DNA from: Candidatus Ruthia endofausta
GTDB lineage: Bacteria; Pseudomonadota; Gammaproteobacteria; PS1; Pseudothioglobaceae
Assembly (NCBI RefSeq): GCF_013342985.1
Contig: NZ_CP054490.1
Location: forward strand, 620,001 to 684,000
Length of the DNA: 64,000 bases
Direction: 5' to 3'
Shown in pieces: positions 1 through 64,000 of this stretch. Each line of letters starts with the position of its first letter. Position 1 is the stretch's first letter. Below the pieces are notes generated by a model. It was not told where the DNA came from, did not search any database, and saw only the letters and a program-made list of their open reading frames with translations. The translations under genes and the position numbers were made by a program.

Positions 1-498
1 AAACACAATAGGGTGACAATCCGCAGTATTACTGCCAATAATAAAAATAGTTTGTGCTTGATAAATATCATCAAATGACACAGGTACAATATCAGCACCA
101 TAGGCTCTTTTATTGGCTTCAACAGTAGAGTACATGCACAACCTTGAATTACTTTCAATATTGTCAATGCCGTAAGCTTCTGAAAATTGTTTAGCAACAT
201 AAAAATCTTCCATTAACATTTGTCCGGACAAGTACAAAGCTATTTGATGTTTTGGTGTTGATCTAAACGCTTTGGCCATGGCTTTAATGGTCTTGTCCCA
301 ACTGCCTAATGATGGATTAATTAATCTCGCATTATCTGTGCCTACTGTTTCTAATAAAGTCTGCCCTTTAATACAAAGCATGCCTTGATTAACAGGAGAG
401 TCTTTGTCTCCTGTTAATTTTAATACAGATCCCGTTCGGGTAATTTCAATGCCGCATCCCACACCACAGTAAGGACAAGTTGTCTTAAAATTCATCAT
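1..498 (-). CDS. nasA: Assimilatory nitrate reductase catalytic subunit, N-terminal part (runs off left edge)
   Basis: Molybdopterin-dependent nitrate-to-nitrite reduction in the cytoplasm. About 166 codons are visible and stay open to base 1. The start has the family's [4Fe-4S] motif (TCPYCGVGCGIE, then MLCIKG), followed by the SGQ...Y..KQF region of molybdopterin oxidoreductases. Two adjacent in-frame ATGs (498 and 495) follow an AAAAGAA ribosome site. It begins just after the kinase/phosphatase gene, so it is the last visible gene of the nitrate assimilation operon. It is separate from the dead respiratory narG at 11-13 kb. NasA is preferred over periplasmic NapA because no signal peptide is visible and it sits beside nirB and a transporter. 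Confidence 0.88.
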   Translation of the reverse strand, partial: MMNFKTTCPYCGVGCGIEITRTGSVLKLTGDKDSPVNQGMLCIKGQTLLETVGTDNARLINPSLGSWDKTIKAMAKAFRSTPKHQIALYLSGQMLMEDFYVAKQFSEAYGIDNIESNSRLCMYSTVEANKRAYGADIVPVSFDDIYQAQTIFIIGSNTADCHPIVF

Positions 499-507
499 TC
501 TTTTCTT

Positions 508-2208
508 TTACTTAATAGCCAATATTAACAATAAAATAAAATTTAACGCAAGCAACAGTGTATTTAATGGTCGGTATTTTGTTAACTTTGATTTTGATTG
601 TTTGTTCTTTTGAGGTAATAAAAATACTGAATTTGGATGTTCCAAATCATATAAAAATTCTGATAAAGCCTCATACCTTTGCGTATAATCCAGGCAACAC
701 GCTTTGCGTATAGCACCATCAATCCACACAGGCAAATTTGAATTGTATGTCAACACTGGCTCATAAATTAAATTAGATAGTTTCTTAATATTCAGACTCT
801 TATCTAATTTATTTTGATAAGGCAGATGAGATGAAAACATCTCATACACAATCACACCTAAACTAAATTGATCAGAGGCTTGTGAAACACTTTCATTTAA
901 AATTACCTCTGGTGCAGTATAACCTTGCGTGCCCTGATTACCTATGAAATTAATAGGGTTAACCAATTCTGCCACACCTGCAATTCTAGCTGAGCCAAAA
1001 TCAATAATCTTAATTTGACCAATTTCATCAATCATAATATTTTCTGGCTTTAAATCACAATGCAACATTTCTTGACGGTGAAATGCTCGAAGCCCTTGAA
1101 TAATTTGCTTCACAAAATTAACCACCATTTCAATATCAGAATGCTTATTTTCATCCATCCACGCTCGCAAAGTTTGTCCTTTAACATACACCATGGCATA
1201 AGCCAAAAAGTTAGCCTTTTTATGACTGTTATAAATTTTAACGACATTCGAGCTGTGCACTCGTTGCCCTACCCACTTTTCATACATAAAATGTTGTAAG
1301 TATTCTGGATCATCTTCAAAATTAACAGAAGGGGTTTTAAGGGCAACTAACTGCTCAGTATTAATGTCTTTAGCTAGATAAAGTTGCATTTTTGCACTTG
1401 AAATAATTAAAGATTCTATCTCAAAGCCATTGATTTTCATTCCCTTGGTTAACTCAGGTGGTACAGGTTTTTGGGTTAATTCATCAAATACTTCACTTAA
1501 ATTTTTTTCTGGCAGTTGCTCAATCGTTATGATCATAGCCGAGGCATTATCTTGAGAGTCTTGCTTAATTGCTCGCTCAACAATCTTATCAGCAGACGAG
1601 GATTTGTTCATTAATGTTGCTAGCAATGCATCTTGTAAATAATCATGCACACCATCAGTTGTCATTAAAAATTGATCACACAGTTCAAGATCAAAAGTTT
1701 GGTAGTCAACATTAATGCTTAGATCAAAACCCATCGCCCTTGATAGATAGGTTTTTTTCTTGTTAAAGCTTAAAATATGGTCTTTAGTCAGTTGTGTTAA
1801 CACTCCTTTTCTATAACGATAGATTCGTGAATCTCCTACATGAAAAATATGTGCTATATTTGATTTAATAATAACTACACTAAGTGTAGATAACATGGAT
1901 GAAATTTCACCAAAACGCATTGATTGAGAATATAGCCAATTATTAAGTGCTGAAATGACTTGACCAGCTGAATGCTCAACACTCCAAGATTCAGGGGTTG
2001 AATAATAATCACTTAAAAAACCCTTAACACAACAGCCGCTTGCTTCTTTTGCTCGCTCGCAAGCACTCACACCATCGGCAATAACGCCTACAATCCCTTT
2101 ATATTCTAGTACTTGAGGATTGGGTACATAATAGGCGCAGGCATCTTGATTTTCCTCCTTAACACCTCTCATGCAATGTGAATTAACAATAACTTTTAAT
2201 TGTTTCAT
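508..2208 (-). CDS. Bifunctional PP2C phosphatase / Ser-Thr protein kinase with C-terminal membrane anchor
   Basis: A 566-residue fusion. Residues about 1-235 are a PP2C phosphatase with metal-binding aspartates in ADG (44-46), GDS (125-127), TTDG (183-186) and DN (220-221). Residues about 258-535 are an Hanks-type kinase with the ATP-binding lysine in VALK (291), catalytic HCDLKPEN (383-390), DFG (403-405) and APE (432-434). The usual glycine-rich loop is poorly conserved. A hydrophobic segment at about 547-565 suggests a single membrane anchor. It sits 2 bases after the transporter gene and just before nasA. Such fusions are known within gammaproteobacterial nitrate assimilation operons, so a role in controlling nitrate uptake or reduction is likely. 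The substrate is unknown. Confidence 0.85.
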   Translation of the reverse strand: MKQLKVIVNSHCMRGVKEENQDACAYYVPNPQVLEYKGIVGVIADGVSACERAKEASGCCVKGFLSDYYSTPESWSVEHSAGQVISALNNWLYSQSMRFGEISSMLSTLSVVIIKSNIAHIFHVGDSRIYRYRKGVLTQLTKDHILSFNKKKTYLSRAMGFDLSINVDYQTFDLELCDQFLMTTDGVHDYLQDALLATLMNKSSSADKIVERAIKQDSQDNASAMIITIEQLPEKNLSEVFDELTQKPVPPELTKGMKINGFEIESLIISSAKMQLYLAKDINTEQLVALKTPSVNFEDDPEYLQHFMYEKWVGQRVHSSNVVKIYNSHKKANFLAYAMVYVKGQTLRAWMDENKHSDIEMVVNFVKQIIQGLRAFHRQEMLHCDLKPENIMIDEIGQIKIIDFGSARIAGVAELVNPINFIGNQGTQGYTAPEVILNESVSQASDQFSLGVIVYEMFSSHLPYQNKLDKSLNIKKLSNLIYEPVLTYNSNLPVWIDGAIRKACCLDYTQRYEALSEFLYDLEHPNSVFLLPQKNKQSKSKLTKYRPLNTLLLALNFILLLILAIK

Positions 2209-2210
2209 AA

Positions 2211-3680
2211 CTAATTTAGCTTGATTATTTCAACCGTGCCATCGTCTAAAATCTCAGTCATATGTCCTTTCGGCTCTTCTAAAAAGAGAACAATCAGTAC
2301 TAATACTACCGCACTAACCATTCCAATTAGTATAAAAAACTCATCATAATCTACCAAAGAATTTACAGTTAAGAATAATACTGCACCCACATTGCCAAAT
2401 GCACCTGCCATGCCTGCAATCTGACCTGTTAGCCTTCTTTGAATCAGTGGCACCATGGCAAATATTGCACCTGAGCCTGCTTTGGAAAAAATACCACCAA
2501 CAATTGTCAACACTACCACTAAATAGATAGACCAACTTTGATCCACGTTGCCTAACGCTAAAAAACTTAAAGTAATGCCAGAGAAAAGGACAACTAATGT
2601 TATCTTTCGGCCGTATTTATCACTCAAATAACCACCACCTGGCCTGGCAAATAAATTAATAAATGGATACACACCTGCCAATAAGGCCGCTGTAATTTTG
2701 GGCAACTCAAACCAATCAACATAAAACATAGCCAAAACTGAAACCACAGCCAATTCAGTACCAAAAGTAACCAAATAAGCCCAATCCAAAATCGCCACCT
2801 GTTTAAATTTATATTGATGTTGCTTAAGCACAGAATTCTTTAAATACTGTACATTAACAGTCCAAGTTTTAAACATTTGAAAAACAAACATCAATACCAA
2901 AACAATATACACGCTAAATTCCACATTTGATGAAATCATATTCATTTTTTTAGGTGATAATTTCCAAGTGAGTAGCGACAAAGCAAGGTATAAGGGTATG
3001 TTCATTAAAATATACAACACCAAATCCGAATAGCTACTCACTTCCATTATGCCCATTTTTTTAGGCTTAAAATAAGTTGATCCTTTGGGCGTATTGGCAA
3101 CATTAAAGTAATAAAAAATCCCATAACCTATTGCCAACACACTAGCAATGGTAATCGCATAACGCCAACCATCAATTTCGCCAAAACTACTTGCGATAAA
3201 AGGTAATGACAGGGCTGCACCCGCCGAACCAAAATTACCCCAACCGCCATAAATACCTTGTGTGGTACCCATTTGTTTTGCTGGAAACCACTCAGAAATC
3301 ATACGAATACCGACCACAAATCCAGCGCCAATAAAACCTGACAAGAATCTAAGCAGAGCAAGTTGTTCGTAAGACTGCATCCAACTAAATGCAATTGAAA
3401 TAAGCCCGCCTAAAACTAAAATAGAGGAGAACATAATTTTAGGCCCAAATTTATCAACCAGCATACCAACCACAATTCTTGCTGGAATAGTCATTGTAAC
3501 ATTAAGAATCAACAGCACTTTTGCCTGTTGATCGCTCAATGATAAAGCTTGTTGTATGAATGGCATCATTGGCCCGAGGCTAAGCCATACAACAAAGGTC
3601 ATAAAAAAAGCAAACCAAGTTAAATGTAAAATGCGATACTTACCCTTAAATGAAAATAGATTGAATTTATCTTTCATCAT
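2211..3680 (-). CDS. narK: Nitrate/nitrite transporter, MFS family (NarK/NasA type)
   Basis: A 489-residue inner-membrane major facilitator with about 12 hydrophobic segments. It has a nitrate-porter-like first helix region (WLSLGPMMPFIQQ), a MFS loop (VGMLVDKFGPK), the nitrate signature GGWGNFGSAGA and its second copy AGMAGAFGNVGAV. A soluble insertion with two extra hydrophobic stretches near residues 210-290 makes it longer than minimal NarK. Position between nirB and the kinase fusion indicates assimilatory nitrate import. It is distinct from the broken narK copy near 13-13.8 kb. The gene is intact with normal spacing (12 bases after the nirB stop). Confidence 0.87.
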   Translation of the reverse strand: MMKDKFNLFSFKGKYRILHLTWFAFFMTFVVWLSLGPMMPFIQQALSLSDQQAKVLLILNVTMTIPARIVVGMLVDKFGPKIMFSSILVLGGLISIAFSWMQSYEQLALLRFLSGFIGAGFVVGIRMISEWFPAKQMGTTQGIYGGWGNFGSAGAALSLPFIASSFGEIDGWRYAITIASVLAIGYGIFYYFNVANTPKGSTYFKPKKMGIMEVSSYSDLVLYILMNIPLYLALSLLTWKLSPKKMNMISSNVEFSVYIVLVLMFVFQMFKTWTVNVQYLKNSVLKQHQYKFKQVAILDWAYLVTFGTELAVVSVLAMFYVDWFELPKITAALLAGVYPFINLFARPGGGYLSDKYGRKITLVVLFSGITLSFLALGNVDQSWSIYLVVVLTIVGGIFSKAGSGAIFAMVPLIQRRLTGQIAGMAGAFGNVGAVLFLTVNSLVDYDEFFILIGMVSAVVLVLIVLFLEEPKGHMTEILDDGTVEIIKLN

Positions 3681-3692
3681 TAACTCCTTATA

Positions 3693-6068
3693 TTATGCTG
3701 AACGCCTATGGTCTGTTGTTTCCCATGGATTTTTAATGGTTCTGGGTAGCAAATCTGCGTAATGTTTGATCATTGAAGGCGTCTCTAGTTTGGATTGAAT
3801 ATAGTCTAGACCCACGCGCTCTTCAAAATGCATCACGCGTTCAAGATAATTAGCCTCAATACGATATAATTGCACAAAAGCCTTAAGATACTCAATCACC
3901 TCTTCTTCAGTTTCAAAAAATCTGTCTTTCAAACAGGCCTTAGTTCGAATCCCGCAAGCACCTGCCACATGAATTTCATAACCTTTTTCAGTACAAATCA
4001 CACCAAAATCTTTAATCGTAACTTCGGCACAATTACGGGGGCAACCACTCACCCCCATTTTAAATTTGTGTGGCATAAAGTGTGACCAGACAGCATCTTC
4101 CATTTTAATAGAAAGCCCCATAGAATTTTGCGTACCCATCATACAATGATTTATGCCAACACAAGATTTACATGTTCTAGTGGCTTTACCATAAGCATAA
4201 CCAGCTTCCATGCCTGCCTCGGTCATCTCATCCCACATATCGTTTAAATCTTCCTTGGGAATACCTAATAAATCAATGCGCTGCCCGCCAGTTACTTTAA
4301 TCGTGGGAACATCATATTTAACAGCAATATCAGCCAACGCCTTAAGTTCTTTAGGTGTTGTCAATCCACCTTGTATTTGTGGCACAATAGAATAAGTGCC
4401 ATCTCTTTGCTTATTGGCATGCATTTTTTCATTATGCGGTCGTTCATCATCATTATGGAGATACGCTTCATTAAACTGTGAAGATAAATAGTAATTAATG
4501 GCAGCACCACAAGCCTCGCAAGTGTTGTCAAAATCAAGTGCACTTCGAATGTCATTAACACTAACAACTTTATCTAATATTCTAATATAGTGACGCACTT
4601 CTTCTGTTGAGTGTTTTGTACAATCACACAAGGCATCTTTACTTAATATTTCAGAACCAGTAATAAAGCTAAATACTTCTTTAGCTACTGAAGTACAACC
4701 ACCACAACCTGTCGCACAATTTGTTTCTTCTTGTAATACCTCAAAAGTATCACAACCACCTACCACTGCACTTACAATGTCGCCTTTAGTAACACCCATG
4801 CAACCACATACTTGTTCATCCTCGGCCATCTTCTCAACACCTTTGGCGCCTGTGCTTGAGTCGTCAATATTAATATCACCAAATAGTAAAGTTTTGCGAA
4901 TGCTGCTAATGTCTGTTGCTTTTTTGATTAAGTCAAAATAAAACAACCCATCTGTTGAATCGCCAAATAAAACTGCACCAACCAATTTGTTATCTCTAAT
5001 AGACAATCTTTTACGAGTGTTAAGTGCATGGTCCTTTGAACACATGACCTCATCTTCAGGATTATCAAACTCCCCTGCTGAGAAGACATCCACACCTGAA
5101 ATTTTCAGCTTGGTAGAAATATCTGAGCCTGTGTACATACGATGAGACACCTCACATATCTGCTCAGCACACACGAGCGCCTGTTCAAACAGTGGTGCCA
5201 CCAAACCATACGATATGCCTCGGTGCTTAATACACTCACCCACTGAGTAAATAGCGGGGTCGGAAGTCATCATTGTATCATCCACAATAATACCTCTGTC
5301 TGTCTGTAACCCTGCAGCTTTGGCTAAAGAATCTTCAGGAATAATGCCTACCGACATAACAACCATATCAACATCCATTGCCGTTCCATCCTCAAATTCT
5401 AAGGCTTTAACTGTATTTATTCCAATAATTTTATTGGTTATCGTACCTAGCTTGAATTTAATATTTTTCTGTTCTAATACTTTTTGCAACAAGCCACCAG
5501 ATGAAGCATCCAGTTGCATATTCATAATAGAATCCATGTTACCAATCACAGTGACATCAAACTTTAACTCATTGAGCCCATTAGCAGCTTCAAGCCCTAA
5601 TAAACCCGTGCCAATTACTGCTACTTTTTTAGCTTGAGCAACTTTTGATTGCATATACTCAACATCATAAATATCTCTAAACGACACCACACCTTCTAAC
5701 GTTTTACCTGGCAATGGCAAAATAAAAGGCCTTGATCCTGTGCAAATCACCAATCGATCGTATACTACTGAATATGATCCTCTCTCATTGGTTAATAAAA
5801 TACTTTTATTTAATCTATTAATAGATGACACCAAGCAACCTGGCTTAAAGGTAATGTTATTTTGAGAAAAATAAGACTCATCATGCGTCTTTATATCTTC
5901 AAAATCTTTCTCCCCTGCTAAAACAGGTGAGAGCATAATTCTGTTATATGGTAATACCTTTTCCTCACCAATAATGGTGATTTGATACATCAGTGGATCA
6001 ATTTTTAACACCTCATCAACCACCTTCATGGCACTCATTCCCGACCCAACTATGACTAAATTTTTCAT
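3693..6068 (-). CDS. nirB: Assimilatory NAD(P)H nitrite reductase, large subunit
   Basis: Six-electron reduction of nitrite to ammonium. The 791 residues read as an FAD-binding site (IVGSGMSA), an NADH-binding site (VIGTGLLGLEAANG), a BFD-like [2Fe-2S] cysteine cluster (CGCMGVT, then TNCATGCGGC), a ferredoxin-like half-domain, and a siroheme/[4Fe-4S] site with C636, C642, C676 and C680 (CVGINHC and CPRNC). It is first in the operon, 12 bases before the transporter gene. The small Rieske-like subunit NirD, usually adjacent, is not present in the window. A promoter and leader hairpin lie upstream. Confidence 0.93.
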   Translation of the reverse strand: MKNLVIVGSGMSAMKVVDEVLKIDPLMYQITIIGEEKVLPYNRIMLSPVLAGEKDFEDIKTHDESYFSQNNITFKPGCLVSSINRLNKSILLTNERGSYSVVYDRLVICTGSRPFILPLPGKTLEGVVSFRDIYDVEYMQSKVAQAKKVAVIGTGLLGLEAANGLNELKFDVTVIGNMDSIMNMQLDASSGGLLQKVLEQKNIKFKLGTITNKIIGINTVKALEFEDGTAMDVDMVVMSVGIIPEDSLAKAAGLQTDRGIIVDDTMMTSDPAIYSVGECIKHRGISYGLVAPLFEQALVCAEQICEVSHRMYTGSDISTKLKISGVDVFSAGEFDNPEDEVMCSKDHALNTRKRLSIRDNKLVGAVLFGDSTDGLFYFDLIKKATDISSIRKTLLFGDINIDDSSTGAKGVEKMAEDEQVCGCMGVTKGDIVSAVVGGCDTFEVLQEETNCATGCGGCTSVAKEVFSFITGSEILSKDALCDCTKHSTEEVRHYIRILDKVVSVNDIRSALDFDNTCEACGAAINYYLSSQFNEAYLHNDDERPHNEKMHANKQRDGTYSIVPQIQGGLTTPKELKALADIAVKYDVPTIKVTGGQRIDLLGIPKEDLNDMWDEMTEAGMEAGYAYGKATRTCKSCVGINHCMMGTQNSMGLSIKMEDAVWSHFMPHKFKMGVSGCPRNCAEVTIKDFGVICTEKGYEIHVAGACGIRTKACLKDRFFETEEEVIEYLKAFVQLYRIEANYLERVMHFEERVGLDYIQSKLETPSMIKHYADLLPRTIKNPWETTDHRRSA

Positions 6069-6205
6069 GCTATTTTCCTGCCTTGTTTTAATGTTTTATA
6101 CTTTTTATAAAGCAAAAAAGTCGATTGTCATATTTATATAGATAGACAGAAAAATACAATAATCAGCTTCAATACCCAACTGCTAACTCTACTTTGAAAT
6201 TGACG

Positions 6206-6254
6206 AAAAAAAACGTTTACTTAACAATCCCATCAAGAAAAATTAAGTAAACGT
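6206..6254 (-). terminator. Intrinsic terminator hairpin in the nirB leader (candidate attenuator)
   Basis: Read on the minus strand, a 12-bp perfect stem (6243-6254 with 6213-6224, ACGTTTACTTAA) and an 18-base loop are followed directly by eight T residues. It lies about 150 bases upstream of nirB and downstream of a -10-like TATAAT, with no minus-strand gene ending nearby. A terminator inside the leader therefore suggests conditional antitermination, as in NasR/NasT-controlled nitrate assimilation operons of other proteobacteria. Confidence 0.7.
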
Positions 6255-6266
6255 CTGTGTTCATTA

Positions 6267-6286
6267 GCTACCCTTCATTAGGCAAC
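6267..6286 (-). promoter_or_regulatory. Small leader hairpin with AATGAA loop, possible ANTAR-type RNA site
   Basis: On the minus strand GTTGCC (6286-6281) can pair with GGTAGC (6272-6267), with two wobble pairs, enclosing TAATGAAG. If the T-G pair closes, the loop is AATGAA, with A at position 1 and G at position 4 as described for ANTAR-protein target hairpins. It sits between the -10 element and the terminator. No convincing second hairpin overlapping the terminator was found, so confidence is low. Confidence 0.3.
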
Positions 6287-6294
6287 TGCGTGAA

Positions 6295-6300
6295 ATTATA
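6295..6300 (-). promoter_or_regulatory. Probable -10 element of the nirB operon
   Basis: Perfect TATAAT on the minus strand, about 7 bases before the likely RNA start and about 230 bases before the nirB ATG. No good -35 hexamer at standard spacing is visible, which fits an activated promoter. Confidence 0.45.
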
Positions 6301-6332
6301 TCAAAAAATTAAGCTCAAGTGGCTTAATTTAT

Positions 6333-6338
6333 TATAAT
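6333..6338 (+). promoter_or_regulatory. Probable -10 element of moaE
   Basis: TATAAT on the plus strand 27 bases before the moaE start, followed by an AGGGAG ribosome-binding site. The promoter is divergent from that of nirB. Confidence 0.45.
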
Positions 6339-6364
6339 ATTTTTATTACTAGGGAGTTTTTAAC

Positions 6365-6814
6365 ATGGATAAAATAATCATACAACAACAAGATTTTAAC
6401 TTAACAACAGAGATAGCACTGGTCAAAAACAACGATTCTGATATTGGCGCAGTGGTCAGTTTTATTGGTTTTGTACGTGATTTAGATCACAATCCAATTC
6501 AAAAAATGACGTTAGAGCATTACCCTGGGATGACTAAAAAAGCACTAAAATCCATTGTTGGTGAAGCCAAAAAACGTTGGTCTACTGGCAATATAACTAT
6601 TATTCATCGTGTGGGTGATTTGAATATTAATGATCAAATTGTATTGATTATTACCAGTAGCAAACATCGTCAATCTGCTTTTGCATCTTGTGAATTTATC
6701 ATGGACTATTTAAAAACTCAAGCACCTTTTTGGAAAAAAGAATACACTCAAAACAAAAATAAATGGGTTAAAGCTAAAAGTAGTGACAAAAGCCAAAAAA
6801 CCCGTTGGGAATAA
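6365..6814 (+). CDS. moaE: Molybdopterin synthase catalytic (large) subunit MoaE
   Basis: With thiocarboxylated MoaD, converts cyclic pyranopterin monophosphate to molybdopterin. The 149 residues carry the family landmarks GAVVSFIGFVRD, LEHYPGMTKK, IIHRVGDL, the basic SSKHRQSAFASCEF segment and the catalytic-lysine motif PFWKKE. Length is typical. A strong ribosome site (AGGGAG) precedes the ATG. It is divergent from nirB and convergent with mobA, 5 bases apart. moaD lies 3.5 kb away, after moaA. Confidence 0.93.
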   Translation: MDKIIIQQQDFNLTTEIALVKNNDSDIGAVVSFIGFVRDLDHNPIQKMTLEHYPGMTKKALKSIVGEAKKRWSTGNITIIHRVGDLNINDQIVLIITSSKHRQSAFASCEFIMDYLKTQAPFWKKEYTQNKNKWVKAKSSDKSQKTRWE

Positions 6815-6819
6815 TCTTA

Positions 6820-7401
6820 CTACTTAATCTTAAAATCTTCAGGTGAATTTAAGTTAATAAACATATCTACTTGGTCTGAAAAATCAACTTCTTGTGCATG
6901 ATTACTCTTAAACCACATGCTCATTTTACGATTACCTTGTGCTAAAAATTCGCTCAAATTACCTTTTAAACTGACACTAATTAATGAAAAAGTAGGGTGC
7001 ATTTTTTGTCCCTGTATTGCCACGCAAATACTCACATCAGATTGTTGCATATTTTTTAAAAATCTAACCACAAGACTTTGATTAATAAATGGCCCATCAC
7101 ACGGCACGACCAATAAATATTTTGTCTTGACTTTAATCAAAGCCGATAAAATACCAGCAAGTGGTCCCTGAAAGTCAGGCAAACTATCAGTAATAACCTT
7201 ACCAAATTTTTGATATGCATCAAGATTTCTATTGGCACTCACTAATATACTATGTACATCTTGATAGATAATATCAACCACATAACTAATCAAAGGCTTG
7301 TTGTTAAATAAAATTAAACCTTTATCCTGATGGTTCATACGCATGGCCTGACCACCTGAAAGTATGACAGCAGTGATGTCACTTTTAATAATGCTTTTCA
7401 T
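6820..7401 (-). CDS. mobA: Molybdenum cofactor guanylyltransferase MobA
   Basis: Transfers GMP from GTP to Mo-molybdopterin, giving the bis-MGD cofactor used by NasA-type nitrate reductases. The nucleotide-binding motif is clear (VILSGGQAMRMNHQDKGL), as is the metal-binding aspartate in VVPCDGPF. I chose the ATG at 7401 (MKSIIKSD, 193 residues) because the extra 15 residues from 7446 do not align with the family. The gene is intact, and its retention fits the retained nasA. Confidence 0.9.
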   Translation of the reverse strand: MKSIIKSDITAVILSGGQAMRMNHQDKGLILFNNKPLISYVVDIIYQDVHSILVSANRNLDAYQKFGKVITDSLPDFQGPLAGILSALIKVKTKYLLVVPCDGPFINQSLVVRFLKNMQQSDVSICVAIQGQKMHPTFSLISVSLKGNLSEFLAQGNRKMSMWFKSNHAQEVDFSDQVDMFINLNSPEDFKIK

Positions 7402-7481
7402 ATGGGTATGTTGTTGTCGAATGTATAGGCTGTATGATACAATCAAACAATTAACTTTAATTATAAACTATAAAATTTACC

Positions 7482-8750
7482 ATGGACAACCAAGAAGTTG
7501 ATTGTGGAGGATGCGACACAATACCACAACCCTTACTTTCTATTGATGAGGCCTTAGAAATATTAACAAGTTCTGCTAAAGTTACTAATAGTACTCAATT
7601 AATAGAACTTGATAATACATTAAACAGAATGCTGGCTATTGATATACATGCCAATATTTCTGTTCCTAGTTTTGATAATTCTGCCATGGATGGCTACGTT
7701 ATTAATCTTAAAGAAAATCAAATAAATACATCAGGTGGATTTACATTTAAAATTAATGATCGTATTCCTGCAGGCAGCATTGGAGATACACTAGCATCAG
7801 GCTGTGCAGCACGTATATTTACAGGTGCTCCCATACCAAAAGGTGCCAATACAGTGCTCATGCAAGAGGAATGCGAGTTGATTGAAAACAAATCAAAAAT
7901 TGAAGTTTATCGACCTATTTCACTGGGTGAAAACATCAGGCCTATAGGTAATGACATCCAATCAGGTGATGTCATCTTACCCAAAGGAAAACAACTACAA
8001 CCACAAGATATTGCGCTGGCTGCCTCTGTGGGCATAAACAAACTTAAAGTGTTTCATAAAATTAAAGTCGGTGTATTTTTCACAGGTGATGAGTTGGCCA
8101 AGCCTGGAGATACATTACAACAAGGGCAAATTTTTAACTCTAATCGCTATTCATTAGTAGCATTACTAAACAAGCTTGGTTGTGAAGTTATCAACTTGGG
8201 CAATATTAAAGACACCTTTAATGCCACTTGTGATGCGCTAGAGGCATTAAAATCTGACTGTGATTTAATCATAACCACAGGTGGCGTGTCTGTTGGTGAA
8301 GAGGATTATATTAAGTCTGCTATAGAAGAATTAGGCCAATTAAACTTGTGGCGCATCAAGATAAAGCCAGGCAAGCCATTTGCTTTTGGCAATCTAGGGC
8401 ATTGTGCTTTTATTGGACTGCCAGGCAATCCAGTTTCTGCCATAGTGACTTTTTTACTCTTTGCTCGACCTTTCATTAAAAAAATGCAAGGTGCAACTCA
8501 CTATCTAAATACTGCTTTTAAAACTCAAGCAAACTTTGATTGGCACAAGCCAAAACCCAGACGTGAATTTGTGCGTGTACGCCTTGACCATGCAACCTTC
8601 CCCACTAAGGCCAATTTGTATCCAAAACAAGGCTCTGACGTGCTTAGTTCCATGGTGTGGGCAGATGGATTGATAGAAATTCCAGAAAAAACCACTGTTA
8701 AACGAGGTGAAGTTCTAAACTTTTACCCACTAAATGAGATGTTATCATGA
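7482..8750 (+). CDS. moeA: Molybdopterin molybdenumtransferase MoeA
   Basis: Inserts molybdate into adenylylated molybdopterin. The 422 residues are full length, with the MoeA landmarks [47 protein letters not shown] and the active-site loop [13 protein letters not shown]-type cysteine patch (VDCGGCDT) near the N-terminus is seen in several proteobacterial MoeA proteins. It overlaps moaC by 4 bases (ATGA), so the two are probably translationally coupled. Confidence 0.94.
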
Positions 8751-9259
8751 GTAATAAATTAACCCATATTAACCAAAAAGGTCATGCACAAATGGTTGAT
8801 GTGTCTGATAAACAAGTTACCATACGTGAAGCCACCGCCATGGCGGTGGTTAGTATGAAACAATCAACCCTTGAACTGATATTATCTGGCTCAAATGCTA
8901 AAGGAGATGTACTCGCTGTAGCGCGTATTGCTGGCATCTGCGCTGCAAAAAAATGCTGGGATTTAATTCCACTTTGCCACCCCTTAATGTTGTCAACAAT
9001 AACGGTTGAGTTTACGCCTAATGAAAAAAATAGCACGATTGAGATTAAAACGCTTGTTAAACTTGACGGCAAAACTGGCGTAGAAATGGAAGCACTCACC
9101 GCAGCAAGTGTAACAGCACTAACTATTTATGATATGTGCAAAACAGTAGATCGTTTTATCAAAATTGGAGAAATTCAATTACTAGAAAAAAAGGGCGGAA
9201 AATCTGGCCATTGGATAAGCGATACACAGCAATCCAAACGAAAACTTGAGAATGCCTAA
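8747..9259 (+). CDS. moaC: Cyclic pyranopterin monophosphate synthase MoaC
   Basis: Second half of the first Mo-cofactor step, acting on the MoaA product. The 170 residues have typical landmarks: [23 protein letters not shown]-like segment [19 protein letters not shown], the [11 protein letters not shown] block, and catalytic-lysine region YDMCKTVD. It overlaps both moeA and moaA, consistent with a moeA-moaC-moaA-moaD operon. Confidence 0.94.
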
Positions 9260-10247
9260 GTTAGTTGACAAATTTAGTAGAGAGATTAACTACCTAAGAC
9301 TCTCGATAACTGAACACTGCAACTACCGATGTTTTTATTGTCGTGATGATGAACACACTCCAAATTGCAAACGTGAAGACATTCTAAGTTATGAGGATAT
9401 TGAAAAAATCGTTCAACTTTTTGCACAGTTAGGCATTACCAAAGTTAGATTAACAGGGGGCGAACCGCTACTACGAATAGATATTTCTAAAATTGCTAAA
9501 CTCATCAGTCGTATTGATGGTATTAATGATGTGCCTTTATCAACCAATGCACATCTATTAGAAAAATTTGCTGGAAAGCTTTATCAAAATGGCATTAATA
9601 GAGTGAATATTTCTATTGATTCATTGATTCCTGAAAGGTTCGAGAAAATTACTCGTGGTGGCGATTTAACACAAGTTATTAAAGGCATTGATGCAGCAGT
9701 ACAGGCAGGCATGAGTCCAATTAAAATTAATGTGGTGGCAATGCGTGGCGTTAATGATGATGAAATTGAATCAATGATTGATTTTGCCATTAATAAAGGT
9801 ATTGATATCCGCTTTATTGAAACCATGCCAATTGGATTGTCAGGCATAGAAGCATTTACTCAACACATTAGTGAAAAAAACATTTTTTCTAAAATCAACA
9901 AACACCTAAACAATCAATTAACCCCTATTGCATCTAATAAAAATTCCGGTCCTGCTCATAATTTTAAAATTAAATGCACAAACTCTACAGTAGGTATAAT
10001 TAGCGCTGTATCGAACCATTTTTGCCAAACTTGTAATCGTATTAGGCTGACTGCCAAGGGAGATTTAATCTTATGCCTAGGGCAAGAAGACTCAATTTCT
10101 TTAAAAGATGCTATACGTTCAAATTTAACAGATGATGAAATTAAACGCATAATTCTAAATGCAATTAATAAAAAACCTGAAAAGCATGAGTTTAACTCTA
10201 TTATTGACAATATTAGCAACCAACAAATGGTAGAAATTGGTGGATAA
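9252..10247 (+). CDS. moaA: GTP 3',8-cyclase MoaA (radical SAM)
   Basis: First enzyme of Mo-cofactor synthesis. From the ATG at 9252 it has 331 residues. The radical-SAM cluster is C23, C27 and C30 (CNYRCFYC), followed by [10 protein letters not shown]. The second [4Fe-4S] site is [13 protein letters not shown] plus the cysteine in LILCLG. The C-terminal GG needed in this family is present (VEIGG). The ATG at 9252 was chosen over an upstream TTG because it overlaps the moaC stop by 8 bases in a coupled arrangement. Confidence 0.94.
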
Positions 10248-10281
10248 AATAGTACTTAAAGAAATTTATTATAAACAAATT

Positions 10282-10518
10282 ATGAAAATTTTATATTTTG
10301 CTTCACTTAAAGAGTCCCTTAAACTGTCTAGTGAAGAGATTACTCTTGCTACCGACAGCACAACAGCACAATTAAAAAAACAACTTATTGACAGGCACGG
10401 CGAGCATCATTTTCCAAATAATATTCTTTGTGCAGTTAATCAAGAAATTGCCAATGATACGGTTATTATCAGTGAAACAGATGAAGTGGCCTTTTATCCA
10501 CCAGTAACTGGCGGATAA
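10282..10518 (+). CDS. moaD: Molybdopterin synthase sulfur carrier subunit MoaD
   Basis: Ubiquitin-like sulfur carrier partnering MoaE. The likely start is the ATG at 10282, giving 78 residues (MKILYFASLKES), since family members are about 80 residues and begin at this strand. It ends in the essential GG (FYPPVTGG). The open frame extends upstream to a TTG at 10237 that overlaps moaA, which is less likely. It is last in the operon, and the dead HPP gene ends 10 bases after its stop. Confidence 0.9.
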   Translation: MKILYFASLKESLKLSSEEITLATDSTTAQLKKQLIDRHGEHHFPNNILCAVNQEIANDTVIISETDEVAFYPPVTGG

Positions 10519-10528
10519 AACAATACCC

Positions 10529-11059
10529 TTAGTTTCTTACGAATAACCCGATTACAAAAAAATACAAATAATCTTCAAATGAATTTTTATCTCTAAAACT
10601 GCCTACCACAATAGCGACAACAAGTAATATTAAATTAAAGAATTAAAAAAAATGAGCGTGATAATAAAGGCGTAACCCAACTGATGTATTGCCTCACCGC
10701 CAATAATGGCAGTCACTACTGTTGCAACCACCAGGTGGATGCATACATTTTAAAAAATGCATGGTAGTAAGTGCAAGTGAGATGGCAATTGAAGTCTCGC
10801 TAACAACATATCAGCAATTAAATAAAAACAAACAACACCCGCTGCAACAGAAACACTATACACTATACCCCACCAATTAAGTTCCACGGACGAGAAACTA
10901 AAGCTTGTGGCAAACCAAATGCCAACATTGTGAAGCACCAGTTGGAGTGATAATTAAAGGGAAGTCGATACTTTGTAGAGTAACATTAGAGAAAAATCTA
11001 GCCGTAACAACTGCTATGAACGCACCTATGGCTGATATTAATAATTCTTTATTGTGCAT
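10529..11059 (-). pseudogene. HPP-family membrane protein (putative nitrite transporter), degraded
   Basis: Pieces in different minus-strand frames together read as an HPP protein of about 177 residues. They are a first helix (ELLISAIGAFIAVVTARFF), FPLIITPTGAS, LNWWGIVYSVSVAAGV, the name-giving MHPPGG motif near 10730, and TAIIGGEAIHQLGYAF, then a final helix ending at 10531. At least three frameshifts separate them. HPP proteins have been linked to nitrite transport and sit beside nitrate genes elsewhere, which suits its place at the end of the nar locus. The ATG at 11059 lies inside the truncated end of narG. Confidence 0.8.
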
Positions 11060-12977
11060 AGCCACCAATCATATGGGCTGGGCTGGTAATTATTCTAGTT
11101 ACTGAATTATGAATACCACCTCTAAAGCCTAATTTTTCTGCCACAGGCGTGGTAGTGATTTTTTCTTGAGCGTAATACATAAGTGACATACCTTCTGGCA
11201 CCCTTTGTGATACTACAGCTCTTGTTACAATCATGCCATTAACATTGTATAATTCAATCCAATCATTGTCTATCACATCAATCTTTCTGGCATCAATTTC
11301 ACTTATCCATACTACTGACCAGCATGATTAAGTGTAAGCATTAATAAATTATCAGAATAAGTAGGATGAATACCCCATTTTTGATGCAGTGTAATCCAGT
11401 TTAGGACAATTTGAGAACGTCCATTATTATTTTCATTGATAATAGGTGCAACTGTTTTGGTATTAATAGGCGGCTTATAAGTACATAAATTTTCACCAAA
11501 ATCTACCATCCATTTATGGTTTTGATAAAACTGCTGCCTACCTGTTATTGTCCGCCAAGAAATGTATTCATGTACATTGGTATAACCTACATTATAACTA
11601 ACATGTTCATCTTCAAGTCCTGACTAAGTCGGTGACGAGATGATTCTTCTAGGCTATACTTGTATATCTCTAAACCTAATTTTCTCATCTTCTTTAAGTT
11701 TTGCTAAGTGAGTATGGATCTCTACTTATTATTTTCCCCAATACCTCCCAAGCTTTAACAGCAACCTGTCCATTGATTTCAGACGCTAAAAATAAAATAA
11801 CTTCAGTTGCATCAATATCAGTTTCTATTTTTAGGCGATCCTTTAGAAACATCTTCTTCCCTAACAATTTGATTCAAACCACCCAATAACATAACCTCAT
11901 CTTCGGTATTCCAAGCGATATCTTTGCCACCATTGTCTATCTTAGACATTAGCGAGTCCTAGTGAGGTAAACTTTTTATAAGTATCTGGATACAAACAAG
12001 TGGTTGACATTCTAAAATCAAGCGTTACAAAGCAAATCAACCTTGCCTTCTGCGCCTTCACGCCATTTAACTTTAAATGCCTTCTTATCTGTTTCGTTGT
12101 CTAGTGCTGCATTTTGCGCACCCAGTAAATATTTTAATAAATACTCATGACCTTTACCACTAGAATCTAATAAACTAGAACACCAAATAAACATGTTATG
12201 AGGAAAAAAATTGGATTATCAGGATCTTCATAAGAAAACTTCAAGTCTTTAGATTTGAGTTGCTAAACAATATAATCCTTAACTCCATGTCTGCTTTTTC
12301 TGCTTGCTTAGTAATTTCTAATGGATTTTCTTCAAACTGTGGCGCAGAAGGCAACCAGCCCATTCTTTCACTGCGAACATTACAACCTATCATAGAATAG
12401 CTTTCCCAGTGTTTTTTATCAGCTAATGGAGACAAAATATCATCAACCTCTAGTTTTTTTATAATGCCACTGACTAGAATGATTATAAAAGAATGAAGTG
12501 CCATTCATATGGCGGGGTTGGACCCCGATGCCAATTCAGCACAAATGTCAATGGCTGCCATCCTGTTTGTGGACGAAACTTTTCTTGACCCACATGATGA
12601 GACAAATCACCACCTAATTTACTAATGCAACCACACATCATTAGCTATTAATAATGCCACGATAAATCATATCCATATGGTAGCAATGGTTAACAGCAAC
12701 CCTTAGGCTCATGTGGTCTGGTAAATCTGGACGACTCCTTGGGTAATTAGTTTGTTGCGTTTTCCAAGTCACCAAGCCATTTTTTACATAAATTTTCCAA
12801 CTACATGAGCTCGTGCAGTTAACACTATACGTTGAACGAACAACTTTATCATGCCCCAGCAATTGCGATAAGCCCTTTCCCAATCTCTATTTTCATGTAC
12901 CCATTTCCCGTGGCCATTAGAAAAACCTTCAGGCTTTAATTGGGTAAAAATGTTACTATATCTAATAAATGACTCAT
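11049..12977 (-). pseudogene. narG: Respiratory nitrate reductase alpha subunit NarG, degraded and truncated
   Basis: The whole stretch is littered with NarG fragments in shifting frames. From the start they are a ribosome site and MSHLLD, then STYSVNCTSSCSWKIYVKNG and TWKTQQTNYPRSRPDLP near 12750-12850, mid-protein pieces such as CNVRSERMGWLPSAPQFEEN, HQKWGIHPTYSDNLLML near 11350, and finally VTRAVVSQRVPEGMSLMYYAQE and RGGIHNSVTRI. An intact NarG has about 1,240 codons; here about 640 codons' worth remain, so large deletions as well as point damage have occurred. The sequence stops at HMIGGYAQ, losing the C-terminus, and narH, narJ and narI are absent. Confidence 0.93.
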
Positions 12978-13008
12978 TCTTATCTCCTATTTCTATCTTA
13001 CTTTTTTG

Positions 13009-13829
13009 TTAGTTACTAAATCTTAATCGTTGAAATATTATTCTACTCAGCACTTTTGATAAAACCTTGATGTAAGTCAATAAATCAAATACTTTAGGGA
13101 TAATAAACGCACCATACGCCGCTATTGCAGATGTCCAATCCAGTACAGGGCCTGCTTCTTCTTTATTAAACACTTGTGAAATGGTTCTAAAAGTAGAGCT
13201 ATTACCCAAGCCAGTCATTGCAAATAACACTAAAAATAATTTGTGTTACTTTAGCACCGCTGATCTTATCAGCAATCATCCCACCAAGAGATCGAATAGA
13301 AGCATCAACAAAAACACCCATCCAAGCATAAGTGAGTGCTGATGAAGCATTTGGATTAGGAACATCGTGAACCCAGCCGTCGTTATTTAAAGTAGCAATA
13401 GCTACCGCATAAATTTCAGGTTTCATTAATGCCTTCGCACTTTCTAAGGCAATCAAACCATCAGACCCAAAAAAGATGTTGAAAACCAAAAATAACTTTT
13501 ATTGATAAAGCTAGCGTAAATAACTGAGATTTATCAGAATCATCATAACTTGTGTTTAGCATTTGGTACGGTGATAATACCCCAGATTAACCATGTGGCA
13601 AAACTTTGGTACTCTTTATCAAACCATTTGGCAGTATAGGCAATACCCACAAACAAGCCCAATACTAAAAATTACCAATACTGAGTTGCATCACCAATAA
13701 CTCTTTAATTGGAATGCCAATAATTGAAAACATTACCTACACAGCAAAACATGCTGTAAATGCAATAGTGTTAGCCGTTAAGAGTGAATTAGCTTGTGAT
13801 TTTTGACTACTAATCATTGACAAACTCAT
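13009..13829 (-). pseudogene. narK: Respiratory nitrate/nitrite antiporter NarK, degraded
   Basis: It begins at 13829 with a good AGGAG site, and reads NTIAFTACFAV, then a stop, then MFSIIGIPIKELL. Later fragments are in other frames: the loop GGMIADKISGAKVTQI near 13260, and AMTGLGNSSTFR, AGPVLDWTSAIAAYGAFIIP near 13100-13210. Several stops and frameshifts rule out a product. It was the first gene of the dead nar operon (narK, narG, ...). The assimilatory transporter at 2211-3680 is a separate, intact gene. Confidence 0.9.
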
Positions 13830-13894
13830 AACCTTTCTCCTTGATTTAATTTAAAATAATTAGGGTAATTTTGCACCCAATCTAATTAAAAACC

Positions 13895-13908
13895 TTGGCT
13901 TAGATCAA
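13895..13908 (-). promoter_or_regulatory. Candidate decayed FNR-type site upstream of dead narK
   Basis: On the minus strand TTGATCTAAGCCAA matches 8 of the 10 conserved positions of TTGAT-N4-ATCAA. It is about 65 bases upstream of the dead narK start, a suitable place for an FNR-activated promoter. It may be a chance match in AT-rich DNA. Confidence 0.35.
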
Positions 13909-14036
13909 GAAAATACAAGTTTTTTATATTAAAACAATTTGAATTTGGTTAAAATAGACTAATTAATCTATTTTTTAACAATCTCTTAAATGGTAGAATT
14001 AATCAAAAAATTAACTAACTGGTGATCTTTACATAT

Positions 14037-14567
14037 ATGAGCAAAACAAACATTAAAATTGGCTTTATTACTATATCTGATCGCGCTGCTCGCGGTGAAT
14101 ATGAGGATATTGGTGGTCCTGCTATGCAAGATTGGATTAAAAATACCGTACTGTCTCCTTATGAGATGGAAGCCATTATTATTGAAGACGAACAATCTTT
14201 AATTGAAAAAACCATGATTGATTTTGCTGATAATAAGTGTTGCAACCTAATTTTAACCACTGGTGGCACTGGACCTACAACACGTGATGTGACGCCCGAA
14301 GCAACGCACACTGTATGTGAACGTATCTTTGATGGCTTTGCGCAGCAAATGCGTAACGTATCATTGCGTACGGTTCCTACGGCTATTTTATCCCGCCAAA
14401 CGGCAGGCACACGTGGCAGTAGCTTAATTATCAACCTGCCAGGTAAGCCAGCTGCAATTGCGGTATGTTTAGGTGCAGTATTTTTGGCAGTGCCCAAATG
14501 TTTAGAATTGCTTGATCAGTCTAATATTCAGATTGATTTGGATTTTGTAGAACAAGAGTTTGAGTAA
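14037..14567 (+). CDS. mog: Molybdopterin adenylyltransferase Mog/MogA
   Basis: Adenylylates molybdopterin before metal insertion by MoeA. From the ATG at 14037 it has 176 residues. Landmarks are GFITISDRAARGEYED, the MPT-binding TTGGTGPTTRDVTPEAT, and INLPGKPAA. The start at 14037 (MSKTNIKIGF) fits the family better than a GTG 15 bases upstream. It stands alone between the dead nar operon and the cbb operon, so Mo-cofactor genes survive on both sides of the erosion. Confidence 0.92.
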   Translation: MSKTNIKIGFITISDRAARGEYEDIGGPAMQDWIKNTVLSPYEMEAIIIEDEQSLIEKTMIDFADNKCCNLILTTGGTGPTTRDVTPEATHTVCERIFDGFAQQMRNVSLRTVPTAILSRQTAGTRGSSLIINLPGKPAAIAVCLGAVFLAVPKCLELLDQSNIQIDLDFVEQEFE

Positions 14568-14570
14568 AAA

Positions 14571-14972
14571 CTAACTGGCATTTTTTCCTAAAATATAGGC
14601 GTCTACCAACGCCTTAGTGATATTGTCACTACACTCTAGTTTGGGAATGTGCTGCTGGATAATACGCTCAATGACTGGTAAACATTCTACCTTTTGGTAT
14701 GCTTTTTTTAATAATACTAAATCCAAAACACCTTGACTAACACATCCTTGAACACATCCTTTTTCATTGGAAAAAACAATAGTTTGGTCCATCATTATTT
14801 CTAATTGATAAGAGTGTAAATCAATATTGTTGGATTGTGCAATGGATAAATAAACACAATGATAAAAATCCTCATGGTAAATAATATGGTCAATATCTAT
14901 CACATCTTTTAATTCGTAATGCTGACCTTGATAATCAAAATCAATATTAACAGTAACCGTATTAATAAACAT
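14571..14972 (-). CDS. Uncharacterised protein encoded after cbbO
   Basis: A 133-residue soluble protein that I do not recognise. It is acidic to neutral, has no signal peptide or membrane segment, and contains a CVQGC pair (C73, C77) and an acidic, histidine-containing N-terminal part (DIDHIIYHEDFYHC). The ATG overlaps the cbbO stop by 1 base, so it is almost certainly co-translated with CbbO and part of the RuBisCO operon. A role in RuBisCO activation or carbon fixation is inferred from position only. It is convergent with mog, 3 bases apart. Confidence 0.7.
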   Translation of the reverse strand: MFINTVTVNIDFDYQGQHYELKDVIDIDHIIYHEDFYHCVYLSIAQSNNIDLHSYQLEIMMDQTIVFSNEKGCVQGCVSQGVLDLVLLKKAYQKVECLPVIERIIQQHIPKLECSDNITKALVDAYILGKNAS

Positions 14973-17218
14973 TATTTGGTCAATGATAAAAACAATTTTG
15001 GCAACTCTTGAGGCAAAGACTCAATACGATCAATCACCGAGTAATGCGAGCCAAAAATATCAGCAATATATTCATCTGCTTTTTTATCCAAACTAATACA
15101 ATAAGGATACATGCCTTTTTGTTGGGCTTCTTGCACAGCTTTGTGTGTATCTTGAATTAGGATTTTTGGATCATAAACATCAATATCAGCAGGCTCTCCA
15201 TCGGTCAAAATCAACATTAATTTTTTATCGCTTTGCTGTAAATCTAAATAATGTGCACCGTGACGAATAGCAGCACCCATTCTAGTAGAAAATTCGGCTT
15301 TCAAATCAGCCAAACGTGCTTTAACTGCATCGTCCCAATGCTCGTTATAGCCTTTAATATGATAATACATAACTTTTTGCCGAGTGTCAGAATTAAAACC
15401 AGCAATGGCAAAATTATCACCCAACTGCTCCACTGCCCAAGCCAACAAAGACACTGCCTCTTGTGAGAGTTCTAAAATAGTTTGTCCAAATTGCCCTACA
15501 ACTTCATTTAACGACTCTGATAAATCTAACAATAATAACACTGACACGCTGCGAGAATCGTGTTCAAAATCAACATTTATTCTGGTATCGGGTTGAGAGC
15601 TATTTTTAATATCAATCACGCTACGCAATGCAATATCAAGGTCTAATTCAGCACCTTCTTCTTGAAAACGTAGGCGTTTTTTATTTTGTGGTTTAAGCAA
15701 GTCTAGCACTTTTTTAAGTTGTTTAACCAAAGTTGAATGTTTGTCTAAAATTTGCTCAATTTTTGAAGCATTAGTATGTGAATGTAATCTCTCATACACA
15801 GCCGCCCAATCAGGCTTATAAGACTCATAGGCATAATCCCATTCGTCATAATAATGTGGCGGTATTACTTCAATGCCTTCTTCATCATCTTCTTCAGATT
15901 TTTTTTGATGTTCAAAGATGTTATCCTCTTCATCAAACTCTTCGATAAACAACCACATTGAACGATTATCATCTCGATAAGTCACCTCGGTATTTTCAAA
16001 ATAAATACTAGCCAATGCATCTGAAGCACTTCTTGTTTTAATTAAATACCCCAAACCAAGGCTTAAACTGTCTAATGTTCTTGTTTCCTCTGCACTCATT
16101 AACGCCTTAAATTTTTCAACATAATCTATGATAATTTGATTTTTATAAGGATGATTCTTATCAAGTAGCGCACGTGTGAGCATAATAGCGCGGTGCCTCA
16201 AGCAAGATTGATGCTTATCGTCACAATCAAACTCATCAACAATTGGAATTAGGCTTAACCATAAATTTTTCAAACCAGGGTAAATTTGAATAGCCAAATA
16301 CTCGACCCGAGCATCTTCAAAAATCTCGGTAAAAAATCGTTGCTGTGGCGAAACATTGTCAGCCACAATCTTGGTGGTAAACTGATGATGTACAATCAAG
16401 TGTGCTACTAAAGCCATATAACGCTTACAAGCATTAACACCGTTTAATGGCTCATAAATATCAGGCAAACGAATAACATTGTCTTCTAAATAAGGGTGTA
16501 AATGTTCTAACTTTTCAAAATTTGGAGAGTATGGTGCGTACATGAAGTCCGTTTTCCAAAGTGCACGCTGAAACAAATTAATCTCTCGCTCAACATCACT
16601 AAACAACAAGCCTTTTCTTTGTCGTTGAAATACAGCTTTTGAATCCGCACTTGATAATGAAAAGTATTCCTCTTGCCGCTCAGGATGGTCTTGAAAATAT
16701 CTTAAACCGTAATTAATCCACTCATAAATACCTTCAAATTCTAGTTGCTCCAATAAGAAATACATATTGGTAAGTATGGCTATTAATGATGGAGAGGTGT
16801 GCGTATCATGAATGCCATGTACTGAAAATGTGGTTTTACTTAAATGATATTCAATTAAATTCAGATACTCATCAAGTTGACCATTGTTTGTATGCTCAAC
16901 AACATCAATAAAGCTGTTTAAAAATGGCTCAACTGCTCCTTTGTTGGGCGTTCTAGATATCTTTTGATAGGCAAAATCCACAATTTTTTGAATACTACCA
17001 TCACCATAAAATTCACCTACCCAAGGCATGGTTTTCAAAAAAGCAATAGACAAAGCATCACCTTGCCCAATTTTTGCTAAAAATTCAGCGCCTTTGTAGT
17101 ACTCGATTAAACTTTGTTCTGAGAGTTTTTTAGTGGCTTGTTCAATATTTGCAGCAAACACTCTTTGAACTGTATTAAAAGCACAGTTTAAGGGTTGATA
17201 TTGACTTACTTCAGCCAT
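14972..17218 (-). CDS. cbbO: RuBisCO activation protein CbbO (VWA domain)
   Basis: Partner of CbbQ in the AAA+ rubisco activase complex that removes inhibitory sugar phosphates. The 748 residues have a long helical N-terminal part, an acidic linker (about residues 430-450, rich in E and D), and a C-terminal von Willebrand A domain with the MIDAS motif LDLSES and the later LTDGEPAD. It lies 15 bases after cbbQ. Intact, with normal length. Confidence 0.92.
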   Translation of the reverse strand: MAEVSQYQPLNCAFNTVQRVFAANIEQATKKLSEQSLIEYYKGAEFLAKIGQGDALSIAFLKTMPWVGEFYGDGSIQKIVDFAYQKISRTPNKGAVEPFLNSFIDVVEHTNNGQLDEYLNLIEYHLSKTTFSVHGIHDTHTSPSLIAILTNMYFLLEQLEFEGIYEWINYGLRYFQDHPERQEEYFSLSSADSKAVFQRQRKGLLFSDVEREINLFQRALWKTDFMYAPYSPNFEKLEHLHPYLEDNVIRLPDIYEPLNGVNACKRYMALVAHLIVHHQFTTKIVADNVSPQQRFFTEIFEDARVEYLAIQIYPGLKNLWLSLIPIVDEFDCDDKHQSCLRHRAIMLTRALLDKNHPYKNQIIIDYVEKFKALMSAEETRTLDSLSLGLGYLIKTRSASDALASIYFENTEVTYRDDNRSMWLFIEEFDEEDNIFEHQKKSEEDDEEGIEVIPPHYYDEWDYAYESYKPDWAAVYERLHSHTNASKIEQILDKHSTLVKQLKKVLDLLKPQNKKRLRFQEEGAELDLDIALRSVIDIKNSSQPDTRINVDFEHDSRSVSVLLLLDLSESLNEVVGQFGQTILELSQEAVSLLAWAVEQLGDNFAIAGFNSDTRQKVMYYHIKGYNEHWDDAVKARLADLKAEFSTRMGAAIRHGAHYLDLQQSDKKLMLILTDGEPADIDVYDPKILIQDTHKAVQEAQQKGMYPYCISLDKKADEYIADIFGSHYSVIDRIESLPQELPKLFLSLTK

Positions 17219-17233
17219 ACTATTAAAAAGCTT

Positions 17234-18043
17234 TTAATCAAAGATTGCATCAATTGCACCATTCATGGTGGTGCGAATTTCTGCGTCATCAGTAATTGGG
17301 CATACCAGCGCCATGTTACAGGCATCTTTCACGCCAACACCTAAGGCAATTAGTGTGCCCGCATAATTAAGTAGTCGCGTTGATGCGCCTTCATCAAGCC
17401 CGTGACCAACCAAATTACGAGTTGCATGAGCAAGCTTGACTAATTTAGTTGCAATATTAGCATCAACGCTTGACTCTTTAACAACAATACTGGCTTCTAA
17501 TTCAGCGTTAGCATAATCAAAATCCATGCCAGTAAAACGTTGCTTGGTTGATTGTTTAAGATCCTTCATCAATGATTGATAACCTGGATTATATGAAATC
17601 ACCAATTGGAAGTCTGGGTGTGCTTTAACAAGTTCACCCTTTTTATCCAACATTAACTCACGCCTATGGTCAGTCAGGGAGTGAATAACCACCATTGTAT
17701 CTTGGCGTGCTTCTACAATTTCATCCAAATAACAGATTGCACCATGACGTGCTGCTAGTGTTAGTGGACCATCTACCCAGCGAGTACCGTTAGTGTCTAA
17801 CAAAAAACGACCAATCAAGTCCGAAGCGGTAATATCTTCGTTACAAGATACAGTGATAATAGGCTTGTCTAGTTTATGAGCCATGTGTTCAATAAAACGA
17901 GATTTACCACAACCTGTCGGCCCTTTGACCATCACTGGTAATTTTGCATTATATGCTGCAGTGTATAGCTCTACTTCATTTGATTGAGTTTCATAAAAAG
18001 GCTCTAATTTAATCTTAAATTGGTTGATATCAAAATCTGACAT
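17234..18043 (-). CDS. cbbQ: RuBisCO activation AAA+ ATPase CbbQ
   Basis: MoxR-type AAA+ ATPase of the CbbQO activase. The 269 residues include Walker A (GPTGCGKS), Walker B (ICYLDEIVEA), and the SLTDHRREL and CbbQ-typical C-terminal segment rich in R-finger candidates (STKQRFTGMDFDY). It lies between cbbM and cbbO with a hairpin terminator just upstream, so levels are probably lower than cbbM. Confidence 0.94.
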   Translation of the reverse strand: MSDFDINQFKIKLEPFYETQSNEVELYTAAYNAKLPVMVKGPTGCGKSRFIEHMAHKLDKPIITVSCNEDITASDLIGRFLLDTNGTRWVDGPLTLAARHGAICYLDEIVEARQDTMVVIHSLTDHRRELMLDKKGELVKAHPDFQLVISYNPGYQSLMKDLKQSTKQRFTGMDFDYANAELEASIVVKESSVDANIATKLVKLAHATRNLVGHGLDEGASTRLLNYAGTLIALGVGVKDACNMALVCPITDDAEIRTTMNGAIDAIFD

Positions 18044-18088
18044 AGCTCCATCCTAAATTTATAATGTTTATATTTTAATGCTTTATAT

Positions 18089-18120
18089 AAAAAACCCCTG
18101 CATGTGCATGTGGCAGAGGC
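18089..18120 (-). terminator. Hairpin between cbbM and cbbQ
   Basis: On the minus strand CCTCTGC (18119-18113) pairs with GCAGGGG (18101-18095), one wobble, followed by TTTTTTAT. It lies 27 bases after the cbbM stop and 50 before cbbQ. It probably ends or attenuates most cbbM transcripts, giving more RuBisCO than activase. Confidence 0.7.
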
Positions 18121-18146
18121 TTTTTATGAATTATTTGCTACAAACT

Positions 18147-19529
18147 TTACTTGTGAACACCTAGCTTCTCTCTCCAACCAGGATATAAAGAATCAGCATC
18201 GCTCGGGAATGACTCAAATGCACGAGCAAATTCGTTATGGTCTTTAGCAAACTCGATTGGATCTGCTTTCGCCATCCAACACTCATAAGCTTGACGTAGT
18301 GACTTAGCACCTGCCGAAGGAGAATCGATATGGCCATAAGAACCACCGCCAGAAGTATTGATTACATTGCCATGACCTAGGTTTTCAAAGAAACCTGGTA
18401 AGCGTAGCGCGTTCATACCGCCAGAAATAATTGGTGTTGTTGGCTTCATACCAAACCACTCTTGATGATAGACCGGACCATCAACACTATCACGCTCAAT
18501 CATGTATGCGATGTTTCTATCATCAGCACCACCTTCCATCTTACCATAGCCCATTGTACCCACATGGATACCAGACGCACCCATAAGGCGAGAAAGTTTA
18601 GCTAAAACAAAAGCAGTGTAACCACGAACTGAAGATGGCGATGTAATCGCACCATGACCCGCTCTATGATAATGCAAGTACTGACTAGGGAAGTTACGAC
18701 GTGCAGTTGTTATCATGCCACAACCACCCACATAACCATCAACTAGAAAAGCAACATGATGCGCATTTTCACCAAAAGCCTCTAAAATATATTCACCACG
18801 AGCAATCATTTCATGATAATCATCAGCGGTAATATTAGCAGAGAAAATCTTAGCTTCGCCAGTCTCATCTTGAGCACGCTTCATAGCATCAGAAACTAAA
18901 GGCATTACATCCTTCATACGAGCATAAACTTGGTTACCTTGAGGCTCATCATTCTTAATAAAGTCGCCACCTAACCAAAATTGGTATGCCGCTTCAGCAA
19001 AAGGCTTAGGGCGCAAGCCCAACTTAGGTTTAATAATTGTACCAGCAATATAACCACCTTCAGTACGTGAACGACCTAAAATATTCCATAAATCCCTAAT
19101 ATCAACAGAAGGACCATCAAAAATATCTAACATGGCTTTAGGCACATGAAAGTCAATCATTTGTGCACACTGAACATCACCCATGCCTTGGTTATTACCA
19201 ATAGCAAGCGTCAAGAAAGACACAACCATTGCACGACCGTCAATTAAATTACGGTCAAACAAGTCATTAGGGTATGCAAGCTTCATAATGCCTTTAGCTT
19301 CATCAATTTCATACACCATACAATCCAAGTCTTTAGTAAAATCATCTGTGGTTGATACTTCAACATTTGTACCTGTGGATGATTCTGCTGCAAAGTGAGC
19401 AGCAGTTTCTAAATAACCACCAAAACCAAGCATGGGGGTCATGGTATAGGCAACAAGAATATGCTTGCCTTCAGCTAATAGCGTGTCTTCGTCTAATGAC
19501 AAATCCGCGTATCTATTCGATTGATCCAT
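18147..19529 (-). CDS. cbbM: Ribulose-bisphosphate carboxylase, form II (single large subunit)
   Basis: CO2-fixing enzyme of the Calvin cycle. The 460 residues are typical for form II. The catalytic lysine is K167 in [12 protein letters not shown]. The carbamylated lysine K192 is in [10 protein letters not shown]. The loop-6 motif is [11 protein letters not shown], and the phosphate-binding [11 protein letters not shown] is present. No small-subunit gene is present, as expected. A GGACTC-like ribosome site precedes the ATG. The divergent regulator gene cbbR upstream is dead, so expression may be constitutive. Confidence 0.98.
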
Positions 19530-19630
19530 GATGGACTCCTATCTATTAAAAAATGTTCATGATACAAGACACTATCAATAATGTAAAATAATATTTACTT
19601 TTGATTTTTCCAGAAATAAATTCTATCAAT

Positions 19631-20071
19631 ATGGTTAAACTACACATTGAAACGGTTATATATACAGTTTTGAAGCGATAATACGTCTATCCAGTTTTAC
19701 CAAAGCTAGCAAAGAGCTTAATATTACACAACCTGTGTGTGTAAATTCAACAACTACAAAAAAAATATTGGCTCTAATTTGGTCAATATTAAAGGCAAAT
19801 ATTAAGCAAAAGTATCCATTCTACTTTTATTGGAAATAAACTATATCAAACCTGTTTGGAAGTGATTAACAGACTAGAACAAAGCAAATCTGATATTGAG
19901 CAAACACTAGATCCTAACTCTGGAGATCTGCAGATTGCAGTTGCCAGCACAACCAACTTATTCATTAGCCATATCTTGGTAAGATTTGAACAGCAATATT
20001 CAAAAATGACTTTTCATTTAGAAGTAACTAATCGCAAAAGCCCAGCACTTTTTCCATGGCTTTTGGGCTAA
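19631..20071 (+). pseudogene. cbbR: LysR-type RuBisCO regulator CbbR, degraded and truncated
   Basis: Divergent from cbbM, the classic cbbR position. In one frame an HTH remnant reads YSFEAIIRLSSFTKASKELN followed by ITQPV. Then, after frame changes, the LysR linker and effector start read LEQSKSDIEQTLDPNSGDLQ, then IAVASTTNLFISHILVRFEQ and the beta strand LEVTNR. Everything beyond, most of the effector domain, is missing. Frameshifts near 19680 and 19760-19850 also break the helix-turn-helix. Confidence 0.82.
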
Positions 20072-20089
20072 ACCTAAATGAGCCCATAC

Positions 20090-20415
20090 TAAGAACCCAA
20101 AAAGTCGCCAATAATAACTGCCACAATAAGTGACGTTAATAATGCCCATAAAAATACAGTTTTTGATAAGTGCAATCTACCCACCCAAGTAGGCAAAAGG
20201 TATAGTAGATATCAAAAATAGCAAAGTTTATTACGCAAAAAATTATAACCTCCCAAAGTGCTAACAAACAAATTAAGCGATAAAAACATCATAGGAACAA
20301 CCAGTGTTGTATAAGACGAACCACCGCCCAAGCCCACGGATGAGTATACAAATGCCAGAATAAAAAATATCACTGGTAAAACAAACTCAAAATAAGGGGT
20401 TAATACCAGTTGTTA
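20090..20415 (-). pseudogene. TauE/SafE-family membrane permease, degraded
   Basis: The minus strand reads PVIFFILAFVYSSVGLGGGS, then SYTTLVVPMMFLSLNLFVST, then LGGYNFLRNK before a stop near 20220. This is the first two helices and GLGGGS signature of TauE/SafE sulfite/organosulfonate exporters. A short further piece (ALLTSLIVAVIIGDFLGS) follows in another frame. The C-terminal half is absent. It lies downstream of argJ and the purU remnant. Confidence 0.72.
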
Positions 20416-20425
20416 TCAACTTCAA

Positions 20426-20788
20426 TTAACCACTAACCTTACCTTCTAACTCGAACTCCTGTCTGCAGTGCAATAAATCTGCCACACAATGAGAAGAATT
20501 AGAACCCATAATTAATACTCTTTCTTAACTGAACCGTATCGCTTAATCGCTAAACCATATTATATTGATTGGCAACTAAGATAAAGGCATTTTTAAATTC
20601 ACTTAAGGAATAAAACAAAGAGCTTGATTCAATTTCAATACGCATAAAAATGTTGGTTTTGTTCATCAAGATAATGGTGAGCCTCCTTAATATTATACCC
20701 TGATGCTTAAAAATAAATTGACTGACTACACAGCCACCACCAAGCCATACGCATCTGGAGATGAAATTAAAAATCTATAAACGCTCAT
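20426..20788 (-). pseudogene. purU: Formyltetrahydrofolate deformylase PurU, N-terminal remnant
   Basis: Starting at an ATG 5 bases after the argJ stop, frames together read MSVYRFLISSPDAYGLVVAV, a frameshift to the ACT-domain piece LDEQNKxxFMRIEIESSS and LSEFKNAFILVANQYNMV, then the hinge motif MGSNSSHCVADLL, and stop at 20426. That is about 120 of about 280 residues, so the formyl-transferase domain with its catalytic residues is gone. Confidence 0.78.
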
Positions 20789-20793
20789 GATAG

Positions 20794-22023
20794 TTAAGTC
20801 CTATATTCTGCATTAATTTTTATATAGTCATAAGAAAGATCAGTTGTCCATACACTTTCTTTTGATGCACCTTTGCCAATTTCAATGGTGATAACAATTT
20901 CAGATTTTGCCATTTGTACCTCACCTTGCGCTTCAGTGTAATGGACATTCAATTCCCCTGCTTTAATCAAACACACGTCACCTAAATAAATACTCACTTC
21001 TTCAACTTTTAAATGCGCAATATTGGCACGCCCTACCGCTGCTAAAATTCTCCCCCAATTTGCATCGGAAGCAAATAAAGCAGTTTTAACCAAAGGTGAA
21101 TGTGCAACCGTATAGGCCACTTCAAGACAGTCCTTGGTGCTCACTCCACCCTTAACACACACTTCGACAAACTTAGTTGCACCTTCACCATCTTTAATAA
21201 TTTTATGTGCTAACGTTTTGGTGACAATATTTAGTGATTGTTGAAACTCATCCATACAATCATTAATTTTAACGCCAGATGTGCCAGTCGCACTTAACGT
21301 GCAAGCATCATTAGTAGAGGTGTCACCATCAACAGTAATGCGATTAAAGGATTGATTAACGGCTTGAGTTAAACAATTTTGTAGTTCAGATTGAGTGGCT
21401 TCAATATCGGTAAAAATAAAACCAAGCATGGTTGCCATGTCAGGGCGAATCATGCCTGAACCTTTAGCAATACCAGTGATGGTAATCAAATTACCACCTA
21501 TTTTAAATTGTTCAGAATGCACTTTATCGACCAAATCAGTGGTCATAATGGTTTGCGCCACTTGGGATAAATTGTCTTTTACTAAGCTAGAAACCAATGT
21601 AGATATATTGTCCTCAAAACAAGCCATGGGCAATGCTTGCCCAATCACGCCTGTTGAAAATGGCAATACTTCTTCAGTCTTAATGCCCAACTCTTTTGCC
21701 ACCAATTCACAAACCTTATAAGAGTTTTTAAGCCCTACGCTAGCACTGCCCAAGCCCGTGCCTGCATTGGCGTTACCACTATTAATGACCAACGCTTTAA
21801 TAGTATGATTAAGATGATTTTTAGCCACCAATACAGGCGCAGCACAAAATACATTCTGCGTAAAAACAGCTGCAGTTTGTGTACCTTTTTTCAAGCTAAC
21901 AATAGATAAATCTAGTTTTTCAGTGTCCTGAGTGCTTGAGTTTACCGATGAATTTTGTGCACATTTAATTCCAGCATTGATTGCTGCACAAGTAACGCCG
22001 TTAATGTTTAATAAACCATCCAT
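20794..22023 (-). CDS. argJ: Bifunctional ornithine acetyltransferase / N-acetylglutamate synthase ArgJ
   Basis: Recycles acetyl groups in arginine synthesis. The 409 residues are intact. The autocleavage site with nucleophile T198 is in PDMATMLGF. Other landmarks are NSGNANAGTG, FSTGVIGQALP, VDGDTSTNDAC and the ending YIKINAEYRT. The gene is the first of a minus-strand group whose downstream partners (purU, tauE-like) have decayed. Confidence 0.95.
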   Translation of the reverse strand: MDGLLNINGVTCAAINAGIKCAQNSSVNSSTQDTEKLDLSIVSLKKGTQTAAVFTQNVFCAAPVLVAKNHLNHTIKALVINSGNANAGTGLGSASVGLKNSYKVCELVAKELGIKTEEVLPFSTGVIGQALPMACFEDNISTLVSSLVKDNLSQVAQTIMTTDLVDKVHSEQFKIGGNLITITGIAKGSGMIRPDMATMLGFIFTDIEATQSELQNCLTQAVNQSFNRITVDGDTSTNDACTLSATGTSGVKINDCMDEFQQSLNIVTKTLAHKIIKDGEGATKFVEVCVKGGVSTKDCLEVAYTVAHSPLVKTALFASDANWGRILAAVGRANIAHLKVEEVSIYLGDVCLIKAGELNVHYTEAQGEVQMAKSEIVITIEIGKGASKESVWTTDLSYDYIKINAEYRT

Positions 22024-22120
22024 CTCGTATAAAAGTTTTAGCCAATTAAGACTTGTTTTTTGAATGCTATTATAAATGTATAAAGAAATAACATCATGAA
22101 TTATTGTTTATAACTTTATT

Positions 22121-23728
22121 TTAGAGATTTTTTGAAGATTTTTGATCCAATAACTGAAATATCAACATTAGCACTGCACCAAATAGTACCATTATAAGTG
22201 CCGGTATAGCGGCTCGTTCAAACAAACCTTCAGCACTTAATTCATACACCTGAACTGCTAATGTATCCCAGCCAAATGGGCGCAATAAATAAGTGGCTGG
22301 CAATTCTTTCATCACATCAACAGCAACCAACAGACCACCTGCTAAAATTCCTGGCGTCATCATGGGTAAGTATATTTGCCAAATAAGCCGTAAGCATGAC
22401 GCACCAAGCAGACGTGCGTTTTGGATAAACACGGGCTTGATTTGCTCAGCACTGGCTTTAATGGAACTATAACCAATTGCCATAAAACGAGATACATAAG
22501 CAAATAACAACAAAGCAATGGAGCCAAAAATAATATGATTAATACTTTGACCGCCAAAATATACACTGATTACTGACACTTGATTAATGCCATATAATAG
22601 CCCAACAGCCATAATTGAGCCTGGTAATGCATATCCTAACGTTGCCATACTAATCAAACCTTTAAGCCAAGGACTGTTCCTTTTACAACGACTGGGTAAT
22701 GCCAATATAGTAGCAATACTCACCGTTATTAAAGCTGCTGATGTGGTTAACACCGAAGTTGAAATAATCAAATCAACATACTTAACACTCCATTCCTCAC
22801 CCATAGATCCCCAACCCCAAATGATTAATTGCAACACAGGCATAGCAAAAGAAAGCATAAACACACAAAACACAAACAAACTAATCAGCCAGCCAACAAA
22901 GCCTAAAACATAGTAAGGCTTTTTATTAGACATCTCATTTGAATAATATTTTGCTTGACCACGTGCTTTTTTTTCAAAAAAAATTAAGAAGAATGCCACT
23001 AACACTAATAATGATGCTAATTGTGCTGCCACTTCAATGGAACGAAAATCACCCCAAGCCGAATAAATTGCCGTAGTAAAAGTATCAAAATTAAACAAAC
23101 TAACCACGCCAAAATCAGCCAGTGTTTCCATTAACGTTACTAGTAATCCAGCAGCAGCAGCTGGGCGTGCCATGGGCAGAGATATTTTTAAAAACACACG
23201 TAAAGGACTAGCACCTAATAATTGACCAGCTTCGATTATATTAATTTTTTGACACTTAAATGAAGCGCGTACCATCATGTATACATAGGGGTAAAATCCC
23301 AATACAAAAGTAAGAATAATCGCCCATGGCCCGGTGCGAATATCAAATCCTGGCAAGCCCAACACTTCGCGCATCCACACTTGCACATAACCAGAATAAT
23401 CAAACACGCCTAAATATACAAAAGCCAATACGTATGCAGGAATGGCAAAAGGCAAAAACAACGCCCACTCTAGCCATCGTCTACCGGGAAATTCTACCAT
23501 CACCACCAAATATGCCAAAATTGTACCCAAAAGTGTAACACCCAGCCCTACACCAATAAGCAAAACCATAGTAGCACTGATTAAATTTGGCAATAAAACA
23601 GTAGAAAAATGTGCCCACAATTCACGCTCTGTAAACAACCACGACAAAGCCACAACAAAAATTGGCATAGCCACTAATAGTGCTAACACACTAACCCAAA
23701 TTTTGGATTTAAGACAGTTTTTTTCCAA
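22121..23728 (-). CDS. fbpB: Iron(III) ABC transporter permease FbpB
   Basis: Inner-membrane permease with two fused transport modules, 535 residues and about 12 hydrophobic segments. EAA-type loops occur at about residues 186-205 (EAGQLLGASPLRVFLKI) and 438-458 (NARLLGASCLRLIWQI), as expected of FbpB/ThiP-type permeases. It is last in fbpC-fbpA-fbpB, downstream of a strong hairpin after fbpA. The substrate is assigned from the FbpA homologue and Fur box. Confidence 0.9.
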   Translation of the reverse strand: MEKNCLKSKIWVSVLALLVAMPIFVVALSWLFTERELWAHFSTVLLPNLISATMVLLIGVGLGVTLLGTILAYLVVMVEFPGRRWLEWALFLPFAIPAYVLAFVYLGVFDYSGYVQVWMREVLGLPGFDIRTGPWAIILTFVLGFYPYVYMMVRASFKCQKINIIEAGQLLGASPLRVFLKISLPMARPAAAAGLLVTLMETLADFGVVSLFNFDTFTTAIYSAWGDFRSIEVAAQLASLLVLVAFFLIFFEKKARGQAKYYSNEMSNKKPYYVLGFVGWLISLFVFCVFMLSFAMPVLQLIIWGWGSMGEEWSVKYVDLIISTSVLTTSAALITVSIATILALPSRCKRNSPWLKGLISMATLGYALPGSIMAVGLLYGINQVSVISVYFGGQSINHIIFGSIALLLFAYVSRFMAIGYSSIKASAEQIKPVFIQNARLLGASCLRLIWQIYLPMMTPGILAGGLLVAVDVMKELPATYLLRPFGWDTLAVQVYELSAEGLFERAAIPALIMVLFGAVLMLIFQLLDQKSSKNL

Positions 23729-23769
23729 AATAATTCTTTTTAATTTCTACTAATACTATTTTAAGATAG

Positions 23770-23803
23770 AAAAACCTAAGACTTTCCTAAGTCTTAGGTT
23801 TTT
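23770..23803 (-). terminator. Strong hairpin between fbpA and fbpB
   Basis: A perfect 12-bp inverted repeat (AAAACCTAAGAC / GTCTTAGGTTTT) with an 8-base loop, ending in T or A runs on both strands. It lies 17 bases after the fbpA stop. It likely makes fbpA, the abundant binding protein, end here more often than fbpB is read. Confidence 0.8.
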
Positions 23804-23820
23804 AACATATAAAAAAGGGC

Positions 23821-24837
23821 CTACCTGTAACCTTTTATTTGCATTAACTTCACTGCATCGGCTTGCAATATACCCGTTTGTGCCAAATTCATTTTATCTT
23901 GTTTGAACAAGCCCCAACTTGATACCACTTCATCTGAAGCAACATTTGGATTGGCTGGATATTCTTTATTAAGCGACGCGTAAATGGCTTGCGCTTTAGC
24001 ACTTGACAACCACTCTAATAATTTAATAGCACCCTTAGCATTGGTGGCATATTTTATCACGCCAGCACCTGATACATTTACATGCACTCCTGTGGTATCC
24101 TGATTTGCCCAAAATAGCTTCAATGGTACATTAGGATTTTGAGCAATTAAACGACCAAAATAATAAGTGTTTACCAAGCCAACATCACATTGGCCTGAAA
24201 CAATTGCATTCATAATATGAGAATCTTTAGCGTTGGGTATGGCTGCCAAATTATTCACCCAACCACTAATAATATCACCCGCTTTATTTTTGCTATGATG
24301 ATAAATCATCGATGCCACCAGTGATTTAGTGTAAATCTTTTTACTGGTTCTTAGACACAATCTACCTGTCCATTTAGCATCTGCCAAATTCTCATAGGTT
24401 GATAAGTCAGTTGGATTGACGCGCTCAGTGCTATAAACAATAGTTCTTGCACGCACTGACAAACCTGTCCATAAACCTTTAGGATCTCTCAAGTGGCTTG
24501 GAATATTATTTTCTAATGTTTGCGTTTGTACTACTTGAAATAAATCTTGTGTGGCCGCATACCAAAGGTTGCCTGCATCTACAGTCATGAACATATCGGC
24601 TTTGGTATTTTTACCTTCCAATTTCAAGCGTTCAATCAATGCACCACCCTTACCCGTTAAATACATAACTTTAATACCTGTGTCTTTTGTAAAAGACTCA
24701 AATAATGGTTTAATTAAATGCTCTTTTCTGGAGCTATACACAGTAACTGAATCTTCACTTTTTGCTTGTACTACGCCAATACTGCTTACCGCCAATGTCA
24801 ATGCCAATGTTGATGGCACCCATGTTTTTATATTCAT
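23821..24837 (-). CDS. fbpA: Iron(III) ABC transporter periplasmic binding protein FbpA
   Basis: A 338-residue protein with a cleavable signal peptide (about 1-25, ending VVQAKS) and the start of the FbpA/FutA fold (VTVYSSRKEHLIKPLFESFT). A YYFGRL segment (LVNTYYFGRLI) supplies the paired tyrosines typical of iron-binding members. A good AAGGAGAA site precedes the ATG. It lies between the ATPase and permease genes. Confidence 0.92.
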   Translation of the reverse strand: MNIKTWVPSTLALTLAVSSIGVVQAKSEDSVTVYSSRKEHLIKPLFESFTKDTGIKVMYLTGKGGALIERLKLEGKNTKADMFMTVDAGNLWYAATQDLFQVVQTQTLENNIPSHLRDPKGLWTGLSVRARTIVYSTERVNPTDLSTYENLADAKWTGRLCLRTSKKIYTKSLVASMIYHHSKNKAGDIISGWVNNLAAIPNAKDSHIMNAIVSGQCDVGLVNTYYFGRLIAQNPNVPLKLFWANQDTTGVHVNVSGAGVIKYATNAKGAIKLLEWLSSAKAQAIYASLNKEYPANPNVASDEVVSSWGLFKQDKMNLAQTGILQADAVKLMQIKGYR

Positions 24838-24881
24838 TCTTATTTTTCTCCTTATGAAAAATTGACTACGTTATGTAATTG

Positions 24882-25532
24882 TTAATTAATAGTCAACTGC
24901 TTATTCTTAATCATCCCTACTTTGTCAGCAAAAATAGTTGCTTCATGCTTGTCATGTGTTACTAAAATTGAAGTGACATTGGTTTTCTTTAAAATATCCC
25001 TGACCTGTAATACTAGTTGTTCTTGAAGGCTTTTATCTAAACTAGAAAACGGCTCATCTAATAATAACAATTTTGGTGAAGGTGCTAATGCACGAGCCAA
25101 GGCAACACGCTGTTGCTCGCCACCTGAAAGCTGGTGTGGATACTTTTTTTCGATGCCTTCCAACCCAATCATCAAAAGTAATTCTTCAACTCTTGCTTTT
25201 TGTTTGTTGTTTGATAAATGGTGAATACCAAAAGCAATATTTTTTTTAATATTCATATGTGGAAATAACGCATAATCTTGGAACACCATGCCTATTTCTC
25301 TTAACTCTGGCGCTATATTATGTACGCCATTGTTAGATAATTGCTTGCCATCTAAAATAACCCGTCCACTCTCTACCTCATCAAGACCTGCAATAAACCT
25401 AAGTGCTGAACTTTTGCCACTGCCACTATCACCTGTTAATGCAAAAATATCACCTGTAGCAAGACTTAAATCAAATTCACTTAAAACTTGAGTGGTCTGA
25501 TAAGCAATTGATAAATGATTAACTGATAGCAT
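24882..25532 (-). CDS. fbpC: Iron(III) ABC transporter ATP-binding protein FbpC (short form)
   Basis: Energises Fe(III) import. Walker A GDSGSGKS, Q-loop VFQDYALFPHM, signature LSGGEQQR, Walker B LLLLDEPF and H-loop VTHDKHEA are all present. It has 216 residues, whereas FbpC usually has about 350. The C-terminal TOBE/regulatory domain is absent and the protein ends cleanly after the nucleotide-binding domain (IKNKQLTIN). A Fur-like box lies 15 bases upstream of its start. Confidence 0.9.
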   Translation of the reverse strand: MLSVNHLSIAYQTTQVLSEFDLSLATGDIFALTGDSGSGKSSALRFIAGLDEVESGRVILDGKQLSNNGVHNIAPELREIGMVFQDYALFPHMNIKKNIAFGIHHLSNNKQKARVEELLLMIGLEGIEKKYPHQLSGGEQQRVALARALAPSPKLLLLDEPFSSLDKSLQEQLVLQVRDILKKTNVTSILVTHDKHEATIFADKVGMIKNKQLTIN

Positions 25533-25546
25533 TTAATAATAAAAAT

Positions 25547-25565
25547 GATAATGATTCGTATCATT
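25547..25565 (-). promoter_or_regulatory. Fur box upstream of fbpC
   Basis: GATAATGATTCGTATCATT matches the 19-bp Fur consensus at 13 positions. It is centred on a perfect AATGATA...TATCATT dyad (25545-25551 and 25559-25565). It lies 15 bases before the fbpC ATG. An intact fur gene is in the window at 41 kb. Confidence 0.75.
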
Positions 25566-25594
25566 ATATAAGATAACCAAAGAGAACGTCATGA

Positions 25595-26530
25595 TTAACT
25601 AACTTTGCAAAAAGACTTTGATAGGATTCTTTTATTGTCGTCAATATCAGCCATGACAGTGTCAAAATTTTCTGATTCTACTACCAAAAAGCCCCATCAT
25701 TGCCACATCTTCATGCTCTAATATGTGGCAATGATACATAAAAGGGGTATTGAGTATCAGCGTAGTGGTTAAATTTAGCAATCATCCTGACGATTTCTTC
25801 TGGCATAAGTAGCATAGTGTCTTTCCAACCACGTTCGTTTTCATTGGATGGCGTTGGATCTGAGCCATCGCCTTACTCTCTGTCAAGAATTCGAAACTGA
25901 ATATCATGAATATGGAAATGATGTACAGTGTGTGCCGTTGGTAATTCGCCAAATTTCAACATCGCTTTTTTACCACTTCATTAATCACACTCATGTCCAT
26001 TTGCATGCCATTAATCAAATACAACATATGCTTACCTTCAAGCGCAATGCCATTGAGTTTTTGTTTATCATAATATTCAGAACTGAAACTTTTGAGTCGT
26101 AAAATTTTATCCTTACTATTGCTTAAATCAAGTAAGATTTCTACACGTGTCTGTCGGACTTAGCAACACTCGTGTTAATGCCACAGATTTTTCTAAAAAA
26201 TCGCCATCACTGGCAATTTGATAAAATGGCATATCGCCTTCAAAGCCCAAGTTATAAATTCTTGCGTTAGCACCATATAGGTACTCTTAATTTAATCACT
26301 TGGACATGAATATTTAAATAGGTACAGGTTCCTGCCATTGAGCAGAATTGTATGACCCTTCATGCCACCTGATTTATCAAAATCACCCTTGTTTAAATAA
26401 AGCAATTGGGTGTTTTCATCAAACCGCTTATCTTGAATCACTAGGGGTAAATCACCAACACCTAAAAACTGGGGCTAGCCAGCACAACAAATTTACCCAT
26501 TGAGTTTGAGAGATTTAATGATAAACCCGT
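25595..26530 (-). pseudogene. Multicopper oxidase, degraded C-terminal two thirds
   Basis: Fragments in several minus-strand frames give the order expected of CueO-type oxidases. They are PLVIQDKRFDENTQLLYLNK near 26400, a middle domain near 26100-26300, then the copper ligands VHHFHIHDIQFRI near 25890, a WKDTMLLMPEEIVRMIAKFN stretch, and a broken HCHILEHE equivalent near 25700. Stops and frameshifts occur throughout and the N-terminal copper site is missing. The final frame stops at 25595, just before the fbp Fur box. A role as ferroxidase or copper oxidase in the ancestor is inferred. Confidence 0.82.
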
Positions 26531-26632
26531 CATACATTTTTAGTTTGCCTCACACTTGAACCAAGAGCATGAGGCAGTGTTGAAATAATTGCTATCAGAG
26601 ATAATTAACGAAGAGAGATAAGCAATACATTT

Positions 26633-26725
26633 CTAACCCATGTTGATTAACTTAGCCAACTTATCAAAATAAGCTAAATAATCTTTCAATTCTTTTTGTG
26701 ACAATATTAAATATTCTTTTTGCAT
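26633..26725 (-). other. Small ORF with good ribosome site upstream of the dead oxidase
   Basis: Thirty codons (MQKEYLILSQKEL...INMG) preceded by a GGAGA ribosome site. It lies about 65 bases downstream of a strong Fur-box match. It is lysine-, leucine- and tyrosine-rich with no recognised domain. It may be a genuine small peptide, or the surviving start of a decayed gene of the oxidase operon. The remaining DNA between 26810 and 27143 shows nothing I can assign. Confidence 0.3.
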
Positions 26726-26787
26726 TGCATTTCTCCATCAGGTTATATTTTTTTGTTAGTAAGCATCTTCTCGTGGAGAACTCAAAC

Positions 26788-26806
26788 ACAAATGATACTC
26801 ATTATT
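26788..26806 (-). promoter_or_regulatory. Fur box upstream of the dead multicopper oxidase operon
   Basis: The core AATGATACTCATTATT differs from the Fur consensus by one internal base plus the last one; 14 of 19 positions match overall. It lies 63 bases upstream of the small ORF at 26725 and heads the same minus-strand group as the dead oxidase and fbpCAB. Confidence 0.6.
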
Positions 26807-27143
26807 ATTTGTAATTACAAGTCATCATATATACGTGAATATTGGTCACGAGCTGCTAGCTCACTTTTTAATAAATCTTGCATTAAAAATTAGCATTAAA
26901 AAAGGATTTAATTTCAACAATAAGGGCTAATCACAAGAAAAACTTACCTGATATTTTTCCCAAGAAACAATTATGCAACAACACAGATAGGCTATTAATT
27001 AGATTACCCATTATTAGCAACACACTTAATTACACCTTTCCTTGGCGGCAAAAAGAAATCTCTAATAAGCTACTATCGCCATTAGATATGGCTTAATAAT
27101 TGCATATTTGCACAGAGATAACATAAAATAAGGCGATTCATTC

Positions 27144-28298
27144 ATGATTTTTACCACTTTGGATTTAGCTAAACGCACACAAGTCAGTCAAAAAGTTACC
27201 CTTGTGGGTGCTGTTGTTGATTTTTTATTGGCGGTATTTAAAATTATTGCAGGTTTTATTGGCAATTCTGGTGCTTTAATTGCGGATGGCATTCATTCGT
27301 TTTCTGACTTATTGTCCGATGGCTTGGTTTTGTATGCCACCAAACATTCAGCCCTTGATGCTGATGAAGAACACCCTTATGGGCATAAACGCTTTGAAAC
27401 GGTTGCCACGCTAGGTCTTGCGGTTATTTTAACCATTGTTGGCTTGGGTGTTATCTTTGATGCCATGACTAATTTAGCCAACCCTGTCTCACTTTCACAT
27501 AGTGCGCTGCTTTTAAGCATTACCACCTTGTCAATTTTTTCTAAAGAGACTTTATATTGGTATACCTTAAAGGTGGCTAATGCTTATAAATCTGACTTAT
27601 TAAAAGCCAATGCTTGGCATCACCGCTCAGATGCATTATCTTCAATTGTAGTGCTAATTGGTATTTTTGGTAGTTTAAATGGCTATCTATATTTAGATAA
27701 CATTGCAACTATTGTTGTAGGTTTGATGGTTATCTACATTGCTTGGAAGTTGGGTTTAGATGCAACCAAAGAACTGGTAGACACTTCCATTGATGCGCAA
27801 CAGGTGGCGCAATTAAAACATGCATTAGGGCAAATTAGTGCTGTTAACAATGTTCATTCTCTACGCACTCGAAAAATTGGACACACCATTTCTTGTGATG
27901 TACACGTGCAGGTTGATCCATTTTTAAGTGTTAGTGAGGGGCATATTATTAGTGTTAGTGTTGAGCGTGTAGCCAAAAAATGCCTAAAAGATTTAGGCGA
28001 TGTAACGATACATATTGACGTAGAGAATGATGAAATTAATACGCCTTATGAAGCTTTGCCAGAACGTGCGCAAGCATTGGGAATTTTAAACAAGGCCTTG
28101 TTTAATAACGAGTGCGATAGTGAAATTAGCCGTATTCAATTACACTATTTAGAGGGTAGAATTCATGTGGATTTTTACCTGCCACTTAAATGCCTCCAGC
28201 CTGATAATAGTGCCGATAAAATACTAGAAAAATTACAAGAAACCGTTAACGAACTTAAGAGTTTTGGCAAAACTAAGGTTTATTTTAGCCAAGATTAA
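27144..28298 (+). CDS. Cation diffusion facilitator family efflux protein (FieF-like)
   Basis: Proton-coupled export of Fe(II), Zn(II) or similar ions. The 384 residues have six hydrophobic segments. Metal site A is in IADGIHSFSDLLSDG (helix 2) and HHRSDALSS (helix 5), with HPYGHKRFE in the loop between helices 2 and 3. The C-terminal cytoplasmic domain carries HTISCDVHVQVD and VTIHIDVENDE. About 80 extra residues after the usual end make it longer than E. coli FieF. Adjacent to iron genes, so iron is a plausible substrate. Confidence 0.87.
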   Translation: MIFTTLDLAKRTQVSQKVTLVGAVVDFLLAVFKIIAGFIGNSGALIADGIHSFSDLLSDGLVLYATKHSALDADEEHPYGHKRFETVATLGLAVILTIVGLGVIFDAMTNLANPVSLSHSALLLSITTLSIFSKETLYWYTLKVANAYKSDLLKANAWHHRSDALSSIVVLIGIFGSLNGYLYLDNIATIVVGLMVIYIAWKLGLDATKELVDTSIDAQQVAQLKHALGQISAVNNVHSLRTRKIGHTISCDVHVQVDPFLSVSEGHIISVSVERVAKKCLKDLGDVTIHIDVENDEINTPYEALPERAQALGILNKALFNNECDSEISRIQLHYLEGRIHVDFYLPLKCLQPDNSADKILEKLQETVNELKSFGKTKVYFSQD

Positions 28299-28765
28299 AA
28301 ACAATGATAAGCATGGCAAATAGCACCTGCTAGCGCATCTGCTGCATCTGCTTGAGGTACTTTGTTAAGTTTTAATAGCTCCTGCACCATAAACGATACT
28401 TGCTCTTTAGTGGCGTGCCCCTTCCCAACAACAGATTTTTTGATTTGATTAGGACTGTACTCAATCATCAGCCTGTGATTTGAACCTGCTGCTGAAATAA
28501 TAGCACCTCGCGCATGTCCAAGTTTAATTGCTGCATCAGGATTTGGGCGATCAGAGCGCATAAAAGCACGCTCAATTACCACAACATCAGGCTGATATTT
28601 TTGAATGATTTGCTCGATTTCTATAAAAATAGTCGTAATGCGCTCAGGCAACGCACCTTGCGTACGGATACAACCACTAGATAAATAATTAAATTTAAGC
28701 TTATTGGCCTCAATTAAGCCAAAGCCTGTTACTCTTAATCCGGGATCAATCCCTAAAATTTTCAT
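28295..28765 (-). CDS. ruvC: Holliday junction endonuclease RuvC
   Basis: Resolves Holliday junctions with RuvAB. The 156 residues carry catalytic acids in GIDPGLR (D7), VVIERAF and the C-terminal DAADALAGAICH. It overlaps the cation efflux gene by 4 bases, convergent. ruvB is at 36427-37455; ruvA is not in the window. Confidence 0.95.
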   Translation of the reverse strand: MKILGIDPGLRVTGFGLIEANKLKFNYLSSGCIRTQGALPERITTIFIEIEQIIQKYQPDVVVIERAFMRSDRPNPDAAIKLGHARGAIISAAGSNHRLMIEYSPNQIKKSVVGKGHATKEQVSFMVQELLKLNKVPQADAADALAGAICHAYHCF

Positions 28766-28856
28766 AAAAATATTTTATCAAAAGCTTAGGGATTGCTCAA
28801 CACATATTACACCCTTATGATATACTTCTATTTTTTAAGTTTTAGGGATTGAACTA

Positions 28857-29219
28857 ATGGCAGTATTAGAATTAAACCAAAGTAATTTTGACGAAACCAT
28901 TCAAAATAACGATATTGTTGTGCTAGATTTTGAGCACCATGGTGTGTCCTTGTAAGCAATTTTCGCCTACTTATGATGAAGTATCTGAGACAAGGTGAAT
29001 GATGTGATTTTTGCCAAAGTAAACACTAAAGATGAGCAAGAATTAGCAGGTAACTTTCAAATTCGCTTCATTCCTACTTTGATGATTTTTAGAGAAAAAA
29101 TTGCAATCTTCTCTCAATTAGGTAGTACAATGTCAGGCGCTGGCTTAAAAGCCGTTATTGACAAAGCCAAAGCACTTGGTATGGATAAAGTGCGTGAAGA
29201 GATTAAAGAGCAAAAATAA
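28857..29219 (+). pseudogene. trxA: Thioredoxin-family protein, frameshifted
   Basis: The first frame starts at 28857 (MAVLELNQSNFDETIQNNDI, VVLDF). The active site WAPWCGPCKQFSPTYDEV can be read only by skipping bases near 28930-28950. The rest is open from 28995 (VIFAKVNTKDEQELAGNFQI, RFIPTLMIF). At least two indels hit the CxxC region and a third lies near 28990. The C-terminal half is well conserved, so the damage is recent, or one or more indels could be sequence errors. Confidence 0.75.
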
Positions 29220-29222
29220 TAG

Positions 29223-29555
29223 TTAGCATATCTTTAGATAAGATTTTTCACTAAATCCAACCATAATATCATTATTATTCATTACCAGCACTGGGCGTTT
29301 GATAAGGGTTGGATTTTTTAATACCAATTCTAAGGTAATATTATTTTTTTCTTTATTATTTAAATTTCGAAAAGTAGTAGAACGCTTGTTGATTAGTTTT
29401 TCCCAAGTGAGCTTATCTACAAATGTTTGTAACTTAGTTTTATTAATCGGATTGTCACGCAAATCAATAAATTCAAAATCAACTTGATGATTAATCAAGA
29501 ATTTTTGTGCTTTTTTAATGGTGTCGCAGTTTTTAATACCATACATTTTAATCAT
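29223..29555 (-). CDS. Spx/ArsC-family reductase-like protein (YffB type)
   Basis: A 110-residue thioredoxin-fold protein beginning with the single-cysteine motif MYGIKNCDTIKKA, with later FIDLRDNPI and LIKRPVLV. The final cis-proline region RPVL matches the ArsC/Spx/YffB group. The one-cysteine YffB form, rather than true arsenate reductase, is more likely. It is terminal in a minus-strand set, overlapping the upstream gene by 4 bases. Confidence 0.8.
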   Translation of the reverse strand: MIKMYGIKNCDTIKKAQKFLINHQVDFEFIDLRDNPINKTKLQTFVDKLTWEKLINKRSTTFRNLNNKEKNNITLELVLKNPTLIKRPVLVMNNNDIMVGFSEKSYLKIC

Positions 29556-30184
29556 TGAATTTCCTCATTATAAAACTCTAAAATTTCTTTATTTTCATCA
29601 TCAATAATAATGCGCAAACCCTTGGTTGGATAATACCAATACGATACGCCCTGACTAGCCAACTTCACTCTACTAGGCTCACCAAATAGATTAATAATCG
29701 TCTCTTTTAATAAATCTGCTTTGGGTATAAAGGTTAATGACTTAATTTTTATACCAAACATTGAAGCCTCAGCAGTTAAATTAAACGTTGTTTTTCTAAC
29801 ACCTGAAGGCATAATCATTGATTCTTTAATGTTGTTGTTTAAACGTTTAATGCTTTTTTGATCAAGTATTAAATTTAAAATAACATCAGCACTAATGCCA
29901 CCCACTTTGGTGCTGGAAAAAAACGCTTCTAGCTCTGGTATTTTACCCTTACTTTCAAAGAAAGAAGCGTCAACCTCAGAGCCGAATAAATGTATTGCAT
30001 CGGTAAGATTGCTACTACCCATGGTTAAATTAAACACAACTGTATTGCCTTGGTTATTGATAAAACTTTGCCATGGCATAGATTGGTTTTGTGGCATTTG
30101 TATGTCACGAGTCAGTAGGTAAAACAGTATAAATATCACCACTGCTGCTAATAATACTATTGATATTATTTTGCTTTCTTTCAT
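29552..30184 (-). CDS. Conserved protein with N-terminal membrane anchor, function unknown
   Basis: 210 residues: a single N-terminal hydrophobic segment (about 6-24, IISIVLLAAVVIFILFYLL) followed by a mixed alpha/beta domain with no cysteines or obvious catalytic motif. The C-terminal part has a LFGEPSRV ... YWYYPTKGLRIIID pattern resembling small envelope proteins that follow a BamE-like GxPS strand. It lies between the PGPGW-type membrane protein and the YffB-like gene, overlapping the latter. Function not assignable. Confidence 0.65.
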   Translation of the reverse strand: MKESKIISIVLLAAVVIFILFYLLTRDIQMPQNQSMPWQSFINNQGNTVVFNLTMGSSNLTDAIHLFGSEVDASFFESKGKIPELEAFFSSTKVGGISADVILNLILDQKSIKRLNNNIKESMIMPSGVRKTTFNLTAEASMFGIKIKSLTFIPKADLLKETIINLFGEPSRVKLASQGVSYWYYPTKGLRIIIDDENKEILEFYNEEIQ

Positions 30185-30187
30185 GAA

Positions 30188-30598
30188 TTATCGCTTAAAT
30201 GGAGGTTTGCTAGCTTTAGAGCGTAGCCAGTTGAGTGTTTTAAAGGTTGGATTGTGATTGATTAATTTAAGCTCCAATTGTCGCTTGCCTGGAAATTCCA
30301 TTAAAAATAAACCTAATAAAATTGATACCAGTCCTTGACCTGGCGTTACCAGCATAATAATGCCAGCAATCAATAATATAAAACCAATCAATGTTTTAAG
30401 TATCAATTTTATTAAGTCAAAGAGTTTGTTGATTTTTGACTTATTTTCTGAATTCTTTAGAAAATAATTTGATGGTATTAACCCTAATAAATAAGGCATC
30501 AATAATAAACTAATAATAAAAACCACGCCAGAAACGATACCAATCATCATTAGCGCATCTTCAAATTGACTTAGGATTGCTACGATGTCATCTAACAT
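30188..30598 (-). CDS. Small inner-membrane protein, PGPGW type
   Basis: 136 residues with two hydrophobic helix pairs. The second contains LLIAGIIMLVTPGQGLVSIL and GLFLMEFPGKR, the pattern of the PGPGW-type transmembrane family (here PGQGL). The C-terminus is basic (LRSKASKPPFKR). The ATG lies 3 bases inside the end of the dead dtd frame. Function unknown. Confidence 0.7.
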   Translation of the reverse strand: MLDDIVAILSQFEDALMMIGIVSGVVFIISLLLMPYLLGLIPSNYFLKNSENKSKINKLFDLIKLILKTLIGFILLIAGIIMLVTPGQGLVSILLGLFLMEFPGKRQLELKLINHNPTFKTLNWLRSKASKPPFKR

Positions 30599-31032
30599 GA
30601 TAATAAAAATGTCACAGGCCCGTCATTGGTTAAAGATACCTGCATATCGCACCAAAAACACCACTAGCAATCTTGTGATAACCATCTCTCATTTGGATCA
30701 AAAAATAATCAAACAACACTTTGGCTTGTTCTGGTAGCTTAGCGGTAGAAAAATCAGCTCTTGTGCCTGAATTGATATCAGTTGCTAAGGTAAATTGAGA
30801 AACAAGCAATATATCATCCAATACCTTTTTAACTGATAAATTCATTTTTTTCTTGCTCATCAGCAAATACTCGATAAACTAATAACTTCTTAATCATTTT
30901 ATCAACTTGTGGTTTTTCATCATTTTTCTCAAACCCTAAAAAACCAAAATTCCTTGCTTAATTTCACCTGTTGTTTTTCCATCCACTTCAACTTTAGCAT
31001 TAGATATTCGTTGGATTAGAGAGGGCTTTCAT
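30592..31032 (-). pseudogene. dtd: D-aminoacyl-tRNA deacylase, frameshifted
   Basis: The start overlaps the glyS stop (ATGA). Pieces in three frames read MKAL, then SNAKVEVDGKTTGEIKQGI and VDKMIKKLLVYRVFADE. Next come VLDDILLVSQFTLATDINSG (the conserved SQFTL motif) and YHKIASGVFGA, then MQVSLTNDGPVTFLLS ending at 30592. Indels near 31010, 30940, 30850 and 30650 break it. The conserved residues outside the indels suggest recent loss. Confidence 0.85.
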
Positions 31033-33107
31033 TTAGATAAATAAGTAAAATCAGCAATAAATTGAAACTGATGCAATACTAGATTAGTTAGAGCTACTCT
31101 ATGTCTTCTAACTTCTAAATTATCATCAAGAATCATCACATTATCAAAAAAATCATCAATTACAGGCTTGAGTTGTAAAAGCCCTTCTACAATAGACAAA
31201 TAATCCTCTTCGTCTTTTTGTATTGTTTTGTTAATTCTAACAAGTGCTGCTAAAAGTTTTTCATCAAATTCATTGGAAAAATTTACATTTTTATCATTAA
31301 TTGTTATTTTGCCTTCTGAGTACGAATAACCACCAAGTATGTCCTCAGACTTAAACTCTTTATGTATATTTCTAAGGCGTTTATTAGCTTCAATTAAGGG
31401 TTTAGCATCATCACTTTGCATAAAAGTATTTAATGCTTTAACACGTAAATGCCAATCATAAACAATAGAGTCACTACTTTTTATTGCTAATACTGCTTTT
31501 ACCAGCATTTTATCAATATCTTGTTCTTGGTAGTACATCTCTAAACGGCTAACAGTAAAATCATAAACTTCTTGAATAATTTCTTCGTCAAGTTCATACA
31601 ACTTAACTGATTGCCCAATTAATTTAAATAGATCCAGCTGTGATTTTGACTCAATCATCATGCGTAACAAGCCCAATGCCGCACGTTTTAGTGCATAAGG
31701 GTCTTTTGAACCAGTTGGTTTGTGTCCAATACCGTAAATACCCACAATACTATCAACTTTATCGGCAATTGAAACACATAAACCCTCTTTTGTAGAGGGT
31801 AATGTGTCGCCTGAAAATCTTGGATGGTAATGCTCACTGATAGCACTTGCAACTACTGGGTCTTCGCCATCATTAAGTGCATAGTATCCACCCATCACTC
31901 CTTGTAAATCGGCAAACTCACCCACCATATCAGTGATTAAATCCGTTTTCGATAGTAGCCCTGCGCGTGTACTGTGTTTTGTATTTGCACCAATAATATC
32001 AGTAATATAGCCCGATAATGTTTCAATACGCCTGGCTTTCTCACCCATTGAACCAAGTCCATCCATGAATAACACGCTGTCTAATTTTGGAATTTTAGAT
32101 TCTAAAGTAGTTGATTTATCTTGCTCCCAGAAAAATTCTGAGTCGCTTAAACGTGGGCGAATAACGCGCTCATTGCCATCAATAATAACTGATAAATCGC
32201 TAGACTCAATATTGGCAACTGAAATAAATGCTGGCATCAAATTGCCGTTCATATCCAACATATGAAAATACTTCTGATGCGATTTCATCGCAGAAATAAG
32301 CGCCTCTTCTGGCACATCTAAAAATTTAGATGAAAAACTACCCGAAAATGCACGTGGGTACTCAACCAATGCACAAACTTCATCAAGCAAAGATTCATCA
32401 ATAACTGCCGTGGCACTATTATTATTTGCCACCTGAATCACTTGCTTGCGAATCATCTCTTTGCGTGTATTAAAATTAGCCTCAATTTGTGCTTTTTCAA
32501 GAAGGATTTTTTGATAATCCTTAGCGCAAGTAATATCGAATGTTCGCTCACCCGTAAAGCGTAAACCTCTGGTTGTACTACCGGAAGTCAAACCCATAAT
32601 TGAAGCTGGCACAACATTAAAACCTAGCATCATAATCAACCAATGTGTTGGGCGTACAAAATACGTATTCAAACTACTCCAGCGCATGGGCTTAGCAATA
32701 GGGATATTTTGAATAGCAGTGTCAACAACAGATTCAAGTAAATCTATCGCTTTTAAGCCACTTTGTTGCTTAGTAAAAAAATAGTATTCCGTATTGCCAA
32801 ATGCTTTTTGAACTAACACATTCTTAGCAACACCACAAGATTTAGCAAAGCCTTCAATAGCTCGGTCAGGCGCACTAATTGATGGGCCTTTGCGCTCAAT
32901 AGTTTGATCATTTTGTTGCAGTTGAAGGTTGCTCACTAGCACTGCTAAACGACGAGGCGTGGCAAAAGATTCAACGCTTGAATAAGACAGTTTAAGTTTA
33001 TCCAGTTCAATGGTTAAATTGTGCGTAAGTGCATTAGATAATTGTTGTAAACACTTTGATGGAAGCTCTTCGCATCCAAGTTCTAATAAAAAATCTTGTG
33101 TATTCAT
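31029..33107 (-). CDS. glyS: Glycyl-tRNA synthetase beta subunit
   Basis: Tetrameric GlyRS beta chain, 692 residues, full length. It opens with [13 protein letters not shown], then [18 protein letters not shown], and has the HD-like [20 protein letters not shown] and [14 protein letters not shown] segments and a C-terminal anticodon-binding region. The alpha subunit gene glyQ is not adjacent but lies 14 kb away (47337). Confidence 0.95.
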
Positions 33108-33132
33108 AAGGGTGTATTTTATCTTAGATAAT

Positions 33133-33654
33133 TCAAAATCTTAACTTACCATCTGATAAATCAATCATCACTTGACGTGCATATAATTTGACTGATACTA
33201 CATCAAATCCTTTATAAATGCCAGCAATGGGTATTAATTGTGCATTAAAAGATTGCACAAAAATAGTGGCTTTTTCATCACCATTAATACCCGCAAACAA
33301 ATGCTCTTGCACTTCTTTATAGGCTGAGATACTGCCAAATGACATAATTTCAGCACCCGATTTAACCTTATCCAAAAGAGCTAAATCACTATTCTTCGTA
33401 ATAATTTGCTCAAACGAATTAACCTCATTAGTGACAACTTTAGGCGTTTGATAGGCTTTATCCTGAAGTAAGCTTGATGCGGTTTTGGTTGTTTTTTCTT
33501 GAATTGAGTCGAGCTTATTGGACGTGAGTGATTTACCAAACACAGCCATACTAGGAAACTTAGCAAAATCAACTAACTCTCGCTTATCTGAACGAATGCC
33601 CACTGCCGCCATATCATTTTGGGTCAAAATTTCAACCTTATTCAATTTCTCCAT
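33133..33654 (-). CDS. Uncharacterised protein following the ParS/MbcA-like gene
   Basis: 173 residues from the ATG at 33654 ([20 protein letters not shown]), which overlaps the end of the upstream gene by 13 bases; the longer frame from 33681 is less likely. No signal peptide, membrane segment or recognised domain. The N-terminal part includes a possible beta strand and turn ([20 protein letters not shown]) and a polar linker rich in K, T and S. The C-terminus is hydrophobic beta-like ([20 protein letters not shown]). Likely co-translated with the upstream protein, so they may act together. Confidence 0.6.
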
Positions 33655-34034
33655 CCTTGAGTACAATCCAAAAAATACCAAACGCGTGTCATACCAGTAT
33701 CACCACTTAGCATAAGTTCTAACGGCGTTTTATGCTTGAATTTTTTAATCGAACGCTTTAACCAAATTGCCCCGTATTCTTTATTGGTTGGAAAAGTTGT
33801 ACCCAAAGACTCACTAATTCCTAAAATCATTTCAGTACGTTTTGCCAATTGCTCATCAAAATCAAACGACTTATCTGAACGCCTGTACAAGTACAAATGT
33901 CTAGACTTAATAACCTCCTCTAAGCCTAATAATTTCAATTGCTCAATATCTTCTAAATGCCAATTTTCTAAGATTTGAGACAACTGAAAAGTAAGCTTTG
34001 ACTGAGCCTTATCATCTAACTTGGAAATATCCAT
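33642..34034 (-). CDS. MbcA/ParS/Xre antitoxin-domain-like protein (DUF2384)
   Basis: 130 residues. The C-terminal half, EYGAIWLKRSIKKFKHKTPL then ELMLSGDTGMTRVWYFLD, matches the short helical MbcA/ParS/Xre antitoxin C-terminal domain. The N-terminal helical part is weakly Xre-like. The start overlaps the tolA stop by 1 base, so it is expressed with tol genes. No RES or other toxin is recognisable next to it; the following gene is unknown. Whether it is an antitoxin here is unproven. Confidence 0.55.
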   Translation of the reverse strand: MDISKLDDKAQSKLTFQLSQILENWHLEDIEQLKLLGLEEVIKSRHLYLYRRSDKSFDFDEQLAKRTEMILGISESLGTTFPTNKEYGAIWLKRSIKKFKHKTPLELMLSGDTGMTRVWYFLDCTQGWRN

Positions 34035-34915
34035 TAATTGACCTTAAAGTGAAACAAGACTTGCGCATCAAATACACTCTTATCAGGCGCGTGTGGTAAT
34101 GGCGAAGCTTTATAAACAGCACGCTCAATTGAGTCTTTAAATGATTGCGCCTTAACGCTGTTATCAACATTACAAGATTTAAGGTTGACACTTTTTACTT
34201 GTCCATTCAAATCTTGCAAGATTTCAACGTCACAACCCCAACTATCTTTAGCGCCTTGATAACGCCATCTTTCTTTTATTCTTGAAGCAATTTGATTGAT
34301 ATAATTAAGTTTTAGCTCATTTAAAATATCCTCTTGAGCGAGTTGTCTATCTTGATCTTCTTCAGCTTGAATTTCTTCTTTCAATAAGCGCTTGTCTTGT
34401 TCTTTTTTGAATTTTCTAGCTTCGACTTGGCGTAATTTTTCAATTATTTGTTTTTTCTTTTCAGCATCAAGGGCTTTCTTTTCAGCCAATTTCTTTTTCT
34501 TTAAGGCTTGTTTACTTTTGCTTTCAGCTTGCTTCCTTTTGGTTTGTGCAATGGCTTTAGCTTTTTTCTCCTGTTTAACTTTAGCTTTGAGTTTTTTCAA
34601 ATGTTGCTGTTCTTTATAACGTTCATTCTCAACTTTTTTTTCTGCACGTTGTAATGCTTCAAGGCGCTTTTTTCGTTTTTGCTTAATATTAATTAATCGC
34701 TGTTTTTCTTTTTTAATCTCAGTCAAATCAATCGTTACTGCTTTGGGTGTTGCGCTTGATTTGGTAGTCTGTTTTGGAATTTCCCAACGTTGAACATTTG
34801 AAAATAACAAGCCAATAACCAGCCCAACATGAAGCGCAATTACCACCCAAAAAGCAAAAGGGTGTTGTCTAGCAATTTTAGGCCATTTAATTTTTTTAAA
34901 AAAATCAATGTTCAT
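34034..34915 (-). CDS. tolA: Tol-Pal envelope protein TolA
   Basis: Periplasm-spanning link of the Tol-Pal system that constricts the outer membrane in division. 293 residues: an N-terminal transmembrane anchor (about 21-41, HPFAFWVVIALHVGLVIGLL), a long helical domain rich in K, E, A and Q (about 65-205), and a C-terminal TonB-like domain (LNYINQIASRIKERWRYQGA with a disulfide-capable SWGCDVEIL / LKSCNV pair). Overlaps tolR by 1 base. tolB and pal are not in the window. Confidence 0.93.
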   Translation of the reverse strand: MNIDFFKKIKWPKIARQHPFAFWVVIALHVGLVIGLLFSNVQRWEIPKQTTKSSATPKAVTIDLTEIKKEKQRLINIKQKRKKRLEALQRAEKKVENERYKEQQHLKKLKAKVKQEKKAKAIAQTKRKQAESKSKQALKKKKLAEKKALDAEKKKQIIEKLRQVEARKFKKEQDKRLLKEEIQAEEDQDRQLAQEDILNELKLNYINQIASRIKERWRYQGAKDSWGCDVEILQDLNGQVKSVNLKSCNVDNSVKAQSFKDSIERAVYKASPLPHAPDKSVFDAQVLFHFKVN

Positions 34916-35367
34916 TATTTTTCATCTGGAGATTCAGTCACAATACCAACTTTATCAACTCCGTTTTTTTGTAAAAAAGACATCAGTAATACAACAGAAC
35001 CATAAGCCACTTGCCTATCGCCACGAACAAACACTTTCATTTGTGGATAAATTTCAAGCCGAGCGCTAACGCGCCCTGCAATAATACCTAATGGCAATTT
35101 TTCACCTTTGGCAACATCAGAATCATCCTCATTAAGTGAATTAATGAAATATTTACCTTGTTTATCAATGGTAATAATTGTAGGCTGTTGTTGCGTGAAA
35201 TCTACCATTTTCGCCTCGGCAGAGGGTAAATCAACTTCAATACCTTGCTCAATAATAGGCGTGGTCATCATAAAAATTACTAATAACACTAGCATCACAT
35301 CAATATATGGCACAATATTAATTTGCGCATCTATGATAGGTCTGTGGCGTTTTTCTAGTTCAATCAT
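34915..35367 (-). CDS. tolR: Tol-Pal proton channel component TolR
   Basis: 150 residues: one N-terminal transmembrane helix with the proton-path aspartate in INIVPYIDVMLVLLVIFMMT, then a periplasmic domain (IIEQGIEVDLPSAEA). A charge-rich loop (INSLNEDDSDVAKGEK) is longer than usual. Start lies 3 bases after tolQ. Confidence 0.95.
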   Translation of the reverse strand: MIELEKRHRPIIDAQINIVPYIDVMLVLLVIFMMTTPIIEQGIEVDLPSAEAKMVDFTQQQPTIITIDKQGKYFINSLNEDDSDVAKGEKLPLGIIAGRVSARLEIYPQMKVFVRGDRQVAYGSVVLLMSFLQKNGVDKVGIVTESPDEK

Positions 35368-35370
35368 TGT

Positions 35371-36039
35371 CTATTTTTGTCTTTGGAACATAACAAATAA
35401 TTGTTCAATAAAGGTTGTATATTTATTATTAATCACTCCTACTTGAGAAATTAAACGATTGTAAGCAATGGTAGCAGGAATAGCAGCAAACAAACCAAAT
35501 GCTGTTGCAATAAGCGCCTCAGCAATACCGGGAGCAACAATGGCAATAGTTGCTTGCTTAACCGATGCTAAACCAATAAACGAGTGCATAATTCCCCAAA
35601 CCGTACCAAATAACCCAATATACGGACTAGATGAAGCAATCATAGCTAGAATGCTCAAACCGCCATCTAGGCGGTCAACTTCGTTATTAGCTGTAGTATT
35701 CATAACGCGATAAGCGCGCTCAGCGTCTATTATTAATCTCTGGTTAGAATCTGAGGTAGTGTGGATAAATTCTTGATAGCCTGCGCTAAAAATACGCTCT
35801 ATTGGACTTTGATTAGTAGCTTTTTGAAGCGTTTGGTGTGCTAATTTTTCTAAATCAACATCGGCTGAAAACTTTTGATGAAATAATTTGATATCCTTGT
35901 TAGCATCAATCAAGATTTTCTTTTTTGACAAGATAAGCGTCCAAGAATAAATGCTCATCAATACTAAAATAAACATCACCACTTGCGCCACAAATCCGGC
36001 ACTAAGAATTAAACTAAAAATTGATAAACTGTTATCCAT
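35371..36039 (-). CDS. tolQ: Tol-Pal proton channel component TolQ
   Basis: 222 residues with three transmembrane segments (about 10-32, 127-150, 165-190). The latter two contain the ExbB/TolQ motif SSSPYIGLFGTVWGIMHSF and AEALIATAFGLFAAIPAT. It overlaps ybgC by 8 bases, giving the order ybgC-tolQ-tolR-tolA. Confidence 0.96.
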   Translation of the reverse strand: MDNSLSIFSLILSAGFVAQVVMFILVLMSIYSWTLILSKKKILIDANKDIKLFHQKFSADVDLEKLAHQTLQKATNQSPIERIFSAGYQEFIHTTSDSNQRLIIDAERAYRVMNTTANNEVDRLDGGLSILAMIASSSPYIGLFGTVWGIMHSFIGLASVKQATIAIVAPGIAEALIATAFGLFAAIPATIAYNRLISQVGVINNKYTTFIEQLFVMFQRQK

Positions 36040-36430
36040 TTATTTTCTCCAAAGTTGCACTAGGAATAGCACAAGGCTTAAAACTAATTGCATTCAGACA
36101 AGTCACGATTATTTGCGCTTTAAATAATATCTTATTTTGCTTTAAAACCACTATTTTTTGTGAAAAAATCAGACTGGCGCGCCGTAATTTTTCTATTTCA
36201 GTGTGAATAGTTAATAAATCATTAAATTTGGCTGGAAGCAAATACTCACTACTCAGTGATTCGACAGCAAAAATAATTGCCTGATAATGCATTAATTGAT
36301 CTTGTTCAGAACCCAACTCTCGTAAAAATTCACTACGTCCCCTTTCGATAAATTTAAGGCAATTGGCATAATAAGTCACACCACCACTATTAGTGTCCTC
36401 GTAATAAACACGAACGTTTAATTGACTCAT
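36032..36430 (-). CDS. ybgC: Acyl-CoA thioester hydrolase YbgC
   Basis: Hotdog-fold thioesterase, 132 residues, with the catalytic-aspartate motif [20 protein letters not shown] and [12 protein letters not shown]. It is the usual companion of tol genes and overlaps ruvB by 4 bases and tolQ by 8. Confidence 0.92.
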
Positions 36431-37455
36431 TGATTAAATAAATCATTCGATTTTGAGTCATTGGTAAAGTCCAAATGTGCATAAGCTAAGTCTGTAGCAC
36501 TACGCCCACGTGGTGTGCGCATAATAAAACCTTGTTGAATCAGATACGGCTCTACCATGTCTTCTAAGGTGCCACGCTCTTCGCTAATAGCGCTTGCCAG
36601 TGTGTCCAAACCCACAGGACCACCAGAAAATTTATTCACCATAATAGCAAGATAATCACGGTCTAATTGCTCAAGCCCTGCTTCATCTACTTTAAGTGTT
36701 GTTAGTGCCTCTTTGGCAATAGCTTGATGAATCACACTATTGGTCTTTACATCGGCAAAATCACGAACACGGCGTAATAATCGATTGGCAATTCTAGGCG
36801 TTCCACGAGATCGCTTGGCAATTTCTAATGCACCTTTTGATTCAATTTGAATGCCCAAAATATCTGCTGAACGCTCAACAATCATTCTTAAATCTTTAAC
36901 ATTGTAAAACTGCAAACGCTGGACAATGCCAAAACGATCTCTAAGTGGTGAAGTTAACATGCCAGCACGAGTAGTAGCACCAATTAACGTAAAAGGTGGT
37001 AATTCAAGTTGCACGGAATGCGCAGCCACACCCTCACCCACCATAATATCTAATTTAAAATCTTCTAAAGCTGGATAAAGAATTTCCTCAACCACAGAAT
37101 TAAGGCGATGAATTTCATCAATAAATAGAATATCATACGGTTCAAGTTTTGTCAAAATTGCTGCCAAATCTCCTGAACGCTCTAATACTGGACCAGAGGT
37201 TTGCTTAATACCTGTGGACATTTGATTGGCAATCACATTTGCTAGTGTGGTTTTACCCAAACCAGAAGGGCCATAAATTAAACAGTGATCCAGCACATCT
37301 TTGCGTTTTTTTGCCGCTTTAATAAACAATGCCATTTGCGACTTAACATCGTCTTGCCCAATATAACTCTCTAAAGAATTCGGACGTACTGAAGTCATTA
37401 CCAAATCTTCATTGCCTTGGTCTTGCCCACCTACTAAAAAATCTTCTTCTATCAT
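36427..37455 (-). CDS. ruvB: Holliday junction branch migration ATPase RuvB
   Basis: Hexameric motor of RuvABC. 342 residues with Walker [13 protein letters not shown], Walker [10 protein letters not shown], sensor GATTRAGML and the winged-helix DNA-binding C-terminus with IMRTPRGR. The order ruvB-ybgC-tolQRA is common in gammaproteobacteria. ruvA is not beside it. Confidence 0.97.
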
Positions 37456-37477
37456 GCTAAATTACTTAATTTTTATG

Positions 37478-37990
37478 CTATTTTAACTGATTAATTTCAT
37501 TAACCAGTAGTTTGATTTTGATGGGCTTGGTCAGATGATTAAAACGAATCACTTTCGGATATTTAATACCACCAATTAATTGATAACGGCTAATTTTAAT
37601 TAGCCAATGGTGGACGCTATTTATCTCATTTTTAAACAGTATCTTTGCCAAAGTATCAATGGGCAAGTACCACCCCATCTCTCTCGTCATCCATTGATCA
37701 AACGTTAGATTGATTGACTCACCATTAATCAACAACTTTTGTTGATTAGACTCGATCGAAATTTGACCAAAACCAAAGGCTGTGCTTAATATAAGTTTAT
37801 AGTCATGGTGATTAAAACTCACCTCAAAACCTGATGTTTTTGTGTCATTATTAACACTCACACTTAATCTGCCATGCGCTCCCCAAACACTCAGCAAAGT
37901 TTGTTGATGCGCTAACTTTGTAGGCTGAATGTTAAGTGTTGAGCAACTTGATAAAAACAAAGCAAAGCACGCAATCATTATTCGTTTCAT
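37478..37990 (-). CDS. lolB: Outer-membrane lipoprotein receptor LolB
   Basis: Inserts lipoproteins into the outer membrane. 170 residues with a lipoprotein signal whose lipobox is LFLSSC (C16), then GRLSVSVNNDTKTSGFEVSF typical of LolB. It is divergent from hemA, as in many gammaproteobacteria. Confidence 0.88.
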   Translation of the reverse strand: MKRIMIACFALFLSSCSTLNIQPTKLAHQQTLLSVWGAHGRLSVSVNNDTKTSGFEVSFNHHDYKLILSTAFGFGQISIESNQQKLLINGESINLTFDQWMTREMGWYLPIDTLAKILFKNEINSVHHWLIKISRYQLIGGIKYPKVIRFNHLTKPIKIKLLVNEINQLK

Positions 37991-38067
37991 ATAAGTTGCT
38001 CATTGTAGCGTGAAACTTGTCCTTTGGGTATAATCAAACGTTTATTTGAGTTGACTTTACTGAATTT

Positions 38068-39318
38068 ATGTCACGAATTGCAATTTTAAGTGTCAATCAC
38101 CAACTCGCACCTGTTGAAGTGCGAGAAAAAGTTGCTTTTGCACCAGATAAATTAACTCAAGCACTAAGTAATCTTCATCATATTGATGGCATTGATGCTT
38201 GTATTATTCTTTCCACTTGCAATCGCGTAGAGATTTATGTCGCCTCTAATCATAAAAACCCTAAAGAGTTGTTGAGTGATTATCTTGCCAAAACACACGA
38301 CATTAAACGTGACACAATCGATTCTTATTTGAATTATTTTGAAAACAATGAGGCACTTACACACCTATGCAACGTTGCCACAGGTCTTGATTCATTGGTG
38401 CTGGGCGAACCACAAATTCTAGGTCAATTAAAAGATGCCTATCACGCAGCAAAAGAAGCCAAAACTCTAAATAAGCTATTAGAAAAACTATCCCAACATG
38501 CATTCTCAACTGCCAAAAAAATACGTACCGACACCCAAATTGGCGCTTCACCCGTCTCAATTGCCTATTGCGCGGTAAAACTTAGTGAAAAAATTTTTGA
38601 AAAGTTATCCGAACAAACTGTTTTGCTCATCGGTGCAGGGGAGATGATTGAACTGTGTGCACAATATCTTAACCAGAAAGGGGTTAATAAGATGATTATT
38701 GCCAACAGAACCATTGAAAATGCAAAAAAAATTGCCCATTTATATCAAGCACAATCTGTTAGTTTAAAACAATTTTCATCCATTGTATACAAAGCAGATA
38801 TTATCATTTCTTCAACAGCAGCTTTAGTGCCCATTATCGGCAAAGGCTTAATTGAAAGTGCTCTAAAAAAGCGCAAACACAAACCAATATTTATGCTTGA
38901 TATTGCTATCCCTAGAGATATTGAGCCTGAAGTAGGTCAATTAGATGATGTATATTTATATACCATTGACGATTTGAAGCAAGTGGTTAATGACAATATC
39001 GGTAACAGAGAGAAAGAAAAAAGTTTGGCACAAGAAATTATCATTAAACAAAATCAAATCTTTAATCAGTGGTTGAATACTATGCCTAACGAGCAAATGG
39101 TACAGTCCTATCAATTTGGTGCAAACTCAATTAAAAACAAACTCTTAAAAAGAGCCATCAAACAACTAAAAAATGGTGCTGATTCTGAAGATATTATTCG
39201 TAAGCTTGCTGATCAATTAGCCAACAAACTATTACATTTACCCTTTAAAAATATCAAACAAACTTCCATTGAAAATTTACCCCAATGTGAAGGCTGTATA
39301 CCTCATATTAAAAAATAA
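38068..39318 (+). CDS. hemA: Glutamyl-tRNA reductase HemA
   Basis: First enzyme of the C5 tetrapyrrole pathway. 416 residues with active-site C51 in [22 protein letters not shown], the NADPH-binding LIGAGEM and ANRT region, and a long C-terminal dimerisation helix. Its stop overlaps the prfA ATG by 1 base. A damaged copy of its 3' end (39139-39290) lies at 52014-52131. Confidence 0.97.
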
Positions 39319-40409
39319 TGAATGCATCTATCCTTGCCAAATTAGAGCAACTATCAATGCGCCTTGAAGAAGTGGGCACTATGTTATCCGACCCAGAAGT
39401 TGCTAGTGACGTTAAAAAATTCACAAAGCTGTCTATTGAGCATGCTCAATTAATCCCAGTTAATCAACAATTTCAGGCCTATTTATCACATCAGAAAAAT
39501 CTAGAAGATGCACAGTTAATACTGTTTGAAGACGACATGGATATAAAAGCCATGGCCAAAGAGGAAATACTGGATGCTAAAAAAAATTTAGACCATCTTG
39601 ATTTAGAGCTTAAAAAATCTCTCTTACCAAAAGACCCTAACAATTCTCGAAACATTATCATTGAAATTAGAGCAGGTACAGGTGGCGATGAAGCCAGTAT
39701 TTTTTCAGGTGATTTGTTCAAAATGTACAGTCGCTACACCGAAAAACAGAAATGGCAAATAGAAGTTATAAACGCTAGCTTTGGCGAGCATGGTGGTTTT
39801 AAAGAAATCATTGCACGCATTAGTGGTGTGAATGTTTACTCAAAATTAAAATTTGAATCTGGCGTACATCGCGTACAACGTGTACCAGAAACTGAAAGTC
39901 AAGGTCGAATACACACTTCAGCATGTACAGTTGCTATCATGCCTGAGGTTGAAAATATTGAACAAGTCAATATTAATATGAGTGACGTCCGCGTTGATAC
40001 CTTTAGAGCTAGTGGTGCAGGTGGTCAACATGTTAATAAAACTGATTCAGCTGTGCGCGTAATGCATATTCCAACTGGCACTGTGGTTGAATGCCAAGAT
40101 GGTCGCTCGCAACATAAAAATAAAGCCCAGGCCTTGTCAGTATTAGCATCACGTATTCTTGACGCACAACAACAAGAGCAACACAAACAACAAGCATCAA
40201 CCCGCAAGGAATTGATAGGTAGTGGCGATCGTTCACAGCGTATTCGTACCTATAATTACCCACAGGGGCGTATTACCGACCATCGTATTAATTTAACCTT
40301 ATACAAACTTTCAGAAATTATGGAAGGCGATTTAAGTGTAATTATTGAGCCATTAATCCTTGAGCAACAAACCAATCAATTAACAGAATTGAATAATGCT
40401 CTAAGCTGA
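39318..40409 (+). CDS. prfA: Peptide chain release factor 1
   Basis: Recognises UAA and UAG. 363 residues with the catalytic GGQ at 235-237 ([14 protein letters not shown]) and a stop-codon recognition motif PET at 190-192 ([10 protein letters not shown]). The hemA-prfA pairing is normal. It overlaps znuB by 9 bases, convergent. The middle position of the PxT motif is E rather than the usual A or V. Confidence 0.97.
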
Positions 40410-41189
40410 TCTTTTATACACAAGTTGTGACAATATAAACAATCCACCCAACGCAATCACAATTGCTGGCCCTGTGGCTAAATCATAAACTATTGAAGCA
40501 CTAAGACCAATACCAACTGCAACCATGGAAACAATAACTGACTGAAATGCCATGCCACTGGGGGTATTAGCAAATACTCTAGCAACAGCTGGTGGAATAA
40601 TCAGCAAAGAAGTAATCAAAAGCACGCCCACAATTTGCACTGAAACAGAAACAGCCAACGCAATCATTAACATAAATAACAACTGATAAAAATCTCGATT
40701 AAGCCCTTGTGCAACTGCCAACTCTTCATTTAAGGTTAGTAATAATAAACGTTGCCAAAAAATAATAAGCAGTGAGGCAAGCACCATTAAAATTACATAC
40801 ACCCAAACAATATCAACGTTAGTAACAGATAAAATATCACCAAATAAGAGTGAAAAATAATCCGTATTAGCGCCACCAATAAAACTTAAAACAACAATGC
40901 CTAATGATAAAGCAATGTGTGAAAAAATACCTAAAATAGCATCATTAGACAAAAACTGCCTTCGTTGTAAGATAACAATAAGTATTGCAAATATTGCACC
41001 CACTATTACCAAACTAAAATGAATACCTAGACCACTAGCAAGCCCAAAAGATACCCCCAAAAGTGCCGAATGCGAAATCGATTCTGAAAAATAACTCATG
41101 TGTTTCCAGATAACAAAACAGCCCAATGAGCCTGAAATAATTGAAATACCAATGGCCGCTAGAACAGCCCTAAAAATAAAATCTTCCAC
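40401..41189 (-). CDS. znuB: Zinc/manganese ABC transporter permease ZnuB
   Basis: 262 residues with about eight hydrophobic segments and the ABC-3 family start [23 protein letters not shown]. Further motifs are [19 protein letters not shown] and the conserved [15 protein letters not shown]. It is 6 bases after fur. No binding-protein or ATPase partner (ZnuA, ZnuC) is in the window. ZnuB is preferred because of the fur context, but Mn is possible. Confidence 0.87.
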
Positions 41190-41195
41190 AATGGA

Positions 41196-41603
41196 TTAGT
41201 GACAGTCTTTACAGAGCCCGTATAAATACAAACAATGATCGGTAAGTTGATAGCTATATTTGTTAGCAATATCATGTTGGTGCTGCTCAATAATCTCATC
41301 AGAAAATTCATCAATTTTGCCGCATTTGACGCATACTAAATGATCATGATGATCCACATTGGACAACTCAAACACACTTTGGCCATTGTCAAAATTAAGT
41401 TTATTGACCATGCCCGCTTCTTCAAATTGAGTGAGTACTCGATAAATCGTTGCCACACCCACTTCTTCACCTTGCATGATTAAAGTGCGATAGATATCTT
41501 CAGCACTCATGTGATGATTTTCACTGGTTTCTAAAATTTCCAAAATCTTCAACCTTGGTAGTGTGACTTTAAGCCCTGCACTTTTTAAATCTTGAGCATC
41601 CAT
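41196..41603 (-). CDS. fur: Ferric uptake regulator Fur
   Basis: From the ATG at 41603 (MDAQDLKSAGLKVTLPRLKI, with an AAGGAT ribosome site) it has 135 residues; an upstream frame start at 41633 has no site. Winged-helix DNA-binding part (AEDIYRTLIMQGEEVGVATI). Metal ligands are in HHDHLVCVKCGKIDEF, EQHQHD and the C-terminal CKDCH. It is true Fur rather than Zur by similarity of the whole N-terminus. It likely controls the boxes at 25.5 and 26.8 kb. Confidence 0.93.
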   Translation of the reverse strand: MDAQDLKSAGLKVTLPRLKILEILETSENHHMSAEDIYRTLIMQGEEVGVATIYRVLTQFEEAGMVNKLNFDNGQSVFELSNVDHHDHLVCVKCGKIDEFSDEIIEQHQHDIANKYSYQLTDHCLYLYGLCKDCH

Positions 41604-41657
41604 ATTTAATATCCTTAATGTAAAATTAGCCAATCATTTTAAATCAAAAACCAGCAA

Positions 41658-42083
41658 ATGAACAAATTAACTTTGATTGTATCCTTATTACCATTCTTAT
41701 CTGCATGTCTGCCTAAAATACCAGATATGCCATTACTAACACTATATAAAGATGACATCCACCAAGGCTCGGTACTGGAAAGATTTAAAATTAATCAATT
41801 GAAATTAGGCATGTCTAAAATACAGGTGCAAGATTTAATTGGATCGCCAAGCATTATTGATTCCTTTCACAACAACCAATGGGACTACATTAACCACTCT
41901 ACTTTGTATAAAAAGGATGATATCCACTATCGCTTAATATTAAAATTTAACGATACCGTACTGACGCATATCAACACAACTGGTATCGGCTCATTATCAC
42001 AACTTACTAACAAAGAAAAAGAAGCAGAAAACAAACGTATTGGTGATGAAAAGAGGCAAAAAAAGCTAAAGAAAAAGCCTTAG
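41658..42083 (+). CDS. bamE: Outer-membrane assembly lipoprotein BamE (SmpA/OmlA), tail frameshifted
   Basis: BamE stabilises the BAM outer-membrane insertion complex. Lipobox FLSACL (C17). The core LKLGMSKIQVQDLIGSPSII and NQWDYI match the family. The 141-residue frame ends in KRQKKLKKKP. The frames after a poly-A run near 42056 and again near 42100 continue an extension (EAKKAKEKALAEAKAV, then GYVKQPKKPIRKFENQ...) that stops at 42203. So the lysine-rich tail is broken by two indels, while the core domain is intact. Divergent from fur. Confidence 0.88.
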   Translation: MNKLTLIVSLLPFLSACLPKIPDMPLLTLYKDDIHQGSVLERFKINQLKLGMSKIQVQDLIGSPSIIDSFHNNQWDYINHSTLYKKDDIHYRLILKFNDTVLTHINTTGIGSLSQLTNKEKEAENKRIGDEKRQKKLKKKP

Positions 42084-42237
42084 CTGAAGCTAAAGCAGTT
42101 AGAGGGTTATGTCAAACAACCTAAAAAACCCATTCGTAAATTTGAAAATCAATTAGAAAATAATACTAGCGATGAAAAGATTGTTAATACAAAAACACCT
42201 TAATATAAGTTTTAATAGAAAACCTTTATATAATTAC

Positions 42238-43185
42238 TTACTGTAAAGATCCAATGAGATTTTGAAATGTTAACTTATCTCCAATAGCCAATGCAGCGCC
42301 TTTAACACTTGCTTCGGTTAACTGTTCTAACAGAGTCTTTTCTTTTTCAAATAAAATTCTTGAATCAATACCAATAATATGCTTAGCGATATAATTCGCA
42401 TCTGCAATACCATCTATTAACCCTAGTTTATTAGCATCTTGTCCAAGCCAGATCAAACCTGTAAATAAGTCTTTATGTTTTGACAATCTGTCACCCCTGC
42501 CCGCTTTAACGGCATCAATAAAGTTTTTATGTGATTTATCTAAGATATTGGTTTGAATGTGTATTAATGTTTTTTCATCTTCTGGAGAAAAAGAATCTAA
42601 CAAGCCCTTATATTTTCCTGCGGTATAGAGTCGCCTTTTAATGCCTAGTTTTTTAATGGCATCAACCGCACCAAAACTAGACATAACCACGCCAATACTA
42701 CCAATAATTGAAGATTCATCTGCATATATTTCATCAGCAGCTGAGACAATATAATAACAACCTGAAGCGCAAACATCTTCAACCACCACATAGATTTTTT
42801 TATCAAACTGCTTTTTAAAACGCACAATGGCCTTGTAAATTCTACTAGATTGTACAGGTGAGCCACCTGGTGAATTAATTCTTAGAATAACGGCTTCTGC
42901 ATTTTCTGATTCAAACGCACTACGTAGTAATTCAATAGCTTCATCAGCATCAATTGAACCTGAATTTTGAATGGTGCCACTTAATACCACTTCAGCAACA
43001 AAAGGGGATTCTTTTTTGAGTACTACCTCTAGTATTCCACTTTCACTCACATTAACATAAAATATAAAAGAAAGATAACCAACAAATAATAGGCCAAATA
43101 TAATACGCCAACGACGTTTGGATTTATTTTGGCGTACAAATTCTTGTGCAATATCGGCTAGTTGTTCATCAGTGGTGCGTTTCAT
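42238..43185 (-). CDS. sppA: Signal peptide peptidase SppA (S49, short form)
   Basis: 315 residues. An N-terminal transmembrane segment (about 27-45) precedes a protease domain with catalytic serine in SIIGSIGVVMS and catalytic lysine in TAGKYKGLLD; ASGCYYIVSAADEIYAD is characteristic. Degrades cleaved signal peptides at the inner membrane. Divergent from ccmA. Confidence 0.92.
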   Translation of the reverse strand: MKRTTDEQLADIAQEFVRQNKSKRRWRIIFGLLFVGYLSFIFYVNVSESGILEVVLKKESPFVAEVVLSGTIQNSGSIDADEAIELLRSAFESENAEAVILRINSPGGSPVQSSRIYKAIVRFKKQFDKKIYVVVEDVCASGCYYIVSAADEIYADESSIIGSIGVVMSSFGAVDAIKKLGIKRRLYTAGKYKGLLDSFSPEDEKTLIHIQTNILDKSHKNFIDAVKAGRGDRLSKHKDLFTGLIWLGQDANKLGLIDGIADANYIAKHIIGIDSRILFEKEKTLLEQLTEASVKGAALAIGDKLTFQNLIGSLQ

Positions 43186-43200
43186 ATATAATCTTCATTT

Positions 43201-43797
43201 ATGTTAAAAATAGATAATCTTAGTTGTCAAAAAGGCTACAACCTTTTATTCAACCGTCTTTCTTTCGAAGTCAATCCAGGTGATATTTTACGCATTACTG
43301 GCACCAATGGTAGCGGCAAAACTTCACTGCTTAAAATTTTATCAGGTCTTGACGCGCAAGAACAAAGCTGTGTTTCTTTAGACAGTCATGCAGTCAAATC
43401 AGAAGCCTACCAAGAAGAAATTTTTTATTTAGGTCACTTATCAGCACTTAGTGGAGAATTAAGTGCACTTGAAAATCTTGAATTTTTAACTGGACTTAAT
43501 AAATCTACCAACCAAATACAATTAATTAAAGCATTAAGTAACATCGGTTTAAAAGGTTATGAAGATGAATACTGCGCCAAACTATCAGCAGGACAAAAGC
43601 GCCGTGTTATTTTGGCAGGATTGTTCATCTCCAATGCTAAAGTTTGGCTACTAGATGAGCCTTTTACTGCACTTGATCCTGATGGTGTAGCCATTATTGA
43701 GCGTAGAATTAACAAACACTGCGAACAAGGTGGCTTGTGCCTATTTACTACGCATCAAAGTTCAACTTTGCCTAATCAAAAGGCGTTGGCACTATGA
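43201..43797 (+). CDS. ccmA: Cytochrome c maturation ATPase CcmA
   Basis: ATP-binding subunit of the heme-handling CcmAB complex. 198 residues with Walker A GTNGSGKT, signature LSAGQKRRV and Walker B VWLLDEPFTALD. Overlaps ccmB by 4 bases. Other ccm genes are not in the window. Confidence 0.93.
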   Translation: MLKIDNLSCQKGYNLLFNRLSFEVNPGDILRITGTNGSGKTSLLKILSGLDAQEQSCVSLDSHAVKSEAYQEEIFYLGHLSALSGELSALENLEFLTGLNKSTNQIQLIKALSNIGLKGYEDEYCAKLSAGQKRRVILAGLFISNAKVWLLDEPFTALDPDGVAIIERRINKHCEQGGLCLFTTHQSSTLPNQKALAL

Positions 43798-44459
43798 ATA
43801 TTTATCTGCAAGCCTTAAAGCGTGACTTACGCATTGCTATTCGTAACCCTTCTAGCATATTAAACCCGCTGTTATTCTTTATTATATCGGTATCATTATT
43901 TCCCCTAGCCATCAGTCCTGAAACTGCCACACTTGCTCAAATTGCAGCGGGTATTATTTGGGTTGCTTCAATGCTTTCAGTACTGCTTTCACTTAACGCT
44001 TTATTCCATCACGATTTTGAAAATGGCGTTTTAGAACAAATGGTGATTTCTCACCATTCATTATCTTTGCTTATTTTGTCAAAAATTACCGCTCATTGGA
44101 TTTTAACTGGTATCCCCATTATTCTACTATCACCTTTATTGGGGTTGTTTTTATTTCTTGGTGGTGATGGCATCTGGGTGCTAATGCTAACACTATTATT
44201 AGCCACACCGAGCCTGAGTCTTATTGGTGCCATTGGTGCTTCACTGATTGTTGGTATTAAAAATTCTGGCATGTTGTTATCTTTATTGATACTACCTTTG
44301 TATACTCCCATTCTTATTTTTGCCTCAAGTGCAGTATCTCAAGCACAATTTGGCTTAGAGATTACCGGTCAATTGTATTTTTTAGCCACAATTCTCATAG
44401 TAAGTTTAATGACTGCGCCATTTCTCAGTGGCATTGCCTTAAAAATAAGCCTAGAATAA
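43794..44459 (+). CDS. ccmB: Cytochrome c maturation membrane protein CcmB
   Basis: 221 residues, six hydrophobic segments. The start LKRDLRIAIRNPSSILNPLL and LLILPLYTPILIFASS are CcmB-typical. ccmC, normally next, is absent here; metK follows. Confidence 0.93.
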   Translation: MNIYLQALKRDLRIAIRNPSSILNPLLFFIISVSLFPLAISPETATLAQIAAGIIWVASMLSVLLSLNALFHHDFENGVLEQMVISHHSLSLLILSKITAHWILTGIPIILLSPLLGLFLFLGGDGIWVLMLTLLLATPSLSLIGAIGASLIVGIKNSGMLLSLLILPLYTPILIFASSAVSQAQFGLEITGQLYFLATILIVSLMTAPFLSGIALKISLE

Positions 44460-44473
44460 TTAATTACCTCTGT

Positions 44474-44479
44474 TATAAT
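44474..44479 (+). promoter_or_regulatory. Extended -10 promoter of the metK leader
   Basis: TGTTATAAT, a perfect -10 with the TGn extension, about 9 bases before the riboswitch begins. No standard -35 is obvious, which the extended -10 can compensate. Confidence 0.6.
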
Positions 44480-44487
44480 TTCAATTA

Positions 44488-44543
44488 CACGCTGATTTGC
44501 CCCGATTGCTAGCGTTGTTACCTAAAAGGTAGCTAAAACAAGC
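44488..44543 (+). ncRNA. SAM-II-like (SAM-II/SAM-V group) S-adenosylmethionine riboswitch
   Basis: CGCTGATTT (44490-44498) and AGCG (44511-44514) form P1. ATTGCTAGCG and the 3' AGCTAAAA (44531-44538) match the pseudoknot core of SAM-II RNAs. Order and spacing match the well-studied SAM-II example except for loop bases. It sits directly upstream of metK. SAM-II is mostly known from alphaproteobacteria, where it usually hides the ribosome site; here a terminator follows, so a transcriptional mode is likely. Confidence 0.75.
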
Positions 44544-44567
44544 TAAAGTAGGTGTTCTTCTTTATTG

Positions 44568-44598
44568 AAAACCCGCTTTAAGGGTTTTATTTTATTTT
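44568..44598 (+). terminator. Intrinsic terminator between the SAM-II element and metK
   Basis: AAAACCC (44568-44574) pairs with GGGTTTT (44582-44588), followed by ATTTTATTTT. It ends just before the AAGGAG ribosome site of metK. Likely the expression platform of the riboswitch. Confidence 0.7.
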
Positions 44599-44614
44599 AC
44601 AAGGAGAATAAACA

Positions 44615-45748
44615 ATGATATTCACTTCTGAATCTGTCTCTGCCGGTCACCCTGATAAAGTTTGTGATCAAATTTCTGATGCCATCTTAGATGCAGCATT
44701 AACACAAGATAAAAATTCACGTGTTGCTGTTGAAACTTTAGTTAAAGACAATCATGTCATACTGGCAGGTGAAATTACCACAGACGCCAACATTAACTTT
44801 GAGCAAATTGTGCGCAACACTATTATTGATATTGGCTACAATTGTGATGAATATGGCTTTAATGGTCACACTTGCGACATTACTAATTTATTGGGTGAAC
44901 AATCTCAAGATATCGCCTTAGGCGTTGATGAATCATCCAATCACGAACAAGGTGCAGGCGACCAAGGTTTAATGTTTGGTTATGCTTGCAATGCCACTGA
45001 CGTATTGATGCCAGCACCTATTTTATATGCACACCTTTTAGTTGCACGTCAAGCAAAACTAATGAAGGACAGTACATTACCTTGGCTGCGCCCTGATGCA
45101 AAATCCCAAGTATCCATGATTTATGATGGTCATAAAATTAAAGGTATTGACGCTGTTGTTTTATCAACCCAACATGGTAATGATATTTCGCTTGCAGATT
45201 TGCGAGAGGCTATTTTGGAGGAAGTCATAAAGCCCGTACTACCTAGTGAATGGCTAAGTAATAAAACCCAGTATCACATCAACCCAACAGGTCATTTTGT
45301 CATTGGTGGTCCGGTAGGCGATGCAGGCCTTACAGGTCGTAAAATCATTGTTGACACTTATGGTGGTATGGCTCGCCACGGTGGCGGTGCATTTTCTGGC
45401 AAAGATCCATCAAAGGTTGACCGCTCTGCAGCTTATGCAACGCGTTATGTGGCTAAAAATATTGTTGCTGCTGGCTTGGCTGACAGGTGTGAGATTCAAG
45501 TTTCTTATGCCATTGGTGTGGCAGAACCCACCTCAATTAATGTGGAAACCTTTGGTACAGGAAAAATCAGCAACCAGACAATTGAGCGCTTAATACACGA
45601 ACATTTTGACTTACGCCCTAAAGGCTTAATTGCGATGCTTGATCTTAAACGCCCTATTTATCAAAAAACTGCCAGTTATGGTCACTTTGGACGTACAGAA
45701 GATGACATTAGTTGGGAGAAAACTAACCGCACCCACTTACTGAAATAA
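44615..45748 (+). CDS. metK: S-adenosylmethionine synthetase
   Basis: Makes SAM from methionine and ATP. 377 residues with [20 protein letters not shown], the ATP/methionine motif [12 protein letters not shown] and [20 protein letters not shown]. Strong AAGGAG site. Preceded by a SAM-sensing leader and followed by the SAH riboswitch and ahcY. Confidence 0.97.
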
Positions 45749-45753
45749 ATCAT

Positions 45754-45773
45754 TGTTGGTATAATAACCAACA
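45754..45773 (+). promoter_or_regulatory. Promoter of the ahcY leader with -10 inside a small palindrome
   Basis: TATAAT (45760-45765) lies between TGTTGG and CCAACA, a 6-bp perfect inverted repeat (45754-45759 and 45768-45773). The riboswitch starts about 7 bases after it. The palindrome could be an operator or chance. Confidence 0.5.
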
Positions 45774-45777
45774 TGCT

Positions 45778-45838
45778 AAGGAGCGTTGCATTGAAAAACT
45801 TCTTTCAATCAGGCTTGGCAAATCAAAACGACGCTCAT
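45778..45838 (+). ncRNA. S-adenosylhomocysteine (SAH) riboswitch
   Basis: GGAGCGTTGC at 45780-45789, a TTGAAA / TTTCAA hairpin (45791-45796 / 45803-45808), AGGCTTGGC at 45811-45819, and closing ACGCTC (45831-45836) pairing with GAGCGT (45781-45786). This is the layout of the SAH riboswitch (AHCY motif), and the downstream gene is ahcY. A T run follows P1. SAH binding is expected to raise ahcY expression. Confidence 0.9.
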
Positions 45839-45869
45839 TTTTTTAAACCCTTTTGTAGGAGAACAAAAA

Positions 45870-47240
45870 ATGAGTAATTCAACCTTAAATAATCAAGATT
45901 ACAAAGTTGCTGATATAGCACTAGCCAATTATGGTCGTAAAGAAATAGAACTTGCAGAAGCAGAAATGCCAGCACTAATGACACTTCGGAAAAAATATCA
46001 AAGCACACAGCCTTTAAAAAATGCCAAAATTCTTGGTTGTATTCACATGACTATTCAAACTGCTGTTTTAATGGAAACATTAATCGATTTAGGTGCACAA
46101 GTGCGTTGGTCAAGCTGTAACATCTTTTCAACTCAAGACCACGCCGCTAGCGCTATGGTAGCAGCCAATATTCCAACTTTTGCTTGGAAAGGCGAGACTG
46201 AAGAGGAATTTTTATGGTGCATTGAGCAAACTATTTTAAAAAATGGCAAGCCTTGGGCGGCCAACATGGTGCTTGATGATGGTGGTGATTTAACCCAAAT
46301 GCTGCACAAAAAATATCCAGAAATGTTGGCTAACATTCATGGTATTTCTGAGGAAACCACAACAGGTGTTCATCGTTTATTAGAAATGATGAAAGAGGGC
46401 TCGCTTAAAGTACCTGCTATTAATGTAAACGACTCAGTTACCAAATCAAAAAATGACAACAAATATGGTTGTCGTCACTCGTTAAATGACGCTATTAAGC
46501 GTGGCACTGATATGCTCATGTCGGGTAAAAAAGCACTGGTCATTGGCTATGGCGATGTCGGCAAAGGCTCTGCACAATCATTACGCCAAGAAGGCATGAT
46601 TATTAAAATCAGCGAAATTGACCCAATCTGTGCAATGCAAGCTTGTATGGATGGTTTTGAGATTGTTTCTCCTTATATTAATGGTATTAATACAGGTTCG
46701 GTTGATGGTATTAATAAAGATTTACTAAGCACAACTGATTTGATTGTCACCACTACAGGTAATATTAATGTTTGCGACGATGCTATGCTACAAACCCTCA
46801 AATCAGGCTCAGTAGTTTGCAATATTGGGCATTTTGATAATGAAATTGATACTCAATATATGCGTGATAATTGGTGTTGGGACGAGGTTAAACCTCAAGT
46901 TCATCGTATCTTTAGAACAAATAATAAAAATGACTATTTGATTTTATTATCCGAAGGTCGCTTGGTTAACTTAGGTAATGCAACAGGACATCCAAGTCGC
47001 ATCATGGATGGCTCATTTGCCAATCAAGTCTTAGCACAAATACACTTATTTGATGCAAAATTTGCCGATAAAGGTGGTAATATCTATGTTGAGGTGCTAC
47101 CTAAAAAGCTAGATGAAGAAGTGGCTTCAGGTATGGTTAGTGGTTTTGGCGGCGTACTTACGATTATGACAACTACTCAAGCTGACTACATCAACCTCCC
47201 TAAAAATGGCCCATTCAAGCCTGAGAGTTATAAGTATTAA
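45870..47240 (+). CDS. ahcY: Adenosylhomocysteinase AhcY
   Basis: Hydrolyses SAH to adenosine and homocysteine. 456 residues with NAD-binding [14 protein letters not shown], active-site [11 protein letters not shown]-like [20 protein letters not shown], and the C-terminal [10 protein letters not shown]. Strong GTAGGAG site. It is directly under the SAH riboswitch. Confidence 0.97.
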
Positions 47241-47336
47241 GTAATGATATTAAAAGGTGTTTAAAAAACACTCTGATACAAGACTTTTTTATAACAATTT
47301 GCGGTAAAATTTTTGTTATTTTTTTATTGAATTAAT

Positions 47337-48230
47337 ATGTCAATTTCAGACTTGAATGCCTGTATTTCATTCCAAAATTTAATTTTAAAACTGCAAACTT
47401 TTTGGGCCTCAAAAGGGTGCGCTTTATTGCAGCCCTTTGATATGGAAATGGGTGCTGGTACCTTTCACCCCGCTACGTTTCTAAGAGCCATTGGTCCCGA
47501 ACCTTGGAAGGCAGCTTATGTGCAACCTTCTCGTCGCCCCACCGATGGTCGCTATGGCAAAAATCCAAATCGTTTACAATACTATTATCAGTTCCAAGTA
47601 TTGCTAAAACCTTCACCTATAGACATTCAAGATTTGTATTTAGAGTCTTTAACTGAAATTGGTATTGATTTAACCAAACATGATGTACGCTTTGTGGAAG
47701 ACAATTGGGAGTCGCCAACTTTAGGGGCTTGGGGCTTGGGTTGGGAAGTTTGGTTAAATGGCATGGAGGTTTCTCAATTTACCTATTTTCAGCAAGTGGG
47801 TGGCTTGGCTTGCAAACCTGTATCAGGTGAGCTTACTTACGGCCTAGAACGTTTAGCCATGTACTTACAAGGCGTTGATAGTGTGTTTGATTTGGTTTGG
47901 GTTGAAGGTGTTAGTTATTTTGATGTGTTTCATCAAAACGAAGTTGAACAATCAAAATATAACTTTGAAATTGCCAATACCGAAGTACTATTTAGGCAAT
48001 TTGATGAGGCAGAGGCCATGCATGAAAAACTAATTGAGGCTTCCTTGCCTTTCCCCGCCTACGAACAAGTAATAAAAGCGTCACATTTATTTAATTTACT
48101 TGATGCGCGCCACGCTATTAGCGTGATAGATCGTGCACGATTTATCTGTAAAATGCGTGCTATGAGCCGAAAAGTAGCGCAAACTTACTATGATTCGCGC
48201 AAAGCTTTGGGCTTTCCAATAGTTAGATAA
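47337..48230 (+). CDS. glyQ: Glycyl-tRNA synthetase alpha subunit
   Basis: Catalytic chain of GlyRS, 297 residues, with [40 protein letters not shown] and [17 protein letters not shown]. Intact. glyS lies 14 kb upstream on the other strand, so the usual glyQS pair is split. Confidence 0.97.
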
Positions 48231-48259
48231 TCTACAACTCAGTTAAATAAAAAAATAAT

Positions 48260-48832
48260 ATGGATATATTTTCCAAAATTTATTTAAGAATTCTTAACTG
48301 GGCTGAAAACAGATATGCCATTTATTATTTGTCAGTGGTTAGTTTTTTAGAATCTAGCATTTTACCTTATCCCCCACCTGATGTAATACTAGCACCTATG
48401 GTATTCAAACGTCCTGACAAAGCCTACTATTTTGCTTTTATTTGTACTGTTTTTTCAGTGTTTGGTGGCTTGGCTGGGTATTTTCTAGGCGAAGTATTAT
48501 TGCAATTTTTATTGGGTTTTGAGCTCATTAAGCCAGAATCAGTCGCAAACATTAAAACATTTTTTGATACTTATGGCATCTGGGTAGTTGGCATTGCAGC
48601 ATTTACTCCTATTCCATACAAACTGGCCACCATTACTGCTGGCACTATGTCTATGGCATTATTGCCATTTATTATTATCTCACTCATTGCGCGTGCAGCC
48701 AGATATTATTTAGTTGCCTTACTAGTCAAGGCTTATGGTCAACAATGTGATCAGTGGCTACAAAAATACATTGACCGTTTGGGTTATGTTCTAATCGTGG
48801 TTGTTGCACTAAGTATTTGGTATGCCAGTTAA
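48260..48832 (+). CDS. yqaA: DedA/SNARE-associated-like membrane protein YqaA
   Basis: 190 residues with four or five hydrophobic segments. The YqaA/DedA motif is FLESSILPYPPPDVILAPMV then AFTPIPYKLATITAGTMSM. Likely lipid or envelope transport family. Overlaps the next gene by 11 bases. Confidence 0.82.
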   Translation: MDIFSKIYLRILNWAENRYAIYYLSVVSFLESSILPYPPPDVILAPMVFKRPDKAYYFAFICTVFSVFGGLAGYFLGEVLLQFLLGFELIKPESVANIKTFFDTYGIWVVGIAAFTPIPYKLATITAGTMSMALLPFIIISLIARAARYYLVALLVKAYGQQCDQWLQKYIDRLGYVLIVVVALSIWYAS

Positions 48833-49358
48833 ATTTTTAGTCCTTGGGTTTATCCTGCTATTAATGACAGGTTGTTTTTCTTCTCAGCAAAAAGTTATTA
48901 TTGTCGAAAAATCCATCAACTTACAAAACATTAGTCAACACAAGTTGACCAACAATCCGACCAACACCAAGAGAACAAAACAAAAAATTGTTAGAAAGGT
49001 AAATAGAAAAATCAACAAATGGTCTATTCCAGTTAAAGGTAACATCAGTGAAACCTTCTCAAGAAAAAACAAGCATTTAGGCTTAACTTTTAACACCAAA
49101 ACCGGGCAAAATGTACGCGCTATTCGTGATGGCGAAGTAGTATATGTTGGTAATAAAATAAAAAATCATGGTAAAATGATTATCATTCGCCATCCATTTG
49201 GCTTTTACAGTTTATACACACAAAATAAAGACTTAATAGTGGAAAATGGTGATGTTATTATCAAAGGGCAAATAATTGCCATCACTAGCAAAGTGCCGTT
49301 TTACTTTGAAATGAAAAAGTTTAAACAACCGATTAACCCGCTTAAGTATCTAAAATAA
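48822..49358 (+). CDS. NlpD/LytM-like lipoprotein, inactive peptidase fold
   Basis: 178 residues with a lipobox LLLMTGC (C17) and a C-terminal LytM (M23) fold (IPVKGNISETFSRKNKHLGL). The zinc ligands HxxxD and HxH are replaced (LGLTF and FYFEM), so it is probably a non-catalytic activator of cell-wall amidases. Follows yqaA. Division role inferred from family. Confidence 0.78.
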   Translation: MPVKFLVLGFILLLMTGCFSSQQKVIIVEKSINLQNISQHKLTNNPTNTKRTKQKIVRKVNRKINKWSIPVKGNISETFSRKNKHLGLTFNTKTGQNVRAIRDGEVVYVGNKIKNHGKMIIIRHPFGFYSLYTQNKDLIVENGDVIIKGQIIAITSKVPFYFEMKKFKQPINPLKYLK

Positions 49359-49387
49359 CAAACCAAAAGTTAATTAAAATAAAACCC

Positions 49388-50413
49388 ATGAATGACTTTT
49401 TACAAAACATAACACCTTATCAGTCCATTGGTGCTTTATTTGTTATTGCATTCACTGCGCACATGACACTTGGCTTTATTTTAAACAGCATTGCCAAACA
49501 TACTAGCAAAACGAAAAATCAATTAGATGACCATTTAATCAAAGCAGTATCACCGCCACTTAAAGTGTTAATTTGGTTTAGTTTGGTATTTTTATCAATT
49601 AGTGTATTTAAAGACCAAGTTAAAATCTTGGTCAGTGTTATTACCTATATTGATACCATGCCCATCTTTATCATTACTTGGGGGGTTGTTCGAATGATGT
49701 CAGGCGTTGAGGCTTACTTAATTGAAAAAGATACACAAATTGATAATGATTCAGTCAGACTATTTTCAAGATTGGCTAAAATTTTAATTATCATTGCCAT
49801 TGCCTTAACTGTAGTACAACACTTAGGTTTTTCAGTTTCTGGTTTGCTTACGTTTGGTGGTGTTGGCGGTATTGTGATGGGTTTTGCTGCTAAAGACATG
49901 TTGTCAAATATTTTTGGTGGATTAATGATTCAAATGGACAAGCCTTTTTCAACAGGCGATTGGATTCGCTCTGATAAATTTGAAGGCACGGTTGAAAAAA
50001 TTGGCTGGCGTATGACACGCATCCGTACTTTTAGCAAAAATCCTGTTTATATCCCCAATTCAATTTTTGCCACCATTCCCATTGAAACCCCATCACGTAT
50101 GACCAATCGTCGTATTAAAGAAGTGATTAGCATTCGCTATGATGACATTGAACAACTTCCTATTATTATGAGCGAAATAGAACAAATGCTCAAAAAGCAT
50201 GTAGACATTGACCATTCTCAATCACTAAGGGTTTATTTTAATCATTTTAATACCTCCTCGCTCGATTTCAATGTGTATGCCTTTACTAATACCGTTAATA
50301 AAACCACCTATCAAAAAGTAAAAGAGAAAATTCTATTAAGCATTGCACAAATTATTACCAAACACAAAGCTGAGATTGCCTATCCCACCCAAACTTTGTA
50401 TATTCAGAAATAA
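49388..50413 (+). CDS. Mechanosensitive channel, MscS family
   Basis: 341 residues with four to five hydrophobic segments at the N-terminal half and the pore/vestibule pattern GGVGGIVMGFAAKDMLSNIF then GGLMIQMDKPFSTGDWI. Releases solutes during hypo-osmotic shock. Which paralogue is not clear. Confidence 0.85.
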   Translation: MNDFLQNITPYQSIGALFVIAFTAHMTLGFILNSIAKHTSKTKNQLDDHLIKAVSPPLKVLIWFSLVFLSISVFKDQVKILVSVITYIDTMPIFIITWGVVRMMSGVEAYLIEKDTQIDNDSVRLFSRLAKILIIIAIALTVVQHLGFSVSGLLTFGGVGGIVMGFAAKDMLSNIFGGLMIQMDKPFSTGDWIRSDKFEGTVEKIGWRMTRIRTFSKNPVYIPNSIFATIPIETPSRMTNRRIKEVISIRYDDIEQLPIIMSEIEQMLKKHVDIDHSQSLRVYFNHFNTSSLDFNVYAFTNTVNKTTYQKVKEKILLSIAQIITKHKAEIAYPTQTLYIQK

Positions 50414-50419
50414 AAATTT

Positions 50420-51739
50420 ATGCAAAAATTATACATCCGCACTTTTGGATGCCAGATGAATGAATACGATTCTAATAAAATGGCCGATGTGCTTAAACAC
50501 TCTCATGGCTTAGTGCCAACTGATGATGCAACTAGTGCTGATGTACTGCTACTTAACACTTGCTCAATTCGTGAAAAAGCCCAAGAAAAACTATTCCATC
50601 AACTCGGTCGTTGGCGCAAATTAAAAGACAAAAATCCTAATTTAATCATTGGCGTAGGTGGCTGTGTTGCCTCACAAGAAGGTGAGTTAATTCTCAAACG
50701 CGCCCCTTATGTAAATATCATTTTTGGTCCACAAACCTTACATAGATTGCCAAATATGCTCAATGATGTGCTCAATAAGAAGCAAACCAATATTGATATT
50801 TCATTTCCAGAAATTGAAAAATTTGATCATCTACCAAAGCCAGAAACCAACGCCGTTACCGCTTTTGTCTCAATTATGGAAGGTTGTAGCAAATATTGTA
50901 CATTTTGTGTTGTGCCTTATACGCGTGGTGAAGAAGTATCACGCCCATTTAATGATGTCATCAATGAAGTTAAAATTTTAACCAACCAAGGTGTTAGGGA
51001 AGTTAACTTACTTGGACAAAATGTCAATGCCTATCAAGGTTTGATGGATGATGGGGAGATGGCTGATTTGGCACTGTTAATTAACATTGTAGCTCAAATT
51101 AATGGCATTAAACGCATTCGCTATACCACCTCACACCCAAGCCAATTTAACGACAGTTTAATTGAGGCTTACATGGAGGTGCCAGAATTGGTTTCGCACT
51201 TACACTTGCCCATTCAAAGCGGTTCTGACAAGATTCTCAGACTGATGAAACGCGGACATACGACCATTGAATACAAATCAAAAATTAGAAAATTACGTAA
51301 AATTCGCCCAAATATTTCTATATCAAGTGATTTTATTATCGGTTTCCCGGGTGAAAATGAGCAAGATTTTCTTGACACCATGACACTAATTGATGACATT
51401 GGTTTTGATAAATCATTTAGTTTTATCTATTCTGCTCGCCCTGGAACGCCCGCTTCAAGTTATCCTGATGATGTTGATATGGGTGTTAAAAAACAACGCC
51501 TAACCTTAATACAAAAAGCAATAGACAAAAATACTGAAACCATCTCTAAATCAATGGTTGGTAGTGTGCAAAAAGTACTGGTAGAAAATATAGCCAAAAA
51601 AGGAGATCACTTATTTGGACGTACAGAAAATATGCGTAATACGCACTTCAAAGGTGACAAGTCCCTGATTGATCAAATTGTCAATATAAAAATTACCCAA
51701 GGTCGTGGTAATTCTTTAATGGGTGATTTACTCACCTAA
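50420..51739 (+). CDS. miaB: tRNA-2-methylthio-N6-dimethylallyladenosine synthase MiaB
   Basis: Adds the methylthio group at tRNA A37. 439 residues with N-terminal cluster cysteines in [21 protein letters not shown] and VGGCVA, the radical-SAM CSKYCTFC motif, and a C-terminal TRAM domain. 6 bases after the channel gene. Confidence 0.96.
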
Positions 51740-51756
51740 ATTTCGACTGGTTCCAA

Positions 51757-51788
51757 AAGGAAATAAGACTTTCCAAGTCTCTTTCCTT
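51757..51788 (+). terminator. Hairpin after miaB
   Basis: AAGGAAA-taa-GACTT-tcc-AAGTC-tc-TTTCCTT, a two-part stem starting 17 bases after the miaB stop. No T run follows, so efficiency is doubtful. Confidence 0.45.
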
Positions 51789-51889
51789 GTAACCACTATT
51801 ACATTAGCAATCCAATGCATTTTACTAAGCAAACATAAAGTGAAAAGTCCCGCCTTTAAAGTGATTTTTTTCTTGCTTTTATAAGTGAT

Positions 51890-52267
51890 AGGATGGTAAA
51901 TGATGATTAATTTCAACCTTTTCAGAATTAACCAGTCTCATCTACATCAACACCCTCTATATAAACATCAATAACAAATGGCCTGGCTTCTAGAATACCT
52001 CGTGGCAGTATAACGAACTCTTAGAAAGAGCCATCAAACAACTAAAAAATGGTGCTGATTCTGAAGATACTATTCGTAAGCTTACTGACCAATTAACCAA
52101 CAAACTTCCATTGAAAATTTACCCCAATGTGATTAAGTGCTAATATTTGTCTTTCGCCAATTGCCACTCGACATAATGACTTTTCAATTTGATAATGCTC
52201 AACTTTAATCACATGAGCGATGGGATTTTATACTAAAGCAGTAAACTACTGCTATTAACTTTATTTT
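51890..52267. other. Decayed DNA between miaB and sco
   Basis: On the minus strand a short open piece reads PRGILEARPFVIDVYIEGVD just left of the hemA fragment, and another (PIAHVIKVEHYQIEKSLCRV) just right of it. Both look protein-like but I cannot assign them. Together they may be one dead gene into which the hemA fragment was inserted. No functional gene is seen in 51740-52267. Confidence 0.35.
52014..52131 (+). repeat. Displaced, internally deleted copy of the 3' end of hemA
   Basis: The sequence matches hemA 39139-39290 at nearly every base, beginning AACTCTTA and ending CCCCAATGTGA. About 34 bases of hemA (from CTATTACATT to AAACAAA) are missing between short AACAAAC repeats. A few substitutions have accumulated. 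Non-coding as it stands. Confidence 0.9.
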
Positions 52268-52978
52268 TCAATAATTTTTGATGAGTAGTTCAATGTCATC
52301 TGCCATTTTAATCGGGTTATGCGGAGCAGGAAAGCCCGCAAAAATTTGCCCATCTGGATTGAGTAGATAAATCCAAGCGGTATGATTAATCAAGTAGCCA
52401 AACTCTAGAACGCCTTTTGGCAATGGCTCATCATTTTTAAGCACTGTTGGCTTGCCATTTTTTGCATAAACCACTCGTTCATAATACGCACCAAAGGGTT
52501 TGATAAGCTGATTAATTTGTACTTGGTCACCAGACACACCTAAAAAGTCTTTATCAAAATAAGTCACATAAGTTTTTAACACGCCCGGCGTGTCTCTAGC
52601 TGGGTCAAAAGTAATAGCAACAAGGTTTGGTACAATGTTTATACCTCTTTTAATCAAAGTGGATTTAAGTATTGACATATCCATTAACCCAGTAGGACAT
52701 ACATCTGGACAATGTGTATAAATAAAGGATAACAACGTCCATTTTCCTTTAAAGTTATTGTTATCGAATTTATTGTTGTTATGATCAACCAGCGAAAAAA
52801 AAGGCAATTTCTTATCAGGATTGTGAAGAACGTAAGAGACTTTAAGCTGTTTTTCTAAATCTTTGTAATTTTTATTAGGACTGGTAAAATAAAATGTCGC
52901 AATGACCAGTGCAACCACGCCAATACCACTAAGTAATTTATTATTCATAAGACTAAATATATGTTGATTGCTCATCAT
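52268..52978 (-). CDS. Cytochrome oxidase copper chaperone, SCO1/SenC family
   Basis: 236 residues with an N-terminal membrane anchor (about 15-33), the copper-binding TLLSFIYTHCPDVCPTGL with C-x3-C, and the distal histidine in LINHTAWIYLL. Delivers Cu to cytochrome c oxidase CuA. Next to other copper proteins (PCu(A)C, DUF2946). Confidence 0.92.
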   Translation of the reverse strand: MMSNQHIFSLMNNKLLSGIGVVALVIATFYFTSPNKNYKDLEKQLKVSYVLHNPDKKLPFFSLVDHNNNKFDNNNFKGKWTLLSFIYTHCPDVCPTGLMDMSILKSTLIKRGINIVPNLVAITFDPARDTPGVLKTYVTYFDKDFLGVSGDQVQINQLIKPFGAYYERVVYAKNGKPTVLKNDEPLPKGVLEFGYLINHTAWIYLLNPDGQIFAGFPAPHNPIKMADDIELLIKNY

Positions 52979-53106
52979 ATCTCCTTAATATGTAAGATTT
53001 TGACTTTGTTGGCGTAATTACCAAGAAAGGGTTTTAACTATGAGATTAAACAATAGCCCTGAAATAAGTTCTAGGTTTCCCATTTTCGCTCCATCAATAA
53101 AATCAG

Positions 53107-53137
53107 CTTACTCAAAGTCCAACTGCTTTTGAGTAAG
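53107..53137 (-). terminator. Hairpin after the dead DsrE-like gene
   Basis: CTTACTCAAA and TTTGAGTAAG pair, with a 10- to 11-base loop. On the minus strand the 3' side is followed by a weak T-rich stretch (CTGATTTTATT). Position fits the end of the dead gene at 53153. Confidence 0.5.
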
Positions 53138-53152
53138 CACTATATGCAACGA

Positions 53153-53439
53153 CTATGCCACCTCTTTGATAAAGGCTTTAAGTAAATCTTGAGTACGAGG
53201 CATTCGCTCCTTATCTGCCAAATAAATACTCCGGACATTTAACCAAATTGCCACTGGCTTATACCTACGCTTTAATACTTTTTGATGTGCAAATATAATT
53301 GCTTTGACTGCCACCCGAGTATTATCAGTAATTAAATTAACTAATAAGCCACCTTTTAGGGTTTCTGCATGAGCTGTAGTAATACGCTTGTAATAAGCGA
53401 AAATGCTATTACTTTAATAATCAAATTTAAACTTTTCAT
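53153..53439 (-). pseudogene. Exported DsrE-family protein, frameshifted and shortened
   Basis: Starts with AGGAG and a signal-like MKSLNLIIKVIAFSLITS. A frameshift follows, then a continuous frame AHAETLKGGLLVNLITDNTR, VAVKAIIFAHQKVLKRRYKP and IWLNVRSIYLADKERMP, and a short ending TQDLLKAFIKEVA. It matches DsrE-family periplasmic proteins but lacks the usual middle with the cysteine-containing loop. Confidence 0.75.
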
Positions 53440-53466
53440 GGCATATCTCCTTGCTGTGTTATTTTT

Positions 53467-53495
53467 AGACCTTTGCATACTTTATGCAAAGGTCT
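53467..53495 (-). terminator. Perfect 13-bp hairpin after the PCu(A)C gene
   Basis: AGACCTTTGCATA / TATGCAAAGGTCT with a 3-base loop. The minus strand continues AAAAATAACA and the plus strand TATTTAAATG, so it is more a stable structure than a canonical terminator. It lies 16 bases after the gene at 53512. Confidence 0.6.
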
Positions 53496-53511
53496 TATTT
53501 AAATGTTTTTA

Positions 53512-54009
53512 CTAATACATCATACGATGGTGATTGCCTGTCATTTTCTTTTCTTTTCTAACTTGAGCATACACGGTTTTTGTTAAGCCATTGTCAAAAA
53601 CCAAGTCAATCATCACTGTATCGCCCTTACGTAGTACTGACTTAGGGCCAATCAACATAATATGCCAGCTACCTGGTTTTAAATGTAGCTTGCCTTTAGT
53701 TGGAATTGGCATAAATTCCTGTTTAGCCATTTTCATCATATCGCCTTGCGCTACAGTTCTGTGCAATTCAATACGCTTATAGCCGCTAGCATTGACAGAA
53801 AGCAATTTAATATCATAATTAGTGTTGTTATTAATTTGCATAAAAAGACCCAATGCTGGCGCGTTAGGCGGTGATAAACGCACCCATGGATCGTTTATCA
53901 CAATTTCAGTTGTGGTATAATTCGTGTGATGATGCTCCATTGCAGTGGATACATTCAAAATTGTTAGCATAGTGAATGCTAACATAAGTTTCTTTGTTTT
54001 ATTAAACAT
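53512..54009 (-). CDS. Periplasmic copper chaperone PCu(A)C
   Basis: 165 residues with a signal peptide (about 1-23, ending STAMEHHHT) and copper ligands spread over LGLFMQINN, ELHRT, MKMAKQEFMPI and LKPGSWHIML. C-terminal GNHHRMMY adds a His/Met tail. Works with Sco in CuA loading. Confidence 0.92.
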   Translation of the reverse strand: MFNKTKKLMLAFTMLTILNVSTAMEHHHTNYTTTEIVINDPWVRLSPPNAPALGLFMQINNNTNYDIKLLSVNASGYKRIELHRTVAQGDMMKMAKQEFMPIPTKGKLHLKPGSWHIMLIGPKSVLRKGDTVMIDLVFDNGLTKTVYAQVRKEKKMTGNHHRMMY

Positions 54010-54076
54010 GATTTTCTTCCTTTTCTTAAGAATTAAAGCTGTCGCTGTTATTCTGTTCTCAAATTAGAAACAGAAT

Positions 54077-54128
54077 AAAAAAATCTTCGCACTTTTGTCT
54101 ATAAGACACAAAATGCAAAGATTTTTTA
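54077..54128 (-). terminator. Terminator after the DUF2946 gene
   Basis: AAAAAAATCTT with AAGATTTTTT, plus inner pairs GCA/TGC and TTTTGT/ACAAAA. On the minus strand it ends in a T run. Overlaps the stop codon at 54126. Confidence 0.75.
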
Positions 54129-54521
54129 TGACATTAACTTAAGATAAGGTGGGGCACGAATAGCCAGAAACTTTAACAGTGTTTTTGACTGAACATTGTT
54201 TTGAATAACTATAAAGCTATATACATATTCATTTACAGAATCAAAATAATATTTTACATTGGTATCTATAATATCCAATGCGCTAATATTTAATAAACAA
54301 TACGGACAACTTAAGTCAACAGAACTTGGATTATGCTGTTCATCATCCGAATTAATCCAAACTTGTTTATAACCCTGCATCGTACAAATTGTGAAAAACT
54401 TACCACTTTGTTTAAAATCAGCAGTTAAGGCAAAAATTGTTGGAGAGAATAATTGAAATAGTGTAGCCAATATTAGTACATAGATAGTACACACTCTATT
54501 TTTATTAGTATTAATCATCAC
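54126..54521 (-). CDS. DUF2946-family protein, probably copper-associated
   Basis: 131 residues. The N-terminal hydrophobic part (VCTIYVLILATLFQLFSPTI) is a signal or anchor, then a CPYC pair and the family-typical C-terminal AIRAPP. Such genes commonly sit beside PCu(A)C genes. The exact function is unknown. Confidence 0.7.
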   Translation of the reverse strand: MMINTNKNRVCTIYVLILATLFQLFSPTIFALTADFKQSGKFFTICTMQGYKQVWINSDDEQHNPSSVDLSCPYCLLNISALDIIDTNVKYYFDSVNEYVYSFIVIQNNVQSKTLLKFLAIRAPPYLKLMS

Positions 54522-54650
54522 GTTTCATTCTACACTGCAATTTAGTAAAAAATTAAATATGTTTTTAATTATGCAAAACTTTCTATTTAATTAATGTCCA
54601 TCTATACATCTACTAAAGATGATGGTTTTGGATGGTAAAATACACATTTA

Positions 54651-55250
54651 ATGAATCTCACTCTCGAAATTAACAACACAGAACAATTAGCCAATATTTA
54701 GTGTATTTGTCAAAAGATAATGCCATTGGGATGCACGAGGTAGAAATAGCCATTAAAACTCATACACATAATGACTTGCCAGATAAGGTTGTTCATATTA
54801 AAACCAAGCGTAAATTGATTCATGTGCGTAGTAAAAATCAGAAAAACTATGTGAATGCCATTTAAGGATAAAGACTATACTTTTGGTATTGGTCCTGGCA
54901 GGGTACTGGCAAGACCTATCTTACAGTAGCACGCGTCGTTGAAGCGCTAGAAAGGTCTGATATACGTCGACTAGTTTTAGTATGTCCTGCAGTTGAAGCG
55001 GGGAAAAATTAGGGTTTATACGAGGCAGAACTTTGAATGAAGTGTTTATTATTTTAGATGAGACGTAAAACACCGCCATAGAACAAACGAAAATATTTTT
55101 AACTCGATTGGGGTTTGGTTCAAAAATGGTTATTACTGGTGATGTAACTCAAATTGATTTACATAAACCTAATTAGTCAGGTTTGTTACACGCAATAAAA
55201 GTTCTAAAAGATGAGCATAAAATTTCATTTTGTCATTTCGAATCAAAAGA
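54651..55250 (+). pseudogene. phoH: PhoH-family ATPase, degraded
   Basis: MNLTLEINNTEQLANI then stop. Later frames give TKRKLIHVRSKNQKNYVNAI, a damaged P-loop GTGKTYLTVARVVEALE, RLVLVCPAVEAGEK, the DEAQN-like ILDE.. and [16 protein letters not shown], and LLHAIKVLKDEHKISFCHFE. Stops and frameshifts are frequent. The last part is open in the mnmA frame. Confidence 0.88.
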
Positions 55251-55269
55251 TAAGGTATTGTTTTGGCGT

Positions 55270-56361
55270 ATGAAAAATTTGAATAAAAATACTAAAATTA
55301 TAGTTGGCCTATCAGGTGGGGTTGATTCCTCAGTAACCATACTATTATTACTTAAACAAGGCTATCAGGTTGAAGCATTGTTTATGAAAAATTGGGAAGA
55401 AGATGATAAAAGCGAGTATTGTAGCGCCGAGCAAGACTTATCTGATACACAAAAAGTTGCTGATAAACTTGACGTAAAATTGCACACTGTTAACTTTTCA
55501 GCAGACTATTGGGATGATGTGTTTGCCCATTTTCTCAAAGAGCATAAAAAAGGTCGTACGCCCAATCCCGATGTTTTATGCAATCAAAAAATCAAATTTA
55601 GAACGTTTTTAGAACATGCGCTATCATTAGGTGCAGATAAAATTGCCACGGGGCATTATGCTCGCATTGCTGAAAAAAATGGCACTTATCAACTCAAAAC
55701 GGGTTTGGATGATAGCAAAGATCAAAGTTATTTTTTGCATCTCTTAAACCAGTATCAACTCTCAAAAAGCCTTTTTCCCTTAGGTGAAATTAATAAAATT
55801 GATGTACGCAACATTGCCACAGAAAATAGCCTTGTCACTGCTGACAAGAAAGACTCAACAGGTATTTGTTTTATTGGTGAGCGTAATTTTTCTGAGTTCT
55901 TGGCAACCTATCTACCAAAACAACAAGGTGATATTGTGGATGAACGAGGACAATTTATCAAACACCATCAAGGTTTGGCTTTTTATACAATGGGTCAACG
56001 CAAAGGTTTAGAAATTGGTGGTGGTTTTGGCAGCTCAGGTGAGCCTTGGTTTGTGGCAAATAAGTGTATTGAGCGTAATGAACTGATGGTTGTACAAGGT
56101 GACCATGCGTTGCTATATCACCAAACCTTAAATGCCTCCAATCCCCATTGGATTAACACACTGCCAACATTACCACTGACGTGTAGCGCCAAAATACGCT
56201 ACCGCCAACAATCACAATCTTGTATGATTAGCCAACATGATAACAAGCAATTAAAGGTTGTTTTTAAGCAATCTCAACGTGCAATCACCCCAGGGCAATC
56301 TATTGTTTTTTATGATCATGAGACTTGTCTTGGTGGTGCAATTATTGAGTGCAGACTATAA
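55270..56361 (+). CDS. mnmA: tRNA-specific 2-thiouridylase MnmA
   Basis: Thiolates U34 of tRNAs. From the ATG at 55270 it has 363 residues. The PP-loop is VGLSGGVDSSV, FMKNWEEDD and HYARI are typical, and the catalytic cysteines are in CNQKIKF and DSTGICFIGER. A longer open frame back to 55183 belongs to the dead phoH, so it is not the true start. Confidence 0.95.
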   Translation: MKNLNKNTKIIVGLSGGVDSSVTILLLLKQGYQVEALFMKNWEEDDKSEYCSAEQDLSDTQKVADKLDVKLHTVNFSADYWDDVFAHFLKEHKKGRTPNPDVLCNQKIKFRTFLEHALSLGADKIATGHYARIAEKNGTYQLKTGLDDSKDQSYFLHLLNQYQLSKSLFPLGEINKIDVRNIATENSLVTADKKDSTGICFIGERNFSEFLATYLPKQQGDIVDERGQFIKHHQGLAFYTMGQRKGLEIGGGFGSSGEPWFVANKCIERNELMVVQGDHALLYHQTLNASNPHWINTLPTLPLTCSAKIRYRQQSQSCMISQHDNKQLKVVFKQSQRAITPGQSIVFYDHETCLGGAIIECRL

Positions 56362-56976
56362 ATGAATAAATTACGCGACCAAACCTTGGCTCTGGCCAGT
56401 ATATTACAAACCACAACATTGGTTGACCAACTTGCTTCAACGGGTACTTGTGATGCAAATAGCAACCAAGCTAGCTTAAAAAGTATTATCACCAGTAGTA
56501 CCAAACTTGAAGAGGTGTTTAATCCCAAGCAAGATTTATTAGTTGGTATTGCTGCGTTAAAAGTTGTATTGGACAATAAAACCAAACGTATACAACAAAT
56601 CATCCTTTATGCATTGGCTTTAATTAATCTTGAAAAGAAATTAATGAAAAATCAAGCACTACTCAATCAAATCACTTTAGAAATTGACTTGATTAAAAAT
56701 CAAGACTTCTTTGAGATTTCTCATACAAATTCAGTAGCACGCTTAGCTCAACTTTATAAGTCAACCTTGGGTGGTTTAAATCCCAGAATCATGGTCAATG
56801 GCGAACAAATCTACTTATCTAATAAACATACTGCAAACCACATTAGAGCGTTATTACTAGCAGGTATTCGGGCGGTATCTTTATGGAAGTCCCAAGGTGG
56901 TAAAACTTGGCATTTACTATTTAGTAAGAAAAAGATACTTAATTTGATTAACTCATTAGAAGGGTTGAATAAATAA
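56362..56976 (+). CDS. hflD: HflD homologue
   Basis: 204 residues, mostly helical, starting directly after mnmA as in other gammaproteobacteria (mnmA-hflD). Family segments GGLNPRIMVNGEQIYLSN and IRALLLAGIRAVSLWKSQGG are present. HflD counteracts CII in phage lambda hosts; the usual cellular role is unclear. Confidence 0.88.
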   Translation: MNKLRDQTLALASILQTTTLVDQLASTGTCDANSNQASLKSIITSSTKLEEVFNPKQDLLVGIAALKVVLDNKTKRIQQIILYALALINLEKKLMKNQALLNQITLEIDLIKNQDFFEISHTNSVARLAQLYKSTLGGLNPRIMVNGEQIYLSNKHTANHIRALLLAGIRAVSLWKSQGGKTWHLLFSKKKILNLINSLEGLNK

Positions 56977-57051
56977 TCCTTATACCCTATAGACTTTTGG
57001 CGTTTAAGACTTTATAATTACGTCTTTAATTATTTTTATACTTCTTTCATA

Positions 57052-57312
57052 ATGGCTAATTCAGCAGGTTCTAGGAAACGCGCAAGACAAGCAGTTAAAC
57101 GTAACAAACACAATTCAAAAATTCGCGCTAAAGTTCGTACTTTTATTAAAAAAGTTACTTATGCTTTAGAAGTAGGCGACAAAGAACAAGCACAAGGTGG
57201 TTTTACCATCATGCAAAAGATGATTGACCAAGCAGTTAACAAAGGCCTAATGCATAAAAGCCAAGCGGCTAGAAAAAAATCACGCTTAAATGCACAAATT
57301 AAGGCATTATAA
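57052..57312 (+). CDS. rpsT: 30S ribosomal protein S20
   Basis: 86 residues, basic, with MANSAGSRKRARQAVKRNKH and HKSQAARKKSRLN. Intact. Confidence 0.97.
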   Translation: MANSAGSRKRARQAVKRNKHNSKIRAKVRTFIKKVTYALEVGDKEQAQGGFTIMQKMIDQAVNKGLMHKSQAARKKSRLNAQIKAL

Positions 57313-57466
57313 AATTAGCATTTAAATTATTAAAAACTTTTTTGAGGATTTTTTGTATTACACACTTTTACAACAATTCAAGGATTTTTTTAAAAGAGCG
57401 TGGTTTTTCACTAGATTGGTTATATATACTAACCTCTCATAATCATCTATTTTCTTAAATAGCGAC

Positions 57467-57949
57467 ATGATAAGCGAGTCTGACAAAATATTATTTAGAA
57501 GTGTTGTTGAAAATAGCACCCCTGTTAATAAAGAGAAAGCCACGTTTCAAGAGCCGACCAAGAAAAAAGCCTTTAAAGCTTATATCTACATTACTCACGG
57601 CAGTTTATCTGGCTCAGATATAATCAGTTATGCTCGAAATGGGGTTTCACTAAAAATTATCAAAAAAATGAGACAAGGCAACATTAGTCGCGCACCCACC
57701 TTAGATTTACACGGCCAAACCACTATTGAAGCTTGCCAGTCATTGTCTGAGTTTATGCATTACCATCAACATCAGCGATTTATCCATATTATCCATGGCA
57801 AAGGTTACAATTCTGATCAGGGTAATAGTATTTTAAAAAGCCAAGTGGCTAGTTTTTTGCGTCAACATCCTGAAGTGTTGGCCTTTAATTCCTGCCCGCC
57901 CAAAGATGGCGGCACAGGTGCAGTATTTGCCCTCTTAAAGCAAAACTAG
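57467..57949 (+). CDS. Smr-domain protein (YdaB/SmrA type)
   Basis: 160 residues. The C-terminal Smr domain shows TLDLHGQTTIEACQSLSEFM, HIIHGKGY and the C-terminal GGTGAVFALL. Predicted nucleic-acid nicking or ribosome-related role. Sits just before xseA, 3 bases apart. Confidence 0.9.
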   Translation: MISESDKILFRSVVENSTPVNKEKATFQEPTKKKAFKAYIYITHGSLSGSDIISYARNGVSLKIIKKMRQGNISRAPTLDLHGQTTIEACQSLSEFMHYHQHQRFIHIIHGKGYNSDQGNSILKSQVASFLRQHPEVLAFNSCPPKDGGTGAVFALLKQN

Positions 57950-57952
57950 ATC

Positions 57953-59353
57953 ATGTTCAATATTGATGAAATTTACACCATCTCTAGTTTTTTGTCCTTG
58001 TGCAATAAAACCATTGAGAATAAGATTCCTACTTGTTGGCTACAAGGGGAAATATCCAATTTAGTACGCTCAGCATCAGGTCATTGGTATTTTTCCCTCA
58101 AAGACAGTAAAACCCAAGTGCGTTGCGCTTTATTTCGGCTCAATCAGCGCCATATTAAGTTTGACCCTGAAAATGGCATGGAGGTTTTGGTTCAAGCCGC
58201 ACCTACCTTATACGAGGTACGGAGTTATTTTCAACTCATCATCCAACATCTTGAGCCCGTAGGTGTTGGTAATTTAAATCTTGCCTTTGAGCAACTAAAA
58301 AATAAACTTGCTAGCGAGGGTTTGTTTGATAATGCTCACAAAAAACCATTGCCTAATACTATTAATACTATTGGTGTTATTTCTTCATCAACAGGTGCGG
58401 TTATTCGAGATATTATTAAAGTATTGAATCACCGCTACCCCTTTGCTGATATTTTATTATTTGATTCAATAGCTCAAGGTCAAGGCTCAGTGCAAAAACT
58501 CACAAATGCTTTAAATGCAGCTGACCAATCAGGCAAGTGTGACGTTATTATTATTGCCAGAGGTGGTGGCTCATTAGAAGACTTATGGGCGTTTAATGAA
58601 GAAGTATTGGCAAGAGCAATCTTTAAAGCTAGAACGCCAATTATTAGTGCAATTGGTCATGAAACGGATACCACAATTGCTGATTTTGTTGCTGATATTC
58701 GCGCACCCACACCAAGTGCTGCTGCCATATTGGTCGTACCTGATCGGCTAGAATTACTCACCAATACGGATAAGTTATACACACAACTACATCGATCTTA
58801 TCAGCAAACTTTGCATGATTATCAATCTGGCCTTAATCAGCTTAAATTGAGAATACCAAGCCCAAATAGGCAAATTGCTTTTTTTAGTCAAAAACTTGAC
58901 CATACAAACATCAATCTTAACAGTCATGCAAAATCAATACTGACTTTAAATAATGCCAAACTTATTTCACTATTTTCTGCCTTAAAGCAACACTCACCTA
59001 TTGAAACCATCAAACATTCTAAGGTTTTAAACCAAGTTTCTTTTACTCAGCTTAAAGATAAAATTAAACAAATAATTAACACCAATAATAATGCTCTACA
59101 TTTAGCAAATGAAAAACTTCAAAAGATAATTACTACTTTGACTGATAAACAAAAAACCACATTATCTATCCAAGCCAACTCGCTTCATCACTTATCACCA
59201 CTTAATACGCTTTCACGAGGTTTTAGTATTACCACTAATGCAAAAAATCAAGTATTATCCTCAACAACTAACATTAAAACCAACCAAACCATTACCACTC
59301 AATTAGCCGATGGAAAACTATATTCTAAAATTGAAAAAATTGAAAAAAATTAA
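57953..59353 (+). CDS. xseA: Exodeoxyribonuclease VII large subunit
   Basis: 466 residues with an OB-fold N-terminus (CWLQGEISNLVRSASGHWYF), the catalytic region IIARGGGSLEDLWAFNEE and GHETDTTIADFVADIRAPTP, and a long coiled-coil C-terminus. The small subunit XseB is not here. Confidence 0.95.
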   Translation: MFNIDEIYTISSFLSLCNKTIENKIPTCWLQGEISNLVRSASGHWYFSLKDSKTQVRCALFRLNQRHIKFDPENGMEVLVQAAPTLYEVRSYFQLIIQHLEPVGVGNLNLAFEQLKNKLASEGLFDNAHKKPLPNTINTIGVISSSTGAVIRDIIKVLNHRYPFADILLFDSIAQGQGSVQKLTNALNAADQSGKCDVIIIARGGGSLEDLWAFNEEVLARAIFKARTPIISAIGHETDTTIADFVADIRAPTPSAAAILVVPDRLELLTNTDKLYTQLHRSYQQTLHDYQSGLNQLKLRIPSPNRQIAFFSQKLDHTNINLNSHAKSILTLNNAKLISLFSALKQHSPIETIKHSKVLNQVSFTQLKDKIKQIINTNNNALHLANEKLQKIITTLTDKQKTTLSIQANSLHHLSPLNTLSRGFSITTNAKNQVLSSTTNIKTNQTITTQLADGKLYSKIEKIEKN

Positions 59354-60170
59354 CGTCATCATCTTGTTATTGTTATCCAATATTGCATTGGCTAATATCG
59401 ACATTGAAGACACACCCATACCTGGTGGCATTGCTGTGGTTGATTTTCAAAGTAACCATTCAAATCCAAAGGCTTTTTATGGCATTGTTCCTGTCTATAT
59501 TCAGCATATCAAAGACCAATACTGGCAAGCGTTGATAGGCATACCACTACTTGCAAAAGTAGGGGAAAAATATATCACTATTAAAGATTTTTCCACCCAA
59601 AAAATCACTTTTACAGTGCATGAACATCACTATAAAGAACAGCACATCGCTCTCACTGGCAAGAAAAAAAAATACGTCAATCCAAGCCTTAAACACATGA
59701 ATCGAATTAAGCGTGAACGCACTATTTTATCAAAAACTAGAAAGCTATTTTCTGAGAAATCTTTATTTAACGGTCAATTTATTCGACCTGTTAAAGGTGT
59801 TATTACTAGTCCCTTTGGGCTTAAACGCTTTTATAATGAGCAAGCACGCCGAGCACACACAGGAGTAGATTTTGCAGGCAATATAGGCACGCTAATACAC
59901 GCACCAGCAGATGGCAAAGTGATACTCATAGGACATTTTTTCTTTAATGGCAATACCATATTCATTGACCACGGACAAGGGTTAATCAGTGTTTATATTC
60001 ACATGAATAAACACTTAGTTAAACAAGGTCAGCTGGTTAAGAAAGGGGATAAGATTGGTACTATTGGTCAAACTGGACGTGCCACAGGCGCTCATCTACA
60101 CTGGGGTATTTATCTTAATCAAACCACGATTAATCCAAATTTATTATTCGGTGTGTCTGATGAAATCTGA
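59310..60170 (+). CDS. M23 metallopeptidase, exported
   Basis: 286 residues with an N-terminal signal peptide (KKINVIILLLLSNIALA) and a C-terminal M23 domain with zinc ligands in RRAHTGVDFAG and HLHWGIYL. It overlaps xseA by 44 bases if the ATG at 59310 is used; a TTG near 59340 just before the signal peptide is an alternative. Likely cell-wall endopeptidase. Intact catalytic motifs, unlike the LytM-like lipoprotein at 48822. Confidence 0.9.
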   Translation: MENYILKLKKLKKINVIILLLLSNIALANIDIEDTPIPGGIAVVDFQSNHSNPKAFYGIVPVYIQHIKDQYWQALIGIPLLAKVGEKYITIKDFSTQKITFTVHEHHYKEQHIALTGKKKKYVNPSLKHMNRIKRERTILSKTRKLFSEKSLFNGQFIRPVKGVITSPFGLKRFYNEQARRAHTGVDFAGNIGTLIHAPADGKVILIGHFFFNGNTIFIDHGQGLISVYIHMNKHLVKQGQLVKKGDKIGTIGQTGRATGAHLHWGIYLNQTTINPNLLFGVSDEI

Positions 60171-60567
60171 TGTGTCTTTATTGCGTAGGCTCGGTGCTAT
60201 ATCGTATGATATTTTCTTAACATTTTCTTTGGTGTTCTTTGTTACTGGTGTTGTTATTATTGTTTTTTTCAAGGAAGAAGTGCCAAATGGTGATACTTTC
60301 TTTTATGTAATAACAATACCAATGACTTATCTATATTTTGCCTGGTCGTGGGTTAAAGGTAGGCAAACACTAGGTATGAAGGCTTGGAAGTTTCAAATTA
60401 AACAAATAAATAGTAATAATATTACCCACAAGCAAGCATTTATTCGACTCATTAGCGTAATATTCTCTTTTGCCTTTTTTGGCTTGGGGTTTTTATATCA
60501 ACTACTTGATAAAGATAATAGAGCAATACACGACAAAATTTCCAACACCATTTTAATAAAAAATTGA
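60160..60567 (+). CDS. RDD-family membrane protein
   Basis: 135 residues from the ATG at 60160 (MKSDVSLLRRLGAISYDIFL), overlapping the M23 stop by 11 bases; the upstream frame start at 60055 is unlikely. Three hydrophobic segments and the conserved GRQTLGMKAWKFQI. Family function unknown, possibly ion transport. Confidence 0.85.
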   Translation: MKSDVSLLRRLGAISYDIFLTFSLVFFVTGVVIIVFFKEEVPNGDTFFYVITIPMTYLYFAWSWVKGRQTLGMKAWKFQIKQINSNNITHKQAFIRLISVIFSFAFFGLGFLYQLLDKDNRAIHDKISNTILIKN

Positions 60568-60600
60568 CTTGTATCAATATTACCAATAAAAGACCTGTGC

Positions 60601-60606
60601 TATAAT
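60601..60606 (+). promoter_or_regulatory. Extended -10 promoter of the 79-residue membrane protein gene
   Basis: TGCTATAAT, an extended -10, 38 bases before the ATG at 60644. No clear -35. Confidence 0.5.
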
Positions 60607-60643
60607 ATCACTACTTATTATTTAAAGTATTGGAAATAAGAAA

Positions 60644-60883
60644 ATGAGTTCAACAGTTGATAACAGCGACGTAAGAGGTAATATTCTTATGCTAAGCACT
60701 TTGGTTGTAACTTTGGTATTGCCACTGGCATTAATCATCTTATCCTACATTGGGATCATCTCTGGCACGGCTGAATATGTTTCAGCATTTGCAGTTATTG
60801 CGTCTATGATTTATATTGTTGGTGGCACTATTTGGATGTTTACCCAAGATTCAAAAGATGGCGAACAACTCTCTGATGGCTAA
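60644..60883 (+). CDS. Small two-helix membrane protein, function unknown
   Basis: 79 residues: a short polar N-terminus (MSSTVDNSDVRGN), a helix (about 16-38) and a second helix (about 45-66), ending in an acidic tail (DSKDGEQLSDG). It has its own promoter and a downstream terminator, so it is a separate, probably well-expressed unit. I do not recognise the family. Confidence 0.7.
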   Translation: MSSTVDNSDVRGNILMLSTLVVTLVLPLALIILSYIGIISGTAEYVSAFAVIASMIYIVGGTIWMFTQDSKDGEQLSDG

Positions 60884-60900
60884 CACCATCACTTATTAAC

Positions 60901-61254
60901 TTGAGCGTCAAAGCATTTATACAGTCTGCCAAAGGGCAGAAAAAAAAGCCAAATAATTTATTTGGCTTTTTTTATAACTATCAAATAACAATTATTCTTT
61001 TAGTGTTGTTAATCACCCTTATTCGTCAAAGCTTTTTGGTTAATAATTTTCCTTTCATACTGTATGATAAACAGAAAATCATTAACCAAAATATTTCAGT
61101 CAATCAAACACTTGATGAAAAAAATAAACAACTGTCAATTGAGCTTAAAGCTGAATCAGAAGCCAATATGGAAATTTTGGAATCTATTGCTAGATACAAA
61201 TTTGGATTGCTTAAAGAGGGTGAAAGATACTATCAAATTAGCCAATCAAAATAA
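60901..61254 (+). CDS. ftsB: Cell division protein FtsB
   Basis: The frame from TTG 60901 has 117 residues. It has a transmembrane segment (about 29-46), a coiled coil (about 60-90), and a FtsB-like end ESIARYKFGLLKEGERYYQI. It precedes ispD, the usual neighbour. The first 30 codons contain the terminator at 60941, so the true start is uncertain. A start at a GTG or TTG inside the hydrophobic segment would fit the usual FtsB length. Confidence 0.8.
   Translation: MSVKAFIQSAKGQKKKPNNLFGFFYNYQITIILLVLLITLIRQSFLVNNFPFILYDKQKIINQNISVNQTLDEKNKQLSIELKAESEANMEILESIARYKFGLLKEGERYYQISQSK
60941..60973 (+). terminator. Intrinsic terminator after the 79-residue gene, inside the ftsB reading frame
   Basis: AAAAAAAGCCAAATA pairs with TATTTGGCTTTTTTT almost perfectly, and ends in a T run. 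It lies 58 bases after the upstream stop. Confidence 0.8.
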
Positions 61255-61268
61255 GCCTTAGTTAAGGA

Positions 61269-62015
61269 ATGCCTAACCATTATTATTTAATCATTCCTGC
61301 TAGTGGTGTAGGTACACGTATGCACTCTGAAAAGGACGGTCTTGATTGGCAAGCCAAAATTCCCAAACAATATCTAAAATTAGATAACAGATTAACCATA
61401 CTTGACCAAACATTAAAAACCTTACTTAGTATTGATCAAATCAAGGGTTACGTCATTGCTATTGCAAAAGAAGATCGTCTATTTGCCAAATCAACATTTA
61501 ACAACCACCCCAAATTATTAACCACAGTCATCGGTGGCAAAGAGCGCATGAATTCTGTTATCAATGCGCTTAAAGAACTCATAAATTTCGCCAAAAACGA
61601 TGATTGGATATTGGTTCACGACAGTGCCCGCCCCTGTGTGAAGACATCAGAAATAATCAATTTAATGAATCAACTCAAATACCACGCAACTGGTGGATTA
61701 CTTGCAACTAAGGTTGTTGACACCATTAAACAAGCTAATAATAATATTGTCAACACCACCATTGACAGATCAAATCTTTGGCAAGCCCAAACGCCACAAA
61801 TGTATCGCTTTGGTATATTATTAAAAGCCTTTAATACTGCCATCAAGGATGGTATTAACACCACCGATGAGGCTAGTGCCATTGAGCACTTGGGGCTTGA
61901 GTCAATTTTGGTTAAGTCTAGCAGAAGCAATATCAAAATTACCAATCCAGAAGATTTGGCACTGGCAAATTTTTACTTAACTCGGTATCAAAAAACTTTT
62001 AATCCTAGGCACTGA
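61269..62015 (+). CDS. ispD: 2-C-methyl-D-erythritol 4-phosphate cytidylyltransferase IspD
   Basis: MEP isoprenoid pathway. 248 residues with ASGVGTRM at the N-terminus, KIPKQYLKL, VHDSARPCV and the C-terminal SRSNIKITNPEDLALA. Fifteen residues longer than E. coli IspD. IspF is not adjacent; decayed DNA follows. Confidence 0.94.
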   Translation: MPNHYYLIIPASGVGTRMHSEKDGLDWQAKIPKQYLKLDNRLTILDQTLKTLLSIDQIKGYVIAIAKEDRLFAKSTFNNHPKLLTTVIGGKERMNSVINALKELINFAKNDDWILVHDSARPCVKTSEIINLMNQLKYHATGGLLATKVVDTIKQANNNIVNTTIDRSNLWQAQTPQMYRFGILLKAFNTAIKDGINTTDEASAIEHLGLESILVKSSRSNIKITNPEDLALANFYLTRYQKTFNPRH

Positions 62016-62557
62016 ACACTAAAGCCGAAATCCTTACTACGCGAATTAGGAAGCACTTGAGCATTGCCACTAAATAGAAGACGGTAACTGAGCATTAACC
62101 TCAACCTCAATAGAGCTTCACAAGTACGCACCCGAGTCTCGATATAAAGAACCACCAGCGTCGCGGCGGCCCCGCTAAGTGTACCTCGAATCATTGCCAG
62201 TAGTAACCGCATGTTTCATATTTTCAGCAGTCTAGGTTTGGCTGTCAATGGTGACAATACTGCAAGTAATACCACCTGCGACCAGAACCAAACTGATTAA
62301 AAAACTCATTGGCTTTGTCATTCATCAAGTTTTCGGCTTTATTAATGGCTTAAATCACTAGCATTGTCTGAGTTTGTAGAGCCTAGGGCGTTGCGTAGTG
62401 TGCTACCCTCTTCTTTGAGTAAGGTGGTTGTTTTGGGGTTTTTTTTGTTAACAACGGTTTAACTGTACTTAGTGTTTAAATCTAGGTAAGTGGGTTTATC
62501 GAAAGTATCAGTGGTTTGTGCACCAATGAAAAATGAAAGACTAAAAAGAGTGCTCAT
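62016..62557 (-). pseudogene. Exported protein gene, degraded (possibly inverse-autotransporter-like)
   Basis: From the ATG at 62557, MSTLFSLSFFIGAQTTDTFD looks like a secretion signal and first residues, then stop codons. A later frame reads AINKAENLMNDKANEFFNQF followed by GSGR, reminiscent of the periplasmic-to-barrel region of intimin/invasin-type proteins, but that is weak. The lower part (62030-62250) is more GC-rich and shows no clear frame. Nothing functional is visible in this stretch. Confidence 0.4.
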
Positions 62558-62572
62558 TGAGTGCTCTTTTTA
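62542..62572 (-). terminator. Terminator of lon
   Basis: AAAAAGAG and CTCTTTTT with inner CTCA/TGAG, 12 bases after the lon stop, T run on the minus strand. The hairpin also contains the ATG of the dead gene downstream. Confidence 0.75.
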
Positions 62573-62583
62573 TAAATTAAATA

Positions 62584-64000
62584 TTATTTTTCTAAAGCAA
62601 TATCCAGCACTTCATCAATCCATTTCACTTGAATAACCTTAAGGTTGCCTTTGATTTTTTCAGGTACTTCGGACAATTCACGCTCGTTATCATCAGGGAT
62701 AATCACCGTTTTAATACCACCACGCAGTGCGGCTAACATTTTCTCCTTTAGTCCACCAATTGGGGTGACTTCACCTCGAAGAGTAATCTCGCCTGTCATA
62801 GCAACATCGGCTTTAACTTTTCTACCTGTGAGTACTGATACCAGTGCCGTAGTCATCGCTGCACCTGCACTAGGTCCATCTTTTGGTGTTGCGCCATCAG
62901 GCACATGAATATGGATATCCAGTTTCTCGTCAAAATTCTCATCAATACCAAATTTCTTGGCTCTGCTTTTAACCACAGATTTTGCTGCTTGGATTGATTC
63001 TTGCATGACATTACCTAACTGACCTGTGTAGTTAAGCTTGCCCTTGCCTTTATAAGCAGTGGCTTCAATGGTGAATAAATCCCCACCTACCGAAGTCCAA
63101 GCAAGTCCTGTTACTTCGCCCACTTGATTATTTTGTTCAGCCAGTCCAAAACGAAATTTCCTCACGCCTAAATATTTCGCTAAACTCTTGACATCAATAT
63201 TGGCTTTGGTTTTACGTTTTTTTAACACCACTTCTTTAACCACCTTTCGACAAATGGTGCTAATCCTCCTACTCAAACTGCGCACACCTGCTTCACGCGT
63301 GTAATAACGAATAATATCTAAAATAGCACCATCTTGAAACTTAATTTCACTGTCCTTAATGCCATTGCCATCCATTGCCTTTTTAATTAAATGGCGCTTA
63401 GCAATTTCAACTTTTTCATCTTCGGTATAGCCAGACAATTCAATAATTTCCATTCTGTCTAAAAGTGGCTGTGGCAAATCAAGTGAGTTAGCAGTTGCTA
63501 CAAACATGACTTGTGATAAGTCATAATCGACTTCTAAATAATGGTCATTAAAAGTGTGATTTTGCTCTGGATCTAACACTTCTAACATCGCCGAAGAAGG
63601 ATCGCTACGATAGTCACTTGCCATTTTTTCAATTTCATCTAACAAGAAAAGTGGATTTTTAACCTTCGCTTTTTGCATTTTTTGTATGATTGAGCCTGGC
63701 ATGGCACCAATATAAGTACGCCTATGGCCACGAATTTCTGCCTCATCTCGAACACCGCCAAGTGCCATGCGAACGTATTTACGATTAACTGCTCCAGCAA
63801 TAGATTCACCTAAAGAGGTTTTACCCACACCTGGAGGACCCACCAAGCACAAAATATTAGCCTTGTTATGAGTCATACGTGTTTGTACTGCTAAATGCTC
63901 TAAGATGCGCTCTTTAACTTTGTTCAAGCCATAATGGTCATCATCAAGAATTTTTTGCGCCTTATTAAGGTCTTTGTTAATAACGGTTTTCTTTTTCCAT
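62584..64000 (-). CDS. lon: ATP-dependent protease Lon, C-terminal part (runs off right edge)
   Basis: 472 codons are visible, open to base 64000 (the frame upstream of 63927 reads [20 protein letters not shown], a Lon-typical segment). Walker [14 protein letters not shown], Walker [11 protein letters not shown], and the Ser-Lys protease dyad in DGPSAGAAM and [10 protein letters not shown]. The N-terminal domain lies outside the window. Confidence 0.95.

Follow-up and report, generated by a model that had tools for sequence, protein, structure and literature searches.

An apparent copy-and-insert of a hemA fragment into a gene remnant of the clam symbiont Candidatus Ruthia endofausta

Results

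A displaced copy of the hemA 3′ part

The genome of Candidatus Ruthia endofausta carries, within what is left of the gene after sco1, a 120-bp copy of the 3′ part of hemA, while hemA itself remains intact. We consider this copy most probably the product of a single copy-and-insert accident (illegitimate recombination) in this lineage of clam symbionts, which has been drifting since, and we put the probability of this reading at roughly 0.78. The stretch of DNA that was analysed, called the window throughout, comprises 64,000 nucleotides (positions 620001-684000 of a single-contig genome of 1,188,809 bases); coordinates refer to the window unless assigned to the genome, and those of the features are collected in Table 1.

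Table 1 Coordinates of the features discussed in the text
Feature	Position	Strand	Remarks
hemA, glutamyl-tRNA reductase, 416 aa, intact	38068..39318	+	GlutR_N, Shikimate_DH and GlutR_dimer matches
Donor segment within intact hemA, 154 bp	39136..39289	+	
Donor bases absent from the copy, 34 bp	39231..39264	+	flanked by 8-bp direct repeats
miaB-like gene (UPF0004, Radical_SAM, TRAM), open	50420..51739	+	neighbour on the remnant's other side
Remnant of the gene after sco1 (155 aa in G010)	51728..52267	-	deletions of 2, 2 and 40 bp (G010 as reference), stops, hemA-derived insert
Ectopic copy of the hemA 3′ part, 120 bp	52012..52131	+	precise insertion relative to two sister species
sco1/senC, open	52268..52978	-	upstream neighbour of the remnant
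Self-blastn match 1	39136-39243 vs 52012-52124		E 6e-35
Self-blastn match 2	39257-39290 vs 52099-52132		E 6e-10

Copy and donor were delimited with the help of two sister species in which the site is empty. Relative to the genome's own hemA, the copy differs by 6 substitutions in 120 positions and by a 34-bp deletion, and the longest runs of identity between the two measure 45 and 35 bp. A 118-base query searched against the whole genome, with all 13 of 13 candidates scored, returned itself and hemA (E 1.3e-35) and no third place; at this E value a chance resemblance can be excluded. The near-identical partial copy of the hemA 3′ end, 13 kb away, that the initial annotation had described is thus real and correctly located, although its exact ends had been placed one to three bases off. 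When the window was compared with itself by blastn (E ≤ 1e-3), the pair of hemA and copy was the sole dispersed repeat, and a more permissive repeat finder added one 30-nt pair (59061/60395, 80% identity). The copy lies in direct orientation relative to hemA with 12,876 bp between them, and no plus-strand open reading frame of at least 20 aa was found to overlap it.

The insertion site is empty in close relatives

Judged by hemA, the nearest named relative is Candidatus Ruthia sp. Cpac_8_S14 (96% protein identity), followed by other Candidatus Ruthia, Ruthturnera and Vesicomyosocius genomes, all of them symbionts of vesicomyid clams. In the two nearest relatives in our set, the sisters G002 and G010, the target site is uninterrupted, TAT being followed directly by ATTAAG in both, and alignment to their syntenic stretches returns the copy as an exact 120-base excess against either. 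Among the excesses of at least 15 bp it is the only one with identical ends against both sisters, in a comparison for which G010 was aligned over window positions 3247-61978; partly overlapping excesses occur within 10604-13937 and at 42043-42168. The copy is absent from all 11 other genomes of the genus, in which the 120 bp match hemA alone when every first-look candidate is scored, and a search with a longer query, scoring the best 12 candidates per genome, likewise finds no copy there. Of these 11, G002 and G010 have both flanks well aligned at the empty site, four (G001, G005, G006, G009) have a site that is alignable yet diverged, and another four (G003, G004, G007, G011) lack most of the homologous DNA between miaB and sco1; G008, a draft with the flanks on separate contigs, was left out of the site alignment. 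The search among relatives that had been proposed with the initial annotation thus yields an insertion that is lineage-specific, with an empty site in close relatives.

The same alignments brought up three further differences. The stretch 10604-13937 aligns poorly with both sisters, unlike most of the window; at 42043-42168, 126 bp are absent from G002, of which 22 bp (42092-42113) are absent from G010 too; and within a gene for an MscS-type channel (49388-50413), 736 bp (49600-50335) are absent from G010.

Junctions and the internal deletion

The insert begins with AACGAAC and ends with CAATGTG, as read in the window. At each junction a single A is ambiguous and the next base differs, which leaves at most 1 nt of homology on either side, and the target site is complete, with zero target bases lost and a target duplication of at most 1 nt (the ambiguous A). 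Because hemA has stayed whole and the target has lost nothing, the event was a copy-and-insert and not a cut-and-paste, and since the two sites share at most one base at the junctions, homologous recombination was not the route; such little or no homology at both ends is what marks a non-homologous insertion.

The precision of the junctions also bears on two other explanations. The evidence for the insert comes from a single assembly, and one could imagine that a fragment of hemA had been misassembled into this position; this is very unlikely, given that hemA, the sole other copy in the genome, has neither the 6 substitutions nor the 34-bp deletion, and that the flanks are joined without the loss of a base. 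One could also speculate that a transposon, an IS fragment or a retrocopy moved the fragment, as the clade does carry dispersed near-identical segments of another gene family (described below). The ends of the insert, however, are not inverted repeats of each other (5/15 bases match), the target duplication does not exceed 1 nt, and the insert is plain hemA sequence with no dispersed copies sharing its ends, so that a transposable element or MITE is not supported; reverse transcriptase (PF00078), which was found in 3 of 14 controls, gave 0 matches in this genome. We regard mobilisation by such an element as highly improbable, in line with the initial annotation, which had seen no transposon.

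The 34 bp missing from the copy, likewise noted at the outset as lying between short repeats, are bounded in hemA by direct repeats of the 8-mer AACAAACT at 39223-39230 and 39257-39264, of which the copy has kept one. A lost stretch bounded by short direct repeats, with one repeat retained, is what a slippage deletion would leave. The loss shifts the reading frame of the hemA-derived copy.

The target gene is wrecked

The copy sits antiparallel within the decayed gene downstream of sco1. In G010 this gene is an open minus-strand frame of 155 aa directly after sco1, between the miaB-like gene and sco1, and open relatives occupy the same position in the outgroups G020 (157 aa) and G018 (153 aa). 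With the G020 and G018 proteins as queries, 5 of 18 stretches gave a match, namely those of the present genome, G002, G010, G014 and G024. As to the family of the gene, a Pfam search with 2 of the proteins gave zero matches, and an NCBIfam search with 3 gave none above the cut-off. In the window the hemA insert adds three stops to the remnant, in the frame considered, on top of the lesions listed in Table 1; a 2-bp difference at 52330 was not counted, being an alignment-end effect. The counterpart in G002 is broken as well, by a 22-bp deletion, two 1-bp insertions, stops and a 6-bp in-frame loss. Both genomes have an indel at 51850, where they are 2 bp (present genome) and 22 bp (G002) shorter than G010, and no other lesion is common to them. 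The indel at 51850 allows for an earlier shared frameshift, and the gene may already have been broken before the insert arrived. What is new here is the location of the copy, within a gene that one sister species and some outgroups have kept intact and that is wrecked in the window.

Age and donor of the copy

Among 12 hemA sequences the genome's own is closest to the copy, with 6 differences, followed by those of G002 and G011 with 7 each; over the same sites own hemA differs from G002 hemA at 5/120 positions, and from that of G011 also at 5/120. A G at 39152 is common to the copy and own hemA and occurs in none of the other 11 genomes, and a C at 39280 is common to the two and also found in G008. 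The changes at 39194, 39208 and 39220 are best assigned to the copy, and each of the three would alter an amino acid; the copy's base at 39194 recurs in G003, and its base at 39220 recurs in G001, G005, G006 and G009. Another two or three, among 39139, 39148 and 39213, fall on own hemA. Two of these conflict with copying after the split from G002: at 39148 the copy has G, the older base, against A in both own and G002 hemA, and at 39213 it has the base of G002 in place of that of own hemA.

Tree-based analyses of the 120 sites are underpowered. Maximum likelihood joins the copy with own hemA at a support of 65, and the two with G002 at 94. Of seven placements compared by AU tests, likewise underpowered on these sites, one is rejected, the attachment to G010 (p 0.013). 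Attachment below own and G002 hemA together (p 0.756) would, on these sites, be as good a placement as the best one; the p values of the others are 0.697 for own hemA alone, 0.162 for G002, 0.177 for G003, 0.366 for G008 and 0.181 for G011. In view of the two conflicting sites and these tests, the copy may be of slightly earlier origin, or another strain may have been the donor. The fragment might come from the hemA of another related symbiont strain, as foreign DNA joined by illegitimate recombination, a scenario that would account for the bases at 39213 and 39148, is compatible with the unrejected attachments to G002, to the base of own and G002, and to G003, G008 and G011, and is in keeping with the modest recombination in vesicomyid symbionts described in the available text of PMC7473567. 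The G at 39152 that only the copy and own hemA have, the position of own hemA as the closest of the 12 and the partner of the copy in the best tree, and the rejection of G010 all argue against it, and we find it unlikely. A less likely possibility still is that the insertion predates the split from G002, which later regained an empty site by recombination with another strain. The base at 39148 and the AU result for the placement below own and G002 hemA speak for such an early origin; it would, however, require the exact removal of the copy, and the site is empty in G010 too.

The copy-specific changes, 3/120, amount to 2.5% (Poisson 95% range 0.5-7.3%), to be compared with 4.6% for half of the divergence between the present genome and G002 in the surrounding 51740-52267 (35/382 differ). 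These counts allow an age of the copy that ranges from fairly young back to the split from G002. The dating by substitutions that the initial annotation had proposed can be run, with 3/120 assigned to the copy, but its range is too wide to show recency, and the term "recent" used there is too strong: copy and own hemA differ at 6/120 positions and own and G002 hemA at 5/120, so that the duplication is maybe nearly as old as the split.

The amino-acid changes in the copy, together with the frameshifting loss, are as expected in the absence of selection. A functional role could nevertheless be envisaged in an RNA that targets hemA mRNA as antisense or decoy, given the two long runs identical to hemA and a terminator-like hairpin downstream on the plus strand (52237-52253; 2 sites in 51600-52400 against 0.5 expected). 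Yet the copy is lineage-specific, lies within a pseudogene and is drifting, promoter-like matches are near chance (5 found versus 3.1 expected, sd 1.7), and the site has zero Rfam matches. We consider such a function extremely improbable, and the copy appears to be without sign of function.

Repeat content and consequences of the direct repeats

The initial annotation had suggested that the two copies could promote deletion or inversion of the DNA between them. Deletion holds; the repeats being direct, crossing over would delete or tandemly duplicate the 13 kb and not invert it. This interval contains prfA, a BamE-domain gene, and the genes for SAM synthetase, ahcY and glyQ, and its loss would probably kill the cell. 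An SAH riboswitch lies at 45772-45843, between the SAM synthetase gene and ahcY.

The characterisation of the genome as otherwise repeat-poor applies to the first 61 kb of the window but not to the segment at 61999-62547. The whole window was compared with the genome in four pieces, scoring for each the best 40 of 52-107 candidates, so that weak or nearby repeats can be missed; one of the genome searches omits the hemA pair, which falls within the query's own match. Within these best 40, the only other match of the first 61 kb elsewhere is a prfA segment (77%, at genome 167579). The gene matched there is presumably prfB. Four weak inverted matches of 33-70 bases point to the same places as self matches. 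The 549 bp at 61999-62547, flanked by what we take from the translations to be ispD and lon, are 100% identical to genome 238012-238560, and 227 bp of them (62277-62503) are identical to genome 504327-504553; the genome thus holds other dispersed duplicates, of another kind. This segment resembles an inverse-autotransporter (IAT_beta/Fib_succ_major) gene family, whose relatives in G010 include a 575-aa gene, most of which, a 1,334-bp stretch, is 99.9% identical at two places; in G011 a 1,603-bp stretch of the family is 99.9% identical among three places. Near-identity within G010 and G011, with more difference between species, is a sequence pattern that fits homogenisation or recent spread. 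Self-comparison of the stretches of the two sisters (75 and 78 kb) gave no dispersed pair.

Discussion

In the sequence of events that we favour, a 3′ stretch of hemA would have been copied without damage to the donor, and the copy would have been inserted 12.9 kb away, within the gene next to sco1, at junctions with no more than 1 nt of homology each. The 34 bp between the 8-bp direct repeats would have been lost during or after insertion in the manner of replication slippage, and the copy would then have drifted within a gene that is itself a pseudogene. A DNA fragment could have been captured at a break, or a replication fork could have jumped to hemA and back (template switch); both molecular routes fit, and either leaves the same marks. 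Short-patch double illegitimate recombination (SPDIR) is a further known mechanism to be mentioned in this context. Ku-dependent end joining is unsupported, the genome having 0 matches to Ku (PF02735), which was found in 1 of 14 controls.

This genome has a recA gene, in a frame of 365 codons from stop to stop; in 5 of the 12 genomes of the genus the gene was not found. As a separate observation, the open frame of this recA, which lies in the region 24200-26200 of the genome, stops 6 codons short of the recA frames of G002 and G010, with a changed C-terminal tail. The available text of PMC3202245 reports the loss of recA in parts of the vesicomyid-symbiont clade and, among the ways in which larger deletions can arise without RecA, names illegitimate recombination and slippage; that of PMC5310779 likewise names illegitimate recombination for deletions without recA, and that of PMC7473567 suggests slipped mispairing or strand annealing.

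The event is of a known kind, a clean example of an ordinary DNA accident, and general literature searches returned no publication naming this copy in its title or abstract opening. Its value lies in being a well-resolved natural example of an apparent templated illegitimate insertion in an endosymbiont, in which each component, from donor and empty site to junctions and slippage deletion, is still legible, and in showing that a shrinking genome can also pick up fragments of its own sequence. Being one event, the insert tests no general claim by itself. One could speculate that recurrent copy-and-insert of own fragments breaks genes in shrinking, recA-bearing symbionts, and that decaying genes fill up with scraps of neighbouring genes, but this is a doubtful extension: a second case was found neither in the window nor in the 75 and 78 kb of the two sisters. 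The dispersed IAT_beta/Fib_succ_major segments may be the more useful lead, and would be consistent with copies that still recombine with one another in those members of the clade that have recA.

Compared with illegitimate recombination and ectopic partial gene duplication in bacteria generally, the event is alike in that a segment was joined elsewhere at 0-1 nt of homology while the donor was kept, and we found nothing distinctive about it, except that empty site, donor and secondary deletion are here visible together. The 34-bp loss resembles RecA-independent deletion between short direct repeats, as in replication slippage, with the difference that it hit a duplicate and not a unique gene. 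Finally, the wrecked target resembles the decay of genes in vesicomyid symbionts as treated in the available text of PMC3202245, where genes break in a lineage-specific manner through small indels in a shrinking genome; whereas the lesions described there are few-base deletions and insertions, those here include an inserted piece of the genome's own DNA.
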